Part shown: positions 1-64,000 of the stretch, piece after piece
How positions within the stretch are numbered: position 1 is the first letter of the stretch
How the letters are laid out: each line of letters begins with the position of its first letter
Origin: a bacterium
GTDB lineage: Bacteria; Bacteroidota; Ignavibacteria; Kapaibacteriales; UBA7675
Length of the DNA: 64,000 nt
Assembly (NCBI GenBank): GCA_030430495.1
Contig: JAUIKM010000026.1
Span: forward strand, 1 to 64,000
Direction: 5' to 3'
Notes under the pieces: generated by a model
What the model saw: only the letters and a program-made list of their open reading frames with translations
Told to the model about the DNA's origin: nothing
Databases searched by the model: none
Position numbers and translations under genes: made by a program

Positions 1-633
1 ACTTGATTTTCAACCGGGATTACTGCATGTTGTGACATATCGATTTCCGATCCGTTTCGTTAAGAAGGTATTTATTCTTCTCCTTAGCATCGGCCGGAAA
101 TCGATTTTTTTAAACATACAGTCTACCTCGGGACAAAAGTTTACCTCCGCGCATTTTCCTCCCACCCTGAATTTTTCAGGTTTGTCGGATCTGAGCGTCG
201 CAGACGGCGATTCTCCGGTTTCCTCGCCGTCACAGATCAATCTGCAGCGCGGCGGCGCCTTTTCCATGCCCAAAAAATTGAACGTCCGCAGAAATCGCGG
301 TCAACGGGCGTTATTCAACTGTGAGCGGACCGCCCGGCTGTCGTATCACCGGGATCCAGTCCGCGGGATGCGAGGCGCAAGGGCCCACTCTTCCGCGGCG
401 GCGTGGTTCGGCAATTGAACATTGTGTACCTTGCACGGCCGTGCGGGCAGGTGAGTGGGATGCCTGGCGCACACAGTGTGATTGCCGCCGCCGCGTTGCA
501 CAACAGTGAAAAATGACAGAAAATGAAAAAATTGTCATTTTTCTTTGGGCGCAATCGCATTTGCACTTATATTCGTCCCAGCCGCATTAATGAATAGAAG
601 TTAATTTCCCCTCTTCGACCGGAGATTCCCAAC
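1..633. other. Gene-free leader before the A2M gene
   Basis: No gene is recognised here. Short open frames on both strands have no family resemblance and no clear ribosome site. The stretch holds one copy of a dispersed repeat on the minus strand at about 122-184 (listed separately). The last 100 bases are AT-rich and probably carry the promoter of the macroglobulin gene, but no clear promoter can be picked. Confidence 0.5.
122..184 (-). repeat. Dispersed hairpin repeat, copy R1
   Basis: Read on the minus strand, this contains CCTGAA-AAA-TTCAGG (hairpin at 166-180) followed by GGGTGGGAGGA and then GTCCCGAGG. Copies R3 (8874-8996, plus) and R2 (26466-26575, minus) have the same order of elements. 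The hairpin arms differ between copies but still pair. The function is unknown. Confidence 0.5.
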
Positions 634-3600
634 ATGACAGCAAAACACGCCGGCCGCCTTTTGGCGGTCCTGCTCACTTTTTTGGTTGCCTGTACGGGCG
701 GGTCCGATTCGATTCAGATTGTCAGCACGAATTTTGGCGAAACAGTCGAAACGCATCAAAACCTGGTGTTTACCTTTAACCACGATCTGGTCGGCGGCGA
801 CTCCCTTGATCGATGGTTTGAAATTCCCTTCCTGGAATTTGAACCCAAACTCCGCGGCTCTTTCAAGTGGACCGAGCCCAATGTTCTCGTTTTTTCCCCG
901 CACGCCGGCTTCCAGCCAAGCACGCACTACAAAGCGGTGATGACCGGCGCGTTGCAGAATCTTGCGCCGCAGCTACGTCTGCCGGACGAAGATGAGCGCG
1001 TCGTTGAATTCCGCACGCCATACCTCATGCTGCTCGGATCACACGCGCAGTGGGTCAAAGGCAGTACCGGTGAACCGGTGCTCGAACTGCGTCTGGAGTT
1101 TAATCAGAACGTCGAGCTGGATGCGCTGACGTCGCGCCTGGCCGTCAACCTGCTCGGTAAAAACGTCGATTTTGTGCGCGGCGAAGCCGGATGGACCTCC
1201 AATTCACATCGAGTGACGCTCTTTGGCCTCGACCCGGCCGAGGTCGAAAACCAGACGCTTGAACTTGTTATTGCCGCGGGCCTGACGCCCTTCGGCGCCA
1301 ATTGGTCCACGGAGGAAGACTTTACGGCGGACGTGCCGATTCCCGGGCGCGACCGCTTCGACATCGTCTCTGTTGAGTCGCTCAACGACGAGGGGCGCAC
1401 CATCGCGCGCGTCTATACCACCCAGGCGGTCAGTGATCCGGACCTCAGCCGCCGCATAAGCGTCGAGCCAAAAGTGGCGTTCAAGGTGGAAGTGCGCGAC
1501 TGGGGAATGGACATCAGCGGCGAATTTAAATTCGGCACAACCTATACCTTTACGTTTAACAAAGCGATGCGCGGCATCTTCGGCGGCACGCTCGGCACCG
1601 ATGCCGTGCAAAAACTCACCTGGGGTGAAATCGAACCGGGCATCCGCTTCGCTTCGTCCAAAGGTATGTACCTGACCAAAGCCGGCGCGCGCAATATCGG
1701 CATGTATGTTTTTAACGTGCCCAAACTGAAAGTCACGGTTTCCAAAATCTACGAAAACAACCTCTACGAGTACATGCGCTACGGCACGAGCGGTCAACGC
1801 GTGTACGACGAAATGAACCAGCAGAACTACTGGGTGGACGGTTACTTCAACAATCCGCGCTTCGGCAATGATATCCACGAAGAGGAAATCGAAACAAACA
1901 CGCTGGCGCGCAACGGCAACCTGACTCTGCTGAATCTGGATTTCCGCGACAACGTGCCATTTGAAGGCATGTACGTTCTGCAGGTGGCGTCCGCCGATCA
2001 GAAGTGGGTGCTTGATACAAAACTGCTGGCTTTCTCCGATCTTGGTTTAATCAGCAAGAGCAGCGGCGACAACGTGCACGTGTTTGTTAACTCGATCAAA
2101 ACGGCCGAACCCGTCGCCGGCGTTAAAGTCAGCTTTATTTCCACCAACAATCAGCAGTTGCACCACGCGGAAACCGACGCCCGGGGGATGGCGGTGTTCC
2201 GCAACGTCAGAAGCGCCGCGCCCGGCTTTGACGTAGGCATGATCAGCGCGCGCAAGGCCGACGACTACAACTTCATGATGTACGACAACACCTTCGTCCA
2301 GACCTCGCGTTTTGACGTAGGCGGCCTGCGCAACAACAAAGCCGGATACCAGGCATTTATTTACGGCGAACGCAATCTCTATCGCCCCGGCGAGACGCTG
2401 CACTTCAACACGATCGTGCGCGACGCCGACTGGCTGCCGATAGCCGGCATGCCGATCAAGTTCAAGCTGTTGCTGCCCAACGGCAATGAATTCCGCTCGC
2501 TCAAACTTGAGCTGGACAAACAGGGCGCTGTGGCGACGGACATCACCTTGCCCGGCAGCGCAGTGACAGGCAGTTACATCGCCGAGGTATACACGGCCAA
2601 CGACATTTTGTTGAACTCACTGCCGATCAGCATCGAAGAGTTTATACCGGATCGCATCAGAGTCGACGTCAAGCTGAACGAATCGTCGGTGCTGATTCCC
2701 GCGTCAATTGTCGCTACCGGGCAGGCCAACAATCTCTTCGGCCCGCCGGCGCCCAACCGCAACTACGAGGCTGAATTCAGTCTTAAACGCAAGTACTTCC
2801 AGTCCGAACAGTTTCCCGGATTTGACTTTGCGGTTAATCTGGACGACAATACACGTTTTAACACGATCCGCCGCGCCGGCAAAACCGCGGCCGACGGCAG
2901 TTTCAGTGAGAGTATTGAACTGGACGCCAACGGCTACAAGGACATGGGGCTGCTTCAGGGCAGCGTGTATTCGACGGTTTTTGACGAAACCGGTCGGCCC
3001 GTGCATCGACTAAATGTCATCGATGTATTCACTCAGCCCGTGCTGTACGGCGTCAAGGGCGGCGACTACTGGATTTCCGCCGGCGAGACATCGGACTTTC
3101 AGGTGGCGGCGGCCGATACCAGCGGCGCTCCGGCTACGGGCGAGGAAATCAACATCGCCGTGTACAAAATCAGTTGGGAGACGGTCGTCGAGCGGCGCGG
3201 CTCGCGCTATAACTACGTGTCGCAACGGCGCGAACGCATTGTGCACACGCGCAAACTCGTGCAGAGCGCCCGCGATCCGATGTTGTTCCGCTATAAACCG
3301 GGGGAGTCCGGCCGCTATGAAATCCGCGTGTTTGGTGAAAACCCGCAACGCTACGTTGTACACGGATTTTACGCGTACCGATGGGGCGGCGCCAACAACG
3401 CCTCGTTTGAAGTTAACAACGAAGGCCGCGTGGACATCACGCTGGACAAACCGCGTTATACGGTGGGCGACAAGGCGCGCGTGCTGTTTACCGCGCCGTT
3501 CGACGGCAACCTGCTCGTGTCGATTGAACGCGACGAAGTCATCGAACATCACAATGTTAAAATTGTCGACAAGGCCGCCGAACTGGTGCTCGAAGTGGCC

Positions 3601-6069
3601 GAGAAGTTTGCGCCGAACGTCTATGTGGCCGCAACGCTTATCAAACCGCACGCGCCCGGCGGCATTCCGCTGACGGTAGCGCATGGTTATCAGCCGCTCA
3701 TCGCCGAGCGCAAGGGCAAACACATCCCGGTCAAGATCGAAGCGCCGGAGAAAATCCGCTCCAGTTTGACACAGAAAATTACGGTGAAAACGCGACCTGA
3801 AAAGGACATTAACCTGACAATCGCCGTGGTGGACGAAGGCATCCTGCAACTGAAGAATTACAAGACGCCCGATCCGTTTAACTTCTTCTATGCCAAACGC
3901 GCGCTCGAAGTGCGCTCCTACGACGTCTACCCCTACCTGTTTCCCGAACTTGGGATTGGACTTAACGATGTCGGCGGCGACGGCTACGACCTTGCCAACC
4001 GTGTAAACCCGCTGACAAACAAGAGGGTCAGGCTGGTGTCGTATTGGAGTGGAATAGTTAAAGCCGATGCTCGCGGCGAGTATGAATACGAAGTGGAGAT
4101 TCCGCGCTTCAGCGGAGAGCTGCGCATAATGGTCGCGGCGTACAAGGACGACGCTTTTGGTTCCGCCGAGCACAGCATGCGCGTGGCCGACCCGATCGTC
4201 GTTTCCGCCGGCCTGCCGCGTTTTCTCAGCCCCGGAGATACGGTGTTAATTCCGGTGACGATGACAAATACGACCGAAAAGTCGGCTCAGGCCACCGCGC
4301 GGATCAAGGTTGACGGGCCGGTGTCGATTATCGGAAACAGCGAAAGCCATCGCACGATTGCGCCCAATCAGGAAGAACGCGTGGTGTTTACCGCCGCGGC
4401 GCACGATGCCGTCGGGCAGGCGCAGTTTAATTTCAGTGTTAACGCGCTGGGCGAGAATTTTGACGACCAGATCGACATGACGGTGCGCCCGGCCAGCTCG
4501 CTGTTGAAAGTCGCCGGTTCCGGTAAAGTCGGCGCGGGTGAATCAGCGACCTTTAACCTGGATGACGTTGACCTGGACGTGCGCCTGGATGCACAGCTGG
4601 TCGTGGCGCGCACGCCGCTGGCCGAGTTTTCGCAGCACCTGAAATACCTCGTGGGTTACCCGCACGGCTGTGTTGAACAGACCGTGTCCAGGGCGTTCCC
4701 GCAGTTGTATTTTAACGAACTGGCCGCCGCGGTCGATCCGAATTTAACGGCGCAGAGCAATCCGCATTACAACGTGCGCGAAGCAATTCGCAAGCTGGAA
4801 TCGATGCAACTCTATTCGGGTGGTTTTTCTTACTGGCCCGGCGGCGGGGAAGCCAATTGGTGGGGAAGCGTTTACGCCACGCACTTCCTGCTGGAGGCGC
4901 GCAAAGCCGATTTTGAGGTGTCGCGCACCGTTATCGACCGTGCGATGAATTACCTGCGCGCCAGGGCCCGCGAGCGCAAAACCGCGACCTACTATTACTA
5001 CATCGAAGAGGACAACTGGCACACGCGCCGCTCGCGCCAGATTCCCTCGCGCGATATTTTTTACTCGTTGTACGTGCTGGCCTTAAACGGCACGCCCGAC
5101 GTTCCGACGATGAATCAGTACAAGGATCGTGCGGGCGACATCACCGTCGATTCGCGCTACATGCTGGCGGCGGCCTACGCCCTGAGCGGCGACCGCGACA
5201 GTTTCCTTAAACTTAAACCCTCCGAATTCGGCAGCGAACGCTCGGCCACGAGTTTTGGCGGCAGTTTTTATTCGCAGGTGCGCGACGAGGCGCTCTCGCT
5301 TAACATGTTGCTCGAAGTCGACCCCGACGACCCGCAGATTGCCGGCATCGCGCGCAACCTGTCCAAATACCTCAAAACGCGCCGCTACTTAAACACGCAG
5401 GAACGCAGCTTTGCGATTCTGGCGCTCGGCAAACTGACCAAAGCCGATATGGAAAAGGGCGCGCCGAAATTAAGCGTCAGTATTGACGGGAAGGAGCAGA
5501 AGACGGACGGCGGTTTCCCGCAGAAATTCGGGCGGCAGATTTTAAACAAATCCGTTGCGGTGCGCAACACCGGCCAGGGCAATCTCTACTATTTCTGGCT
5601 GGCGGAAGGCTACAACGCGGAGGCGCGCTTCCCCGAGGTCGACAATCACCTCAAGGTGCGCAAAACCTACTTCACGCGCAGCGGCGTGCCGATGAACGGC
5701 GGAAGTTTAAAGGTTAACGATCTGGTTGTTGTGCGGCTGCGTCTGGAAGGCGCCAGAGCGGTCCGGGTCGACAACGTCGTTGTCACCGACCTGCTGCCGG
5801 CCGGCCTGGAGATCGAGAATCCGCGTCTCGCTTCGCTGCCGGGCATGACCTGGATTGACGACGCGGCGACGCCGGAGCACTTCGATTATCGCGACGACCG
5901 CATCAACCTGTTTACGAGTATTAACTACTCGTCCAAACAGGACTTTTATTATCTGGCGCGCGCCGTTACGCCCGGCAACTTTGTCATGGGACCTGTCGGG
6001 GCCGACGCCATGTACGACGGCGAATACCATTCGTACTCGGGCGCGGGACGTCTCAGGATCGACCCCTGA
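634..6069 (+). CDS. Alpha-2-macroglobulin family lipoprotein (YfhM-like)
   Basis: This 1811-residue periplasmic lipoprotein is related to bacterial alpha-2-macroglobulins, which trap attacking proteases through a reactive thioester. A lipoprotein signal ends in LVAC with the lipidated Cys at residue 20. Macroglobulin-like domains follow, and the thioester motif is PHGCVEQ with Cys1346 and Gln1349. The helical thioester domain comes after it. The start is the ATG preceded by GGAG about 12 bases upstream. The next gene is PBP1C, the same pairing as yfhM-pbpC in enterobacteria, where the pair is thought to guard the periplasm after cell-wall damage. Residue +2 after the Cys is Thr and no acidic run follows, so a surface-export signal is not evident. 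One exact copy of a dispersed motif (TTGTTTGTCA, minus strand) lies inside the coding region at 4013-4022. The family assignment is firm; the protease-trap role is inferred. Confidence 0.93.
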   Translation: MTAKHAGRLLAVLLTFLVACTGGSDSIQIVSTNFGETVETHQNLVFTFNHDLVGGDSLDRWFEIPFLEFEPKLRGSFKWTEPNVLVFSPHAGFQPSTHYKAVMTGALQNLAPQLRLPDEDERVVEFRTPYLMLLGSHAQWVKGSTGEPVLELRLEFNQNVELDALTSRLAVNLLGKNVDFVRGEAGWTSNSHRVTLFGLDPAEVENQTLELVIAAGLTPFGANWSTEEDFTADVPIPGRDRFDIVSVESLNDEGRTIARVYTTQAVSDPDLSRRISVEPKVAFKVEVRDWGMDISGEFKFGTTYTFTFNKAMRGIFGGTLGTDAVQKLTWGEIEPGIRFASSKGMYLTKAGARNIGMYVFNVPKLKVTVSKIYENNLYEYMRYGTSGQRVYDEMNQQNYWVDGYFNNPRFGNDIHEEEIETNTLARNGNLTLLNLDFRDNVPFEGMYVLQVASADQKWVLDTKLLAFSDLGLISKSSGDNVHVFVNSIKTAEPVAGVKVSFISTNNQQLHHAETDARGMAVFRNVRSAAPGFDVGMISARKADDYNFMMYDNTFVQTSRFDVGGLRNNKAGYQAFIYGERNLYRPGETLHFNTIVRDADWLPIAGMPIKFKLLLPNGNEFRSLKLELDKQGAVATDITLPGSAVTGSYIAEVYTANDILLNSLPISIEEFIPDRIRVDVKLNESSVLIPASIVATGQANNLFGPPAPNRNYEAEFSLKRKYFQSEQFPGFDFAVNLDDNTRFNTIRRAGKTAADGSFSESIELDANGYKDMGLLQGSVYSTVFDETGRPVHRLNVIDVFTQPVLYGVKGGDYWISAGETSDFQVAAADTSGAPATGEEINIAVYKISWETVVERRGSRYNYVSQRRERIVHTRKLVQSARDPMLFRYKPGESGRYEIRVFGENPQRYVVHGFYAYRWGGANNASFEVNNEGRVDITLDKPRYTVGDKARVLFTAPFDGNLLVSIERDEVIEHHNVKIVDKAAELVLEVAEKFAPNVYVAATLIKPHAPGGIPLTVAHGYQPLIAERKGKHIPVKIEAPEKIRSSLTQKITVKTRPEKDINLTIAVVDEGILQLKNYKTPDPFNFFYAKRALEVRSYDVYPYLFPELGIGLNDVGGDGYDLANRVNPLTNKRVRLVSYWSGIVKADARGEYEYEVEIPRFSGELRIMVAAYKDDAFGSAEHSMRVADPIVVSAGLPRFLSPGDTVLIPVTMTNTTEKSAQATARIKVDGPVSIIGNSESHRTIAPNQEERVVFTAAAHDAVGQAQFNFSVNALGENFDDQIDMTVRPASSLLKVAGSGKVGAGESATFNLDDVDLDVRLDAQLVVARTPLAEFSQHLKYLVGYPHGCVEQTVSRAFPQLYFNELAAAVDPNLTAQSNPHYNVREAIRKLESMQLYSGGFSYWPGGGEANWWGSVYATHFLLEARKADFEVSRTVIDRAMNYLRARARERKTATYYYYIEEDNWHTRRSRQIPSRDIFYSLYVLALNGTPDVPTMNQYKDRAGDITVDSRYMLAAAYALSGDRDSFLKLKPSEFGSERSATSFGGSFYSQVRDEALSLNMLLEVDPDDPQIAGIARNLSKYLKTRRYLNTQERSFAILALGKLTKADMEKGAPKLSVSIDGKEQKTDGGFPQKFGRQILNKSVAVRNTGQGNLYYFWLAEGYNAEARFPEVDNHLKVRKTYFTRSGVPMNGGSLKVNDLVVVRLRLEGARAVRVDNVVVTDLLPAGLEIENPRLASLPGMTWIDDAATPEHFDYRDDRINLFTSINYSSKQDFYYLARAVTPGNFVMGPVGADAMYDGEYHSYSGAGRLRIDP

Positions 6070-6100
6070 GCTCTTTTTAAGCTCTTTTTTAAACCCGCTT

Positions 6101-6110
6101 TTGTTCGTCA
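6101..6110 (+). repeat. TTGTTCGTCA, variant of a dispersed motif
   Basis: A one-base variant of the TTGTTTGTCA core, followed by ATGGG, between the macroglobulin gene and pbpC. It belongs to the dispersed family described in the findings. Confidence 0.5.
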
Positions 6111-6188
6111 ATGGGTTGCAGGTTGAATGTCGTCGCGCCTCGGGTATTTTAACCTGAAACGGGCGCGGCGGCGAGGCTGCAGTCCGTT

Positions 6189-8636
6189 GTGCGTCGCCGA
6201 GTTGTCCGAGTACAACGGCGGCGCCGGTCAGGCATCTTCCCGGCATCAGGCGTTAAGCGGCAGACTACAGGCACGGATATAAACACAAACAGTCAACATA
6301 TCGGCGGGCGCGCCAGGCGCCTGGTGCAGAGGCTCATTCCGCGGCGTCGCGGCCTGCGCATACTGTCGCTGTCCCTGGTCGGGCTGGCGCTGACGGCGCT
6401 TGTGTTCGACTTGCTGTTTCCGCCGCCGCTCGACCGATCCTGGTCTCAGATTGTGTGCGACCGCGACGGCAAGGTTATGCACGCCTTTTTGAGCCGCGAT
6501 GAAAAATGGCGTATGTACGCGCGCCTCGATCAGATATCGCCGGATATTAAACAGGCCATTCTGTTTAAGGAGGACAAGTACTTCTACGTTCATCCAGGGT
6601 TTAACCCGGTCGCGATGACGCGCGCGCTGTTTAACAATCTGGTGCAGGGACATACGACGTCCGGCGCTTCAACGATCACGATGCAGCTGGCGCGCCTGCT
6701 CGAACCCAAGCCGCGCACATACGGCAACAAATTGCTCGAAGTGCTGCGCGCCGTGCAACTGGAGTGGCGCCTCAGCAAAGATGAAATCTTTGAAATGTAT
6801 CTCAATCTGCTGCCTTACGGCGGCAATATCGAGGGCGTGCGCGCGGCGGCCCTGTTGTATTATGGCCGCGAAGCCGATCACCTGAGCCTGGCGCAGTCCG
6901 TCAGCCTGATCGTCATTCCCAATCGCCCGACCAGTCTGCGCGTGGGCCGCGCCGATGCCGCGATCCGGCAGGCGCGCGACGAGTGGCTGAACCGATTGTA
7001 CGAGGACGAAACATTTGACAGCACGCGCATCGACGCGGCGCTGGACGAGCCGCTCGACATGGCGCGCCGCGACGCACCGCACGGACTGCCGCAACTGGCG
7101 ATCAAACTGGCCGCCGCCTCACCCGAGGCGCCTGTGGTCGTTTCGTCGATCGATGCGACAAAACAGCAACTAGTCGAGACGATAAGTTATCGCTACCTGC
7201 AGCGTCAGAAAGCCTACGGCGTGTTTAACGCCGCCGCCATGGTGATCGATAATCCGACGCGGCAGGTGCTGGCTTACGTCGGCTCGGCCGATTTCAATGA
7301 CGCGGCGCATGCGGGGCAGGTGGACGGCATCCGCGCGGTGCGTTCGCCGGGCTCCACGCTGAAGCCGCTCGTGTATGGTCTGGCTTTCGACCGCGGTCTG
7401 CTGACTTCGCGCACGATCATCAACGACGTACCGGTCGACTTTGCGGGTTATGCGCCTGTTAACTTCGACCGCAAGTTTAACGGTCCGGTGACGGTGAGCG
7501 AGGCCTTGTCGCACTCACTTAACATTCCGGCCGTGCGCACTCTGGACCGGATGGGACTCGAGCATCTGCTCGACGCATTGATCGATGCGCAGTTTGCTCA
7601 CATCAGGACTTCGCGCAGCGACCTGGGACTCTCGACTGTGCTGGGCGGCTGCGGTGTTACGATGGAGGAAATGGGCGGCCTCTACTGCGCACTCGCCAAT
7701 TCGGGCGGATATGCGCCGCTCAACTATACGGCGGGTGATTCATCGGCAACCGCGCAGCCGCTGATCAGTTCTTCGGCCGCTTATATGCTGACCGACATTC
7801 TAACAAAACTGGAGCGGCCCGACCTGCCGCGCAGCGTGGACAACAGTGTGCATGTGCCGAAGGTCGCCTGGAAGACCGGCACGTCCTATGGACGTCGCGA
7901 CGCCTGGAGCATCGGATTTAACAAGAAGTTTACCATTGTCGTCTGGCTCGGCAACTTCAGCGGGGAGGGCGCTCCGCGTTTAACCGGGGCCGACGTGGCC
8001 ACACCGCTGTTGTTTGACTTGTTTAACCGACTTGACTACAACTCGCCCAACGACTGGTTTGCGCCGCCGCAGGCTATGGATTATCGCATTGTGTGCACGG
8101 CGAGCGGACAGCCGCCCTCGGCTTTCTGCACCGACCTGGATCTGGACTACTTTCTGCCGGGCGTCAGCGACAACCGCCTTTGTGAGCACATGCAGACGGT
8201 GCGTATTGCCGCGGACGAATCCTGTTCCTATTGCCCGACCTGTCTGCCGCCGAACGGCTACAAGAAAAAACTCTTTCCTCGCCTGGAAGCTTCGCTGGCG
8301 GCCTTTTACGAGCACGAGATGATTAACTACGAGCGTCCGCCGCCGCACAACGCCGATTGCACGCGCGTCTTCAGCGAGGGCGCACCGCGCATACTTTCCC
8401 CGGTGCACGGCAGCGAATACCTGATCGAACAATCGGCCGGCGCCCAACTCAAACTCACCTGCCTGGCGCAGCTGGACGTCGACAACGTCTACTGGTTCCT
8501 GAACGACACGCTGCTGGGCAAACACGCACCCGACGAAGGGCTCTTCGTCACGCCGCCGGCCGGCCTGAACAAAATTTCCTGTAGCGACGACCGCGGCCGC
8601 AACACGGACATCTTCGTGACGGTGAAATACTACTGA
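6189..8636 (+). CDS. pbpC: Penicillin-binding protein 1C
   Basis: Bifunctional peptidoglycan synthase of 815 residues in the long form. There is one membrane anchor at about residues 55-77. A GT51 glycosyltransferase domain follows, with catalytic Glu128 in KEDKYFYVHPG and a second motif in SGASTITMQLARLL. The transpeptidase domain has SPGSTLKP (nucleophile Ser389, Lys392), the SLN triad in SHSLNIPA and KTGT at 562-565. A C-terminal extension rich in Cys pairs matches the PBP1C C-terminal domain. The chosen start is a GTG; no ATG lies between it and the anchor, so the true start could be a later GTG or CTG near the arginine-rich segment. It lies 119 bases after the macroglobulin gene and is probably co-transcribed with it. 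Family and catalytic residues are clear; the exact start is not. Confidence 0.93.
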   Translation: MRRRVVRVQRRRRSGIFPASGVKRQTTGTDINTNSQHIGGRARRLVQRLIPRRRGLRILSLSLVGLALTALVFDLLFPPPLDRSWSQIVCDRDGKVMHAFLSRDEKWRMYARLDQISPDIKQAILFKEDKYFYVHPGFNPVAMTRALFNNLVQGHTTSGASTITMQLARLLEPKPRTYGNKLLEVLRAVQLEWRLSKDEIFEMYLNLLPYGGNIEGVRAAALLYYGREADHLSLAQSVSLIVIPNRPTSLRVGRADAAIRQARDEWLNRLYEDETFDSTRIDAALDEPLDMARRDAPHGLPQLAIKLAAASPEAPVVVSSIDATKQQLVETISYRYLQRQKAYGVFNAAAMVIDNPTRQVLAYVGSADFNDAAHAGQVDGIRAVRSPGSTLKPLVYGLAFDRGLLTSRTIINDVPVDFAGYAPVNFDRKFNGPVTVSEALSHSLNIPAVRTLDRMGLEHLLDALIDAQFAHIRTSRSDLGLSTVLGGCGVTMEEMGGLYCALANSGGYAPLNYTAGDSSATAQPLISSSAAYMLTDILTKLERPDLPRSVDNSVHVPKVAWKTGTSYGRRDAWSIGFNKKFTIVVWLGNFSGEGAPRLTGADVATPLLFDLFNRLDYNSPNDWFAPPQAMDYRIVCTASGQPPSAFCTDLDLDYFLPGVSDNRLCEHMQTVRIAADESCSYCPTCLPPNGYKKKLFPRLEASLAAFYEHEMINYERPPPHNADCTRVFSEGAPRILSPVHGSEYLIEQSAGAQLKLTCLAQLDVDNVYWFLNDTLLGKHAPDEGLFVTPPAGLNKISCSDDRGRNTDIFVTVKYY

Positions 8637-8685
8637 TGAGGTTCGGGCGCAGATATCCCGGGAATGTTTTTCTGAAAAGGCCATT

Positions 8686-8695
8686 TTGTTTGTCA
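8686..8695 (+). repeat. TTGTTTGTCA dispersed motif (exact copy)
   Basis: Exact core followed by ATGGG, about 50 bases after pbpC. Its flank (AAAGGCCATTT before, GAAGTC after) resembles a degenerate copy near 48345-48385. Confidence 0.6.
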
Positions 8696-8873
8696 ATGGG
8701 ATAGAAGTCGCAAGTCGGCGCATCTGTTTTTGACCGTTCAGGCGACAAATCACGACGTTCACCTACGTCCGCCGCGTCGTTCAGTTTTTTCGGGCTGGAG
8801 AATAACCGTGAAGATGTTAAGCTTGTGTCGACTGCGCGCAGCATGCGGCGTGTATGATCCGCGATGATTCACT

Positions 8874-8996
8874 CAAAAAAACTTGCACACGATGCAGGGT
8901 GGGAGGAGTGTGTTTGAGCGCGGTGGAACAGTCCCGTGGCGGCGGCGGGGTGGCCCCCTTGATCTAGCGAGGAGTACGCCCCGAACGCAAAAACCG
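8874..8996 (+). repeat. Dispersed hairpin repeat, copy R3
   Basis: The hairpin CTTGCA/TGCAGG (8882-8898) is followed by GGTGGGAGGA, then GTCCCGTGGCGGCGG and CCCTTGATCTAG. It aligns over about 110 bases with copy R2 (26466-26575, minus strand) and over about 65 bases with R1. The hairpin arms differ from the CCTGAA/TTCAGG of R1 by paired changes. Confidence 0.55.
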
Positions 8997-9805
8997 CCGC
9001 CGCCGAACCCTGCAACTTATTCAATATCAAGCACTTAAAGCTATCCTGTTCTTCCCTCATTCACGCTCGCGCTCATTGACATTGAACTATCTTGTGTATT
9101 CACAAACGCTTACTCCGACCCACTCAGCGGACGCTTCTCACGTGAGAATGCACACAGCCTTGCCGCGAACGCTTGTTGAGTTTCAAGTTCTGCAACCGGG
9201 GCATCCAGCCGGAAGCGACAAACCCCGGCGTCCGGTCCCCGATGTTTCAATCGAATCCTGAAACCTCGGGCGCAAAGTGCCGCCTTCAGATTCTCAATAC
9301 AACAAACCTTCAGTGTCAATCTTATGTGTGAAGTCAAATATATGAGGCTGAGCGCACAGTCAGCCGGCGGCTCAGAGTTGTAAGTTTTGTCCGGCCGACG
9401 TTCAATCGCCCCGCTCCAAACCCGCCTTACACTCCCATTCCTGCCTCCGCACAACCGGCAAAAACAACAAGCCGGCCACGCCCGCAGGGCGCAGCGCTCT
9501 GTCCGACCACGAAGTGAGGCGGCCGCCTGTAATTCTTCGATGCTGATTTCCGCAGGATGCGGTATTGTGGTGTGCCTCCCGCAAAAAGCGTCACAACAAT
9601 CGTGGGAAGAGTTGTCTGCTGGTCGGCCGGTAATCTTACCGCTGAAAAGTATTGGAAGATACTGCTGTGAAAAAAAAACCTGTCGACCATCCTCATCCCC
9701 CCGGTGAGCGCATGAATACAGGTCTTATGCCCAACAAGTACGACACTTTCAGGAAAATGAAATAGTTGCTTAGGCAACTAAATCGGCGGTAAATACATGA
9801 TCCCA

Positions 9806-9838
9806 TTTGCATCTGGTATTTGAGTTTGTATATATTTG
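9806..9838 (+). promoter_or_regulatory. Bacteroidota-type promoter candidate
   Basis: TTTG at 9806-9809, then 21 bases, then TATATTTG at 9831-9838, which matches the TAnnTTTG minus-7 element used by the primary sigma factor of Bacteroidota. It would start a transcript about 80 bases before the first lipoprotein gene. It is seen by pattern only. Confidence 0.45.
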
Positions 9839-9925
9839 TGGCGAAGAAATGAATGGGAAATGTCCTGCGTAGGAATTATCCCGGTGTCTGAATCAGCAAC
9901 AGTCTGAAGTCTCTCGGAGAAAAGT

Positions 9926-10450
9926 ATGTATTGGCGTTTGATGATTACCTTGGTCCTGGGTCTGTCTTTAACGACATTTGGCTGTGATGACGACGATGCC
10001 GGCGACAACGGCCTCAGCTTCAGCGGCAGCAATGGATTCATGATTGATGGCGACGGCCTGAGCCGCGTAAGTGTTAACTGCAGCAATAACAGCGGGACAA
10101 CCACTGAATCATCTGCAATTGGCTTTACCGTCTATGCTACGGTCGTGGAACTGAACGGCGAACACGAAGGCTATGACGTTGAAGTCAGTATCGAGTTTTC
10201 GTCGCAAACCGGCGCGCTTGGAACAGGTGAAAAACAAGCCGGTGTGAGCGCGAGCGGTTCTCTGTTGGTCAGTGTTATAATTGACGGTAAGACATATCGC
10301 AGTAAAAACGGCTTTGCCGACGGGGAAGTCACGGTCAACTACACCAACGTCGGCGACCGCCTGCAGGGGAGCTATGAAGGAACGCTTCAAAATGGCGACG
10401 CTTCTGTTAAGGTCTTTGGCAAGTTCGACGTGGAAAATCAGCGTGACTAG
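9926..10450 (+). CDS. Small acidic lipoprotein, first of a tandem pair
   Basis: This 174-residue protein has a lipoprotein signal (SLTTFGC) and four Asp directly after the lipidated Cys. In Bacteroidota an acidic run at this place acts as a lipoprotein export signal to the cell surface, so surface exposure is likely. GGAG lies 6 bases before the ATG. The mature part starts with a FSGSNGFMIDGD segment and ends in a NVGDRLQGSYEGTL block. Both are shared with the next gene (FGGRNGFAVEGD and NVGDRLQGRFEATL), so the two arose by duplication. No known domain is recognised. It has its own promoter candidate upstream and a strong terminator downstream, so it is probably expressed separately from its paralogue. 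Confidence 0.75.
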   Translation: MYWRLMITLVLGLSLTTFGCDDDDAGDNGLSFSGSNGFMIDGDGLSRVSVNCSNNSGTTTESSAIGFTVYATVVELNGEHEGYDVEVSIEFSSQTGALGTGEKQAGVSASGSLLVSVIIDGKTYRSKNGFADGEVTVNYTNVGDRLQGSYEGTLQNGDASVKVFGKFDVENQRD

Positions 10451-10486
10451 CGTGTACTTGTTCAATCAATGCACGATTAAACACGG

Positions 10487-10534
10487 AACGGCGGCCGGTT
10501 GGGATAGGACCTCCGGCTGCCGTTTCGGTTTTGT
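10487..10534 (+). terminator. Rho-independent terminator after lipoprotein 1
   Basis: Arms AACGGCGGCCGG (10487-10498) and CCGGCTGCCGTT (10513-10524) pair over 12 bases with one G-T wobble, and TTCGGTTTTGTT follows. It lies 37 bases after the first lipoprotein gene and separates it from the second. Confidence 0.75.
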
Positions 10535-10561
10535 TCAGGTGCTTAAACTTCCGTACCTTGT
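10530..10561 (+). promoter_or_regulatory. Promoter candidate for lipoprotein 2
   Basis: TTTG at 10530-10533, then 20 bases, then TACCTTGT at 10554-10561, which has one mismatch to TAnnTTTG. It directly follows the terminator of the first gene and lies 36 bases before the second start. Confidence 0.3.
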
Positions 10562-10596
10562 TCGGGAGTTTGTCTGTTTAAACCAGAGAGTCACCG

Positions 10597-11124
10597 ATGT
10601 TGCGAGTATTGTTTACAGTCGGTCTGCTCCTGTTGCTGTGTTGCAATGCCTGCGACGACGACGACGATGGAAGCCTGCGTTTTGGCGGTCGCAATGGATT
10701 TGCCGTGGAGGGTGACAGCATTGAGCGCGTTGGAATCTATTGCGCCAATTACAGCGGTACAAGCACACAAACGACCGAAAACGGTGCAACGCGCCACTTC
10801 ACCAGGATCAGTCTGGCGGACACCTACGAAGATAGCCCTGTTAACGTCGAGATCTCCTACTATTCCAGGCATGCGGCCCTGCAGGTCGGTGAGTATATGA
10901 CAGATAGGGCAACCACGGAGAGCTCAATGGGTATTCACCTGTCGATAAAGGACCGGAATTACCGCAGCATCGTGGACGAGGGCGCGGACTTCGGCTCCGT
11001 AACTGTTACCAATGTCGGCGATCGACTGCAGGGCAGGTTTGAGGCGACGCTGCTTTCCGTTGAAATGATTGGCAAGACTATCGAAGTCGTCGGCAGTTTT
11101 GACGTCAAACATGAGCGAGAATAA
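10597..11124 (+). CDS. Small acidic lipoprotein, second of a tandem pair
   Basis: This 175-residue paralogue of the preceding protein has a hydrophobic signal (LLLLLCCNAC) followed by five Asp after the lipidated Cys, the acidic pattern associated with surface export in Bacteroidota. It shares the start of the mature part, the SGTSTQT segment (SGTTTES in the paralogue) and the C-terminal NVGDRLQG block. The middle has diverged, and its closing segment (FDVKHERE) resembles FDVENQRD of the first copy. No known domain is recognised. The pair looks like a fast-diverging family of surface lipoproteins; a ligand or partner cannot be inferred. Confidence 0.72.
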   Translation: MLRVLFTVGLLLLLCCNACDDDDDGSLRFGGRNGFAVEGDSIERVGIYCANYSGTSTQTTENGATRHFTRISLADTYEDSPVNVEISYYSRHAALQVGEYMTDRATTESSMGIHLSIKDRNYRSIVDEGADFGSVTVTNVGDRLQGRFEATLLSVEMIGKTIEVVGSFDVKHERE

Positions 11125-11320
11125 ACTGCGCCGCCTTTCCGCCGTTGAGCGTTTATTCCGCGGCAATACGCGAATTTTCCCCTCCTGAAACTTTTTTGGC
11201 TCCGCCGGATTGTCCTGTCGATTCCACACGGGCCGAACGCCCGCCTTTGTGAAACTTCGCGCGGACTGAAGGGATTTTGTAGATTGTCATTCGGCATTGC
11301 AATCACAATCCCGCAAAAAC

Positions 11321-13045
11321 ATGCAGCAAACTCATATTCAGCGCCGCACGGGCCTTGTACTGACAACTTTGACGACACTTGTATTTCTGGCTGCGCCTCT
11401 GTCGGCCAACACGGCTTTTGACGACTATCCCGCGTGGGAATCCAGCGAACAGGGCAGGCACGCCGCGGGCATTGCGCTGGCCGATATCAACAACGATGGG
11501 TTCCTCGACGTGATTGTCGCCAACGGCTCCGACACCCGCAAACAACATCTCTCTGTCTACTACAACGACGGCGCCGGTGTGCCGCAGACGACCGCCGGCT
11601 GGCAGTCGGCCGACAGCGCGTTTCACGGCAATCTGGCCGTGGGCGATGTCAACGGCGACGGGCTGCCCGATGTGGCCGTGTCGGTTCTGTTTAACAACGA
11701 ACCCTACGTCGACTCCGGTTATGTTAAACTCTATATCAACCGCGGCGGCGAACTGGAGTTGAATCCCTCCTGGCGTTCGGCCGATATGTTTAACTCCTGT
11801 TCTTGCGCTTTCGGCGATCCCGACGGCGACGGCGATCTGGACCTGACGGCGATGGCCGGCGAAGTCGTTACCAACCGGCGCGACCGCAGCCGCATCTACT
11901 ACAATGACGAGGGTGACTTAAACACAACTCCCGGCTGGCGGCACGAACTGCCTTACCTGGGCGGCGACGCTGTCTGGGCCGACTTTGACCGCGACGGACG
12001 CCTGGCGCCGGCTATGACCTATCAATTCGAACCCAATCGCATTTTCCCCAACGCCGGAAACGAAATTGGCCCGCGTGACAAATGGTTCTCGCAGGACCGC
12101 GCCTTCTACGGCCGCGACCTGACAACGGCGGACGCCGACGGCGACGGCTGGGTCGATCTTTTTGTGGCCAACGGCGGCTACAGCGGCGGCGTCGGATACA
12201 TTAAACTCTATCGCAACGGCGGCGCCGACGGCATGGGCCGCACGCCCGCCTGGCAGAGCGACTACCTGGGTGTTAACACCGGCGTGCGCTGCATGGATAT
12301 TTTCAAGGACGGCAATATCGACATCATCGCAACGGCCTGGAATCGCGGCCTCATGGTGTGGCGCCGCGGCGAAGACGGTTTCAGTGCACAACCAGGCTGG
12401 GAATCGCGCGAGCCGGCAATCAGCGAAGGTCTGGCCCTCGGCGATCTGGACAACAGCGCCTTGCGCGAAGAGACGTTCACCTTTGAGTTGACTCCCGACG
12501 GGCGCAACCTCTTCATGCCGGGCGGCGGACCGTTTCGGCGGGTCGTTTCCGTGCGCCACTTCGACGGGGACCTCGATCCCTCCGAATACTGCTTCCAGGG
12601 CGAGCAGGGCTGGGTCAGCATCGCCGGTTTTATCCGGCTCGGCAGCGTGGACATCACGGTGGAGCGCTCCTCCGAGCCCGACGTCGCCGTGGCCAACTGG
12701 GATGCGGACCGCGGCAACTTCATCTACTTCTTCAACGCCGCACGCGTCGACGTTCCCGAAATAACTTCAACAAAATCCGCACTCGACATTTATCCGCAGC
12801 CGGCGGCGGACCGCCTGTACCTCGCAGACGCTCGCTACGGCTCTAAAGGCCTTTCCATGGTAGTCGACGGGATTGAAGTACTCGACGCCCTGGGTCGCAG
12901 GTTTTTTCGCGAGGAATATGCAAACGGCACAACAATTGAGTCCGTCCGCGAGCTGGACGTACGTGCGTGGCCGGCCGGCGTGTATTACCTGCAGGTGCGG
13001 AGCGGCGCAGACGTCGAGCGGCGCGCGGTCGTCATTGCGCGCTGA
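11321..13045 (+). CDS. FG-GAP/VCBS repeat protein with T9SS sorting domain
   Basis: This secreted protein of 574 residues has a signal peptide ending near LSANTA. The body is a series of FG-GAP/VCBS beta-propeller repeats with calcium-binding loops, for example ADINNDGFLDVIVANG, GDVNGDGLPDVAVS, GDPDGDGDLDLT and ADADGDGWVDLFVANGG. The last 90 residues form a type A sorting domain (IYPQPAADRLYL, then VLDALGRRFFREEY, then WPAGVYYLQVRSG). This marks the protein for the type IX secretion system and probably for cell-surface anchoring. I chose the ATG at 11321 because the longer frame begins at a TTG and adds nothing. The function of the propeller is unknown; such domains usually bind ligands or partners. 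It is one of four T9SS cargo candidates in the window. Confidence 0.88.
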   Translation: MQQTHIQRRTGLVLTTLTTLVFLAAPLSANTAFDDYPAWESSEQGRHAAGIALADINNDGFLDVIVANGSDTRKQHLSVYYNDGAGVPQTTAGWQSADSAFHGNLAVGDVNGDGLPDVAVSVLFNNEPYVDSGYVKLYINRGGELELNPSWRSADMFNSCSCAFGDPDGDGDLDLTAMAGEVVTNRRDRSRIYYNDEGDLNTTPGWRHELPYLGGDAVWADFDRDGRLAPAMTYQFEPNRIFPNAGNEIGPRDKWFSQDRAFYGRDLTTADADGDGWVDLFVANGGYSGGVGYIKLYRNGGADGMGRTPAWQSDYLGVNTGVRCMDIFKDGNIDIIATAWNRGLMVWRRGEDGFSAQPGWESREPAISEGLALGDLDNSALREETFTFELTPDGRNLFMPGGGPFRRVVSVRHFDGDLDPSEYCFQGEQGWVSIAGFIRLGSVDITVERSSEPDVAVANWDADRGNFIYFFNAARVDVPEITSTKSALDIYPQPAADRLYLADARYGSKGLSMVVDGIEVLDALGRRFFREEYANGTTIESVRELDVRAWPAGVYYLQVRSGADVERRAVVIAR

Positions 13046-13118
13046 ACCCCGGCACGAACGGCGCTGTGCGGCAGGGTGAAAATTGACATTGAAAGAGTGT
13101 GAAGTCGTCCGGCAAGGA

Positions 13119-13586
13119 TCAGGCGGCGAATTCGTCTTCATCGTCCTGGTCTTCCTGATCGGGGCGGTAACCCGGCAGCGGCTGCCAGTCGATGCCCTCG
13201 CAGGGCGTGTAATTGGCGGCCACGTGTTCGTCGTAGAGGCGGCAGAGCAGACTGGTTTCTTCGTAATTGCGGCATTTGGCGCAGAGCGAATTTGTCTCGA
13301 TTTTGCGGTGCTGCTGTTTGTAGCGCTTGTGCATCGGAATGATGGGGTAGAGCACAAACAGCCAGATCATGATGAATACGAGGTTCGTCATGTCGCCGCC
13401 GCCGCGCGTGGCGGCCACGTACCAGTAAATCAGGATCAGTGCGGTCGAAACCATCAGCGCGTACAGCACGATGCTGCCGATCGTCACGCTGGGATTGATC
13501 GGGTTTCTGAACAATTCGGGGCGTATTTCGCGTTCGTCCGGCGCTTCCGGACTGCGATTAAACCACTTGTCTATCCATTCTTTCAT
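13119..13586 (-). CDS. Two-helix membrane protein with Cys-rich tail
   Basis: A 155-residue protein that I do not recognise. Two hydrophobic helices in its first half (IGSIVLYALMVSTALILIYW and NLVFIMIWLFVLYPIIP) are separated by a short loop. The C-terminal half is soluble and contains CAKC, then LC and PC, a spacing that could bind zinc. It ends in a very acidic stretch (PDQEDQDDEDEF). The start MKEWIDKWF is preferred because the 20 residues before it look like untranslated sequence. It is convergent with the FG-GAP gene and divergent from mutL (199 bases between starts). Confidence 0.6.
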   Translation of the reverse strand: MKEWIDKWFNRSPEAPDEREIRPELFRNPINPSVTIGSIVLYALMVSTALILIYWYVAATRGGGDMTNLVFIMIWLFVLYPIIPMHKRYKQQHRKIETNSLCAKCRNYEETSLLCRLYDEHVAANYTPCEGIDWQPLPGYRPDQEDQDDEDEFAA

Positions 13587-13784
13587 TATGCGGCTCGTTG
13601 TTGGGCTTCGGCCCCGGCTGGAAATTGGTTTCCACTTGGTTATCACGTGGCATGCGCCAAAAAATTATGTGACCGGCAAACGGCAGATATGTTGCGGCGC
13701 AGCCCATAATACGCCCGCCCGCGGCGCGGTGCAAACGGAAAAGGCGGCGCAGCGCCGGCTGATGAGCAGAGCGAAACATCGTCC

Positions 13785-15746
13785 ATGGACAATACCCACG
13801 AAATAGAAATCCTGCCGGATCACATCGCCAACCAGATTGCGGCGGGCGAGGTGGTCGAACGGCCCGAATCGATCGTCAAGGAACTGGTTGAGAACTCGCT
13901 CGACGCCGGTGCATCCAGCATCGCCGTGCACGTGCGCGCCGCCGGCAAGGACATGATCATGGTGCGCGACGACGGCCGCGGCATGCGCGGCGGCGATCTG
14001 GAACGCGCCGTGCTGCGCCACGCCACCAGCAAACTGCGCGAGTCCGCCGATCTGCACAATATTCGCACGCTCGGTTTCCGCGGCGAAGCGCTGGCGGCCA
14101 TCGCCGCCGTCGCCGATCTGGAAATCCGCTCGCGCCGCGCCGAAGAGGATCACGGCCGCCGTCTTGTCATGCGCCCGAGCAGCGCGCCGGAAATTAAACC
14201 CGACGCCGTCTCCGTCGGCACGCAGGTTGTCGTTCGCAACCTCTTTTACAATGTGCCCGCGCGCCGCAAATTCCTGCGCAGCAACCTGACCGAATTCAAA
14301 CACATTCACGACACAATGCTCAAGTTTGCGCTCGGCAATCCGGGCGTGCAGTTTTCGCTGCACGACGACGACCGCGCCATCATGAACCTGGAGGCGTCCA
14401 CCGAAGCGGAGCGCGTGGCAACCCTGCTTGGCGCGGACAGCGCCGAGACGATGATCCCGATAGCGTACAACAGCGACCTGCTGCGCATCCACGGTTTTGT
14501 GGGACCGCCCTCGCTGGCGCGCAAGTCGCGCGCGGATCAGCACTTTTTCCTCAATCGCCGCATTATCGTCAGCCGCCAGCTCTCGCACGCGGTGCTGACG
14601 GCTTTTGAGCACATTCTCGACAAACAACAGTTTCCGGTTTTTGTACTGTACCTGACGGTGGACCCGCAGCGCGTGGACGTCAACGTTCATCCGCGCAAAC
14701 AGGAAGTCAAATTCGACCAGGATCGCCTGGTCTACAACGCCGTGCTGGACGCCGTGGCGGCGGGCCTGCGCACGCGCGACATCGTGCCGACGATGGAGGC
14801 GGGACCTTTACCGCCGGACGTGCGCGCGCCCTTTGAACGCGTCGGTTTCAGCGACCGGCCCGGTGCGGCCCTCGTCAACCGCGTGACGGGCGAACTCTAC
14901 GAGCCGAGCCGTCGCTTCAACGACGGCGAACGCGGCGGTGGGGCATCGTGGTCGGGCGGCTCCTCCGGCGGATTTTCGGGCGGCTCAACTTTCTCCGGCA
15001 CGCGTGACTTCGGCGGCTTTGACGAACGACGTCCGACGGCCGGCGATCGCGGATTGTTCGGCGGCGAGACGCCGCGGGAGCGACAGACAGACGCACTGAA
15101 GTTCGACGGCGAGAGCGCGGCGCCCTTTGTCTTCCAGCTGCATCGTCGTTTTATCGTCAGCGCCGCGGCGGGCGGTATTGAAATAGTCGATCAGCGCACG
15201 GCGCACGAACGCGTGCTCTACGAACGCGCGCTGGCCGCGCTCGGTGACACACCCGGCGGCGCCGCGGATTCCGACGCGCCGGCAAACAAAAAAAAAGAGG
15301 CGCAGACCCAGGCTGCGGCGATGCAGGAGTTGCTGTTTGCGGTGACGATGCCCCTGAGCGAGTCCGACCTGGCGCTGCTGCGATCCGTTGAGGCGGATGT
15401 GCGTGCGCTGGGATTCGGCTTTGAGTTCGGCGAGCAAAATGCCGCCGGGCTGACCATCAAAGCGATACCGCAGGACCTGCGCATCGGCGAGGAAGAACAG
15501 GCTCTGCGCGACATCCTGGACCAGCTGAGTGAAGCGCCCGAACGCGATCCGGCCGACCGGCGACGAAAAATTTCGGCGGCCTATGCCCGGCGCTGTGCCG
15601 TCAAACCGGGCGACGCCTTGAAGACCGAAGAAATGCGAGCCCTGCTGCGCGATCTGGACAAATGCGGCAGTCCCGCGCTGGGGCCGAACGGACGCCGGAC
15701 AAAAATTGAGCTGACGCTGCGCGAGCTGGAAAAACGCTTTCAGTAG
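13785..15746 (+). CDS. mutL: DNA mismatch repair protein MutL
   Basis: Mismatch-repair ATPase of 653 residues. The N-terminal GHKL domain is well conserved: IANQIAAGEVVERP, ELVENSLDAGA, VRDDGRGM and TLGFRGEALAAIA. A glycine/serine-rich linker (about residues 380-430) leads to the C-terminal dimerisation domain. The metal-binding motifs of endonuclease-type MutL are altered there. DQHA...E....E reads DQRTAHERVLYE, the ACK/ACR motif reads ARRCA, and the CPHGRP motif reads GPNGRR. This suggests the protein does not nick DNA itself. The start is an ATG with the standard MutL N terminus close behind it. Identity is firm; loss of the nuclease is inferred from these motifs. Confidence 0.95.
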   Translation: MDNTHEIEILPDHIANQIAAGEVVERPESIVKELVENSLDAGASSIAVHVRAAGKDMIMVRDDGRGMRGGDLERAVLRHATSKLRESADLHNIRTLGFRGEALAAIAAVADLEIRSRRAEEDHGRRLVMRPSSAPEIKPDAVSVGTQVVVRNLFYNVPARRKFLRSNLTEFKHIHDTMLKFALGNPGVQFSLHDDDRAIMNLEASTEAERVATLLGADSAETMIPIAYNSDLLRIHGFVGPPSLARKSRADQHFFLNRRIIVSRQLSHAVLTAFEHILDKQQFPVFVLYLTVDPQRVDVNVHPRKQEVKFDQDRLVYNAVLDAVAAGLRTRDIVPTMEAGPLPPDVRAPFERVGFSDRPGAALVNRVTGELYEPSRRFNDGERGGGASWSGGSSGGFSGGSTFSGTRDFGGFDERRPTAGDRGLFGGETPRERQTDALKFDGESAAPFVFQLHRRFIVSAAAGGIEIVDQRTAHERVLYERALAALGDTPGGAADSDAPANKKKEAQTQAAAMQELLFAVTMPLSESDLALLRSVEADVRALGFGFEFGEQNAAGLTIKAIPQDLRIGEEEQALRDILDQLSEAPERDPADRRRKISAAYARRCAVKPGDALKTEEMRALLRDLDKCGSPALGPNGRRTKIELTLRELEKRFQ

Positions 15747-15907
15747 TCGGCCGTCGCGATGCCGAAAGTGGGGCATTTCGCGTTCTTTTTGGTAATTTTA
15801 TGCCCATTTCCGGCGGAAACGTGTTAAAGCGGGGCGGCGCCTGCGCGGGGAAGGTTAAAACAGCGCAGATGCCGTCGATTTCAACTAACGCTCTCCGATG
15901 ATATCCC

Positions 15908-18900
15908 ATGCTCAATAAACTTTGTGCGATCCTGATAGTCCTGTTCGCAGCTTCGCCTCTTAATGCAGCATTTGAAGGCGAAATGCGACTGCTGAATCAA
16001 CAGCTCAACAACGACGTTCTGACGGTCGATGTTTACCTGAAAAGCACGGGCGACGACCCGCTGTATCTCTCCGACTGCAATTACACGTTTGAGATTAACC
16101 ACAAGAAGTTCAGCAATATGAAGGTCAGTTTTACGCCCGGCGAAGGGCTGCTGACCGACCGTTATTCTTATACCACGACAGTGCTGCCGGACAATACCAT
16201 CGGGGTGGACGTCTTCGCTTCAGCGCCGCGCGCCAGTTGGTCGCTCTCGCGTTTTCAGAGCCGCATTGCGCTGATTTCAGACGAGGGCGACGGCACCCTG
16301 CTGGGCAGCCTGAAGATCGAAACGTTAACAAATTTCAGCGGCTATTCGGGCCTCGAAATCCGCACGACCTTTCCCTTTTTTACGAATATAAACAGTTACG
16401 ACGACGAGTCGCCCTATCAGTCCGGCGAAGTCGACGTGACATTTATTGAAACGCCGGCTTTTCCGCTTGCGCCGATATTTAATGTTAACATTGTCAATCC
16501 GCGTCTGCAAGGCAACGGCGTTCTGTTTGATGTTGAACTGAGCCAGACCGACGGACCGGATTTTTACCTGTCCGACAGCGATGTTAACATTCAGCTGGAT
16601 GCGGCGCAGTTCGACAGTCCCACCGCCGAAGTTGTTGAAGTCGGCGGCGGCAAACTGAGCGGATATACCGTAACCCCGAGTTTTGTCAACGGCCTGCTCA
16701 ATCTTAAACTGGACGCGCCGGCGACAGCGAGCCAGGCCGAACTCGATTCCAAACTGGAAAAAGTGACGCGCGCGCCCGGCACGACAAAAATTGCCACGCT
16801 GCGCCTGCGCGATCTCAAATCAACAGTCGGGTTCCGCAAAATGGCGCTTGCCTGGGCAGACGGCGCGAATGCCTCCGTCTGGAAGCGACGCCGCCCGGTT
16901 GATCCCTGGTCGATTGAAGACGACATCAGCGCGAATGCCACAACGAACGCGGCCGCGCCTGTTTCAACGCTCAGTTTAAGCGCGCCGGCGGAAGAGGGGC
17001 AGTATTGTTTCGGCGATCTGATAACGATAGCCTGGCAGTCCCTGCACGTGCGCGCGGTCAACATCGAGCTGCGACCCGCCGCCGGCGGCGCGGCCACTTC
17101 GATTGTCAATGACCGACCGGCGGCGCAGTCGCCCTACAACTGGTCGCTGCCGGACCTGGCGGGCGGCGACTACCGCATTGCGGTGGTGGACGCGGCCGAC
17201 GGCACGCTGGTCTCGCTGAGTCCGGTTTTGACGCTGGGCAAAGCCGCGGATATTCTGTCGTCATCGGGCGCGCAGGCCTTGTGCATCCCCGAGAACGCCG
17301 AGGCGGTTTTCAGCGTGGAAATCGACGGCCGGCCGCTGCCGCAGATCACCTGGCAGAAACAGGCGACGGGACAGGACTGGACCAATCTGGAAGAAACTTC
17401 AACGGAGCTGCGCCTGCCGGATCGGAAACTGGACGAGGACGGCACGCGCTACCGCGCCATTGTGCAAAACTTCTGCGGCCGCGATACTTCCGCCGCGATG
17501 CTCATGACGGTTAAACAAACGCCGCGCGTCCTTGCGCCGCCGCTGGACCTGGACCGCTGCACGGGCGACAACGCCATCTTTAACGTGCAGGTCAACGGCG
17601 TGCCGCAGCCGACGCTGCAATGGCAGGAATACATCGACGACGCCTGGGTCGACATCGCCGGTCAGAACGAAGCGTCTTACCGCTTCGGCGACGTGCGTTT
17701 TGCCGACAGCGGCCGCCGTTTTCGCGTGGTGGCCATGAACGAGTGCGGTACAATTGTCTCGCCCGAGGCGCGCCTGCACGTCGACGATCCGGCGCGCGTG
17801 ACGGTTCAGCCGGAAGAAGTCGTGGTCCTGTGTGAAGGCGACGATTTCAGCTTCAGCGCCGAAGTCGCCGGTTCGCCCGCGCCGGAACTGCAGTGGGAGC
17901 GCTCGACCGACGGCGGTCTGAGCTGGGAAGATATTCCGGAGGCGACGGGCCTGAGCATTTCCGGCTCCAATGTGGACCGCACGATGAGCCAGTACCGCTA
18001 CCGCCTCATTCTGCGGCAGGAGGCCTGCGTGGGTGAGGTGCGCTCGCGCGACGCGCGCATCGTGGTCAATCACGCACCGGATATTCTGCTGCAACCACTG
18101 GACGTAACCGTCTGTGAAAACCAGCCGACGGCATTTACCGCCGAAGCCAAAACGCGCCCGGCCGTCACGGCGCGCTGGCAGCGCCGCAAAGCGGGTGAAG
18201 ACGCCTGGGAGGAACTGGCGTACCGCGGACCGACGCTGAAAATCGATCAGGCCGGGCTGGACCTGCACGGCGCGCTTTATCGCGCTGTCTACGACAATTC
18301 CTGCGGCGACGCCGTGGCGACGCAGGCGGCGACGCTCAATGTCAATTTCGCGCCGCGCATCACGACCGAGCCGGAAGACGTGACTGTCTGTCAGGGCGGC
18401 TCGACGCTGTTCTCGGCCGGAGCGGATGCGCGTCCCGCGGCAACACTGCAATGGGAGCTGAGCGCGGACGACGGCGAGACCTGGCTGAAACTGCCCGCCG
18501 CCGACGGCAATACGCACGAGCTCGCCAACGTGCGATTGAACCAGCACGGCCAGCTTTACCGCGCCAGTTTTGTCAACAGTTGCAGCGCGGAGCGCGTGTA
18601 TACCCGCGCCGCACGCATGAACGTCGTGGCGATTCCGCGCGTCACCCGCCAGCCGTTTTCCGTTCGAGCGCTGGTCGGCGAAACGGTTCAGCTTTCGGCT
18701 GAAGTTGTGCCGCCGGACGTCAACTACTCCTGGCATCGCAACGGCGTGCCGATGATCACGACGGAGCGCATCAGCGGCGTCAAATCGCACACCTTGATTA
18801 TCGACAACGTGCAGCCGGAAGACGTCGGAGCGCGTTACCAGCTGGTGATCGACGGACAGTGCGGCCGCGACAGCTCGCAGTTTGCCGCGGTGAATGTTGA

Positions 18901-19996
18901 TGTACCCGGCATCGAAATTCTCGGTCAGCCGGCGCAGGCCGAAAGCTGCGCGGGCGAGTCCGTCAGCTTCCGCGTCCAGGCCATCTCGACCATCGCCGGC
19001 ACGACGCTGGAATATCAGTGGCGGCGCGGCGAGGAAGAACTGCAGAACGGCGGTGCGTTCAGCGGCGTCAACAGCCCCGAACTGATCATCAATCCGACGA
19101 GCGAGGCCACGGCCGCCAGTGACTACAACGTGCAGATTACCGTACAGCCGGGCGGCGCCACGACGTTCAGCGACAATGCCGCGCTGGTGATAGTCGCAGC
19201 ACCGCAAGTCTTGAACACTTCGCCCGACGTTGAAGTCTGCGCCGGCGAGTCGCGCGTGCTCGAGGTTGGCGCGGAAGGCGAGGAACTGCGTTATCAGTGG
19301 TTGTTCAACGAAGACCCGATCGCAGGAGCGACCGATTCACAGTTGCAATTACACAATCTGGACGACGCCTCCGTGGGCATCTACCGCTGTATTGTGCGCA
19401 ACCGCTGCGGCGCGACCGAGTCGGATGAAATCTCCGTCGCCATTAAACAGCCAACGGAAATACTTGTCGGTCCGCAGGCCATCGAAACGACCAACGAAGA
19501 AGAGTTTACGCTCAGCGTCGAAGCGGCAGGCTCCGGCGAGCTGACCTATCAGTGGTTTAAAGACGGCGTGGAAATTCCCGGCGCCGTGCAGTCGACCTAC
19601 ACGAAGGTCTTTCCCGATAAAGACGACGAGGGCGAATACACGGTGCGCGTCACCGGCGAATGTGATGCGGCGACCTCCGAACCCGCCGTTGTCAGCGTAA
19701 CGATTGTCGGCATCGACGAAGTTGTTACATTCAAAGGTGTGACGATCGGACTGCCGCATCCCAACCCCGTGGCAAACATGGTGGGGCTGCCGCTGGAGCT
19801 GGACAGGCCCACGACGATCGAGGTCCGCATTCTGGATGCCCTCGGCCGTCACAGCGGCGCGGCAACGACCTTGCATCTCCCGGCCGGTTCCCGGTCGCTT
19901 CAACTCGACTGTTCCGGCCTTGTTCCCGGCGTGTATTACGTTCAGCTTCGGTCCGAGGACTGGAGCGTCGTACGCAGTATGATCCGCGGGCGGTAA
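15908..19996 (+). CDS. Large multi-Ig-domain T9SS cargo protein
   Basis: A secreted protein of 1362 residues with an N-terminal signal peptide (LIVLFAASPLNA). Residues 20 to about 350 form a cohesin-like or otherwise unassigned beta region. About nine Ig-like domains follow, most with a Cys near the start and a Cys near the end. The recurring pattern is VCEGDDFSFSAEV...LQWERS...YRxxVxNxCG. The C terminus is a type A sorting domain (LPHPNPVANMVGLPLEL, RILDALGRH, LVPGVYYVQLRS), so export by the type IX system is likely. Such arrays commonly act as adhesins or surface fibres; that role is inferred. The gene lies 161 bases after mutL and 104 bases before a beta-barrel gene on the same strand. Confidence 0.85.
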   Translation: MLNKLCAILIVLFAASPLNAAFEGEMRLLNQQLNNDVLTVDVYLKSTGDDPLYLSDCNYTFEINHKKFSNMKVSFTPGEGLLTDRYSYTTTVLPDNTIGVDVFASAPRASWSLSRFQSRIALISDEGDGTLLGSLKIETLTNFSGYSGLEIRTTFPFFTNINSYDDESPYQSGEVDVTFIETPAFPLAPIFNVNIVNPRLQGNGVLFDVELSQTDGPDFYLSDSDVNIQLDAAQFDSPTAEVVEVGGGKLSGYTVTPSFVNGLLNLKLDAPATASQAELDSKLEKVTRAPGTTKIATLRLRDLKSTVGFRKMALAWADGANASVWKRRRPVDPWSIEDDISANATTNAAAPVSTLSLSAPAEEGQYCFGDLITIAWQSLHVRAVNIELRPAAGGAATSIVNDRPAAQSPYNWSLPDLAGGDYRIAVVDAADGTLVSLSPVLTLGKAADILSSSGAQALCIPENAEAVFSVEIDGRPLPQITWQKQATGQDWTNLEETSTELRLPDRKLDEDGTRYRAIVQNFCGRDTSAAMLMTVKQTPRVLAPPLDLDRCTGDNAIFNVQVNGVPQPTLQWQEYIDDAWVDIAGQNEASYRFGDVRFADSGRRFRVVAMNECGTIVSPEARLHVDDPARVTVQPEEVVVLCEGDDFSFSAEVAGSPAPELQWERSTDGGLSWEDIPEATGLSISGSNVDRTMSQYRYRLILRQEACVGEVRSRDARIVVNHAPDILLQPLDVTVCENQPTAFTAEAKTRPAVTARWQRRKAGEDAWEELAYRGPTLKIDQAGLDLHGALYRAVYDNSCGDAVATQAATLNVNFAPRITTEPEDVTVCQGGSTLFSAGADARPAATLQWELSADDGETWLKLPAADGNTHELANVRLNQHGQLYRASFVNSCSAERVYTRAARMNVVAIPRVTRQPFSVRALVGETVQLSAEVVPPDVNYSWHRNGVPMITTERISGVKSHTLIIDNVQPEDVGARYQLVIDGQCGRDSSQFAAVNVDVPGIEILGQPAQAESCAGESVSFRVQAISTIAGTTLEYQWRRGEEELQNGGAFSGVNSPELIINPTSEATAASDYNVQITVQPGGATTFSDNAALVIVAAPQVLNTSPDVEVCAGESRVLEVGAEGEELRYQWLFNEDPIAGATDSQLQLHNLDDASVGIYRCIVRNRCGATESDEISVAIKQPTEILVGPQAIETTNEEEFTLSVEAAGSGELTYQWFKDGVEIPGAVQSTYTKVFPDKDDEGEYTVRVTGECDAATSEPAVVSVTIVGIDEVVTFKGVTIGLPHPNPVANMVGLPLELDRPTTIEVRILDALGRHSGAATTLHLPAGSRSLQLDCSGLVPGVYYVQLRSEDWSVVRSMIRGR

Positions 19997-20100
19997 ACGC
20001 GGCGCGACGCGTTGCGCTCCGGAATGTGAAAAACGGCCATCCCCGCATTGCGGCGCGGGGACGGTGCGGCGGCTGCAATCGACAACAACCGGGAATTAAC

Positions 20101-21687
20101 ATGTTGCTACGTAAAGGCTGGGCGCTGCTGCTTGTTTGTTTAAGCGCGTTCTGTTTAACAGTTAACCTGAAGGCGCAGGAGGAGAGCGGCGCGGTCGACG
20201 GCGCGGGGCTCGACGATTTTGAGCCGATCGACTACGAGGCCAACGGGGATATCGGTCTGCGTTTTGCCGATGGCCAGAATGACCTCAGCATGCTCGGCAC
20301 GCTTGGTTTGACCTCGCTCGATCCCAATTATTTCTCCGGTTCCTTCGGTCTGGCGTTTATCGACGACAAAACCTATCTTATGCTGCGTTTGCAGCCCGAG
20401 TTAACATTTGGCAAGTTCGGCGTCGGCCTCGACTTCCCGATTGTCTACGGTCTGGACGACGGCTCGCTGCGCACGAACGAGTACGAGGACGGCGCGGGTA
20501 TTCTGCGTTTTATTCGTTATCTGCGTTACGGCCACAAACGCGTCGACCCGCTGTACATCCGCGTGGGCGACTTAAACGCGGTGAGTCTCGGCTCCGGATT
20601 TATCATGTACCGCTACAACAATTCGGCCAGTTTTGAGCGCCGCGCCGTTGGTGTCTCGTTTGACGTGCACTCGGAGGACGGCTACGGCGTGGAGGGTGTC
20701 TTCGGCGACTTCAGCGATCCGGCGGTGATGGGTCTGCGGCCGTACGTGCGCCCTCTGGTGCTGCTGGACAGTGAGATTCCGATACTCAAAAATATTGAAC
20801 TTGGTCTGCCGATTGTGCGGGACAACGGCGATTTTGCCACGCCCGCCGGCAGTTCAATTACGGCCTGGGGCGTCGACGGCGCGCTGCCGATCGGCCTGAC
20901 GAGTTTGTTAACACTGACGCCCTACGCGGCCTGGTCCACCTTGTCCATCAGCGAGCGCGACACGATTCTGGACTCCTACGTTTTTACCGATGACGGCACG
21001 GAGGAATTCGAACCCGGTTCGGGCACGGCGGTCGGTGTTAACATGGTATTGCAGGTGCCGGGCAGCTTCCTGACGCTTTCGGCCAAGTTGGAGCGGCGCT
21101 GGTTCGGTCCGTATTTCAGCGGCTCGTATTTTGATCCGATTTATTCGGCCAATAAATTCAGCGGTGCCCGCAGCATCCGGGAGTCGGGCGACACGATAGA
21201 TATCGGCACGCACCCGACGCGCAAGCTGTTAAGTTCGGAAGACAATCAGGGCTGGTTCGGCGCGCTTTACGGCAATATATTCGGCAAACTGCTGGTGGGC
21301 GGCAGTCTGCAGATTCCGGATGTTAAACGCACTATTGAAATTCCCGGCACAACGGCTACCGTCGCCAACGGCGCGACGCTGCACGTGGAGGCGCGCGCGG
21401 ACGATTTGTTAACCGATTTCCTGATCGGCGCGCGTTACGACCGCAACTACATTCGGGACGTCGGCGACGCTTTCAAGCTGGACGAGCGCTCGGTTATCAA
21501 CGCCGTGGTGGCCCGCAAGCTGGGCGATTATCTGCGGCTGGGCCTGCACTATCGCTGGACTTTTGCGGAGGTCGACGGCCGGACGGAGTCGACGTACTTC
21601 GTCTTCCCATATGTCAGCATCACGATCGGGCTGGGCGGCGGCGACACGGCTCAGCCTGAACAGAATGACGAAGGCGATGACAATTAA
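20101..21687 (+). CDS. Predicted outer-membrane beta-barrel protein
   Basis: A 528-residue protein with a clear signal peptide (LLLVCLSAFCLTVNLKAQ). The mature part has alternating amphipathic strands rich in Tyr, Phe and Gly (LRFADGQNDLSMLGTLGL, GLDFPIVYGLDDG, ALYGNIFGKLLVGGSLQI) and ends in an aromatic strand (YFVFPYVSITIGLGGGD), as expected for a barrel. No specific family is recognised. The ATG at 20101 is chosen over an in-frame ATG 75 bases upstream because it begins the signal peptide. The stop lies inside the start region of the next lipoprotein gene, so the two are probably translationally coupled. Confidence 0.7.
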   Translation: MLLRKGWALLLVCLSAFCLTVNLKAQEESGAVDGAGLDDFEPIDYEANGDIGLRFADGQNDLSMLGTLGLTSLDPNYFSGSFGLAFIDDKTYLMLRLQPELTFGKFGVGLDFPIVYGLDDGSLRTNEYEDGAGILRFIRYLRYGHKRVDPLYIRVGDLNAVSLGSGFIMYRYNNSASFERRAVGVSFDVHSEDGYGVEGVFGDFSDPAVMGLRPYVRPLVLLDSEIPILKNIELGLPIVRDNGDFATPAGSSITAWGVDGALPIGLTSLLTLTPYAAWSTLSISERDTILDSYVFTDDGTEEFEPGSGTAVGVNMVLQVPGSFLTLSAKLERRWFGPYFSGSYFDPIYSANKFSGARSIRESGDTIDIGTHPTRKLLSSEDNQGWFGALYGNIFGKLLVGGSLQIPDVKRTIEIPGTTATVANGATLHVEARADDLLTDFLIGARYDRNYIRDVGDAFKLDERSVINAVVARKLGDYLRLGLHYRWTFAEVDGRTESTYFVFPYVSITIGLGGGDTAQPEQNDEGDDN

Positions 21688-22201
21688 ACACCTTTTAAAC
21701 AGCCTTTTTTTGTTCGTCACGCTGTGCGGCGCAGTTGTGTTGACGGCGTCGTCCTGCGCGTCCGGCTCCGGGCGGAAAAGCGATCAGGAAGAGTTAAAAC
21801 CCATCATCTACAAAGCGCCGGGCAGTATTGAGACGGACGGCGAAGAGACGGACATCGAGCTGCACTACTGTATGATTCGCGGCCGGATTTTAACGGTCGA
21901 CGCGGCGTCCGGGCGCAGTTCCAACCGCATGGACCCTTGTGCCTACGCGCCGTGCATGGCGACCGTCGTGATTTTGACTGCGCGGTGCACTGCGGGCTCA
22001 GCGGCTCAACTTGAGGCCGGCGACACGGTGACTGTGCGGTTCACGCGCTCGCTTGCGGCTTCGGCCGAGCTCCCGCTGGATGTAAGCTGGAATCATCCGG
22101 GCCTGCGGAAAGGCGATGAGTTTGGGGCCAGGCTGGATGTGCGGATGCTGCCGCCGGCGGGAGTGGAGTTTGTGGTGGGGGAGTATGAGAGGGGGGAATA
22201 A
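21677..22201 (+). CDS. Small lipoprotein coupled to the beta-barrel gene
   Basis: A 174-residue protein with a lipoprotein signal (VVLTASSC) and no recognised family. A Cys-containing middle (DPCAYAPCMATV) and a beta-rich C-terminal half resembling a small OB- or Ig-like fold (GDTVTVRF, DEFGARLDVRM) can be seen. The start at 21677 overlaps the stop of the barrel gene by 11 bases; an in-frame ATG 12 bases earlier is also possible. The overlap suggests that the two products work together in the outer membrane. A variant TTGTTCGTCA of the dispersed motif lies in the signal-peptide codons at 21710-21719. Confidence 0.62.
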   Translation: MTIKHLLNSLFLFVTLCGAVVLTASSCASGSGRKSDQEELKPIIYKAPGSIETDGEETDIELHYCMIRGRILTVDAASGRSSNRMDPCAYAPCMATVVILTARCTAGSAAQLEAGDTVTVRFTRSLAASAELPLDVSWNHPGLRKGDEFGARLDVRMLPPAGVEFVVGEYERGE

Positions 22202-22204
22202 TAT

Positions 22205-22230
22205 TGGACTGTCCCCCAAACTCGGAAGTC
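22205..22230. mobile_element. Possible terminal end of an IS3-family element
   Basis: The sequence starting TGGACTGTCCCCCAAACTCG just outside the transposase remnant looks like the TG-beginning terminal repeat of IS3-family (IS150-like) elements. The opposite end could not be found, so the element is incomplete. Confidence 0.35.
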
Positions 22231-22760
22231 AAGTCAGGTTTGCATTGAGTCGTTCGGATTGAATTGGGCTGCAATTGTTTAATGCTGAATGCAGCCGGTA
22301 TTTGTTGTAATACAGTTCGATGTATTCAAAGATGTCTGCTCGTGCGATGCTGCGCGTCGGGTAGGCGCCACCAGCGCCGGATTCGCGCTTTTACGTAGCC
22401 ACCATGATTCGGCCGGAGCGTTGTCGTGAAAATTGCCTTTGCCGCTCATGCTCTGAACGACGCCACGTGTTGCCAGGAGGGTTTGAACGCCATGCGAGGC
22501 AAAGGTGCTGCCGCGATCCGAATGCAGGATCAATCCTTTGTCGGGTCGCCGCAGTTCCAGCGCCATGGTCAGAGCATTGCACACTATGTGCCGGTTATTG
22601 CGATGGCTCATTGACCAGCCGACAATGCGTTTGCTGCACAGGTCCGGAACCGTCGTCACATACAACCAGCCTTCCTTTGTCGGGACATAGGTCGTATCGG
22701 TTAACCACACTTTGTCGATCGCATCGACGGTGAAGCGTTGGTTCAGGAGATTCGGCGCAA
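22229..22760 (-). pseudogene. Decayed IS3-family transposase (orfB)
   Basis: The remnant covers the C-terminal two thirds of an IS3-family OrfB integrase. In one frame it reads PIAPNLLNQRFTVDA, VWLTDTTYVPT (first catalytic Asp), LILHSDRGS (second Asp) and GNFHDNAPAESWW (catalytic Glu). Just after AESWW the frame shifts. The next frame carries an in-frame stop at once and then the usual tail, seen as ADIFEYIELYYNKYRLHSAL ending about 22229. Upstream of 22760 the frame runs into a stop, and no OrfA or N-terminal half is visible. At least one frameshift and one truncation make it non-functional. It sits between the lipoprotein gene and the WD40 gene and marks a past insertion. Confidence 0.82.
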
Positions 22761-23346
22761 TCGGCAGTTTACAGACTCATTTTGAAACGACCGACTGCAT
22801 TCCGTTGTTTTCGGCGGTCGGCCAGTTGCTTCGCAACGCCCAAACATTTCGAAATTCCAACCTGCGTTGGCGGCTTAAACATGTAGTTGCATCGCAGCCG
22901 ATTTACCGGCCTGCTATTGTGCAAGGCTGAGAAATTCCAACCAATTGACAAACAAAAAAGTCATAAAGCGCACCGCAGGTGACGCGCTCAAGCCGCAAGT
23001 AAAAAATAATCGTCAAAAATCGTCCCGCCGGAAGCGACCGGTGCCAGGCCAATTGCCGCTAAAGTCGAATAAGCGAGCGAACAAACCATCAGCACGCCCG
23101 GTCAGGCAGAAACACGATCAATATTACGTACCCGGCAATAAACGACACTTCAGGCCGCCGCAGATCGTTTTGGCCATGGAGCAATGGGTAATCATTCGGT
23201 ACAAACGCTCCGCGGCGCGCGTCAACTGGATTGGCAGTCAAAAAAGCTGTAAATTCCGCGCGTGTGAGTCCAATGTGGGAAGAGTCCCGGAAAAGCCGGG
23301 GACGGACACGGACCGCGGATGGAATTCAGCAGGAAAGGAAGATAAA
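22761..23346. other. Gene-free stretch upstream of the WD40 gene
   Basis: An open frame runs through here into the WD40 gene, but it has no coding character and precedes a much better start with its own signal peptide. The stretch holds one exact dispersed motif (22946-22955, minus) and no other recognised feature. Confidence 0.5.
22946..22955 (-). repeat. TTGTTTGTCA dispersed motif (exact copy)
   Basis: Exact core on the minus strand, preceded by TGACTTTT and followed by ATTGG, so a TGAC...GTCA dyad is present. It lies about 400 bases before the WD40 gene. Confidence 0.6.
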
Positions 23347-24795
23347 ATGCAGGGAAACAACATGGTGCGCTACGGATTTCTGGCCGCCCTGATGGCATTG
23401 CTGCCGCTGGGACAGGCGCAGGCATTCGACGTGCAGATAGACTGGCGCAAGGACGCGCATAGAGCCCCGGTGAACGCCGTCGCCTTCTCGGACGATGGAC
23501 GACTGGTCGGCTCCGCCGGTCACGATAAGTGGCTGCGCTTGTTTCACACCGCCGACGGTGTGGAATTCCGCACGCTCAAACTGAAAGACCTGGGCGAGAT
23601 GCTGCCGACGCCGCAGAAATTTGCTCCGGCCGTCAGCCTGGAACCGTCGCCCGGAGCGCCCGCTATGAGCGCTCATCCATTTTTATACGGTTTTCACGAC
23701 ATCACATTCGCCGCCGGCCTGCCGCTGGTGGCCTCCGCTTTTACGGTGAAATACAAGGACGACTACGACAATATTGCGGCTACGGCCGGTTTTGTGCTCA
23801 TCTGGAATTACCAGACCGATGCGCGCCGCCTGGTGCCCATTTTTGAAGAGGAGGGCGGCAGCAAATGCACGCCGCTGCGCGCCGTGGAGTTTTCGCCCGA
23901 CGGCGAGACACTGGCCTGCGCGGGCGACAACGGCAGCCTGACGCTGATCGATGCGCTTAACGGCCGCAAATTTTACTCCGTAATGACGCCGGCCGAAGCC
24001 GTGTCCGCAATGGCATTTTCCGCCGACGGACGCCTGCTGGCCTCGGGCGGCAAGGAAAACGTGACGCTCTACGACGCACGCACGGGCCTGGAGCTGCAAC
24101 AGTACGACAACGGCAAACAACGGCCGCACGTGCTGGCTTTTTCGCCCGACGGACAGCAGCTCTACTCGGGCGGCTACGACAGCAAACTGCGCGTATTCGA
24201 CACGGCCGGCGGCGAGGAAATCGCCATCATGAAAGAATTTGAAAGCTGCGTGCGCGGGGTGGTGTTTACGGCCGACGGCAAGTTCGCCATCGCCGCGGCG
24301 CTGGACCGCAAACTGCGTTTTTACCAGACGAGCGATCACAGGGAACTGGACGTCTTCGGCGCGATCGAAGAACGTCACAACGCGCTGGCCATGTCGCCCG
24401 ACGGGCGTTTCATGATGCTCGGGACAATGAGCGGCGCGCTGCTGAAACTGACGCTGCCTTTCAGCATGAATCCGCGCTCGGTCTCGCTCTACGACAACGG
24501 CGCAACGCCGGCCGCGACTCCGTCGGACTTCAGCAGTGACCAGTACATGTTTGTCGGTCCCAACCCGGCCGACCAGGGCACGGCGATCGAGTGGCGTCTG
24601 GAGCGCGGCGCACGCGTCAGGCTGGAAATCCACAATGCCTTCGGCGAGATCATCGCGGTTCTGGCCGATGAGCGCCTCTCGGCAGGCGACCACCTGCGCC
24701 GCTGGAATATCGGCGAAGCGCCCTCCGGCGTCTACTACGCCCGCCTGAGCGTGGACGGCAACAAGACAGTCCGAAAGGTTGTTGTAAACCATTGA
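23347..24795 (+). CDS. WD40 beta-propeller protein with T9SS sorting domain
   Basis: A secreted protein of 482 residues. The ATG at 23347 is chosen because AGGAAAGGAAG lies just before it and a signal peptide follows (GFLAALMALLPLGQAQA). WD40-type repeats fill the body: VNAVAFSDDGRLVGSAGHDK, LRAVEFSPDGETLACAGDN, VSAMAFSADGRLLASGGKE, HVLAFSPDGQQLYSGGYDS and VRGVVFTADGKFAIAAALD. The last 85 residues are a type A sorting domain (MFVGPNPADQGTAIEW, EIHNAFGEIIAVL, APSGVYYARLSVDG), so it is a T9SS cargo candidate. Its stop overlaps the TTG start of chrA by four bases (TTGA). That is an odd operon partner for a secreted propeller and implies translational coupling. Confidence 0.85.
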   Translation: MQGNNMVRYGFLAALMALLPLGQAQAFDVQIDWRKDAHRAPVNAVAFSDDGRLVGSAGHDKWLRLFHTADGVEFRTLKLKDLGEMLPTPQKFAPAVSLEPSPGAPAMSAHPFLYGFHDITFAAGLPLVASAFTVKYKDDYDNIAATAGFVLIWNYQTDARRLVPIFEEEGGSKCTPLRAVEFSPDGETLACAGDNGSLTLIDALNGRKFYSVMTPAEAVSAMAFSADGRLLASGGKENVTLYDARTGLELQQYDNGKQRPHVLAFSPDGQQLYSGGYDSKLRVFDTAGGEEIAIMKEFESCVRGVVFTADGKFAIAAALDRKLRFYQTSDHRELDVFGAIEERHNALAMSPDGRFMMLGTMSGALLKLTLPFSMNPRSVSLYDNGATPAATPSDFSSDQYMFVGPNPADQGTAIEWRLERGARVRLEIHNAFGEIIAVLADERLSAGDHLRRWNIGEAPSGVYYARLSVDGNKTVRKVVVNH

Positions 24796-26003
24796 TAATA
24801 AATAAGTTGCGCGAAATCGCCGCGGTGTTTCTGAAGCTGGGACTCATCGGCTTTGGCGGACCTGCGGCGCACATCGCCATGATGGAAGACGAAGTCGTCA
24901 CCCGCCGCAAGTGGATGACGCGCGAACACTTTCTGGACCTGCTGGGCGCCACCAATCTCATTCCCGGTCCCAACTCAACCGAAATGGCTATTCACGCCGG
25001 CTACCACCGCGCGGGCGTGGCGGGCATGCTGGTGGCGGGCTGGTGTTTTATACTGCCGGCCGTTCTTTCAACCGGCTTGCTGGCCTGGGTCTACGTCGAA
25101 TACGGAACTATTCCGGCAATCGAACCGCTGTTTAACGGCATCAAACCGGCCGTCATCGCCATCATCTTTGCCGCCCTTCTCAAACTCGGTAAAAAGGCCA
25201 TCAAAGGCTGGAGGACGCTGATAATCGGTCTGGCGACGGGCGTGCTGCTCTTCGGCGGAGTGAGCGAGGTGATCGCCATCCTCGTCGGCGGACTGGCGGG
25301 CGGCGCGTGGCTGCGTCTGGGCCGCAGCGACAATGACGGCAATTCAGGCGCGATGTCCGACGATAAACCGGGCGCAGGGACAGATCAGGCGGACGACAGG
25401 GGCGTTAAAAAATCCGGATTCGGACTTTTGTTAACACCGGTCATTCCGATTACAGCGGCGGCGGGAGGGGTGGCGGTCTCGCTCACGCAACTGGGCTGGT
25501 CGTTTCTGAAAATAGGCGCGGTGCTGTTCGGCAGCGGTTATGTGTTGATCGCCTTTCTGGAGGGCGAATTCGTCGAGAGTCTGGGCTGGCTGACGCAGCA
25601 GCAGCTGCTGGACGCGGTGGCGATGGGGCAGTTCACGCCCGGCCCGGTTTTGTCGACCGCCACCTTCGTCGGTTACGTGATGGCGGGCGTTCCCGGTGCG
25701 ATTGTCGCTTCACTGGCAATCTTTTTGCCCTCGTTTATTTTTGTGGCGGCTTTAAACCCGCTGATCCCGCGAATGCGCCAATCGCGATTGTTTTCGCACA
25801 TACTCGACGCTTTAAACGCTGCGGCTCTTGGGCTTATGGCGGCGGTGACTTTGCAGTTAACGTATGCAGTTGTGCAAGAGTGGACGGGCATCTTCATCTG
25901 CGTGGCAGCCATGATGTTGGTAGTTCGTTTTCCCAAACTCAACGCGGCCTGGATTGTTGTGGGCGGTGCGGCCTGCGGCTGGCTGTTGCACCTGTTTGTT
26001 TAA
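24792..26003 (+). CDS. chrA: Chromate transporter, two-domain ChrA
   Basis: An inner-membrane protein of 403 residues of the CHR family, which exports chromate by ion exchange. Both homologous halves are present. The N-terminal half has LKLGLIGFGGPAAHIAMMED and NLIPGPNSTEMAIHAG; the C-terminal half has FLKIGAVLFGSGYVLIAFLE and GQFTPGPVLSTATFVGY. A hydrophilic linker at about residues 176-205 separates the halves. Length and two-domain form match long-chain ChrA. The start is a TTG overlapping the stop of the WD40 gene; no good ATG is nearby, because the next Met residues (AHIAMMED) lie inside the first CHR motif. In vivo it could carry sulfate or another oxyanion. Confidence 0.9.
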   Translation: MIINKLREIAAVFLKLGLIGFGGPAAHIAMMEDEVVTRRKWMTREHFLDLLGATNLIPGPNSTEMAIHAGYHRAGVAGMLVAGWCFILPAVLSTGLLAWVYVEYGTIPAIEPLFNGIKPAVIAIIFAALLKLGKKAIKGWRTLIIGLATGVLLFGGVSEVIAILVGGLAGGAWLRLGRSDNDGNSGAMSDDKPGAGTDQADDRGVKKSGFGLLLTPVIPITAAAGGVAVSLTQLGWSFLKIGAVLFGSGYVLIAFLEGEFVESLGWLTQQQLLDAVAMGQFTPGPVLSTATFVGYVMAGVPGAIVASLAIFLPSFIFVAALNPLIPRMRQSRLFSHILDALNAAALGLMAAVTLQLTYAVVQEWTGIFICVAAMMLVVRFPKLNAAWIVVGGAACGWLLHLFV

Positions 26004-26060
26004 GTGCACGTCCCGGGCTTTTGCTGTCCGATTATTCTGACGGGCATACCAGATCGGCTT

Positions 26061-26138
26061 TCTCACCCGGCTCTCCGGATCGACTTTCAAGTCTGATTTT
26101 CTCACCCGGCTCTCAAGATCGACTTTCAAGTCTGGTTT
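26061..26138. repeat. Two tandem 39-base repeats
   Basis: Two head-to-tail units begin TCTCACCCGGCTCT and continue GATCGACTTTCAAGTCTG. They differ at only a few positions, and a partial third unit (AGATCGGCTTTC) precedes them. They lie 58 bases after chrA. No function is evident. Confidence 0.75.
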
Positions 26139-26465
26139 GCTTGACTGACCGTTTGCCTGATTCTCTTGTTTGGCCCGCCGGGAAGCGCCAGGTATATAGT
26201 TGTCGAGTCCGATGTTTCACGTCCCGGCTCCGTGCGCGATGTCCCGCGTCGTGTGTGCCGAGTCGTCATGCGCAGAGCGCGGATGCCGTCGGCGGGGGAG
26301 AAGCCGACCGTTTGCGCGACGAAAGCGAGCTTTGAGCGGTGGAATCCGGCGTTTGAATCGGAATGAAGATTTTGGCGTCGCAGCAAAAGCGCGGCCGCGC
26401 GGTGGGCCGATGAACGGGAGGTTTGAGCGGGTTAACGGGCAGGTTTGAGGGTTAAACGGAACGGC

Positions 26466-26575
26466 TGGAAATTTTGGACGCACTTCCGGCTAGATCAGGG
26501 GTCCTCCCCGCCGCCGCCTCGACAGTCCTTTTACCATTACATATTATCCTCCCACCCCGAATCTCTTCAGGTTTT
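26466..26575 (-). repeat. Dispersed hairpin repeat, copy R2
   Basis: Read on the minus strand: CCTGAA-GAGA-TTCGGG hairpin, then GGTGGGAGGA, a variable AT-rich spacer, GGACTGTC, GGCGGCGGCGGGG and CCCCTGATCTAG. It aligns over about 110 bases with R3 at 8874-8996 and over the first half with R1 at 122-184. Confidence 0.55.
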
Positions 26576-26790
26576 TTTTCTGACAACTCCCGACAGATCA
26601 CTAGTACCTCCGCCGTACCTTCAACATTACAACGCATTTCTCCGGATTCCGAAAATTAATAACCAGGCGGTCGCAGAATCGTGTTCAACGTGCACGACAG
26701 CCCGCTGAACGGGAACAGAGCTCGCGACTCCGCTGCCGTCAAAAGAAAAATCCCAAAACAACTCACGTAGTCCCGCCGCCACCGTCCGGC

Positions 26791-27245
26791 TCAATCAACC
26801 GCTTCAAACAGGCGGCCTGGCTCTTCAACATTGCCGCGCTTCCCGACATTGTCAATGTCCTGGACCGCCGCGAGATCATTCAGCACCCTGCGGTAGAATG
26901 CGTCCTTTTGCTCAACCTGAACGAAGACCCTGATGCCGCTCTTGCGACTGCTCACCCAAAGATCGCCAAAGCGATGATCCAATCGCGCGTAACCTGGCCG
27001 TATTCAATCGTTCTGTCCTCGTTCCCGGTTTCGGTCAGGCTTGTGCCGTCCGTGCTCTTCCTTGTAGCCAGATTTTTGCGGAGCGGTAACGCAATGATCA
27101 GAGAGCCGGCCGCGCCAAAGACAAACATCAAGATCGTCGACACGGAACGGAAAACGCTCCCAAAAAAAACACACCGCGTCGCAGAGATATTCACGCCGCC
27201 GAACGTCCGGATTAACTTGCCTGATCTTGTCAGTCCGACCGTCAT
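26791..27245 (-). pseudogene. Possible frameshifted small membrane protein gene
   Basis: Two overlapping minus-strand frames look like halves of one gene. The first (27245 down to 26952) has a hydrophobic helix (VFRSVSTILMFVFGAAGSLI) and ends at a stop. The second continues in another frame (YARLDHRFGDLWVSSRKSG, FVQVEQKDAFYRRVLNDLAA) to a stop at 26791. Switching frame near 26985-27010 would give a protein of about 150 residues with a membrane anchor and a soluble tail. No family is recognised. It could also be two chance frames; the protein-like character of the second part is the main support. Confidence 0.35.
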
Positions 27246-27263
27246 ATGCCGTGTGTTTTATTA

Positions 27264-27294
27264 AACAAAAAGCCGTGCTATCCTGTGCACGGCT
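27264..27294 (-). terminator. Rho-independent terminator (minus strand)
   Basis: Perfect 8-base arms AGCCGTGC/GCACGGCT (27271-27294) with an 8-base loop are followed on the minus strand by TTTTTGTTTAAT. It lies about 40 bases after the end of the minus-strand lipoprotein gene. Confidence 0.85.
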
Positions 27295-27334
27295 CTTCGG
27301 AACTGCTGAAAGCGGCCTTGTTAAACCTTCGTTC

Positions 27335-28366
27335 CTACAACTTGATGTTCACCAACGGCAGCCTGAAACCATCCGTCCGCGGTGCGTTGTCGCCAAAGTT
27401 GTACAAAAGTGAGCTGTGTCGCATGCCCTCCAGCGTCGAATACCGCGCCGTGCCGGCGTCCGCTCCCGACTCAGGCCACATCAACACCGTCTCCGGTTGC
27501 GAACTGATGTACGACCGCGCTGCAACAATCGGCGGCACAATTAACATTGTTGAGTAAAACGTCAAGAGGCCCGCATCTGTCGAAATTGTTGCCCCAACGA
27601 CCCCGCCGGCCACCGCCCCGACGACAAATGAGCCGACCGACCCGAGAAATGCGCCGCCGAATGCTGCGCTGAAATCACCTTTTGCGTCGGAATCCGAGTC
27701 GACCAACACTATGAACGCCGAGGTAATCAATGGAGCGCCAACCAAAATGCCCAGTGTCATCACGTCGCCCGCCATATCAAAACCTACATCCCGGTCCAGC
27801 GTCAGAACCAGCGGAACGCCGATCCCAAGCATCCAGCCGGACGTAGCCGCCAGATAAATGCTCAGTTCACTGTTGCGCCGGTCGTTTTCCTCCAGATAAG
27901 CCAGCAGCCGCAACTGGTCTTTCGTCATTCGTTCAGGGATTCGATGCGTTGGCAGCACCGCGTAATTCAGGCTGTCGGGCGGAACCAGCAGTCTGACGTT
28001 GCTGAAATCGTACCATGACTGATGCAGCAGGTCAACCAACAGGGGCAAACCGAAAATCATGTCGGGAATCAACCAGGCCGGCTGAAAATTGGATTGGACA
28101 CTGACGTGCTGCTCGCGTTCACCGATGCGAAACGTCAGGCGCTGGTCCTTGTCGCAGGGCAGAAACACCTCAAACTGCTCGGACTCCGCATTCTGGGCCT
28201 CAAGCTCTTCGCCCGCGGCGTTATACACCTTCGTCTCCGGCGGCGCTTCCACTCGCACCGCGCTCTCCGACCCTTTGAGAATCGCCGCGCAGCTCATCAG
28301 TTGACACGCCAGGACCGGCAGCAACAGCAGTAACGGAATGTGCGTTTTCCTGGTGAAATTTTGCAT
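27335..28366 (-). CDS. Lipoprotein with glycine-zipper membrane segments
   Basis: A 343-residue protein with no recognised family. A lipoprotein signal (LLLLLPVLACQLMSC) is followed by about 130 soluble residues. Hydrophobic segments come next (SIYLAATSGWMLGIGVPLVL, VMTLGILVGAPLITSAFIVL), then a glycine-rich stretch (GGAFLGSVGSFVVGAVAGG) like the glycine zippers of some outer-membrane lipoproteins. A clear terminator follows the gene. The 461-base gap to the next plus-strand gene is long enough for divergent promoters. Localisation is inferred from the signal; the function is unknown. Confidence 0.65.
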   Translation of the reverse strand: MQNFTRKTHIPLLLLLPVLACQLMSCAAILKGSESAVRVEAPPETKVYNAAGEELEAQNAESEQFEVFLPCDKDQRLTFRIGEREQHVSVQSNFQPAWLIPDMIFGLPLLVDLLHQSWYDFSNVRLLVPPDSLNYAVLPTHRIPERMTKDQLRLLAYLEENDRRNSELSIYLAATSGWMLGIGVPLVLTLDRDVGFDMAGDVMTLGILVGAPLITSAFIVLVDSDSDAKGDFSAAFGGAFLGSVGSFVVGAVAGGVVGATISTDAGLLTFYSTMLIVPPIVAARSYISSQPETVLMWPESGADAGTARYSTLEGMRHSSLLYNFGDNAPRTDGFRLPLVNIKL

Positions 28367-28583
28367 GGTTTTGTTCCCGATCTAGTGCGGAATACCGGCA
28401 TCGCAGGACGTAGGACAGCGGCACGCTCCCGGCGATGATCAATAATCAATATAACCAATATCGGCCCGCCAGTGAAAGTTGAAAAGGCATTTTTGCGTAC
28501 CTGCGCCATTTGCCCTGTCGCGGCACTCCGGAAGATTGGCTGTTACGCAACCTGACTCCGGCCCTTTTTCCAGCATGATTTTC

Positions 28584-28593
28584 TTGTTTGTCA
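28584..28593 (+). repeat. TTGTTTGTCA dispersed motif (exact copy)
   Basis: Exact core preceded by TGATTTTC and followed by CGGGGAG. It is nearly identical over about 25 bases to the copy inside the DUF5686 gene at 50858-50867, although one is intergenic and the other codes for a signal peptide. Confidence 0.6.
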
Positions 28594-28717
28594 CGGGGAG
28601 AGAAGCGGCAAGTCTGTTAACAATTCACAAATAAAACGGTGGCGCGGATGTGTGCGCCGCCACAAAGATCGGACGCATCCGGCGCAACACATGGGAGTGT
28701 TAAACAGCCTGCGCAAA

Positions 28718-28750
28718 AGTTTTACAGCAGTTTTACGGCGGTTTTACATT
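28718..28750 (+). promoter_or_regulatory. Three tandem 11-base repeats, possible operator
   Basis: AGTTTTACAGC, AGTTTTACGGC and GGTTTTACATT follow each other without gaps, 78 bases before the start of the OlsF-like gene. The period of one helical turn puts the repeats on one face of the DNA, as in cooperative regulator sites. A role is inferred only. Confidence 0.45.
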
Positions 28751-28827
28751 CAGGTAAAGACTTCGGCTTAAACTGCAAAGATATATTCAATGTCGGTCTT
28801 CTTTAACACAGTGTCAGAGATTTGTTG

Positions 28828-30690
28828 ATGATCTATGAACAGCAGGCGGCGCGCGTGTTTCCCGGGATTAAACAGCTCAAACTGATAGATATTCGGGAGT
28901 CCGTCGACCATCCCGTGACACGAGCCTTCATTCGTCTTGCAGCGCCGCTGCTTGAGTCCCTGCTGGGACTGAAAGAATTAAACAGAGAATACTCGCGCAT
29001 CGTGGCCGAGTCCAATGATCGCGACATCCTGCAGGTAACGCTCGACGTTATGCAGTCAAGTGTTAACGTTTCGGATACGGACCTGCGCAAAATCCCCAAA
29101 CACGGCCCGTTGACGCTGGTCGCCAATCATCCCTATGGTGGTTTTGAGGGCATAGCGCTGGCGCAGCTTCTCGCGCAATTGCGTCCCGACGTGAAAATAC
29201 TCGGCAACTATTTGCTGGCGCGCATTCAAGGCATGAGTGAACGCATTATTCCGGTGGATCCATTCGGCAATCGCGCGTCCGTGCGCAAGAATGCCCAGGC
29301 CATCAAAGCGGCTGTTAACTGGGTGCGCGACGGCGGCGCTCTGCTGACTTTTCCCGCTGGTGAGGTTTCGCACTTTCGCTGGAAAGAAGGGGAAGTGAGC
29401 GACAGCGAGTGGAGTCCGCACATCGGCGCATTGATCGAATACAGCGCTTCCGCGGTTGTGCCCATCTTTATTGAAGGTCGCAACAGCTTGTTGTTTCAGG
29501 CGGCAGGCATGATCAATCCCGCGCTGCGTACGGCTCTGCTGCCGCGCGAGCTGTTAAACAAACGCAAGAGTGTGTTAAACATTCGCGTCGGCAATGTCAT
29601 CCGCGGGGCGGAGTGGCAGGGCGCCGGGACCAGCCGCGAGCTGACGGAATACCTGCGCCATCGCACCTATTTCATGCGCTATCGTCAGAGCGAAGAAGAT
29701 GTCCGGCGCATCACCTCCGTCGGAAATGAAAACATGCAGCCGCCCGCGACGCCGCTCGACGCCGCGGTGATTCGCGTCGCGGTCGACAGGCTGCCCGCCG
29801 ACGCCTTGCTGGCCTCACATTCGGAGCTGGACGTTTATGTAATGCGCGCCGCGCAGTCCGACGTCCTGATGCACGAAATTGCGCGCCTGCGCGAATTCAC
29901 CTTCCGCGAGGTTTTTGAAGGCAGCGGCAATGCGCTGGACCGCGATGAATTTGACGACACCTATTATCACCTGTTTCTGTGGAATCGCGAGCGCGGTGAA
30001 ATCGCGGGCGCTTACCGCCTGGGCTGCTGCGATGAACTGCTGCGATGGAACGGCCTCGACGGACTCTACACAAATACGCTGTTTAAGTTCGCCGACAAGT
30101 TCGCCGAACACCTGGGTGACGCGGTGGAAGTCGGCCGTTCCTTTGTGCGGCCCGAATACCAGCGCCACTTCTCAAGTCTTTCCTTGCTGTGGCGCGGTAT
30201 CGGTGAATTTCTGGTGCGCCGCCCGCGCTATCGCAAACTCTTTGGGCCGGTCAGCATCGGCAAACACTACAACCCGATGTCCCGCTCCGTTATCGTGCGT
30301 TATCTGCGTTCTCACAAACTGAACCAGACGATGGCCGCGTTAACAAGGCCGCGCAATCCCTTTGAATCGACAGCCGAAGAAACGGCGGCCGTGCCGGCGC
30401 TGCAACGCGGCATCCTCAATTCCACCGACGTCTCCAAGCTGATCGGCGACATCGAGTCCGACGGCAAGGGCATGCCGATTCTGTTGCAACACTACCTCAA
30501 GTTAAACGCGCGCGTCATGGAGTTCAACGTCGATCCGCAGTTCTCCGACGTGCTCGACGCGCTTATCTGGCTCGACCTGAACACAACGGAAGATCGCTTT
30601 CTGAAACGCTACATGGGCGCGGAGGGATTTCAGCGATTCCGCGCATGCGGCGACAATCTGATGCTACCGCAGCTGTTCGAGACCGGCTGA
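28828..30690 (+). CDS. OlsF-like double acyltransferase (ornithine/aminolipid synthesis)
   Basis: A fused two-domain acyltransferase of 620 residues. The N-terminal half is a PlsC-type O-acyltransferase with NHPYGGFEG at residues 100-108 (His101, Glu107) and the downstream FPAGEVSHF motif. The C-terminal half is an OlsB-type GNAT N-acyltransferase (RLREFTFREVFEG, EIAGAYRLG, VEVGRSFVRPEYQ). This order matches OlsF, which makes ornithine lipids by N-acylating and then O-acylating the amino acid. In Bacteroidota the same chemistry also yields glycine or serine-glycine lipids, so the amino-acid substrate is uncertain. The frame opens with TTG TTG ATG; I chose the ATG. The protein acts at the inner face of the cytoplasmic membrane. 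Three 11-base repeats upstream may be regulatory. Confidence 0.82.
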   Translation: MIYEQQAARVFPGIKQLKLIDIRESVDHPVTRAFIRLAAPLLESLLGLKELNREYSRIVAESNDRDILQVTLDVMQSSVNVSDTDLRKIPKHGPLTLVANHPYGGFEGIALAQLLAQLRPDVKILGNYLLARIQGMSERIIPVDPFGNRASVRKNAQAIKAAVNWVRDGGALLTFPAGEVSHFRWKEGEVSDSEWSPHIGALIEYSASAVVPIFIEGRNSLLFQAAGMINPALRTALLPRELLNKRKSVLNIRVGNVIRGAEWQGAGTSRELTEYLRHRTYFMRYRQSEEDVRRITSVGNENMQPPATPLDAAVIRVAVDRLPADALLASHSELDVYVMRAAQSDVLMHEIARLREFTFREVFEGSGNALDRDEFDDTYYHLFLWNRERGEIAGAYRLGCCDELLRWNGLDGLYTNTLFKFADKFAEHLGDAVEVGRSFVRPEYQRHFSSLSLLWRGIGEFLVRRPRYRKLFGPVSIGKHYNPMSRSVIVRYLRSHKLNQTMAALTRPRNPFESTAEETAAVPALQRGILNSTDVSKLIGDIESDGKGMPILLQHYLKLNARVMEFNVDPQFSDVLDALIWLDLNTTEDRFLKRYMGAEGFQRFRACGDNLMLPQLFETG

Positions 30691-31162
30691 TCGGCACTCG
30701 TGTGCGTCAGCTTTTCCGTTGAATCGGCGCGGCAGGGCGTCGGGTCGACGGCGTCCTGTTGTTTACCGGAAACCAACAGCAAGCCGCTTCGCGCCGGGGC
30801 GTTGTACTGCACCGGTTTGCGGCGCCACAACCCGCGGACTGCAAACCAATTCGACGGCTCGCGCATTCGCTCCCGCTGACAAACAAAAGCCGGCTTGAGA
30901 GGCTGTTCCGGTTTGGGAGAATGCATGTGCGAGGAGGGGGGAAGCGTCCGCAAGGCGAAAAAAGTTCGCGCGTGTTTCGTCGCAAAATGCACCTGTCTGT
31001 GAAAAAGATTGCGCTGCTCGTATCATTGTTTTAGTTTTCAAGTGTTATCAGAAAAAGGCGTAATCAGGCGGTCAAAGGCACAAAATCAGCCGTTTCGAAG
31101 CGGCTAATGTCTTATCAAACTTTTGCTTATCTTGGAATTTTGGGATCAACCTGTACAGGCAC
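30691..31162. other. Gene-free gap before the hybrid kinase gene
   Basis: No gene is recognised. It contains one exact dispersed motif on the minus strand (30877-30886). The last 60 bases are AT-rich and may hold the promoter of the receiver-kinase gene. Confidence 0.45.
30877..30886 (-). repeat. TTGTTTGTCA dispersed motif (exact copy)
   Basis: Exact core on the minus strand, followed by GCGGGAG, in the intergenic gap after the OlsF-like gene. Confidence 0.6.
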
Positions 31163-32317
31163 ATGACGTTGGTTGGTGGAAATTTGGACAGCGACAACAC
31201 CGTTTTGGTGGTCGATGACAACAAAGTCAACGTTGGAATCATCCGCCAGATGCTGCGGCGTCGCGGATTTTCCGTGCTGACCTCGGACTCCGGAGCCGAG
31301 GCGCTGGCCATTGCCCGCAAAATCAAACCAGGCATTATTCTGCTGGACATCATGATGCCGGACATGGATGGGTTTGAAACCTGTCGACAACTGAAGAACG
31401 ACGCCGCCACGGCCGACATTCCCATCATTTTTCTTTCGGCGCTGGACGACACCGACAACAAAGTGCACGCCTTTGAAGTGGGCGGTGTGGACTACATCAC
31501 CAAACCATTCCAGAAAAACGAAGTGCTGGCGCGTGTGGACGTGCACCTGCGCATGCGGCGGCTGGAGATGGAGCAGCGCCGCAATATTGAAGAACTGAGC
31601 GAGCTGAACGAAGAAAAAGACAAGATGATGCAGATTGTCTCACATGACCTGCGTTCGCCGCTGGGCGGAATCAAAGGTCTGGCGGAGATCCTGCGCGACG
31701 GGGAAGAGTCGAGCGATCCGGCAACGGTGCGCGAATTTACAGCTATGATCTGCGATTCTGTCGAGTCCCTGATCGGATTGGTCAACGACTTGCTGGACCT
31801 GGCCAAGATTGAATCGGGCGCCATGTCGCTCAATATTTCACACTATGAAATCCGCGAACTGCTGCTGCGCTGCGTCGAGTCGATCCAGATGATTTCGCTG
31901 AAAAAAGGCGTCCGGATTGACATGGATTTCCCCGACGACGAAATCATGGTGCACGGCGACAGGCCGAAGATGATGCAGGTTGTCAACAACCTGCTGTCCA
32001 ACGCCGTCAAGTTTACGCCGCACGGACAGCAGGTGAAAGTCTCGGTGAGTCTCAAAAACGCGGACACAATCGAGATTGTCGTGGCGGATACGGGAATCGG
32101 CATCCCGCAATCGATGATGCCGAACCTGTTCAACAAATTCGGCAAACACCAGCGCGAAGGCACCAACGGAGAAAAAGGCACGGGCCTCGGCATGCCGATC
32201 GTCAAGCGCTTTGTCGAGCTGCACGGCGGCGTCGTGCACGTCGTCAGCGAGGTGGACGAGGGCACCACCTTCACCATTACCCTACCAAGAGAAGCCGCCG
32301 AAAGCGCGGCGCACTGA
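31163..32317 (+). CDS. Receiver domain-histidine kinase hybrid
   Basis: A soluble signalling protein of 384 residues with the receiver first. The receiver has Asp18/Asp19, phospho-acceptor Asp62 in LLDIMMPDMDG and Lys114 in ITKPF. A short coiled coil (about 130-155) leads to a HisKA domain with His161 in VSHDLRSPLGG. A complete HATPase follows: N box VVNNLLSNAVKFTP, G1 VADTGIGIP and G2 GTGLGMPIVKRF. There is no membrane segment, so the input probably comes by phosphotransfer to the receiver from another kinase. The receiver would then control the kinase output. No partner regulator is adjacent. The next gene on the opposite strand is a SixA-type phosphohistidine phosphatase, which might act on such phosphohistidines (inference). 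Confidence 0.92.
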   Translation: MTLVGGNLDSDNTVLVVDDNKVNVGIIRQMLRRRGFSVLTSDSGAEALAIARKIKPGIILLDIMMPDMDGFETCRQLKNDAATADIPIIFLSALDDTDNKVHAFEVGGVDYITKPFQKNEVLARVDVHLRMRRLEMEQRRNIEELSELNEEKDKMMQIVSHDLRSPLGGIKGLAEILRDGEESSDPATVREFTAMICDSVESLIGLVNDLLDLAKIESGAMSLNISHYEIRELLLRCVESIQMISLKKGVRIDMDFPDDEIMVHGDRPKMMQVVNNLLSNAVKFTPHGQQVKVSVSLKNADTIEIVVADTGIGIPQSMMPNLFNKFGKHQREGTNGEKGTGLGMPIVKRFVELHGGVVHVVSEVDEGTTFTITLPREAAESAAH

Positions 32318-32400
32318 ACCCGGGATCAAAGACTCCAGCCGGGTTCCGCCCCTCCGGAGCCAGAGAACGACAGAACAATCACGTTGTCAAGTCGAGAGAT

Positions 32401-32898
32401 TTAGTCGGTCAGATTGGCGCCGAGCATCTGCGGTGAGCAGAACCAGCGCAATGCGGCGTGCAGCGGGTGCAGCCGGTAGGTGCTGATGCATGCGATGGCG
32501 CCCGGCTCGAATTCAATCTGCAGGCGTCCGTCGGCGCTCAGCGCGGCGGCCAGAATGCTGATGAGCGGGTTGTGGCTGACAAGCATGACGCAGGAGTGAA
32601 GTCCGTCCAGTTCGCGCAGCAGATCGAGCGCTTCGTCGCAGCGATTGAGCGGCCGCAGGCGCGCATCGAATTCAATGACGCTGCAGGGCCAGACGGCGGC
32701 CAGAATCTCGGCCGTCCGGCGTGCGCGGACGTAGGGGCTGCTGATAATGTGCGGCGCTTCCAGCTCGGCGGAGCGCAGGCGTTTGGCGGTTCGCAGCAGT
32801 TTGGCTTTGCCGATCGGCGTCAGCTCGCGTTCGCGGTCGTGCGAATAACGCGCAGGCGACTCGGCCTCGCCGTGACGGGCCAGGTAGAGAGTGTGCAT
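32401..32898 (-). CDS. sixA: SixA-type phosphohistidine phosphatase
   Basis: A 165-residue protein of the histidine phosphatase superfamily. The N-terminal catalytic motif is LARHGEAES (His9 as nucleophile). The conserved SSPYVRARRTAEI and the second catalytic His in LVSHNPL are present. Size and motifs fit SixA, which removes phosphate from histidine in phosphorelay proteins. It starts two bases after the stop of the PASTA-domain gene, so the two form an operon. It is convergent with the receiver-histidine kinase, a possible target. Confidence 0.85.
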   Translation of the reverse strand: MHTLYLARHGEAESPARYSHDRERELTPIGKAKLLRTAKRLRSAELEAPHIISSPYVRARRTAEILAAVWPCSVIEFDARLRPLNRCDEALDLLRELDGLHSCVMLVSHNPLISILAAALSADGRLQIEFEPGAIACISTYRLHPLHAALRWFCSPQMLGANLTD

Positions 32899-32900
32899 CG

Positions 32901-33740
32901 TCAGCGCGCCAGCGTCAGGTGAATGACCACGCCCGGTTCAACCTGCTCGCCGGAAGCCGGGAACTGGTCGATAATTGTGCCGCTCGTAAAGGGACTTTCC
33001 TCGGTGCTTTGATTGACAAAGCCGAGCGTCAGGCCGGCGGCATCGAGGATCTGTCGCGCTTCCGGCAGGGTTTTGCCAACGAAGTCTGGAACCTCGACGA
33101 ACTGGATTTCCGGCCCGAGGCTGACGACCAGATCGATCTTGTCGCCGCTGGAAAGTTTGTTGCCCGCGGGCGTGCTCTGGGAGATCACAACGCGCGCATC
33201 GAAGCGCTCGCTGTGAATGAAGTCGATATCGCCGATCTGCAGGCCGAGGCGCAGCAGCTGGATGCGCGCTTCGCGCAGGGGAGTGCCGACGATCTGCGGC
33301 ATTTCGAGGTGATCGGGGCCGCGGCTGGCGACGAGATACACTGCGCGTCCCGCTTTAACTTTTTCGCCTGCGTGCGGCGTTTGGCTGATGACCTGTCCGG
33401 CCGGAATTTTCTGGTTGTTGAGGCGTTCGGAGATGACGGGGTTGAGGTTGAATTTGCGCAGCTCGTCCATGGCGTCGAGTGTGTCGGTGGAGACGATGTC
33501 GGGAACTGTTAACAAATCATCGGAGCCGACATATGCGGGCATTACGAGGTAGTCAAAAGTGAGCGCAATCAGGAGGACCGTTCCCACCAGTGCGCCGATT
33601 AAAATCCAGTAAAATTTCTGTTCTTTTTTGTTGCGCTCCGCGGCGGCTTCGGGTTTGTGCGAATTATTGCGCGCGGCTTTTTCCCTGGCCTCGATCTCGC
33701 GCATCATTTGCTCGACGTTGTTGGTCGGCTCTAAGGACAT
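32901..33740 (-). CDS. Membrane-anchored triple PASTA-domain protein
   Basis: A 279-residue protein with a short cytoplasmic N terminus rich in charged residues, one membrane helix (WILIGALVGTVLLIALTFDY) and three PASTA domains outside. The domains begin TVPDIVSTDTLDAMDEL, EMPQIVGTPLREARIQL and EVPDFVGKTLPEARQIL. PASTA domains bind peptidoglycan or muropeptides and are usually fused to PknB-type kinases or PBPs; here no kinase or PBP domain is attached. The start MSLEPTNN is chosen because the upstream extension of the frame overlaps the divergent promoter region. It is followed directly by sixA. A role in sensing or binding the cell wall is inferred. Confidence 0.85.
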   Translation of the reverse strand: MSLEPTNNVEQMMREIEAREKAARNNSHKPEAAAERNKKEQKFYWILIGALVGTVLLIALTFDYLVMPAYVGSDDLLTVPDIVSTDTLDAMDELRKFNLNPVISERLNNQKIPAGQVISQTPHAGEKVKAGRAVYLVASRGPDHLEMPQIVGTPLREARIQLLRLGLQIGDIDFIHSERFDARVVISQSTPAGNKLSSGDKIDLVVSLGPEIQFVEVPDFVGKTLPEARQILDAAGLTLGFVNQSTEESPFTSGTIIDQFPASGEQVEPGVVIHLTLAR

Positions 33741-33753
33741 AAGTATACTTTTG
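33721..33753 (+). promoter_or_regulatory. Promoter candidate for the DHH gene
   Basis: TTGG at 33721-33724, then 21 bases, then TACTTTTG at 33746-33753, which fits TAnnTTTG. A transcript from here would have a leader of about 130 bases before the DHH gene. It overlaps the first codons of the divergent PASTA gene. This is a pattern match only. Confidence 0.35.
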
Positions 33754-33888
33754 ATCCCGGTTGAACACAGATTTGATGCAATATACGAAGAAAGCATCAG
33801 GAGTTACGGCCCTGCTGCGTATCTTGCATCTCTGATTAAACAACATTCTGCGCGGCTGCAAGGGCTGCGCGCATTGCAACACTGCTAC

Positions 33889-34941
33889 ATGACATCGATT
33901 AGCAACGAGTACACGACAGTAAAACAGATTCCGGATTACAAAACAGCCCTGGACAAATTTGCGCTTCATCTGCGGGACGAAGCGGAGCGCTACGTGTTGA
34001 CGACGCATGTCAATTCCGACGGCGACGCAATTGGTTCACAATTGGCGCTTTATCACGTTTTGCGACGCAACGGCAAACAGGTGCTGATGATTAACCCGTC
34101 GCCGGTTCCGGAGAACATGATGTTTCTGCGCGACGCGGATCGCATACGCGTGGTGGATGAGTCGCGCGATGCCGCCGAAATTCGCGGGGCGGACCGCATT
34201 GTCGTGCTGGACGTCAATTCGCCGCGTCGCCTTCCGGGCCTGGAACCCCACATTATCAATTCCTCCGCGCACAAAGTTGTCATTGATCACCATCTGGATC
34301 CGACGGACTTCGCGGACGACTATCTGGTCAACACGGACGCCGTCGCCACGAGCGAAATTCTGTGCGATCTGTTTGCAAGAATGAACGTCAGCCTGGAGGA
34401 GCCGGAGGCCGCGGCATTATACACGGCGATAATGACCGACTCGGGGAACTTCCGCTTTCCACGCGTCGACGCGGCACTGCATCGCCGCATCGCCGATCTG
34501 ATCGAAGCGGGCGCGTCGCCTTTTGAAATGTACGAGCAGGTGTACAATCAGGGCAGCCTGGAGCGCACGCGGTTGCTGGGGCGCGCACTGGCGGGCATCG
34601 AGCTTTATCACGCCGGACGCGTGGGCGTCATGCGCGTGACGGCGGCGATGAACGGGGACAACTATCCCGACGGCTCGATGACGGAGGGATTTGTCAACGA
34701 GATTCTGGCGCTGCGCGGCGTGGTTATCGGCGCGCTGATCACGGAGCGCGACGGCGAAATCAAACTTTCGATCCGCTCCAAGGGCCGACGTCCGATCAAC
34801 GAACTGGCGGCGATGTTCGACGGCGGCGGGCACATGAATGCCGCCGGCGGGCACGTGATCGGAGGAGCGATTGACGACGTTGCGGCCGACTTTGTGGAGC
34901 GTTCCGCAGCATACGTACACGAACGCGCCGCGTCGGTTTGA
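33889..34941 (+). CDS. DHH/DHHA1 phosphoesterase (NrnA-like)
   Basis: A 350-residue protein of the DHH superfamily. Metal-binding motifs are THVNSDGDAIGS (His40, Asp44, Asp46), VLDVNSP (Asp108), the signature VIDHH (Asp133-His135) and TDSGNFRFP. The C-terminal DHHA1 domain carries FDGGGHMNAAGG at 310-321. The size and arrangement match NrnA, which degrades short oligonucleotides and removes phosphate from pAp; related enzymes cleave cyclic dinucleotides. The frame is open further upstream but overlaps the divergent PASTA gene, so I chose the ATG at 33889. A strong terminator follows. Confidence 0.9.
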   Translation: MTSISNEYTTVKQIPDYKTALDKFALHLRDEAERYVLTTHVNSDGDAIGSQLALYHVLRRNGKQVLMINPSPVPENMMFLRDADRIRVVDESRDAAEIRGADRIVVLDVNSPRRLPGLEPHIINSSAHKVVIDHHLDPTDFADDYLVNTDAVATSEILCDLFARMNVSLEEPEAAALYTAIMTDSGNFRFPRVDAALHRRIADLIEAGASPFEMYEQVYNQGSLERTRLLGRALAGIELYHAGRVGVMRVTAAMNGDNYPDGSMTEGFVNEILALRGVVIGALITERDGEIKLSIRSKGRRPINELAAMFDGGGHMNAAGGHVIGGAIDDVAADFVERSAAYVHERAASV

Positions 34942-34982
34942 GCTTTTCCGGCAGGACAACTGAAAACAAGGCCATAAAACTG

Positions 34983-35026
34983 AACAGCCGCCCGCCATCA
35001 CACGATGGCGGGCGGCTGTTGTTTTT
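34983..35026 (+). terminator. Strong, probably bidirectional terminator
   Basis: Perfect 17-base arms AACAGCCGCCCGCCATC / GATGGCGGGCGGCTGTT with loop ACAC are followed by GTTTTT. On the minus strand the stem is followed by CAGTTTTAT, so it can also end the convergent aminotransferase transcript. Confidence 0.92.
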
Positions 35027-35049
35027 CAGCCTGTTGACAGACTTCCGGC

Positions 35050-36396
35050 TCAGGACATCGACTGCAGGACATGTTCGATGACCTGCATGCCTTCTTCCAG
35101 CTCGGCGTTGCTGATGTTGAGCGGCGGGCGGAAGCGCATGGAACGCTCGCCGGACGCGATCATGAGCAGGCCTTTTTCCATGCAGGCTTTGGCAAATGCG
35201 CCGCGCTGCTCGTTGCTCGGCAGGTCAAAGGCGCAGAACAGGCCGCGCCCGCGCGGGTTCGACACCAGATTCGGGTGCGTCTGCGAGAGGCTCTGCAGTT
35301 TCTGCAGCAGGCTGGAGCCGAGCGTGGCCGCATTCTGCACCAGGTTTTCATCATCGATGATTTCCAGGTAGCGCGTTGCGCGCACCATGTCCGTCAGGTT
35401 GCCGCCCCAGGTGGAGTTGATGCGGCTGGAAGCATGGAAGACATTCTTCTCGACTTCGTCGACGCGCTCGCCGGCCAGAATGCCGCAGACCTGCATCTTC
35501 TTGCCGAAGGACATCAGGTCGGGCTGAACACCAATACCCTCGTGCGCCCACATCGTACCGGTAATGCCGACGCCGGTTTGCACCTCGTCGAAAATCAGCA
35601 GGGCATCGTTTTCCAGGCAGAGCTGTTTGACGGCCGCCAGAAATTCCGTGCGGAAGTGATTGTCGCCGCCTTCGCCCTGGATCGGCTCAACGATCACCGA
35701 AGCGATGTGATCGCGATGTTCAAAGAAGGCCTGCTTGATGGCGTCCAGCGCCATTTGTTCTTCCTGCATCACCTGCGCCAGATTGGCCTCGTTCAGCGGA
35801 AAGCGCACAGCCGGGTTGTGGATGCGCGGCCAGTCGCCGAACTGCGGGAAGTACTGCGTCTTGATCGGGTCGGTGTTGGTCAGCGACATCGTGTAGCCGG
35901 TGCGTCCGTGAAAGGAATTGCGAAAGTGCATCGCCATGTGGCCGCGCTCGGATTTGTAGCCCTTTTTGAAGTTGTGCTGTACCTTCCAGTCAAAAGCGGT
36001 TTTAAGGGCGTTTTCCACCGCCAGTCCGCCGCCTTCAATATAGAAGCTGTACTTGAAGTGATCGGGCACCGCCAACTCGAAGAAGGTCTTGACAAAAACC
36101 GCCATGACCTCGGTGTAGAGGTCGGAGTTGGACGGTTTGTTGATCGAAGCCTTGCCCAGGTACTCGATGAATTCCGGGTTGTTGAGTCCCGGGTGGTTGA
36201 CGCCAATCGGCATCGAGGCAAAACAGGTGAAAAAGTCGAGGTATTTGCGGCCGTTGCGCGCGTCGACCATGTACGAGCCTTCGCTCTCGTCCAGGTCCAG
36301 CACCATGGCGAACCCGTCCGCGAGCATGTGTTGTGAAAGCACCGTGTGTACGTCATTGGCCGCTACGGCAAAGCGCGGCTTGTATGAGGAGCTCAT
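35050..36396 (-). CDS. lat: L-lysine 6-aminotransferase
   Basis: A PLP enzyme of 448 residues, class III aminotransferase. It moves the epsilon-amino group of lysine to 2-oxoglutarate, giving aminoadipate semialdehyde (piperideine-6-carboxylate). The family signature is strong: LDFFTCFASMPIGVNHPG, IEGGGLAVENALK, HFRNSFHGRTGYTMSLTNTD, VEPIQGEGGDNHF, LLIFDEVQTGVGITG and SFGKKMQVCG. The PLP lysine is in the Lys299-Lys300 pair. The start MSSSYKPRF is chosen, since the frame's upstream 42 residues are unlike the family. No other lysine-catabolism gene is adjacent, so whether it serves degradation or synthesis is open. Confidence 0.93.
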   Translation of the reverse strand: MSSSYKPRFAVAANDVHTVLSQHMLADGFAMVLDLDESEGSYMVDARNGRKYLDFFTCFASMPIGVNHPGLNNPEFIEYLGKASINKPSNSDLYTEVMAVFVKTFFELAVPDHFKYSFYIEGGGLAVENALKTAFDWKVQHNFKKGYKSERGHMAMHFRNSFHGRTGYTMSLTNTDPIKTQYFPQFGDWPRIHNPAVRFPLNEANLAQVMQEEQMALDAIKQAFFEHRDHIASVIVEPIQGEGGDNHFRTEFLAAVKQLCLENDALLIFDEVQTGVGITGTMWAHEGIGVQPDLMSFGKKMQVCGILAGERVDEVEKNVFHASSRINSTWGGNLTDMVRATRYLEIIDDENLVQNAATLGSSLLQKLQSLSQTHPNLVSNPRGRGLFCAFDLPSNEQRGAFAKACMEKGLLMIASGERSMRFRPPLNISNAELEEGMQVIEHVLQSMS

Positions 36397-37063
36397 ATAT
36401 TGTTCCTTCGATATGGATGTATCGAGTTGTCGAAAAGATGTGAAATTGTTGTGTCGCTTCGGTCCGGGCCCAGCTTCAGACATCCGGAACAACTGCGGTT
36501 CGGAGAGGGAGCAGCGCCGCAATCAGGTGTGCGTCGTTCGCCGAAGAGAGAGATAGCCCGTTGGAGTCTGGATTTGAACGAGTGCGCGATGGATGGCCAG
36601 TCCGCCCAAAAAGGATCCGCCGCGGATGGTTCCGCGGACGATTGAAACGGAGGCATGTAGTGTTCGCATTCGCATGGCGCAAGATACGTCGGCGGCCGCC
36701 AGAAGTTCAAATCAGAATGTGCTGCTTTTTTTGTTGTGACCAAATGTTGTCCGCCGGATTATCAACTCCAAACACGGTCATACATGCCTTTACAGGATTC
36801 TATTGACGAATAGATTCAACGTGCAGCAGTCGTAATTCCCGCAATTTTCGTTCCCGTAGCGACGGGCGCCGGCAAGCGTCCGCCACTGATGCGATTTTGA
36901 CAAAAAATTGGTCGGGGAGCGTGAAAGGCGTGAATTTGAATCAATATTTCCATAACTTATTGGTTTGCTCCGCAGAGCGCGATTGGTCCTTTCAGCACGC
37001 TAAATCTGCAAATAACTGAGTGTACAGATATACACAACCGTCATTCCCCGAGGAGTTACCTAG
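36397..37063. other. Divergent intergenic region
   Basis: No gene is recognised in these 667 bases. They should contain the promoters of the aminotransferase (minus) and of the membrane-protein gene (plus). The plus-strand gene has a good ribosome site (GAGGAG, 37050-37055); no promoter can be picked with confidence. Confidence 0.45.
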
Positions 37064-38365
37064 ATGAGTGTAACCAAAGCTTACAAACCCCGATTTCAGC
37101 ACTATGTTATCATGCTGGCAATTCTGATCGGGGTAATGTACTGGTTCCAAAGCGCCCTTGTTTCCGAAGCTGTGCTGATGTTTGTCCAGTCTCAGTTCAA
37201 ACCTGAAAAGAGTGAGCTGGTCAATTTCAACGGCGTCTGGGCTACGCCATCCAAAGCCGGTGAAGAGCACATCGGTGAAGAAGTTCAGAAAGCCTACATC
37301 GATCAGGAATACTTCTTCGACTTTACCAGCGTTGAACGCCTGGAGAAAGAACACGGCTACAATAAAGGAGCGGGCGAGTGGATTGTGCGCGCGCCCAAAC
37401 TCGGGGAAGAGGCCATCGTTCTCGAACCCTATGGCTTCCTGCCTCTGTCCTTTATTCTCGGCGTCCTGGCCGCTTTCCTCGTTACCATTATCCTGCCGAC
37501 CTCGCTCGGTCTGGTCAGTCAGAAAGTCTATCGCGAGGTCTACAACACCAAGGCCAAGATCCGTTTGCAGACGGGCTTCAACAATGACATCGTTGAAGTG
37601 CTGACCATGCGTAACAGCGATCTCGCAAAACTCTTTGAACAAAATCCCGAATACGTTAAAAACGTGTTCCGCACCGTCTGGAATCGCACAATTCCCGAAG
37701 ACGAGCGCACCGGTTCCAACGGCCCCGCTGCATTTGACAAGTTCTTTACCGACGATGAAGACGTCGCCTCCTTCCGCAACCAGATTCTGCTGGGACGTAT
37801 CAAGGAAGTGATGTCGGAAGTGATCGTGACGGAAATCGAGGACGTCCGCGCCGCGCGCGACTACCAGAAATTCCACCTGCGCATCTTCCCGGGTCTGCGT
37901 CTGTACATGGTGCACCACTTCTCGCACAAGTACTCGAACATCGTGACCGGTTTTGCCTACGGTGGCGCCGCATTCCTGATTATCGCCGTTGGTATTCGCG
38001 GTCTGAAGTTCATCCCGGCTACGCGCCCCTCGCTGATCTTCTTCGCTATCCTCATGGAGTTCACCATGCTTTCGCTGCTCGCCATAACGCTGTTCTACAC
38101 GGAAGGCGAAGAGCGCATGGATAAAATGCTCAAGAAGATGGAAGACGCCAGCAAGAACCAGCTCGAATCGCTTAATCGCCTCGCTACGGACATGCATTCT
38201 ATGGCTTTGGCCTTTGAAGGCGGTACGTCCGAGCTGATGAAAGCCAAAGTGGAAGAAGCCGTCAGCGAATATCTGCAAAGCCAGGACAACGTTCAGTCCG
38301 CTGTGGCCCATGCCATTCGCGACAAACTCGTTGTCAGCATCAACAACTCGCTCCCGTCCCAATAA
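37064..38365 (+). CDS. Multi-pass membrane protein of unknown function
   Basis: A 433-residue protein that I do not recognise. Four hydrophobic segments are visible: near residues 12-30 (YVIMLAILIGVMYWF), 123-148 (FILGVLAAFLVTIILPTSLG), about 300-320 (GGAAFLIIAVGIRGL) and about 325-348 (LIFFAILMEFTMLSLLAITL). Between the second and third lies a soluble region of about 150 residues with charged helices (DIVEVLTMRNSDLAKLFEQN). The tail after the last helix is a coiled-coil-like amphipathic stretch (MDKMLKKMEDASKNQLESL). GAGGAG precedes the ATG and a strong terminator follows, so this is a single-gene transcript. Codon use is ordinary and the gene looks intact. Confidence 0.75.
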   Translation: MSVTKAYKPRFQHYVIMLAILIGVMYWFQSALVSEAVLMFVQSQFKPEKSELVNFNGVWATPSKAGEEHIGEEVQKAYIDQEYFFDFTSVERLEKEHGYNKGAGEWIVRAPKLGEEAIVLEPYGFLPLSFILGVLAAFLVTIILPTSLGLVSQKVYREVYNTKAKIRLQTGFNNDIVEVLTMRNSDLAKLFEQNPEYVKNVFRTVWNRTIPEDERTGSNGPAAFDKFFTDDEDVASFRNQILLGRIKEVMSEVIVTEIEDVRAARDYQKFHLRIFPGLRLYMVHHFSHKYSNIVTGFAYGGAAFLIIAVGIRGLKFIPATRPSLIFFAILMEFTMLSLLAITLFYTEGEERMDKMLKKMEDASKNQLESLNRLATDMHSMALAFEGGTSELMKAKVEEAVSEYLQSQDNVQSAVAHAIRDKLVVSINNSLPSQ

Positions 38366-38742
38366 GCCGGGCAGGCGAGTGTGAAAATCGATATCCCGCC
38401 AGGGAATATGGGGTCGCAGGTAAATGCCTTGCGACCCTTTTGTTTTTCTGCCAGGTTTGTGGCGCAGGCAAGGCCCCGGAACCGCGTCACTTGTCGGGGT
38501 GTTGCAGCATACATGCCAAAATGCAGGGCTTACCAGAGCGTCGAAATGCTTGTCGGTCAAAGCGGTCGTACAACTGTAACACAGACTGTGTCCCCGTGTT
38601 TGAATGGTGAAACTTCGGCCAACCGGGGGCTGACGATCTCCGGAACGGCATGCAAGCGGAACCTCGTCTGACGGGACCGGCAGCCTCCCCAGCCCGTATC
38701 TCCAGCGCACTCGTCTATTTCCCAATGTCGTACGGAAGCACA
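38366..38742. other. Gap before the C25 gene
   Basis: It contains the terminator of the membrane-protein gene (38411-38447) and otherwise nothing recognised. The open frame of the C25 gene extends upstream into this gap but lacks coding character there. Confidence 0.45.
38411..38447 (+). terminator. Rho-independent terminator
   Basis: Arms GGGTCGCA (38411-38418) and TGCGACCC (38430-38437) flank an 11-base loop and are followed by TTTTGTTTTT. Confidence 0.88.
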
Positions 38743-41700
38743 ATGCCAAATTTTTCGCACCGATGGCTTGCCCGATTCCTTACCTTTTCTTTGCCTCTTT
38801 GTCTGATTTTTTGTTTGTCGGCGGGTGCGTATGCCCAGGTCGGCATAACAACCGACGACAGTGGAATGACCATCGAGGTCAGAACCGCGCCGGCGCACGT
38901 CCAGCTTGAAGACGGCAAGTTCTTCCTGCGGCTGGATGAACAGCCGCACGTGATTCAGTCGCCGGCTGCAAGCGCGGAATCACTCGGTTTTGAACAAGCC
39001 GACAAGTCTTCCAGCCTGATTCTCGGTGACAAACAAAAGAAAAATGGAGCCGCAAGCGGCGACAATCAAGCCTCAGGCGGCCGGCGGACGAGCGATGGAA
39101 TTAATGGCGATCTGTACGGCCATCCCGTTTTGGGCGGCCAGGATGAATTTTCTTTCGTCATAGCTCTTCCGTCCGACGAAGCGCCGCAGATCAAAACCGA
39201 CTTCCTCGCCGCAGTCCCGATCCCGGGGTTGCAAATTGACGACGCACACTCACCGGACCTGCTTGCACTGGACCATCGGCCGACATTCCACTATCTGGGC
39301 GTGCAGCGCGGCGTGCATCTGGGCGTAATAAAGTTCAGGCCCTACATCGTCGCGGAAACGGAAGCGCCGATGTCCTGCACACACACGCGCATCCGCGTCG
39401 ACTTCGGCCGCAAGCTGAGTGGAAAGCCCGTAGCGGACCTGCGCCTGCTGACGCCGGTGCTGAATGCCGTTCAGGCGCCGCGCATGGCCGAAGCCCGCAA
39501 CTACAAAGACCGCGAAACGGACCGCATCCTCAACGGCGACTTCTCCTGGTTCTCCGTCGAAAATCCCAACGTCAAACTGCTGACCGAACGCGACGGAGTC
39601 GCCGGCATCAGCCTGGGCGAACTCGGCGCAGCGGGACAAGATTTACTCGGCCGCGACGCAGCTTTCCTGCGGCTCTACTACGACGGGGAGGAACAGGCGC
39701 TGGCTTATGTGGACGACGGCGACGGCCGCACCTCGGCCGCTGATGTGATCTACTTTTTCGGTCGGCGCAGCACGGGAGACACGACCTATTTTGACGTGCA
39801 CAACACACACGCCGGTTACTACCTGACCTGGGTGGAGGAAGGCGCGCCGGGACTGCGCTACGACGCATTTCCGCAGGTGGAAGAGACCGCGCAGGACGTG
39901 ATTGATGTGGTAATCAACCGCCACATTGAAGAAGACCATTTTTACAATGTGGCCGATGTGATCGTAGGGCTGCCGCACACTGTAAACCTGCACCGCACGG
40001 AACACGTGGAGGGCGAAGGCTGGTTCTGGCAAAACTTTGGTCGCGGCAACTCATTTGCGCAGCTGGTGCCGGTGACTCCGAGCGAGCGCGAGGGCAGCGT
40101 TGTGGATTTTGTCTTCCGCTACAAAACGATCAGCGACGATCAGAACTACTCGCCGGATCACTTACTGGAATTCACGGTCAACGAGGAAGTGCGCGGGTCA
40201 GAGCTGTTCAACGGTTATCGCAATCGCGAATGGACGGCGCGCATCAGCAGCGACTCGGTTCTGGCCGGCGTCAACATGATGAAGGTCAACTCGCTGGGCG
40301 CGCCGGAATCGCGCGACGAACCCGGCTACGTCGATCTTTCGGCTGTCGACTACCTGGCCGTACGCGGCCGCGCCAAGGCGTTTGCCTGGCAGGGCGGCGC
40401 CGACTTCAGCGTGCCGCTTTCCAACCAGAGTGAACGCCTGGTGATTCCCGGTTTCAATGACCGCAGCGTTTTTGTCATCGACTCGAGCAACAAGTTGTTT
40501 GCGGCCATGCAGGCGCAGAAAGCGGGCGTGTCTGTCCGCGCCGGCGCGCGTGCGGGGACGACGCCAGGCCGCAGCATCTACATCAACGATATTCAGCTGC
40601 TGTACGACAACGAGGCGGGCGAGGTCGCCGCGGTGCTGGAAAACGGCGTTGCGCGGCGCATCGATGTGGCCCTGGTGCAGCAGACGCTGGCCGCGGCGCA
40701 GAACGGCGATGCATTTGTGCTGCTGTTCAACAGCCCCGACGAGCCGAGTTTCGCTTTCCGCGAGTCGGCGCAGGCGCTTGGCGCCGACATTTCCGACCTG
40801 AACGCCGGAGCGGCCTGGATGACCGCGGCCGTCAAAGGCGGGCATACAATCGTGCGCGGCGGCCGCGACAATGTCGTGGCATCCTGGTCCGGATTTCTGG
40901 TTCATTCCGCCGGCAAATCTTTCGAGCTGGCCCTTGGACTTCCGGCGGGAAGGGAGCACACGATCATGGCCACGGATGCCGCCCATCTGGAAAAACCGCT
41001 GGTGGAAGCCGTCGGGCAGCGCGACCTGCGCCTGACGGACATTCGCGCCGATCTGGTTATCATCACCCATTCAGTCTTCCGCGACGAAGCGGAGCGACTG
41101 GCGCAGTACCGCCGCGAACACAACGACCTTGAAGTGGCGGTTTTTGACGTCGACAACATCTACACGCAGTTCAGCCACGGCCGCAAGTCCCCCTATGCGC
41201 TCAAAGACTTTTTGCGTTTTGCCTACGAAAACTGGCCCGCGCCCGCGCCTGAGGCGCTGATACTCTTTGGTGATGCTTCCTGGGATCCGCGCAAAGTCGC
41301 CGATTTTGCGGTGAAAACCGACTTTGTACCCAGCTACGGCCTGCCGGTGAGCGACTACTGGTACTCGCTGCTCGACGGGCCGGACATCGTGCCCGATATG
41401 ATGGTCGGGCGTATCTCCGCTGAAACAGCGGAAGAAGCCGCCGTGATCGTCGACAAAATCATCGAATACGAAACCCACGAGCCGCACCCCTGGCAGAAAA
41501 ACTTCCTGTTTCTGGCCGGCGGCAATTCGGAATCGGAGATTCGCGGATTCCGCAATGAGGCCCTGGTAGTGGCGAACAGGCACGTGACGTCCTCGCCGCT
41601 CTGCGGCACGATCGACACGGTTTTCAAGGCCAATGCCTCGGCCGTTTCGACGTCCCAGGGACGCGTGATTCGCGACAAAATCAACTCCGGCGCGGTCTGG

Positions 41701-44679
41701 GTCAACTACGTGGGGCACGCCGCCCCGACAATTTTTGATATGGACTTCGGCGACGCGGTTGAACTGAACAACGGCAACCGCTATCCGATTCTGGCGACAT
41801 TCTCATGTCAGACGGCCGCTTTTGCGGACCCCGCCGTCGTCGCCAAAAACGAAGAGTTCGTCAGAGAAAGAGGTCGCGGCATGGTCGCCGCCCTCGGGAC
41901 GACCGGTTTCGGCAACGTGTCGTCCGACAATCTGCTGTTGGAAGGAATGCTCGACGGCGTTCGCTTTGAAAAGGCGCGCCGACTGGGCGAGGTCATAATC
42001 GCAGGCAAACTGGACATCCTCATTGCCAGTGAAAAGCAGTCGCAGGATCCGTTTTCCGACGTCGTTCCGGTCATCTACAACACGGTGATGCAGTACTCGC
42101 TGCTCGGCGATCCCTATCTGGAGCTGCCGATCGACACGCTGCCGAACCTCTACATGTTGCCCGGAGACGTGAAAGTCGTCAACAGCTTCGGCAACCGCGC
42201 GATTTCCGAAAAAGACGGCCGCGCCCATGTGTCGGCGCTGGTGCGCAATGCCGGAGTGTACATCACGGATTCGATCATCGTGCGTTTGCGGCACCGCTAC
42301 GAGCAGGAGACCTTCGAGTACATCGATACCGTCGACCGCCAGTGTTTTCCGCGACTCTTTGAATGGGATGTGACCGTTGAAGGGCGTCCGGGGCAACACC
42401 GCCTGACGATCGACATGGACCCGTGGTCCGATCTGAACGATATTGACCGCTCGAACAACCGCTTTGAACTGACGTTTTCCGTTTTCCCCGAAGGCGTGAT
42501 TTCACTCGATCCGCTGCCGCACTGGAGCGTCGCGCCCGAAGAGCCGGTGTTCCGCGTCATGACGCCGCGCGACTACACAAACTTCCAATACGAGTTTGCG
42601 CTGTCGACTTCGCCTGACGAAAGCGAGGTCTTTCTGCGCGCCGACCCGGCCGAGGCCGTCGGTGAATTCTACACGGAGTGGCGTCCGGGCATAACGCTGG
42701 AAACCGACAAGTCATTCTGGATGTTTGCGCGCACGATCCTGAAAGAGGGCAACAAACCGGGCGACTGGCTGATCATTCCCTTTGTGACGCGCCGCACCAA
42801 CAACAGCGAACTTTCGCAGGCGACCCTGCGCAGCGCTTCGGATTTTGCCGGTCTGGAGAGCAGCTTTGAGAGCGTACCGGCGGCCGATTCCGTGCTGCTG
42901 ACGGCGCGCAATCTGACAGTTCCGATCAACGTGACGGCCTCGGGCAGTTTTACCACGCGCCGCATCCGCGTGCAGGTCGGCGATTCGCTCTACATCGACG
43001 ACGAGTTTGTGCGCGGCGTTCACGTTTTCATCTTTCCGCGCGGCAGCGACGAGGCGCGCTACTACAAACGCTTCGACATCTACGACTCCGACTCGCTGCT
43101 GATCCGCGAGCTGCTGACCGTGCTGCAAAGCGAAGTCCAGCCGGATGAAACGCTGCTGCTGGCCAACTGCGACGAGACATGGCGCAGAATCCGCGACTTC
43201 GGCTACATCGACGAATATCGCAACACGCTTGAACTGCACGGCGCGCAGTACGCCGACTCGCTCGACGTATCCAGTTCGTATATTCTGTTTGCGCACAACG
43301 GCGCCGCGATCCACGAAGAGTGGCGCGACGGATCGGTCGACCCGACGCCTTTGACCTACTCCGGAGAACTGGAACGCTTTGCCGAGAAGTACACGCTGAC
43401 CACGCCGGTATTCGGCCCGGCGCAGGACTGGCAGCGCTTTGTGCTGGACGCATTCGGCGATCCCGACGCGCGGTGGACGGTCGAGGTCTTTGGATCCTCG
43501 GATCCCAACCTGCCGTTCAGCTCACTGCTGCTGGCTGAAGGACCGGCGGTCGACCTGGACTTCATTGACGAGTCGACTTTTCCCTGGCTGCGGTTTGAGG
43601 TGACGGTTCGTCGCGGCAACGTCGGCGGCGATCTGAATATCGGCAATGTGGCTGTGGACTTTGTTCCCGAAGCCGAGCTCGCGCTTGTGCAGTCGGCTAC
43701 CGCTCTGCAGACGCATGTGCTGCGGCGGGGCGAGCAAAATGGGATTGAGGTGGCTGTTGAGAATCTTTCGCCGCGCGCAACCGCCCGGCCTTATAATCTG
43801 GACGTCGTGGTCCGGCCCGCCGATGCGCAAAGCGGGACCACGCGAACGCTGACGTTCAACAATGGAGAACTGGCCCCGACGGCGCGCTGGAATGGCGGTC
43901 GCACCTTTGAGACGGAAGATCTGGCCGTTCTGTCGGAAGTGCTGTTGACGGTCGCTCCGTCGCGTCTGGAACTCGAGCTGTACAGTTTCAACAACGTCCA
44001 TCAGCTGGACGATCTGGAGGTCATCAACGACGAGACCGATCCGGTGCTGAAGGTCTACGTCGACGGCGAAGAGTTTGTGGAGGGCGTGTACGTGCACAAC
44101 CGGCCGAGGGTCCGCGTGGAGCTCTACGACGACTCACCGCTGCCCGTGCTGGACGAGGAGAAGTTGCAGATCGAGCTGCGCCTGCGCGGTCCGTTTCCCG
44201 AGGCGACCTCGACGATGCGCAACTACACGCTGGATGTTGTCAATGACGAAAACGGCCTGAAACTGGTCGCGGAGTTTGATGCGCTGCTGGAGACCGGGGA
44301 CAACCGCCTGTCGATTGTCGGTTTTGACCCGACGGGCAATTCCACGAGTTCAACGCTCAACCTGATCGTCAGCTCGCGCGCCGAGATCGGCAAACCGCTC
44401 GTGTCGCCCAATCCAATCAACGACGTGCTTACGGTGCGTTTCAGCCTGGTCGACAATTTCCTGCCGACGACGGGCATGCTGGAGATTTTCGACAATCTGG
44501 GGCGTCGCGTCGGTTCGCTGCGCTTTGATCCGGCGGTGGGCGCCAACGAAGTTCAGTGGAATATGCGCGGCGGACGACAGGAGCTGGTGGCGCAGGGGAG
44601 TTACTTCCTGCGGGTACACGTTTTGGGCGGTTCGGCCATTCTGTACAGCGAGACCGTTCCGATCATTTTCATACCCTGA
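38743..44679 (+). CDS. C25 (gingipain/PorU-like) peptidase with T9SS sorting domain
   Basis: A 1978-residue secreted protein. The signal peptide (LCLIFCLSAGAYA) follows an ATG preceded by GGAAG; an in-frame ATG 18 bases upstream is possible. The central region has the C25 caspase-like fold: PDMMVGRISAETAEEAAVIV, catalytic His992 in NYVGHAAP and Cys1022 in FSCQTAAF, a His-Cys spacing of 30 like that in gingipains. Glycine after the His is replaced by Ala (GHA for GHG). Long beta-rich regions lie on both sides, and a type A sorting domain closes the protein (LVSPNPINDVLTVRFSL, EIFDNLGRRVGSL). PorU, the sortase of the type IX system, is a C25 protein of this kind. However, PorU is usually shorter, so this may be a PorU-like enzyme or a separate secreted peptidase. 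It carries two copies of the dispersed motif (38811-38820 variant, 39027-39036 exact). Confidence 0.85.
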   Translation: MPNFSHRWLARFLTFSLPLCLIFCLSAGAYAQVGITTDDSGMTIEVRTAPAHVQLEDGKFFLRLDEQPHVIQSPAASAESLGFEQADKSSSLILGDKQKKNGAASGDNQASGGRRTSDGINGDLYGHPVLGGQDEFSFVIALPSDEAPQIKTDFLAAVPIPGLQIDDAHSPDLLALDHRPTFHYLGVQRGVHLGVIKFRPYIVAETEAPMSCTHTRIRVDFGRKLSGKPVADLRLLTPVLNAVQAPRMAEARNYKDRETDRILNGDFSWFSVENPNVKLLTERDGVAGISLGELGAAGQDLLGRDAAFLRLYYDGEEQALAYVDDGDGRTSAADVIYFFGRRSTGDTTYFDVHNTHAGYYLTWVEEGAPGLRYDAFPQVEETAQDVIDVVINRHIEEDHFYNVADVIVGLPHTVNLHRTEHVEGEGWFWQNFGRGNSFAQLVPVTPSEREGSVVDFVFRYKTISDDQNYSPDHLLEFTVNEEVRGSELFNGYRNREWTARISSDSVLAGVNMMKVNSLGAPESRDEPGYVDLSAVDYLAVRGRAKAFAWQGGADFSVPLSNQSERLVIPGFNDRSVFVIDSSNKLFAAMQAQKAGVSVRAGARAGTTPGRSIYINDIQLLYDNEAGEVAAVLENGVARRIDVALVQQTLAAAQNGDAFVLLFNSPDEPSFAFRESAQALGADISDLNAGAAWMTAAVKGGHTIVRGGRDNVVASWSGFLVHSAGKSFELALGLPAGREHTIMATDAAHLEKPLVEAVGQRDLRLTDIRADLVIITHSVFRDEAERLAQYRREHNDLEVAVFDVDNIYTQFSHGRKSPYALKDFLRFAYENWPAPAPEALILFGDASWDPRKVADFAVKTDFVPSYGLPVSDYWYSLLDGPDIVPDMMVGRISAETAEEAAVIVDKIIEYETHEPHPWQKNFLFLAGGNSESEIRGFRNEALVVANRHVTSSPLCGTIDTVFKANASAVSTSQGRVIRDKINSGAVWVNYVGHAAPTIFDMDFGDAVELNNGNRYPILATFSCQTAAFADPAVVAKNEEFVRERGRGMVAALGTTGFGNVSSDNLLLEGMLDGVRFEKARRLGEVIIAGKLDILIASEKQSQDPFSDVVPVIYNTVMQYSLLGDPYLELPIDTLPNLYMLPGDVKVVNSFGNRAISEKDGRAHVSALVRNAGVYITDSIIVRLRHRYEQETFEYIDTVDRQCFPRLFEWDVTVEGRPGQHRLTIDMDPWSDLNDIDRSNNRFELTFSVFPEGVISLDPLPHWSVAPEEPVFRVMTPRDYTNFQYEFALSTSPDESEVFLRADPAEAVGEFYTEWRPGITLETDKSFWMFARTILKEGNKPGDWLIIPFVTRRTNNSELSQATLRSASDFAGLESSFESVPAADSVLLTARNLTVPINVTASGSFTTRRIRVQVGDSLYIDDEFVRGVHVFIFPRGSDEARYYKRFDIYDSDSLLIRELLTVLQSEVQPDETLLLANCDETWRRIRDFGYIDEYRNTLELHGAQYADSLDVSSSYILFAHNGAAIHEEWRDGSVDPTPLTYSGELERFAEKYTLTTPVFGPAQDWQRFVLDAFGDPDARWTVEVFGSSDPNLPFSSLLLAEGPAVDLDFIDESTFPWLRFEVTVRRGNVGGDLNIGNVAVDFVPEAELALVQSATALQTHVLRRGEQNGIEVAVENLSPRATARPYNLDVVVRPADAQSGTTRTLTFNNGELAPTARWNGGRTFETEDLAVLSEVLLTVAPSRLELELYSFNNVHQLDDLEVINDETDPVLKVYVDGEEFVEGVYVHNRPRVRVELYDDSPLPVLDEEKLQIELRLRGPFPEATSTMRNYTLDVVNDENGLKLVAEFDALLETGDNRLSIVGFDPTGNSTSSTLNLIVSSRAEIGKPLVSPNPINDVLTVRFSLVDNFLPTTGMLEIFDNLGRRVGSLRFDPAVGANEVQWNMRGGRQELVAQGSYFLRVHVLGGSAILYSETVPIIFIP

Positions 44680-45353
44680 CGATGTTACGCATCGGCACGT
44701 CGCGGTTCCGGCGGCGTCGAGCGGGACAAACTGCCGCAAAAACTGTTTCCGTTTGGTAACGTGGGCATGCGGCGCGCGCACGAATGACTCGTTCGACCTC
44801 AAAAAAGAGTTGCTGCAAAGACCCTGCCGATGTACATTGGGTTTAGTCGTATTCAAATAGTCAGTGCATTGATGACAACCCGCCCGGTTTTCCCCGAATT
44901 TGGCGGGTTCCGCTCAACGTTTGTTTGTTTAAGGCTTCGACGATATTTCGGTCGAACAAGAAGCTTGATACACCGCTTTCCCGGCGGGGCACGACATCCA
45001 GGCAGGTTGTAAGGCAAAAACCTGGAGCTGCGAACAAATAAAAATGACTATACGACGTGTTTGTCCGTTGCCTGAGCCAAATGTACGGGCACAGGAGTTG
45101 GATACATGAAATTGTTTGGATGGACGGTTTCAGGCATTCAACGGACAATTGCACTTGCCGCTCCAGATGTGTCTCCCGGCTTCACGCGCCGTAGTCCGGG
45201 GGTTTCGGTTCAGCGCGTACGTTGATCTGCGCATGTGGTAATGGCGGCAAGTGATGGCGGACGGGTCCGGTTGGCGGCCCGTCCGTTTTTTTTTACCCCG
45301 CCGAATAGACCGCCTTTTCCGTTCGGTGTTAACCGTTGTGCGCCGCGGGAATT

Positions 45354-45419
45354 CTGACCGCTTTGAGGTCCGTCGTTGCACTCCGGCCTCAGGCTCGCTT
45401 GACTTCTTGTTTGTCACCG
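45354..45419 (+). repeat. 66-base dispersed repeat, copy A
   Basis: Starts CTGACCGCTTTGAG, continues CTCCGGCCTCAGGCTC and TTGACTTCTTGTTTGTCACC. Copy B at 62866-62931 has the same order with roughly three quarters identity by eye. It contains the exact core TTGTTTGTCA (45407-45416). Confidence 0.65.
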
Positions 45420-45649
45420 GGATTCAAACCCAAAGTCTTTGAGTCTGTTGACAATCTCCGGGTTCAAAACCCGCAGCCGGTTTCAGGTCTCAGGCCTGAG
45501 AGTTTTAAACCGGCCTGAAATACAACAACTTCAAGCCGGAAAACGGACTGTAAGTCTTCCGGCCTGAAGTATGTTTGATGCTGTTTGTCTGCGTACAAGA
45601 TGTTGACCTGAAGCCGCCGGATCAAAAGTTGGAGCCTGTTTTTTTGCTC

Positions 45650-45722
45650 GGGCCCCAGGCGTTTTAAGCCTGCTTTAAACCTGTTTTTGACATGGGGCCC
45701 AGGTGTTTAAGACCGGCTTTTA
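45650..45722. repeat. Two imperfect ~45-base GGGCCCAGG units
   Basis: GGGCCCCAGGCGTTTTAAG and GGGGCCCAGGTGTTTAAGA each begin a unit that ends in a GCCTG or CCGGC plus CTTTTAA segment. The units are degenerate and of unknown function. Confidence 0.5.
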
Positions 45723-45849
45723 ACTCTTGTGTTTTCAACTCGATGGTAAACAAAAGCAAAAAAGCAAGCCGCCCGCCGCATCGGTGGAGGCGAAGCGCCC
45801 TCGGGAATATCCGCACATGTTTAAGTTGCCGCGCGGGAGTTTAACAATG

Positions 45850-48276
45850 TTAAAACGGCGAAGTCAGGGTGACCGTGAAACCGAAGTCGTCGCCGAGGGG
45901 GCCGCTGAGCGTCCAGCCGGCGTCAAAACCCAGGAAGATCACGTTGCTGATGAAAATGGGGATTTTACCGATGCCGATGCCCGCCTCCGTATGCACGCGC
46001 TCGTTCATGCCGACGTAGGCGGGGACAAGGCCCGCCGTCGATTCCTGTTCGTACAGCCCGCTGTTGACAAACAGACTGAGGTCCAGTCCGCGTCCGTCGT
46101 AGGTCGGCAGTCCCAGAACGCGCCACCAGAGGTCGCTGAAATTGTGACGCACAAACACCGCGGCATAACTTGTGCCGCCGAAAAAGCCCGGTCCGCCCGT
46201 GGCAAACTGATCGATGCGACCCAATGCACTTAACTTTGTCGGCATGATAAACTGATACTGCGTCGGTGTATTGTTGTCGGCAATGCCGGCCTTGACCGCC
46301 ACCTGCAGCGTCATCGGATTGTAGCCGGTGCTGAATGTCGGAAGCAGGGCGCGCATGCCGCCGTCCAGCACGCGGAAACGTTCGCCCGTGGCTGTATTTT
46401 CGGCGTAGTGCGCCTCAATTTGTGCGCTGATTTCCGGCCGTAGATTTGTTGAAACCTGCACGTTAACATCGTAGTTGCCCCAGGTGGCCGTGGCCCGCAG
46501 CACGTCGTATTCGCCGTCGACAATGGCCGGGTTGCCGCGGAAAGAACCGTCCGTGGCGGGCGAGTTTGAAGCCGATACCAGGCCGGAGCGCTGTGTCCTT
46601 GCCATGGAGAAATGACGTTGGCGGCCGTAGCCCGTGCTTAACAGGAGCTCGTCCTGCCGCAATGACAAGCCGGCGTCCCAGCCGTGACGTTCAAAATAGT
46701 CGTAGTGGTCCTGACTGAACAGCGCAGCCAGAACCGTGTTGCCTTCCGAAAAATAGGTGTCGTGATCCGGATGCGGCGAGAGCGAGGCAAAGGCCATGCC
46801 CGCCACCCAGAGATTGCCGCTGTCCCAACTGGCCAGCCGCGCGCTCAGCGCCGCCGCGCCGTAAAAATCTTTGCTGCCGAAGCCGTACTGCCCGCTGAGC
46901 GACAAGCGGAAGGGGTCGTAGGCGGCGTTGACATCCAGTCCGGGCACAAAACCGCCGACTCTGTTAAACACAAGCGTCGGGGCAAAGTCGTAGCGGAACT
47001 CGGCTTCGTCCAGCGGATCGCCCGCTTCAATTTTGGCTTCTTTAACCAGGCTGTCAACCTCGCGATACATCGACTCTTCGCGCTGACTTAAACGCGCGGG
47101 CGAGTTGCGGTCCCAGAATTCGGCCGTGCTGGAATCGGCCTGCGGACTGACGCTGAAAATCTGTTCTTTCCGGTAGATCGAATCGGGCAATGCGCCGTTG
47201 ACTTCGATGTCCTTGTAGAAACTCGTGGCCGTTAAACGTCCGCCGACTTCGGCGATGCCGCTGATGATGTTAACCGCGCCGGAACCCGCCGTGTTGAGAT
47301 AGGTCGGCGTCCAGATGCTGTCGGCCACCTCCCCGAACTTCTGATGAAAACTCAGGTCCGTGATGTAGCGAATGGCCGTGCCGGCGCTGGGACGCGCGCG
47401 TACTTCAATCAGATCGTAGGTGCCGCTGACAATTGTCATATCGCCGACAAAGCCGGGAAAGAGGTCGGAATACGGTTTAAAGTCCAGTGTCCATGCGGTT
47501 TGCCCGCCGAGGTTGCGGCGCTCCTTCAAGGTGAATTCGTAGGAGTCGAGCGCGTCGTCGGCCAGCGGAGTTGTGATAATCGCATTTGAAATGTGGAAGC
47601 GTTCTTCGTAGAAACTGAAGAAATTGGTAATGGCGAGCAGGTTGTTGTCGGGCGCGACGTTGGCCGACTGGCGGCGCTGTTCTATTGCGATATGCGTGAC
47701 GTCTTCTTCGTTGTCGCGCATCACGCGCGAAAAAGACTCGCGAATCTGAATGCGGTCCTTGTCTTCGATCTGCCCGAAAACATTGCCGTCTATTTCAAAT
47801 GTCAGCTTGCTGTAGAGCAGGCCGTTAAACGTTTTAAGACGGCTGCGGTTGGCGCTTTTGCGCTGGATGGCGCGCCGCACAATCTCCTCGGCCGTCGGTT
47901 CGGCCGTCACGACGACTTCGCCCAGCGTGATGTCCGTCGGCGTGAGTTCAACGATAATTTCGGCGCCCGTGCTGTTAACATCCGCAATCGTTTTGGGCTC
48001 GTAGCCCAGCGAGGTAACGCGCAGTTGCAGCGGCAGGGAAGGAACCGTCAGACGAAACGAGCCATCGCTCAGGCTATAGGTGCCGCGCTCGTGGCTGACG
48101 GCGTAAACCGTGGCGCCGGGAATCGCCTCGCCTGTTGAGGCATTGCGCACAAATCCCGTGACGCTGTGATTTGTCTGCGCCCGCAGCGGAGTGTTAAGTC
48201 CGCCGGCGAGAGCCAAAACGGCGATTAAACACATTCTGGAAAGACAACGATGTGAAAGGGTGTCAATTTTGAGCAT
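45850..48276 (-). CDS. DUF5686-type outer-membrane protein A
   Basis: An 808-residue protein with a signal peptide (LIAVLALAGGLNTPLRAQ). A carboxypeptidase-regulatory-like beta domain follows (VTGFVRNASTGEAIPGATV, VTSLGYEPKTI, LGEVVVTAE). Next comes the DUF5686 core (AEEIVRRAIQRKSANRSRLK, TFNGLLYSKLTFEI), and the long C-terminal part ends as a beta-barrel (NVIFLGFDAGWTLSGPLGDD, FGFTVTLTSPF). Such proteins are restricted to Bacteroidota and relatives and sit in the outer membrane; their substrate is unknown. The same domain order and many shared blocks are found in the next upstream gene (48432-50903), so the two are tandem paralogues. The start MLKIDTLSHR is the best of three candidate Met residues (48318, 48276, 48234). 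Confidence 0.82.
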   Translation of the reverse strand: MLKIDTLSHRCLSRMCLIAVLALAGGLNTPLRAQTNHSVTGFVRNASTGEAIPGATVYAVSHERGTYSLSDGSFRLTVPSLPLQLRVTSLGYEPKTIADVNSTGAEIIVELTPTDITLGEVVVTAEPTAEEIVRRAIQRKSANRSRLKTFNGLLYSKLTFEIDGNVFGQIEDKDRIQIRESFSRVMRDNEEDVTHIAIEQRRQSANVAPDNNLLAITNFFSFYEERFHISNAIITTPLADDALDSYEFTLKERRNLGGQTAWTLDFKPYSDLFPGFVGDMTIVSGTYDLIEVRARPSAGTAIRYITDLSFHQKFGEVADSIWTPTYLNTAGSGAVNIISGIAEVGGRLTATSFYKDIEVNGALPDSIYRKEQIFSVSPQADSSTAEFWDRNSPARLSQREESMYREVDSLVKEAKIEAGDPLDEAEFRYDFAPTLVFNRVGGFVPGLDVNAAYDPFRLSLSGQYGFGSKDFYGAAALSARLASWDSGNLWVAGMAFASLSPHPDHDTYFSEGNTVLAALFSQDHYDYFERHGWDAGLSLRQDELLLSTGYGRQRHFSMARTQRSGLVSASNSPATDGSFRGNPAIVDGEYDVLRATATWGNYDVNVQVSTNLRPEISAQIEAHYAENTATGERFRVLDGGMRALLPTFSTGYNPMTLQVAVKAGIADNNTPTQYQFIMPTKLSALGRIDQFATGGPGFFGGTSYAAVFVRHNFSDLWWRVLGLPTYDGRGLDLSLFVNSGLYEQESTAGLVPAYVGMNERVHTEAGIGIGKIPIFISNVIFLGFDAGWTLSGPLGDDFGFTVTLTSPF

Positions 48277-48431
48277 GCGGAAAATGTCGGCTAAAATGAG
48301 CGGATTGGCCGGGAGCATTCAAAACAAGGCCGCACTACGCAGCCAAAGGCCATTTGTTGCTTGTCCCGGAATTCGAAGTCTCAGAGACTCAAGTCAGCCG
48401 AAAAGTCGCTCATGCGCCTGTTTCATGTCCG

Positions 48432-50903
48432 TCAAAGAGGTGAAGACAGAGAAACACCCCAGCCAAAGCGACCGCCGGCCACCGGGCCGACGCCCCAGAC
48501 GGCGTCGAGACGCAGAAACAGCACGTTGGAAAACGGCGTGGGAATGCGGCCTATCGCAAATCCGGCTTCTGAAAACCACTCGGATCCGCTCGACTTGAGC
48601 GCGCCGTCGGACGTGTTGCGGTAGTAGGCCGAGCCGCCCTGCACCGCCAACTCAATGCCGCGGTCGTCGAATTCCGGCAGGCCGAAAAGTCGCCAGACAA
48701 AGTCGGTGAAGTTGTGCTCCGCATATGCGCTGAGGTATTGCGTGCCGCCGACTTCACCCGTCGGCGCGGTGAAAAAGTGTCCGAAGTTGCCGAGCAGGCC
48801 AAAGCGATGCGGCAGGATGGCCTGGTACTGCGTCGGTGCGGCATCGCTCGTGATTCCGCCGCTGATGCGCCCGCGCAGCAGCATCGGCGCATAACCCGTG
48901 TAGAGCGTCGGCAGGGCAAAGTAGGCCGCACCCCGGATGCCGCGAAAGTCGCGGCCGTCGCGGTAGGCCTGGCCGTAAAAGGCGTCAACTTCCAGCGCTA
49001 TGTCCGCGCCGCTGCCCGGAAAAGCCGGTTCGGTGTCGCCCCAGCGCAGCTGCGCCTGTAGCGTGCGGAATGCGCCCGGATCCGCCGGCAGATTGGCGCG
49101 GTAGCGCTCTTTCGACGTTTCGCTCACAACGGGAGAATTTTCCAGACTCGTCGAGAGCGAGTCCTGCCGCTCCTCGGCATAACGCAGGTCCAGTTCCAGG
49201 CCGTGATAGCCGGCCGCCAGGTTCAGGTCCCAGCCGTCGGCGCGGTAATAGTCGAAGAAGTCGGAGTGGAGCACCAGCGCGGACAGCGCGTTGAAAAACT
49301 CCGGATACGCCTCGCGTCCCGGCATGCGCGGCACATCGGTGAAAATTCCCGCGCCGACGCGCAGAAAAAGGTCGGTGGTATCGATCAGCCAGGTGCCGAT
49401 GCTCGCCGAGCCGAAAGTCTTTTCCTGACCAAAACTGTAGCGCAGCGAGGTTTTGATTTCAATATCACCCGGTAAAAAGAGCGAGTTGACGCCGACGGCA
49501 AAACTCTCGACGCGATTAAAGTCCAGCAGCGGAATCACCGGTGAGTTGAAGGAAAACTGCTCGCCGATAGAAACAAAGTCGTCTTCGTCGGACTGCAGCA
49601 GGCTGTCGATTTCGGAGTAGATGCGCCGCTCGTCTTCGGTCAGCACGCCGATGGAGCGGTCCTGCCAGAACGACGTGTCGGCGGAATCGGCCGCGGCGGC
49701 AACGGTGATGGTCTTTTCGCGCTCAAACACGCTGTCGGGAATTTCCGGATTGACCGCCAGATTTTCGTAAATGCTCGTGGCGTTGAAATCGAGCTCAATC
49801 TCAATCGCACCGCTGATGACGTCGAGATGTGTTTTACCGCGCGTTTCCAGATAGGAAGGAAACCAGATGTCGTCTTCGATCTGCTCAAATTTCTGCGTGT
49901 ACTGCAGATCGCGCACAAAAGGAATGGCCGATTCATCGCTGGGATGCAGGTCGGCCTGCACCAGCTGAAATGTTTCATTGACGATGTGCAGACTGCCTTC
50001 AAAGGTCGGGAAGAGCTCCGTGTCCGATTCGACGTCGATGACAAAAATGATCTGGCGGCCGCGTTTGATGCGCTCGCGGATGCTGAAGCGGTAGTAGGAG
50101 AGCGCGTCATCGGCAATGGGCGAGGTCAGTTCGGCGCCGGCTACTTCGATCACGTCGTCGTAGAAGTTGACGAACTCGGTTAACGCGACGAGGTTGTCGT
50201 CCTCGGCGATGTTGGCCGTCTGCCGGCGGCGCACGATTTCCACCTGGGTGCGATCTTCCTCGTAATCGCGGTAGACTTTGGAATAGGTTTCGAGGATAAA
50301 CTCCTGGTTGCGCCGGTCGAACGGTTTGGCTTCGGCCTGGGCTTTGCGGCGCGCTTTGAGCGAGCGCTTTTGATCTTCCGGGGAAGGACTTCCGATGCGC
50401 AGACGTCCCAGTCCGCGCCCGTCTATGAGCAGCACCACTTTGGAATACAGCATGCCTTCGATGCCGCGCAGGCGCGCCAGGTTGGCCTGTTTGTTTTCGA
50501 TGGTGCGCCGGATGATGTCTTCGGCGCTGAGCGGCGCGACGACATTGACGCCGCCGAGTTCAATGGCGACGGGCCGCAGGACAATTTCCAGCTCCAGGTT
50601 GGCGGGCGTCACGAGGATTTCACGCGGTTCGTGCGCAATCGAGCTGATCACCAGTTCAACACTGCCGTAGGGCGCGGTCAGTCGAAAAGCGCCGTTGGCC
50701 AGCGTGTAGGTGCCGTCGGACGTGCCTTTGATGCGCAGGGAAGCGCCCGCGATTTCCGCGCCGGACTCCGCGTCGACAACGCGTCCGGAGATCGTCATCT
50801 GCTCCGCGGCCGCGTCGTTCCGTGGCTGTGCCCGGAGGCCCGGGGCTTCCATCCCCGTGACAAACAAGAGAATCAGAAAAGAGAGTCGAAGTGCAGTTGT
50901 CAT
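48432..50903 (-). CDS. DUF5686-type outer-membrane protein B
   Basis: An 823-residue tandem paralogue of the downstream gene. Signal peptide LSFLILLFVTGMEAPGLRAQ, regulatory-like domain (ISGRVVDAESGAEIAGASL, VISSIAHEPREI), DUF5686 core (AEDIIRRTIENKQANLARLR, GIEGMLYSKVVLLIDGRGLG) and a barrel-like C terminus (NVLFLRLDAVWGVGPVAGG, FGWGVSLSSPL). It shares PTQYQ, HNFTDFVWRLFGLPEFDDRG and the ISNVIFL/FSNVLFL end with its paralogue. The start MTTALRLS is chosen because the open frame upstream lacks a signal. It is divergent from the ECF sigma gene, with 192 bases between starts. An exact copy of the dispersed motif codes for part of the signal peptide (50858-50867). Confidence 0.82.
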   Translation of the reverse strand: MTTALRLSFLILLFVTGMEAPGLRAQPRNDAAAEQMTISGRVVDAESGAEIAGASLRIKGTSDGTYTLANGAFRLTAPYGSVELVISSIAHEPREILVTPANLELEIVLRPVAIELGGVNVVAPLSAEDIIRRTIENKQANLARLRGIEGMLYSKVVLLIDGRGLGRLRIGSPSPEDQKRSLKARRKAQAEAKPFDRRNQEFILETYSKVYRDYEEDRTQVEIVRRRQTANIAEDDNLVALTEFVNFYDDVIEVAGAELTSPIADDALSYYRFSIRERIKRGRQIIFVIDVESDTELFPTFEGSLHIVNETFQLVQADLHPSDESAIPFVRDLQYTQKFEQIEDDIWFPSYLETRGKTHLDVISGAIEIELDFNATSIYENLAVNPEIPDSVFEREKTITVAAAADSADTSFWQDRSIGVLTEDERRIYSEIDSLLQSDEDDFVSIGEQFSFNSPVIPLLDFNRVESFAVGVNSLFLPGDIEIKTSLRYSFGQEKTFGSASIGTWLIDTTDLFLRVGAGIFTDVPRMPGREAYPEFFNALSALVLHSDFFDYYRADGWDLNLAAGYHGLELDLRYAEERQDSLSTSLENSPVVSETSKERYRANLPADPGAFRTLQAQLRWGDTEPAFPGSGADIALEVDAFYGQAYRDGRDFRGIRGAAYFALPTLYTGYAPMLLRGRISGGITSDAAPTQYQAILPHRFGLLGNFGHFFTAPTGEVGGTQYLSAYAEHNFTDFVWRLFGLPEFDDRGIELAVQGGSAYYRNTSDGALKSSGSEWFSEAGFAIGRIPTPFSNVLFLRLDAVWGVGPVAGGRFGWGVSLSSPL

Positions 50904-51095
50904 TGGGTCAACCCGGAAAAGTCCGCGTGAAACATCGGGAGGCAGGAGGAAATTGCGACGAATAAACACAAATCTACACCGAACGACGTCCGACGCGCAA
51001 ATGTTGCACCGCGTTCCGCATTCTGCCTGAATTTTGCTAAATTGGCGCACGCCGTTTGTTTAATTCCGGCCGGCGCAGTCAGGAACATTTCAGGC

Positions 51096-51734
51096 ATGAA
51101 CGACCCCAAAGAACGCATCGAGACACGCAAGGAGCGCCAGGTAAAGTCGCGCGAAGAGGATTCCGTCCTGATTCGCGACGCCGTAGCCGGCGATCAACGA
51201 GCGTTCACGCAGTTGCAGAAGAAGTACTACCCGGCAATCGCCAACCTGATACGGCGGATGCTGCGCAACAGCGACGACGTTGAAGATCTGGTACAGGAAA
51301 CCTTTGTAAAGGCGTTCCGGGCGATCGAGACGTTCAACCACGACTATGCCTTTTCCACCTGGTTGTACAAAATCGCCTCCAACCACTGTATCGACTTTCT
51401 GCGCAAGCGACGCCTCAAAACGTTTTCCATCGATCAACCGATCGAGACGCGTGACGGCGAAATGCGTTACGAAATTGCCGATGATTCCTGGTCGCCCGAC
51501 GGTGAAATCCAGGACAGGGAAAAACTGCGCATACTGAACAAGGCGATAGAGGACCTGCCGGAAAAATACAAACGCGTCATCAAGCTGCGCCACGAGGAAG
51601 AGCTGGACTACCAGGAAATAGCCGACCAGCTTGGACTGCCCCTCGGGACGGTCAAGGCGCATCTTTTCCGCGCGCGGGCGCTCTTGTTCAAGAAGCTCAA
51701 AAACAAAGTGTACCATTTTTATCCGGACAGGTGA
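51096..51734 (+). CDS. ECF-type RNA polymerase sigma factor
   Basis: A 212-residue sigma-70 family protein of the extracytoplasmic function class. Region 2 is VEDLVQETFVKAFRAI and YAFSTWLYKIASNHCIDFLR; region 4 is LPEKYKRVIKLRHEEELDYQ followed by LGLPLGTVKAHLFRARALLF. A charged N-terminal extension of about 25 residues precedes region 2. No anti-sigma factor gene is adjacent. It lies 25 bases before a small outer-membrane protein gene and is divergent from the DUF5686 pair, so control of envelope genes is plausible but inferred. Confidence 0.92.
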   Translation: MNDPKERIETRKERQVKSREEDSVLIRDAVAGDQRAFTQLQKKYYPAIANLIRRMLRNSDDVEDLVQETFVKAFRAIETFNHDYAFSTWLYKIASNHCIDFLRKRRLKTFSIDQPIETRDGEMRYEIADDSWSPDGEIQDREKLRILNKAIEDLPEKYKRVIKLRHEEELDYQEIADQLGLPLGTVKAHLFRARALLFKKLKNKVYHFYPDR

Positions 51735-51759
51735 TGCGCCGTCCGGAATGAGGACTGGA

Positions 51760-52449
51760 ATGAAAGTTTGCCACACATTTGCCGGTTGTTTGCTGATTGG
51801 TTCCCTTGCAATTTTTTGTTTGCCAACGCACCTGAATGCGCAGAGTTTTGCGATCGGCGGAGGTCTCTCCACGCCGAGCGATGAAATCAACAACGTCTAC
51901 AACTCCGACTTTGTGACCAAAGACGACTTCGTCGGCAATCTGCTGCGGCAGTCTTCCGGTTTTGGTCTCCACATCGGCAGCCGCCTCTACCTGGAGCTGG
52001 ATGAGGAACTGGCCCTGGTCTTCGGAATCGCCCTGCACCGTTTTAACGAGTCGCGTCTGGACGTGTACGACGAAAACGGGGAGGAGCTGATCGCCGTGCT
52101 GCAGGCCACGCAAAACATTGTGCCGATTTCGGTCGGTCTCGACTATCCCGTTTACAAGGGTTTTGTGGGCTTCTACGTGGCGGGCGACCTGCAGTACAAC
52201 TACATCTTCAACACCATCGACATCGTGCGCAACGACCTGGCTATTCCCTTTGTCGACGAGCCGACGAACAACCGCGTCGGCGCGAGCTTCGGCGCGGGCG
52301 TGGAGATCGATCTGGCGGCGGTGATTCTGGATCTGGGCCTGCGTTTCAACCACGCCAATATCATCGGCAAGGAAGACGACGAGGGCGACAAAACCTATCT
52401 GACTTTTAACCTCAGCGTACTTTTCGGTGAAAAAACCGAATCCGAATAA
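51760..52449 (+). CDS. Small outer-membrane beta-barrel protein
   Basis: A 229-residue protein with signal peptide LIGSLAIFCLPTHLNAQ. Strand-like segments of a porin-family barrel follow (GFGLHIGSRLYLELDEELAL, PISVGLDYPVYKG, FYVAGDLQYNYIFN, VEIDLAAVILDLGLRF) with a final strand TYLTFNLSVLFGE. The ATG is preceded by AGGACTGGA. It follows the ECF sigma gene closely and is probably in its operon. A variant of the dispersed motif (51816-51825) codes for part of the signal peptide. The function is unknown. Confidence 0.7.
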   Translation: MKVCHTFAGCLLIGSLAIFCLPTHLNAQSFAIGGGLSTPSDEINNVYNSDFVTKDDFVGNLLRQSSGFGLHIGSRLYLELDEELALVFGIALHRFNESRLDVYDENGEELIAVLQATQNIVPISVGLDYPVYKGFVGFYVAGDLQYNYIFNTIDIVRNDLAIPFVDEPTNNRVGASFGAGVEIDLAAVILDLGLRFNHANIIGKEDDEGDKTYLTFNLSVLFGEKTESE

Positions 52450-52776
52450 TTATATTTGCCTCTGTTCCACCGGAAAGTTTTCACCGGGTACGAAGAAAAT
52501 TTCCGGTCACACTCAGGTACACTGCTTTATCGCTACGGACAATCCGACGCGTACACGCGTCAGCCAGGCTGTACAACCGACAAAATGACGTCGTCGGATT
52601 GAGTTGATTCATGTCCGCCGTTTCCGGGCGGACGCCAGCTTTCCGCATCTGACCACCGGGCCTGAATGGTTTGTGGATGCGGGCGGTCACTACTGACGTT
52701 TAGAACGGGGCGACTTCGACCCTTTGCAATCCGAATTGCATTGGGCGATTCGCGTGCAATCATCTGCGGGAAATCT
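52450..52776. other. Gap before the response-regulator gene
   Basis: No gene is recognised. An inverted repeat CCGGAAA...TTTCCGG (about 52470-52506) lies after the barrel gene but lacks a T-run, so it is not called a terminator. Confidence 0.4.
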
Positions 52777-53991
52777 ATGCAAACGATGACGGCAAGCACT
52801 CGGGCGGTCGGCAAGAACAAACTCTCTATGTTGATTGTTGACGACAACCGCGATTTTGTCGACAGTCTGGCGCGTCTGCTGCGCCACGACGAGCGCTTCG
52901 GCGACGTGGAAATCAGCAGGGCTTACTCGGCCGAGGATGCCCTGGACGCTTTCCGCGAGGAAAACAAGGTGGCGGTGCTCCTGAGCGATATCGACATGCC
53001 GGGCATGAGCGGTATAGAACTGATTGAAACGGTGCGCAAGGTGTCGCCCCTGACCGTTCGGATTTTGATTTCCGGGACGGGCGGCTACGACGAGGTGGTG
53101 CGAGCCGTCAACAACGGCGGCATTTTCCACTACCTGCGCAAACCCTGCGAGCTCGACGGTATCTGCGAGGTGCTGCGGCAGGGGCTGGCGCAGTACAGGG
53201 TCACGTCCACCGAGCAGGAGCTGCTGGACACGACACTCAAGAATGTGGTCCGCCTGCTGATCGACATGTTGACATTTATCGCACCGGAAGCGCACCAGCG
53301 CGCCATGCGCGTGCGCGAGATCGTAGCCCGGCTCTGCCGCAGGCTCAAGGTCAAACCCAACTGGAATTACGATGTAGCGGCTCTGCTGGCGCAGTTCAGC
53401 ACGGTTAACATTCCGGCGGGGCTGATGGAGCGTTTTCTGGCGGAAGAACACTTCTCCGTCAAGGAACGCGAAGCCATCGTGCGCAATGCCAGAACCGTTT
53501 ACGACATGCTGCGGCGGATTCCGCGCCTGGAATACGTGGCGGCTTCGGTGCTGTACCAGCACAAACACTACGACGGCAAGGGGTATCCGCACGACGAAGT
53601 CAGCGGTAAAAAGATCGTTTTCGGCGGACGCCTGCTGAAGGTTGCGTTTGACTTTGACCTGAGCAGGCAGGCGGATTGCGATGACAAACAGGCCTTTCAG
53701 TTGATGTTCAGCCGCAGCGGCGTGTACGACCCGGAAATCCTGGCCGCACTGGAGGCCGAAGTACTTGGCCTTCCACCGGGCATGAGTATTCGACGTCTGG
53801 CGATAACGCAGTTGCTGGAGGGAATGGTGACGGTGTTCGACATTGTGAATACCAACGGCGTACGGCTGCTGCCGGCGCACACACGCCTGAATGCGGAAGT
53901 CCTGCAGCGCCTCGTCACAATCTCCGAGAATCACTCCATCGTTGAACCCGTGATCGTCTACAGCCCGCTGCCGGCGGAAGTGGCCAACTGA
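52777..53991 (+). CDS. Response regulator with degenerate HD-GYP domain
   Basis: A 404-residue protein with an N-terminal receiver (LIVDDNRDFVDSLARLL, phospho-acceptor in LLSDIDMPGMSG, Lys in YLRKPCEL). The rest aligns with HD-GYP cyclic-di-GMP phosphodiesterases. The HYDGKGYPHD segment is kept, but the metal ligands are not: HDIGK reads AQFSTV, the RRHPE histidine segment reads VRNARTV, and the HH pair reads QH. The enzyme is therefore probably inactive and may act by binding. The start MQTMTAST is chosen since the frame upstream lacks homology. It is the last gene before the structured repeat array. Confidence 0.85.
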   Translation: MQTMTASTRAVGKNKLSMLIVDDNRDFVDSLARLLRHDERFGDVEISRAYSAEDALDAFREENKVAVLLSDIDMPGMSGIELIETVRKVSPLTVRILISGTGGYDEVVRAVNNGGIFHYLRKPCELDGICEVLRQGLAQYRVTSTEQELLDTTLKNVVRLLIDMLTFIAPEAHQRAMRVREIVARLCRRLKVKPNWNYDVAALLAQFSTVNIPAGLMERFLAEEHFSVKEREAIVRNARTVYDMLRRIPRLEYVAASVLYQHKHYDGKGYPHDEVSGKKIVFGGRLLKVAFDFDLSRQADCDDKQAFQLMFSRSGVYDPEILAALEAEVLGLPPGMSIRRLAITQLLEGMVTVFDIVNTNGVRLLPAHTRLNAEVLQRLVTISENHSIVEPVIVYSPLPAEVAN

Positions 53992-54032
53992 CATCAGGAG
54001 AATCTGGCCCAGCCGGTGTCGAAACCAAAAAA

Positions 54033-54105
54033 ATACCCGGCGCCGGGAAGCGCCAGGCATGAGCATCGCGCACGGGCGCCAGGGGAGAGGTTCCCGTTCA
54101 ACTCA
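54033..54105 (+). ncRNA. Structured repeat unit 1
   Basis: Hairpin 1: ATACC/GGCAT outside GGCGC/GCGCC. Linker GAGCATC-GCGC. Hairpin 2: arms ACGGGCGCC and GGTTCCCGT around the conserved loop AGGGGAGA, then TCAACTCA. This is the most divergent unit; its hairpin 1 differs from the others but still pairs. The strand is assigned by convention only. Confidence 0.7.
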
Positions 54106-54389
54106 AAATTTGTTCGGTATCTGTGGCCGTGTCATCACCCTGGCCGCGCCGGGCACGGTTGTTGCAAACTTGTTTCCAGCGGTCGGAACCTAAACGCAGC
54201 CGAACCGTCGCGCGGGCGCAGGACGGTGAACAGCACATTGCACCGTCGTGCCGTGAAAAGAACGGCAGCCCGGGCATGACTGACAAAGATTGCAGATTTC
54301 AGTTACAGGTGGTTTCGACGCCGAGGGGAAACCTGGTCGGAAGGCTCTGGTATAAAAAAGGCGGCGCATCGAAAATTCAGGGCAAAAAA

Positions 54390-54461
54390 ATACCCGGCGT
54401 CGGGGACGCCAGGTATGAGCATCTATCACGAATTCCAGGGGAGCGGAACTCGCTCAACTCA
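54390..54461 (+). ncRNA. Structured repeat unit 2
   Basis: Hairpin 1: ATACC/GGTAT outside GGCGTC-GGG-GACGCC, with a C-A mismatch between the two helices. Hairpin 2: arms ACGAATTCC and GGAACTCGC around AGGGGAGC. It ends TCAACTCA. Confidence 0.75.
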
Positions 54462-54476
54462 AAAGTAGTCTGAAAT

Positions 54477-54503
54477 CGCGGGCCGTCAGTACGACGGCCC
54501 GCG
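54477..54503. other. Perfect GC-rich hairpin between units 2 and 3
   Basis: Arms CGCGGGCCGTC and GACGGCCCGCG pair over 11 bases with loop AGTAC; GGGAAATTTT follows. It could act as a terminator, but the T-run is weak. Confidence 0.6.
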
Positions 54504-54511
54504 GGAAATTT

Positions 54512-54583
54512 TCACCCGGCATCAAAGACGCCAGGTGTGAGCATCTGGCACGGACATCAGGGGAGAGACATCCGTTCAACTCA
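54512..54583 (+). ncRNA. Structured repeat unit 3
   Basis: Hairpin 1: CACC/GGTG (paired change from TACC/GGTA) outside GGCATC-AAA-GACGCC. Hairpin 2: arms ACGGACATC and GACATCCGT around AGGGGAGA. It ends TCAACTCA. Confidence 0.75.
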
Positions 54584-54598
54584 TAAGGTATAAGGCTA

Positions 54599-54620
54599 AG
54601 CGACCGCCGCGGCGGCCGCT
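54599..54620. other. GC-rich hairpin between units 3 and 4
   Basis: AGCGACCGCC and GGCGGCCGCT pair with a single mismatch across a minimal loop. No T-run follows. Confidence 0.5.
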
Positions 54621-54628
54621 GAATTTAA

Positions 54629-54700
54629 ATACCCGGCATCGAGGACGCCAGGTATGAGCATCTAGCGCAACAATCAGGGGAGTGATTACTGCTCAACTCA
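54629..54700 (+). ncRNA. Structured repeat unit 4
   Basis: Hairpin 1: ATACC/GGTAT outside GGCATC-GAG-GACGCC. Hairpin 2: arms GCAACAATC and GATTACTGC around AGGGGAGT. It ends TCAACTCA, 51 bases before the 3' end of tRNA-Met (opposite strand). Confidence 0.75.
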
Positions 54701-54751
54701 AAAGCTTGCTGAGAAATTTTCTTCAAAGAACGTTTGCTCAAAGGTCAAACG

Positions 54752-54825
54752 TAGCGGAGGAGGGACTCGAACCCCCGACACGCGGATTATGATTCCGCTG
54801 CTCTAACCAACTGAGCTACTCCGCC
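54752..54825 (-). tRNA. tRNA-Met (CAU)
   Basis: A complete cloverleaf: acceptor GGCGGAG/CTCCGCT, D arm GCTC-AGTTGGTTA-GAGC, anticodon arm GCGGA-ATCATAA-TCCGC with anticodon CAT, T arm with TTCGAGT loop, discriminator A. CCA is not encoded. Its features fit elongator Met; tRNA-Ile2 with a modified CAU cannot be excluded from sequence alone. Confidence 0.93.
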
Positions 54826-54919
54826 GGAAAGCACCCAAGTTAACATTGTTTTTACTTCTGAACAAAACAATTTAACACTGCGGCGCAAAAAACTCCGGGC
54901 GCAGCTGAAGAGCCAAATG

Positions 54920-55531
54920 TTAATCGGCGGAACCGCCCAATTTCTTGATTTCGTCGCGAATAATCGCGGCGGTCTCATACTCTTCTTTCTCGATGGCTTT
55001 CTGCAGTTCCTGCGCCAGAATTTCGAGGCGCGACGGCGACTGCACAACTTTGCCGGAACTGCTCTCGGTTGAGGCCGCAGCGGCGTAGGATTCAGACTCG
55101 TCGTCGTCTTCATGCTCGGAGTCTTCAGCCCCTTCGGCTTCAAACGACGCTTCGTCCATGACTTCGGCGGCGACGTAAATGGGAGCGCTGAAACGCACGG
55201 CGAGGGCAATGGCATCGCTGGGACGCGCATCGACGCCTTCCTCACTTGTATCGAGGACGAGGCGGGCAAAAAAGGTCGAATCCTGGATGTCGTTGATCAT
55301 CACTTCGACGAGCGTGGCGCCAAGGGTCTCAATGACGGCTTTCATGAGATCGTGGGTCATCGGACGGCCGGACTTGATGCTTTCCATTTCAAGCGCGATG
55401 GCCTGGGCCTGGGCGGCTTCAATCATGATGGGAAGTCGACGTGCGCCGTTCTTTTCCTGCAGAATCAATGCATAACCGTTGCTTGCCGGGCTCGTCGACA
55501 ATCCGAGAATTTCTACTTCTATCTTTTGCAC
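54920..55531 (-). CDS. Bifunctional nuclease (DUF151) with UVR motif
   Basis: A 203-residue protein. The DUF151/BFN domain starts at once (QKIEVEILGLSTSPASNGYA, RRLPIMIEAAQAQAIALEME, DARPSDAIALAVRF), then an acidic linker, then a C-terminal UVR motif (LQKAIEKEEYETAAIIRDEI). Members of this family have been reported as nucleases; the UVR helix pair is the one that links UvrB and UvrC. The frame opens far upstream without homology, so I take the GTG immediately before QKIEVEIL as the start. It lies 233 bases downstream of etfA and may belong to the uvrA-etfB-etfA transcript. Confidence 0.85.
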   Translation of the reverse strand: MQKIEVEILGLSTSPASNGYALILQEKNGARRLPIMIEAAQAQAIALEMESIKSGRPMTHDLMKAVIETLGATLVEVMINDIQDSTFFARLVLDTSEEGVDARPSDAIALAVRFSAPIYVAAEVMDEASFEAEGAEDSEHEDDDESESYAAAASTESSSGKVVQSPSRLEILAQELQKAIEKEEYETAAIIRDEIKKLGGSAD

Positions 55532-55764
55532 GTCTGCCTTTTGCCTTTGGTTCAATGGGGCGGATTGGCCCACCGGGCGCGCCGGCGTCGCGGCGCATCC
55601 ACGAACTCTTGATACGATCAAAGGGTGAGTTTCATTGCTTCCACTCCGCCGTTCCGCCCCGGGAAAAATCGCCGCACGCGGCGTCCGTATCGGCGCAGCC
55701 GCACAACTCGTTCAATCGCCAATCGCTCGGCTCTTTACTCACGCTTCGTGCGGCCGCTGCCTTG

Positions 55765-56748
55765 TCAGGCTTCGATCTTGTTGCCCGTTGTTTCGCTCAC
55801 CAGTCTGGTCAGCTCCGGCAGAACTTCAAACACGTCGCCGACGACGCCGTAGTCGGCCACCTGGAAGATGGGCGCGTTTTTGTCTTTGTTGACGGCCACG
55901 ATGTTTTTGGAGGAGGACATGCCCGCAAGGTGCTGGACTGCGCCGGAGATGCCGCAGGCCACGTAGAGATTCGGCGATACGGTTTTACCGGTTTGGCCGA
56001 CCTGCTCCGCGTGCGGGCGCCAGCCGGCGTCCACTACGGCGCGCGAAGCGCCAACCGCCGCGCCGAATGCGCGCGCCAGTTCTTCGATCAGATAGAAGTT
56101 TTCCGGGCCTTTGAGACCGCGGCCGCCGGAGACGATGATTTCTGCTTCGGCCACGTCCAGTTTGCCCGTGTTGCGCGTGACGCCCGTCACGGTCGTTTTG
56201 GTCGCGACGTCGTCCAGCGACGGCGCAAAGCTGCTGACGCTCACAGTGGCGGAGGAGTCCGCCGTCGCCGTGAAAATGTTCGGTCGGATGGTATAGACCT
56301 GCTGCGGCGCTTCGATTTTGACCGTCGCCAGGGCTTTGCCGGCGTAGACGGGTTTGACGGCCACGAGGCAATCGCCGTCGCGCTGAATGTCGATCGTATC
56401 GGCCACCATGCCGGCCTGAAGGCGCACGGCTACGCGGGGTGCTGTTTCCTTGCCAAGCGCCGTGGCGGGGAAGACAACGATCTGGCAGGTTTCCTGCTCG
56501 GCCAGTCCGGAGACGGCCTGCGCCAGTGCGGCGGCATTCGGCTGCGCCAGTGCGTCGTGGTCCAGCGTGAAGCAGGTTTCCAGTCCGTATTTGCCCGCTT
56601 CCTGGATGTTTGCGGCGTCGATGCCGCTGGTCGCGCCAATGAATTCGCCGCCGGTAAGCTCGGCAATATGACGCGCCGCTTTAATCGCTTCAAAGGCGTT
56701 TTTCTTGAACGCGCCTTCCTGCGTTTCGAGGTATGCTAAGATTTTCAT
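55765..56748 (-). CDS. etfA: Electron transfer flavoprotein, alpha subunit
   Basis: A 327-residue FAD-binding subunit. The N-terminal domain ([20 protein letters not shown]) is followed by the FAD domain with [59 protein letters not shown] and [20 protein letters not shown]. It passes electrons from acyl-CoA and other dehydrogenases to the quinone pool together with EtfB. The start MKILAYLE is preferred over an ATG six codons upstream. It follows etfB by 80 bases. Confidence 0.95.
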
Positions 56749-56828
56749 GTGTATATCCAGAATCAAGTATCAACGTGACAAAATTCACCGAATGAAACGG
56801 GTCCCGGACCCGTGAGGAGCAAGGTCGG

Positions 56829-57572
56829 TCAGATTACCTTGGCGTCTTCGCGCAGGAGGCGCACCAGTTCCTTGATGTCGTCGGCCGTATCGCCGAGCAC
56901 GACGCCGCCTGATTTGGCGGGCGGCATTTCCATCCTGGTGACTGTGACGCGCGCGGGCAGGTTTTGCGCAGCGCGTTCCTCGATCGGTTTTTTCTTGGCT
57001 TTGATGATGTCCGGCAGCTTGGGGTAGCGCGGATCGTTGATGCCTTTTTGGACGGAGATAACGCAGGGCAGGGAGCTGGTAACGCTCTCTTTGCCGCCTT
57101 CTATATCGCGTTCGGCTTTGACGGTCTGGCCGTCGATTTCCAGTTTGGAGACAACCGTGAGAGAAGGACGGCCGAGCAGTTCGCCCAGCAGACCGGCCAT
57201 CTGGAAGGAGTCGAAATCGATGCTCTGGCGACCCAGCAGCACCAGATCGTAGTCCTGACCGGCCAGCTCGGACAGCGTGGCGGCGATGCCGAAACTGTCC
57301 AAACCTTGCTCGTCCTTCACCAGGATGGCCTTATCGACGCCCATGGCCAGCGCGGAACGCAGCGTTTCCTTGCCGCCGTCGTCGGCCACCGTAACAGCCG
57401 TCACAGTGCCGCCGTGCTTTTGTTTAAGTTGCAGCGCTTCCTCGATTGCGTATTCGTCGTAGGGATTGACGATGTACTTAACGCCTTTTGCCGAAATCGC
57501 CGTTCCGGACTCGTCAATAGCGACCTTTGTCGCAGTATCGGGTACCCGTGAAATACCCACCAGGATGTTCAT
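56829..57572 (-). CDS. etfB: Electron transfer flavoprotein, beta subunit
   Basis: A 247-residue partner of EtfA. Family motifs are MNILVGISRVPDTATKV, KYIVNPYDEYAIEEALQLK, LVLLGRQSIDFDSFQMAGLL and LPCVISVQKGINDPRYP. It binds AMP and contacts partner dehydrogenases. The gene follows uvrA by 93 bases on the same strand and precedes etfA, so an operon uvrA-etfB-etfA is likely. No acyl-CoA dehydrogenase or ETF-quinone oxidoreductase gene is in the window. Confidence 0.95.
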   Translation of the reverse strand: MNILVGISRVPDTATKVAIDESGTAISAKGVKYIVNPYDEYAIEEALQLKQKHGGTVTAVTVADDGGKETLRSALAMGVDKAILVKDEQGLDSFGIAATLSELAGQDYDLVLLGRQSIDFDSFQMAGLLGELLGRPSLTVVSKLEIDGQTVKAERDIEGGKESVTSSLPCVISVQKGINDPRYPKLPDIIKAKKKPIEERAAQNLPARVTVTRMEMPPAKSGGVVLGDTADDIKELVRLLREDAKVI

Positions 57573-57665
57573 GAAGCTGCTTCCTTCTCTATTCCAGATA
57601 TGCCTGTAGGATCAAGTATAAAGATCACCAATATACGAAAATTTTCCCGGCCGGAGGGCCGCCGC

Positions 57666-60600
57666 TCAGTCCCCGGTTTCCGCGTGGCGCACCAGTTCCG
57701 GACGCAGGTATGCGCCGGTAAGTGACTCGGCTTCCTCCACGACCATTTCGGGCGTTCCTTCCGCAATGATGCGTCCGCCGTGTTTGCCGCCGCCCGGCCC
57801 CAGATCGATAATCCAGTCGGCCGTTTTTACCACGTCGAGGTTGTGTTCGATGACGAGCACGGTGTTGCCCATATCGACCAGGCGATGAAGCAGTTTCAGC
57901 AGGATGTCGATGTCTTCAAAGTGCAGACCGGTCGTCGGCTCGTCCAGGATGTAGAGGGTTTTGCCCGTGCCGATCTTGGCCAGCTCGGTCGCCAGTTTGA
58001 CGCGCTGGGCCTCGCCGCCGGAGAGCGTCGTGGCCTGCTGTCCCAGGTGGATGTAACTGAGGCCGACGTCGAACAGGGCCTGCGCCTTGCGTTGGATTTT
58101 CGGGATGTCGCGGAAGAAGTCGAGCGCTTCTTCGACCGTCATTTTCAGCACGTCTGAAATCGACTTGTTGCGGTACGTCACCTGCAGCGTTTCGTGATTG
58201 TAGCGCCGCCCGAAGCAGACGTCGCATTCCACATAAACATCCGGCAGGAAGTTCATCTCGATTTTTTTAACGCCGTCGCCCTGGCACTCCTCGCAGCGCC
58301 CGCCCACGACATTAAACGAAAAGCGCCCCGGTTTGTAGCCGCGAATCTTGGACTCGGGCAGTTGCGCAAACAGGTCGCGGATCATCGTGAACAGACCCGT
58401 GTAGGTTGCCGGGTTGGAGCGCGGCGTGCGTCCGATCGGCGTCTGGTCGATCTCAATGACCTTGTCGACGTGTTCCAGGCCCTCGATCGTAGCGTAGGGC
58501 ATCGGTCGCGTATTGGAGCGATAAAAGCGTTGCGAGAGAATCGGGAAAAGCGTTTTGTTAATCAGGGTCGACTTGCCCGATCCGCTCATGCCCGTCACGC
58601 AGGTAAAAGTCTCCAGCGGGATGCAGAGGTTCACGCTGTGCAGATTGTTGCCGCGCGCACCGGAAAGAATCAGAAACTTGTCATTGCCGCCGCGCCGCTC
58701 CGTGCGCATCTCAATTAACTTTCGATCCGTCAGGTATTGCGCCGTGAGTGAGTTCTTAAGCGTGGCGTCCGGCATGTCGTTCAGAGAATCCGGCTCGCCC
58801 GCCAGAATCACCTCGCCGCCGTGCACCCCGGCGCGCGGTCCAAGGTCGATCAGGTAATCGGATTTTTCGATCATTTCGCGGTCGTGTTCCACCACGAGCA
58901 CCGTGTTGCCCAGATCGCGCAGGTGTTTGAGCGATTCAATCAGTTTGCCGTTGTCGTGCTGGTGCAGACCGATGCTCGGTTCGTCCAGCACGTACATGAC
59001 GCCCACCAACTGCGAACCGATCTGCGAGGCCAGGCGGATGCGCTGCGCCTCACCGCCGGAAAGCGAGCGCGCCGCCCGGTTCAGCGTGAGGTACTGCAGG
59101 CCGACGTCGTTGAGAAAACTCAGACGCGAGACGATTTCCTTCAGGATCAGTACTCCGATGCGCAGCTCGCGCTCCGTCAGTTTCAGGTCAGTGAAGTACT
59201 CGCCGGCTTCTTCGATTGTATATGCCGTTACCTCGCGGATCGACGCGCCGTGGACGCGCACCGCCAGACTCTCCGCGCGCAGCCTGCCGCCGTTGCAGGT
59301 AGGGCAGGTGACGGTCGCCATGAATTGTTCGATGTTGTTGCGCACCGCCGTCGACTTGGTTTTGTCGTACTGCGAGCGGGTGTGCTCCAGAATGCCGCCG
59401 AATTTCTGCTTGTACACGACGCTCTTGCCGGACTGGAAGACATAGGTGACCGGAAATTCCTGCTTGCCCGCGCCGTGCAGCAGGATGTCGATCTTGTCCC
59501 GATCCATCTGCCCGAGCGACTGCTCGCGGTCGATGCCGAAATGGCTGCAAACGGCGTCCACCGTTTTCCACAGCCAGGTATCGCGCGCTTTGCCCAGCGG
59601 CGCAATACCGCCGCCGTTCAGCGAGAGCTCCGGTTCGGGAATCAGCAGTTCCGGATCAAAATCGCGGATAAGACCGAGGCCGTCACAGCTTTTGCAGGCG
59701 CCGTAGGGCGAGTTGAAACTGAAGGCGTTGGGCGCCAGCGGCTCGTAGGATCGATTGCAAACAGGGCAGGCATTGTTGCGGTTGTAGAGCGTTTCATCGC
59801 GGATCTCATCGCCGACAACAACGAGGATCTGCACCAGGTCGTCACCCAGGTTCAGCGCCATTTCCAGCGAGTCGCGCAGGCGGCGGTCCGCTTCTTCCTT
59901 GATGCGCAGGCGGTCCACCACGACTTCGATGTCGTGCACCTTGTAGCGGTCCACCTGCATGCCTTCTTCGACGCGGCGGATCTCGCCGTCGATGCGCACG
60001 CGGGTGTAACCGGCCTTGCGCATCTGCTCAAACTGCTCGCGATAATGTCCCTTGCGGCCGCGCACAATCGGGGCCAGAATGTAAATCTGTTCGTCGTTGT
60101 TGCGCTCCAGGATGATGTCGGCTATCTGGTCCAGCGACTGCTTGCGCACCGGGATGTCGGGGTGGTCGACGCAGTACTGCACGCCGATTTTGGAGTAGAG
60201 CAGGCGGATGTAATCGTAGACTTCGGTCACGGTGCCGACCGTGGAGCGCGGGTTGTGCCCGACGGTTTTTTGTTCGATCGAAATTGCGGGCGAGAGGCCT
60301 TCAATCACGTCGACGTCCGGTTTCTCCATCATGCCGAGAAATTGGCGCGCATAGACCGATAGCGACTCGACGTAGCGGCGCTGGCCTTCGGCGTAGAGCG
60401 TGTCAAATGCCAGACTGGATTTGCCCGAGCCGGAGAGACCGGTGATTACGACAAACTGGTCGCGCGGAATATCGAGGTTGATGTTTTTGAGGTTGTGTTC
60501 GCGTGCGCCGCGTACGACAATGTGGGTGTGTTCACCGTCGATTGAGCCCGGTAATTGCAGGGCCGCATCCACGCCGTTTGAAGCGGCGTCGTGTTGCGGT

Positions 60601-60671
60601 GCGGCGGACTTGTCCACCGACGATTTGCGAGAGCTTTTGCTCCCGTTCTTGCTGACTTTTTTGCCTGCCAT
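57666..60671 (-). CDS. uvrA: Excinuclease ABC subunit A
   Basis: Damage-recognition ATPase of nucleotide excision repair, 1001 residues. Both ABC modules are intact: Walker [16 protein letters not shown] and [15 protein letters not shown], signatures [15 protein letters not shown] and [15 protein letters not shown], Walker [15 protein letters not shown] and [15 protein letters not shown]. Zinc modules are [10 protein letters not shown] with CKSCDG, and CEECQGDG with [10 protein letters not shown]. An unusual lysine/serine-rich N-terminal extension of about 45 residues precedes the first ABC module. The start MAGKKVSK is chosen. Confidence 0.97.
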
Positions 60672-60835
60672 CGAACTCTGGACTCGAACCTGATCAAATG
60701 CACCTGGAACGGTGCGCGTACCTCGGCCGCGGAGAGCTGAAAAAACTGGAGACATTCGGCCCGTCAATTTATTGTGTTGAATTTTCCGCCTGTACGGGCT
60801 TGATCGGAGCGCAGTGTTTTACCTAGATTTGTGCC

Positions 60836-62395
60836 ATGCGATACGTTATGACCCCCGATCAGATGCGCGCGGCCGACGCAGCGGCGATTGAACAATGCGG
60901 CATTCCTTCAGCCATCCTGATGGAAAATGCGGCTCGTTCCGCGGCGGATATTATCCGCTCCGACTATTTGCAGGGGCGGGAAAGACGGCGTTTGCTGATT
61001 CTCTGCGGTCCCGGCAACAACGGCGGCGACGGATTTGCACTGGCGCGTCACCTGGCCGGCGATGCGGACGTGCGCGTGGGCTGGTTTGGTTCGCCCGACA
61101 ACATGAGCGCCGAATCGCGCACAAACTTCGATATTCTCTCCGCTTTTGGCATTCCTCCGTTTAACATCGCCGACGCTGCGATTCCCGATCGCGAACTCTT
61201 CGGGGCGGACATCGTGGTTGACGCCATGCTGGGTACTGGCGGCGGAGCGCAGCTGCGCGATCCACTTCCGGACATTCTCAAAGCGGTCAACGCCACTCGT
61301 GCCGTCAGGGTCGCGCTGGACCTGCCGACCGGACTGGATGGACTGACGGGAGCGGCACATCCACATGCGTTTTGTGCGGACTGCACGATTACCATGTCGG
61401 CGGCGAAGCGCGGCATGTACTTTGGCCGCGGACCGGAGCTGTGTGGTGAAATCAGGATCGCGTCCATCGGCGCGCCGCCGGACCAAAACGCGAAGCAGGG
61501 CGGGGCGGCCATTCTGGAAAAGAACGACCTGCGACGTCTGCTTCCGCCGCGTCGTGCCGACAGCAGCAAGTTTGACTACGGCCGCATTCTGGTTCTGGGC
61601 GGCTCGGCCGCAATGCCCGGCGCTATTGCTCTCAGCGCCAACGCCGCCATTCGCGCCGGCGCCGGACTTGTGACGCTGTTCACGACGGACGTCCATCCGG
61701 CGGTGCGCCCGGAAATCATGCTGCGCCGCATGGCGGCCAATGACGAAGGCGGCATTTCAGGCAGCAATTTTGACGCCATCCGGGACGAGCTGCAAAAAAG
61801 CGACGTCATTCTGATCGGTCCCGGTCTGGGCCGCAGCGCGGACACACTCGCTCTTGTCGCTGCGCTGTTACCCGAAATCTCGGCTGAACAAAGTTGTATT
61901 CTCGACGCGGACGCCCTTGCCGTCTGGCCCGATTATGGCGGCGTACTTCCACACAAACTGATCTGCACCCCGCACATTGGTGAATTTGCGCGCGCACTGG
62001 ACCAGGAGCGCGAACAGGTTGCCAAGCAGCGCGAACGGTTCGTGCGGGAATGGCTCGGTGAAATTGGAGGCACACTTCTGCTCAAGGGCGTTCCGACGAT
62101 TATTGTAAACAGGGAACGGCAGTACCTCAACATCGGCGGCAATCCGGGGATGGCCACGGCGGGCAGCGGCGACGTGCTGGCGGGTATTATTGCCGCAATG
62201 GCCGGGCGCGGACTTGCGCCTTTGGAAGCGGCGGCTCTCGGCGCGTGGATACATTCATGTGCGGGAGATGCGGCGATGCAAGTGCATGGGGTGGAAGGAC
62301 TTACGGCCTCCACTGTCATAGAACATCTGGATGCGGTTTTCGTAAGCGCCACGCAAAACACAAACGATACCTCGACCGCACGGAGCCTGAATTGA
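60836..62395 (+). CDS. nnr: Bifunctional NAD(P)HX epimerase/dehydratase
   Basis: A metabolite-repair enzyme of 519 residues. The N-terminal YjeF-N domain epimerises NAD(P)HX (MTPDQMRAADAAAIEQCGIP, CGPGNNGGDGFALARHLAG, VDAMLGTGGGAQ, ALDLPTGLDGLTG). The C-terminal carbohydrate-kinase-like domain dehydrates it using ADP (YGRILVLGGSAAMPGAIALS, LIGPGLGR, NPGMATAGSGDVLAGIIAAM). The length is usual for the fused form. It is divergent from uvrA and two bases ahead of the VanZ-like gene. Confidence 0.95.
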   Translation: MRYVMTPDQMRAADAAAIEQCGIPSAILMENAARSAADIIRSDYLQGRERRRLLILCGPGNNGGDGFALARHLAGDADVRVGWFGSPDNMSAESRTNFDILSAFGIPPFNIADAAIPDRELFGADIVVDAMLGTGGGAQLRDPLPDILKAVNATRAVRVALDLPTGLDGLTGAAHPHAFCADCTITMSAAKRGMYFGRGPELCGEIRIASIGAPPDQNAKQGGAAILEKNDLRRLLPPRRADSSKFDYGRILVLGGSAAMPGAIALSANAAIRAGAGLVTLFTTDVHPAVRPEIMLRRMAANDEGGISGSNFDAIRDELQKSDVILIGPGLGRSADTLALVAALLPEISAEQSCILDADALAVWPDYGGVLPHKLICTPHIGEFARALDQEREQVAKQRERFVREWLGEIGGTLLLKGVPTIIVNRERQYLNIGGNPGMATAGSGDVLAGIIAAMAGRGLAPLEAAALGAWIHSCAGDAAMQVHGVEGLTASTVIEHLDAVFVSATQNTNDTSTARSLN

Positions 62396-62397
62396 CA

Positions 62398-62817
62398 ATG
62401 CAGGAGCACACCTACCGCCGACTTATGAGCCTGCCGGTTTTGAGTGCGATGATAGCGGTCAGCATTGTCTCGCACATGTCGCGACCGCCGCAGCCGGATC
62501 TCGGTATCGAGTTTGGCGACAAGGTGTTACACGCCGCAGCTTATACAATTCTCGGGCTTTTATTCGCGGCGGCGCTTGACGCCTGGCGAGATGTCGGGGC
62601 GAGGTCACTGGCATTGTGGACTATTCTGTTTTGTGCGTTGTTCGGGGTGTACGACGAGATCCACCAGAGTTTTATCCCGAACCGCTTCGCCGACGTTTTT
62701 GACTGGATGGCCGATTGCCTCGGCGGTGTTTTTGCGGCGCTTTTATCGGGCAGGGTGCAGGCAAAACTGCGGGGCTGGCGCTCGAAACACATTCATGCGA
62801 CCTCCGCAACTCCCTGA
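62398..62817 (+). CDS. VanZ-like membrane protein
   Basis: A 139-residue protein with about four membrane helices (LSAMIAVSIVSHM, AAYTILGLLFAAAL, LALWTILFCALFGVYDEIHQ, WMADCLGGVFAALLSG). GDKVLHAAAYTILG and FGVYDEIHQSFIPNR are typical of the VanZ-like family. The role is unknown outside glycopeptide resistance clusters; no such genes are nearby. The ATG at 62398 begins two bases after the stop of nnr, so the pair is co-transcribed. Confidence 0.8.
   Translation: MQEHTYRRLMSLPVLSAMIAVSIVSHMSRPPQPDLGIEFGDKVLHAAAYTILGLLFAAALDAWRDVGARSLALWTILFCALFGVYDEIHQSFIPNRFADVFDWMADCLGGVFAALLSGRVQAKLRGWRSKHIHATSATP

Positions 62818-64000
<1,183 letters not shown>

Follow-up and report, generated by a model that had tools for sequence, protein, structure and literature searches.

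Between a tRNA-Met gene and a convergent response-regulator gene, a genome of Candidatus Kapabacteria (assembly GCA_030430495.1, contig JAUIKM010000026.1) carries a short element in four copies, and the locus raises the question of what these copies encode. To our knowledge, almost nothing is known about RNA regulation in Kapabacteria and related lineages. An initial sequence-only reading had described the copies as tandem units of two hairpins each, had read them on the plus strand, and had considered repeated small RNAs, a 3' UTR element or protein-binding hairpins as explanations. We analysed the locus within a window of 64,000 nucleotides (positions 1 to 64,000 of the contig, forward-strand numbering) and followed the element into related genomes.

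Four units lie downstream of tRNA-Met

Repeat detection in the window recovered four copies, at 54032-54109, 54388-54465, 54510-54587 and 54627-54704, with 67-79% identity to the reference copy and with the two-hairpin order described for them. The fourfold repeat thus stands, but its even tandem spacing does not: start-to-start spacings are 356, 122 and 117, and the outermost unit lies about 280 nt beyond its neighbour. The location between tRNA-Met and the response-regulator gene (Response_reg plus HD_5), which is indeed convergent to the array, had also been given correctly, although it had been missed that tRNA-Met and the array point the same way and that the array follows shortly after the tRNA gene. 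The minus-strand order is tRNA-Met (CAT; 54825-54751, called by ARAGORN and matched by the Rfam tRNA model with 66.7 bits), then u4, u3, u2 and u1, with the response-regulator gene beyond u1.

All four units are matched on the minus strand by R1, the covariance model built from them. The first copy after the tRNA, u4 (54624-54699, 96.0 bits), consists of a closing stem P1, a stem P2 with the loop ACUCCCCU and a hairpin P3, with no T-run after P3. The next, u3 (54507-54582, 97.5 bits), has the loop UCUCCCCU and likewise lacks a T-run after P3. In u2 (54385-54460, 101.4 bits, loop GCUCCCCU) and u1 (54028-54104, 91.8 bits, loop UCUCCCCU) the terminator scan found a terminator hairpin followed by TTTTTTT. 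What had been taken for the first hairpin is, on this strand, a terminator-like hairpin at the 3' end, and its T-run is present after u1 and u2 and absent after u4 and u3.

When tRNA-Met to u2 was folded as one 457-nt precursor RNA, a z-score of -6.8 was obtained, and both the minimum-energy and the centroid structure contained P2 and P3 of every unit together with two GC-rich spacer hairpins. One of these is a palindrome between u4 and u3 (54599-54620, inverted repeat I2), and the other an 11-bp stem between u3 and u2, read directly from the sequence (54477-54503). Both spacer hairpins are strong and may direct how the precursor is processed. A 14-nt inverted repeat (93%) at 54014-54027 and 54310-54323 flanks u1 and part of its spacer; a mobile element was considered here and rejected, the u1-u2 spacer being single-copy in the genome.

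The units are read from the minus strand and their helices covary

The plus-strand orientation did not survive folding. Minus-strand z-scores of units 1 to 4 are -2.7, -6.0, -5.6 and -4.3, against -1.8, -2.5, -1.1 and -1.4 on the plus strand. Across 57 relatives, 94.5% of cells are paired on the minus strand and 81.9% on its complement, and 189 of 1357 pair cells are G-U cells, which pair on the minus strand only. Since these 189 G·U pairs turn into A·C mismatches on the other strand, the RNA strand is the minus strand. The terminator hairpins and T-runs of u1 and u2, as well as the promoters described below, have the same orientation. That the plus strand is the functional RNA, presenting AGGGGAG loops, is in our view hardly credible, even though its helices partly form there too, and we rejected it. 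The order of the hairpins is consequently reversed, and AGGGGAG becomes the complement of a functional loop YUCCCCU.

On the minus strand, a unit of about 76 nt comprises the short stem P1, a variable 9-bp P2 carrying the loop YUCCCCU, and the terminator hairpin P3, which abuts P1. Two hairpins per unit had been described correctly, but P1, a third helix (UGAG/CUCA; GAGU with GCUC in the window) that closes the P2 hairpin, had been missed; it is invariant within the window and covaries in relatives. The paired changes in the hairpin arms had been attributed to selection on RNA structure, and the counts bear this out. In A2, the alignment of the four units, 98% of cells are paired and eight pairs show two-sided changes; each of the observed measures was reached by only 0-4 of 500 shuffles, and slid controls gave 26-42% paired cells. 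Covariation in a wider alignment, named beforehand as the point on which the structure might fall, holds as well: two-sided changes occur in 18 of 25 pairs in alignment A4 (31 sequences) and in 21 of 24 pairs in A6 (57 sequences), where all three helices covary and P1 varies between GC/CG and AU/CG/UA. The 94.5% of paired cells in A6 fall to 35-42% when the alignment is slid. Both A4 and A6 were fitted to a model, which biases them toward structure, yet the unfitted A2 agrees with them. A U·G pair within P3 is retained as U·G in 42 of 57 sequences. Taken together, it is nearly certain that this RNA family exists and that it is encoded on the minus strand.

The family is absent from Rfam and is spread across the class

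The family had not been recognised by eye, and no Rfam 15 family reached its gathering threshold in the window or in 12 relatives: the RNA family is real and is absent from Rfam 15 at curated thresholds. The option of repeated small RNAs is supported as well. A search of related genomes with a model of the four units, as had been suggested, returned matches to R1 in 41 of 61 genomes of the same order. R2, built from 31 sequences, matched 49 of 123 genomes of the order, and R3, built from 57 sequences, matched 161 of 391 genomes of the class in 87 of 190 genera, with one to seven copies each; the large searches used stricter filters by which weak matches were lost, so divergent copies may be missed in these counts, which may also include a few false positives among the weakest matches. 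In family f3 and in genus g4 of the order, the RNA is apparently absent or too diverged for the R2 search, and R3 gave one marginal match (G085). A pattern scan of named genomes returned 30 records, mostly Candidatus Kapabacteria/Kapaibacterium, the others being labelled Chlorobiota, Ignavibacteria or Bacteroidota bacterium. Spread beyond the class was considered and rejected, as the inspected matches in other classes of the phylum (L089, L131-L135) are false positives to the terminator only.

Most Kapabacteria have a single copy. Arrays of four, five and two copies occur in the window genome, G011 and G002, respectively, in each case after tRNA-Met.

Promoters, terminators and linkage to tRNA-Met

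Stand-alone copies (n=55) are preceded by a promoter of the form TTGACA-16/17-TATATTTG, located about 5 nt before P1, which places the transcription start at or near P1. At least five of six box matches were found in 64% of these 55 copies and in 20% of shuffles, and promoter positions -8 and -7 are T in 50/55 and 48/55 copies, respectively. Terminators were found in most copies, and a U-run follows P3 in the alignments. Judged from these sequence features, the stand-alone RNA is a short autonomous transcript with its own promoter and an intrinsic terminator.

A different 5' arrangement is seen in family f8 of the Kapabacteria, where P1 begins at the first base after the end of tRNA-Met as called by ARAGORN (8/8 loci). 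This abutment is consistent with a 5' end made by tRNA 3'-end processing. Linkage to the tRNA also occurs in families f1, f5 and f10; in f5, both tRNA-Met and a TAATTTTG box lie upstream of the RNA, an arrangement which looks like an intermediate state between the promoter and the tRNA-linked forms. In the window, tRNA-Met and the start of u4 are separated by about 50 nt, with no clear box upstream of u4, and this makes co-transcription with tRNA-Met followed by processing the likely route for the window units, as far as sequence can tell. How the individual units would be processed is a guess, because u4 and u3 lack T-runs and none of the window units has a clear TANNTTTG box at the usual place.

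Gene neighbourhoods

The genes around the RNA change from one lineage to another. In genomes from outside the order, the terminator of the main copy is followed by a DUF3098-like gene (a sub-threshold Pfam match) in 20 loci and in 13 of 19 further loci, mostly at a distance of 15-80 nt. Additional copies in the genomes with such a main copy do not have this gene adjacent. ispG (GcpE by Pfam) is present in 15 context loci, usually ending just before the RNA, and eight loci are situated at tRNA-Met, behind a bifunctional-nuclease gene. The small membrane-protein gene of the DUF3098-like type (at L076, L078-L087, L140, L143, L146 and others) seems to be dependent on read-through. A co-oriented downstream gene is absent in the window and in most Kapabacteria, and present for the main copies elsewhere in the class. 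A riboswitch had been dismissed for want of a gene to control; this holds at the locus, where the downstream gene is convergent, but not family-wide, given that in other families the RNA lies mostly 15-80 nt upstream of the DUF3098-like gene.

A C-rich loop is the conserved element

While the stems vary freely, the P2 loop UCCCC (YUCCCCU or near) is kept in 88 of 90 distinct sequences, and both exceptions (L136 and L138) carry CUCCCC in the P3 loop (CUCCCCCC). At least four consecutive C are found in the P3 loops of 43/46 sequences of non-Kapabacteria type and 17/44 of Kapabacteria type. The internal loops, by contrast, are conserved in Kapabacteria only and differ between orders. Since the C-rich loops are kept where the internal loops are not, the conserved function suggested by these sequences is most likely the presentation of a C-rich loop. 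L136 and L138 (family f12) and L137 (f21) are divergent relatives that lie before the DUF3098-like gene; those of f12 lack the C-rich P2 loop and keep CUCCCCCC in the terminator loop.

Several known RNAs share parts of this design. The best look-alike in Rfam is ar14 (alpha-r14)/cuckoo (RF02344; NfeR1 of Sinorhizobium meliloti), which scored 30-37 bits in six loci (maximum 36.8) with both C-rich loops aligned, short of its gathering score of 58.8 bits; the best value in the window was 19.6 bits (u1). In alpha-r14 RNAs an ultraconserved C-rich anti-Shine-Dalgarno motif is kept unpaired on stems strongly differing in sequence (PMC10746234), and as here a fixed C-rich loop sits on variable stems and recurs in the terminator loop. 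The ar14 RNAs differ in having three hairpins, each with the motif CCUCCUCCC, where the present RNA has two, P2 being closed by P1, and the loop CUCCCCU. Unlike ar14, it occurs in Hfq-lacking Kapabacteria and their class relatives and is linked to tRNA-Met or to the DUF3098-like gene. Another sub-threshold look-alike, anti-hemB (RF02837), matches the two hairpins with its C-rich loop and terminator (up to 32.5 bits, L090), but its gathering score of 49.5 bits was not reached and it has an extra hairpin between the two. LhrC1-5 of Listeria monocytogenes is a multicopy sRNA that acts on mRNA by base pairing through a redundant UCCC loop motif (PMC4132741). It shares the multicopy state and C-rich loops, but is unrelated in sequence and structure and gave no Rfam match here, and the LhrC copies are each transcribed from a promoter of their own. 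RsaE/RoxS pairs its C-rich regions with Shine-Dalgarno sequences and does not need Hfq (PMC4409812), but has another fold, belongs to another phylum and gave no Rfam match either. By analogy, the RNA most likely resembles the cuckoo/alpha-r14 and LhrC RNAs in its working, and by the tests run it is not a member of their families.

Discussion

We propose that the minus-strand units are four genes of one small non-coding RNA, and that this RNA acts in trans, independently of Hfq, through pairing of its C-rich loop with Shine-Dalgarno-like sites; we give this reading a probability of about 0.6. The array would probably share a transcript with tRNA-Met, with termination at the intrinsic terminators of u2 and u1. 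P1 and P2 would present the fixed loop YUCCCCU, and P3 would serve as the terminator, often with a second C-run in its own loop. The C-rich loop or loops may then pair with G-rich, Shine-Dalgarno-like stretches (GGGGAG/GGAG) of several mRNAs, and so block ribosome binding without Hfq, while additional copies would raise the dose. Where the RNA is linked to the tRNA, RNase Z would create its 5' end by processing the tRNA 3' end, in place of a promoter. Pairing in trans is what we infer from the loops and their settings: the contexts are unrelated and changing while the RNA stays constant, which favours a role in trans. No Hfq was found in 21 genomes by a search that was positive in five control genomes, including E. 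coli and B. subtilis. A scan for perfect loop complements just upstream of ATG gave no recurring gene behind them, and most matches were not real genes. Loop complements outnumber the reversed pattern, but they do so also where a genome lacks the RNA, and ordinary Shine-Dalgarno sequences may account for the excess. The genome G021 has 16 AGGGGAGA-N(1-12)-ATG sites, against 1 to 4 in its genus siblings G005, G028, G040, G046 and G051.

The multicopy arrays, in which one fixed loop recurs on stems that vary, could alternatively act as a sponge for an RNA-binding protein that recognises the C-rich loop, as CsrB/RsmZ do for CsrA, and CsrA is encoded in the window genome (G000:C71:78739-78894, outside the window) and in 14 of 21 Kapabacteria genomes searched. 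However, the multiple GGA motifs in hairpin loops that mark CsrB/RsmZ do not occur here. CsrA is not the ligand because none of the 57 sequences has GGA in a P2 or P3 loop of the RNA strand, and AGGGGAG loops, which are GGA-like, are confined to the strand with the poorer fold; a CsrA decoy was therefore rejected. For a sponge of any protein, the single copy in most genomes is a poor fit, and we consider it unlikely. We are similarly doubtful that the RNA is in essence a cis-acting 5' leader or transcription attenuator of the DUF3098-like membrane-protein gene, which persisted as a free RNA in Kapabacteria after the gene was lost. The short spacers before this gene leave little room for another promoter, and the leader-like arrangement outside the order is real, so that a leader role keeps some probability when the whole family is considered. 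Yet loop, stems and terminator persist without the gene in the additional copies of these genomes and in nearly all copies from Kapabacteria, the internal loops differ between orders in a way that is unlike a ligand pocket, and the spacers show no consistent complement of the loop.

It is very improbable that the element is nothing more than a terminator or processed 3' trailer of tRNA-Met transcripts, its structure being kept for termination or tRNA maturation. The direct abutment in f8 and the linkage in three other families would suit such a role, but most members have no tRNA directly upstream and a promoter of their own instead, and a terminator gives no reason for the loop on the covarying stem further upstream to be invariant. 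A regulatory RNA can nevertheless arise in this way: 3'ETS-leuZ of Escherichia coli derives from the 3' trailer of a tRNA transcript that is closed by an intrinsic terminator (PMC6191717). RNase E excises 3'ETS-leuZ, which acts as a sponge for another sRNA; the trailer described here differs from it in carrying a class-wide sRNA that has its own promoter elsewhere. Beyond the trans-acting sRNA proposed above, one may speculate, at rather long odds, on a single class-wide, Hfq-independent RNA hub with interchangeable modes of production (its own promoter, the leader of the DUF3098-like gene or the tRNA-Met 3' trailer), whose loop perhaps addresses a general partner, be it ribosome-binding sites at large or a C-loop-binding protein, rather than a few mRNAs. 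If the trailer route is true, the dose of the RNA would be tied to tRNA synthesis.

The family described here is well bounded: both ends of the RNA and its seed loop are defined, a covariance model is available, and the family is directly testable. If its role in trans is true, regulators with C-rich loops would be present in a further, unrelated bacterial lineage. Its fusion to tRNA-Met suggests that an sRNA can give up its promoter in favour of tRNA processing with no change in its 5' end.
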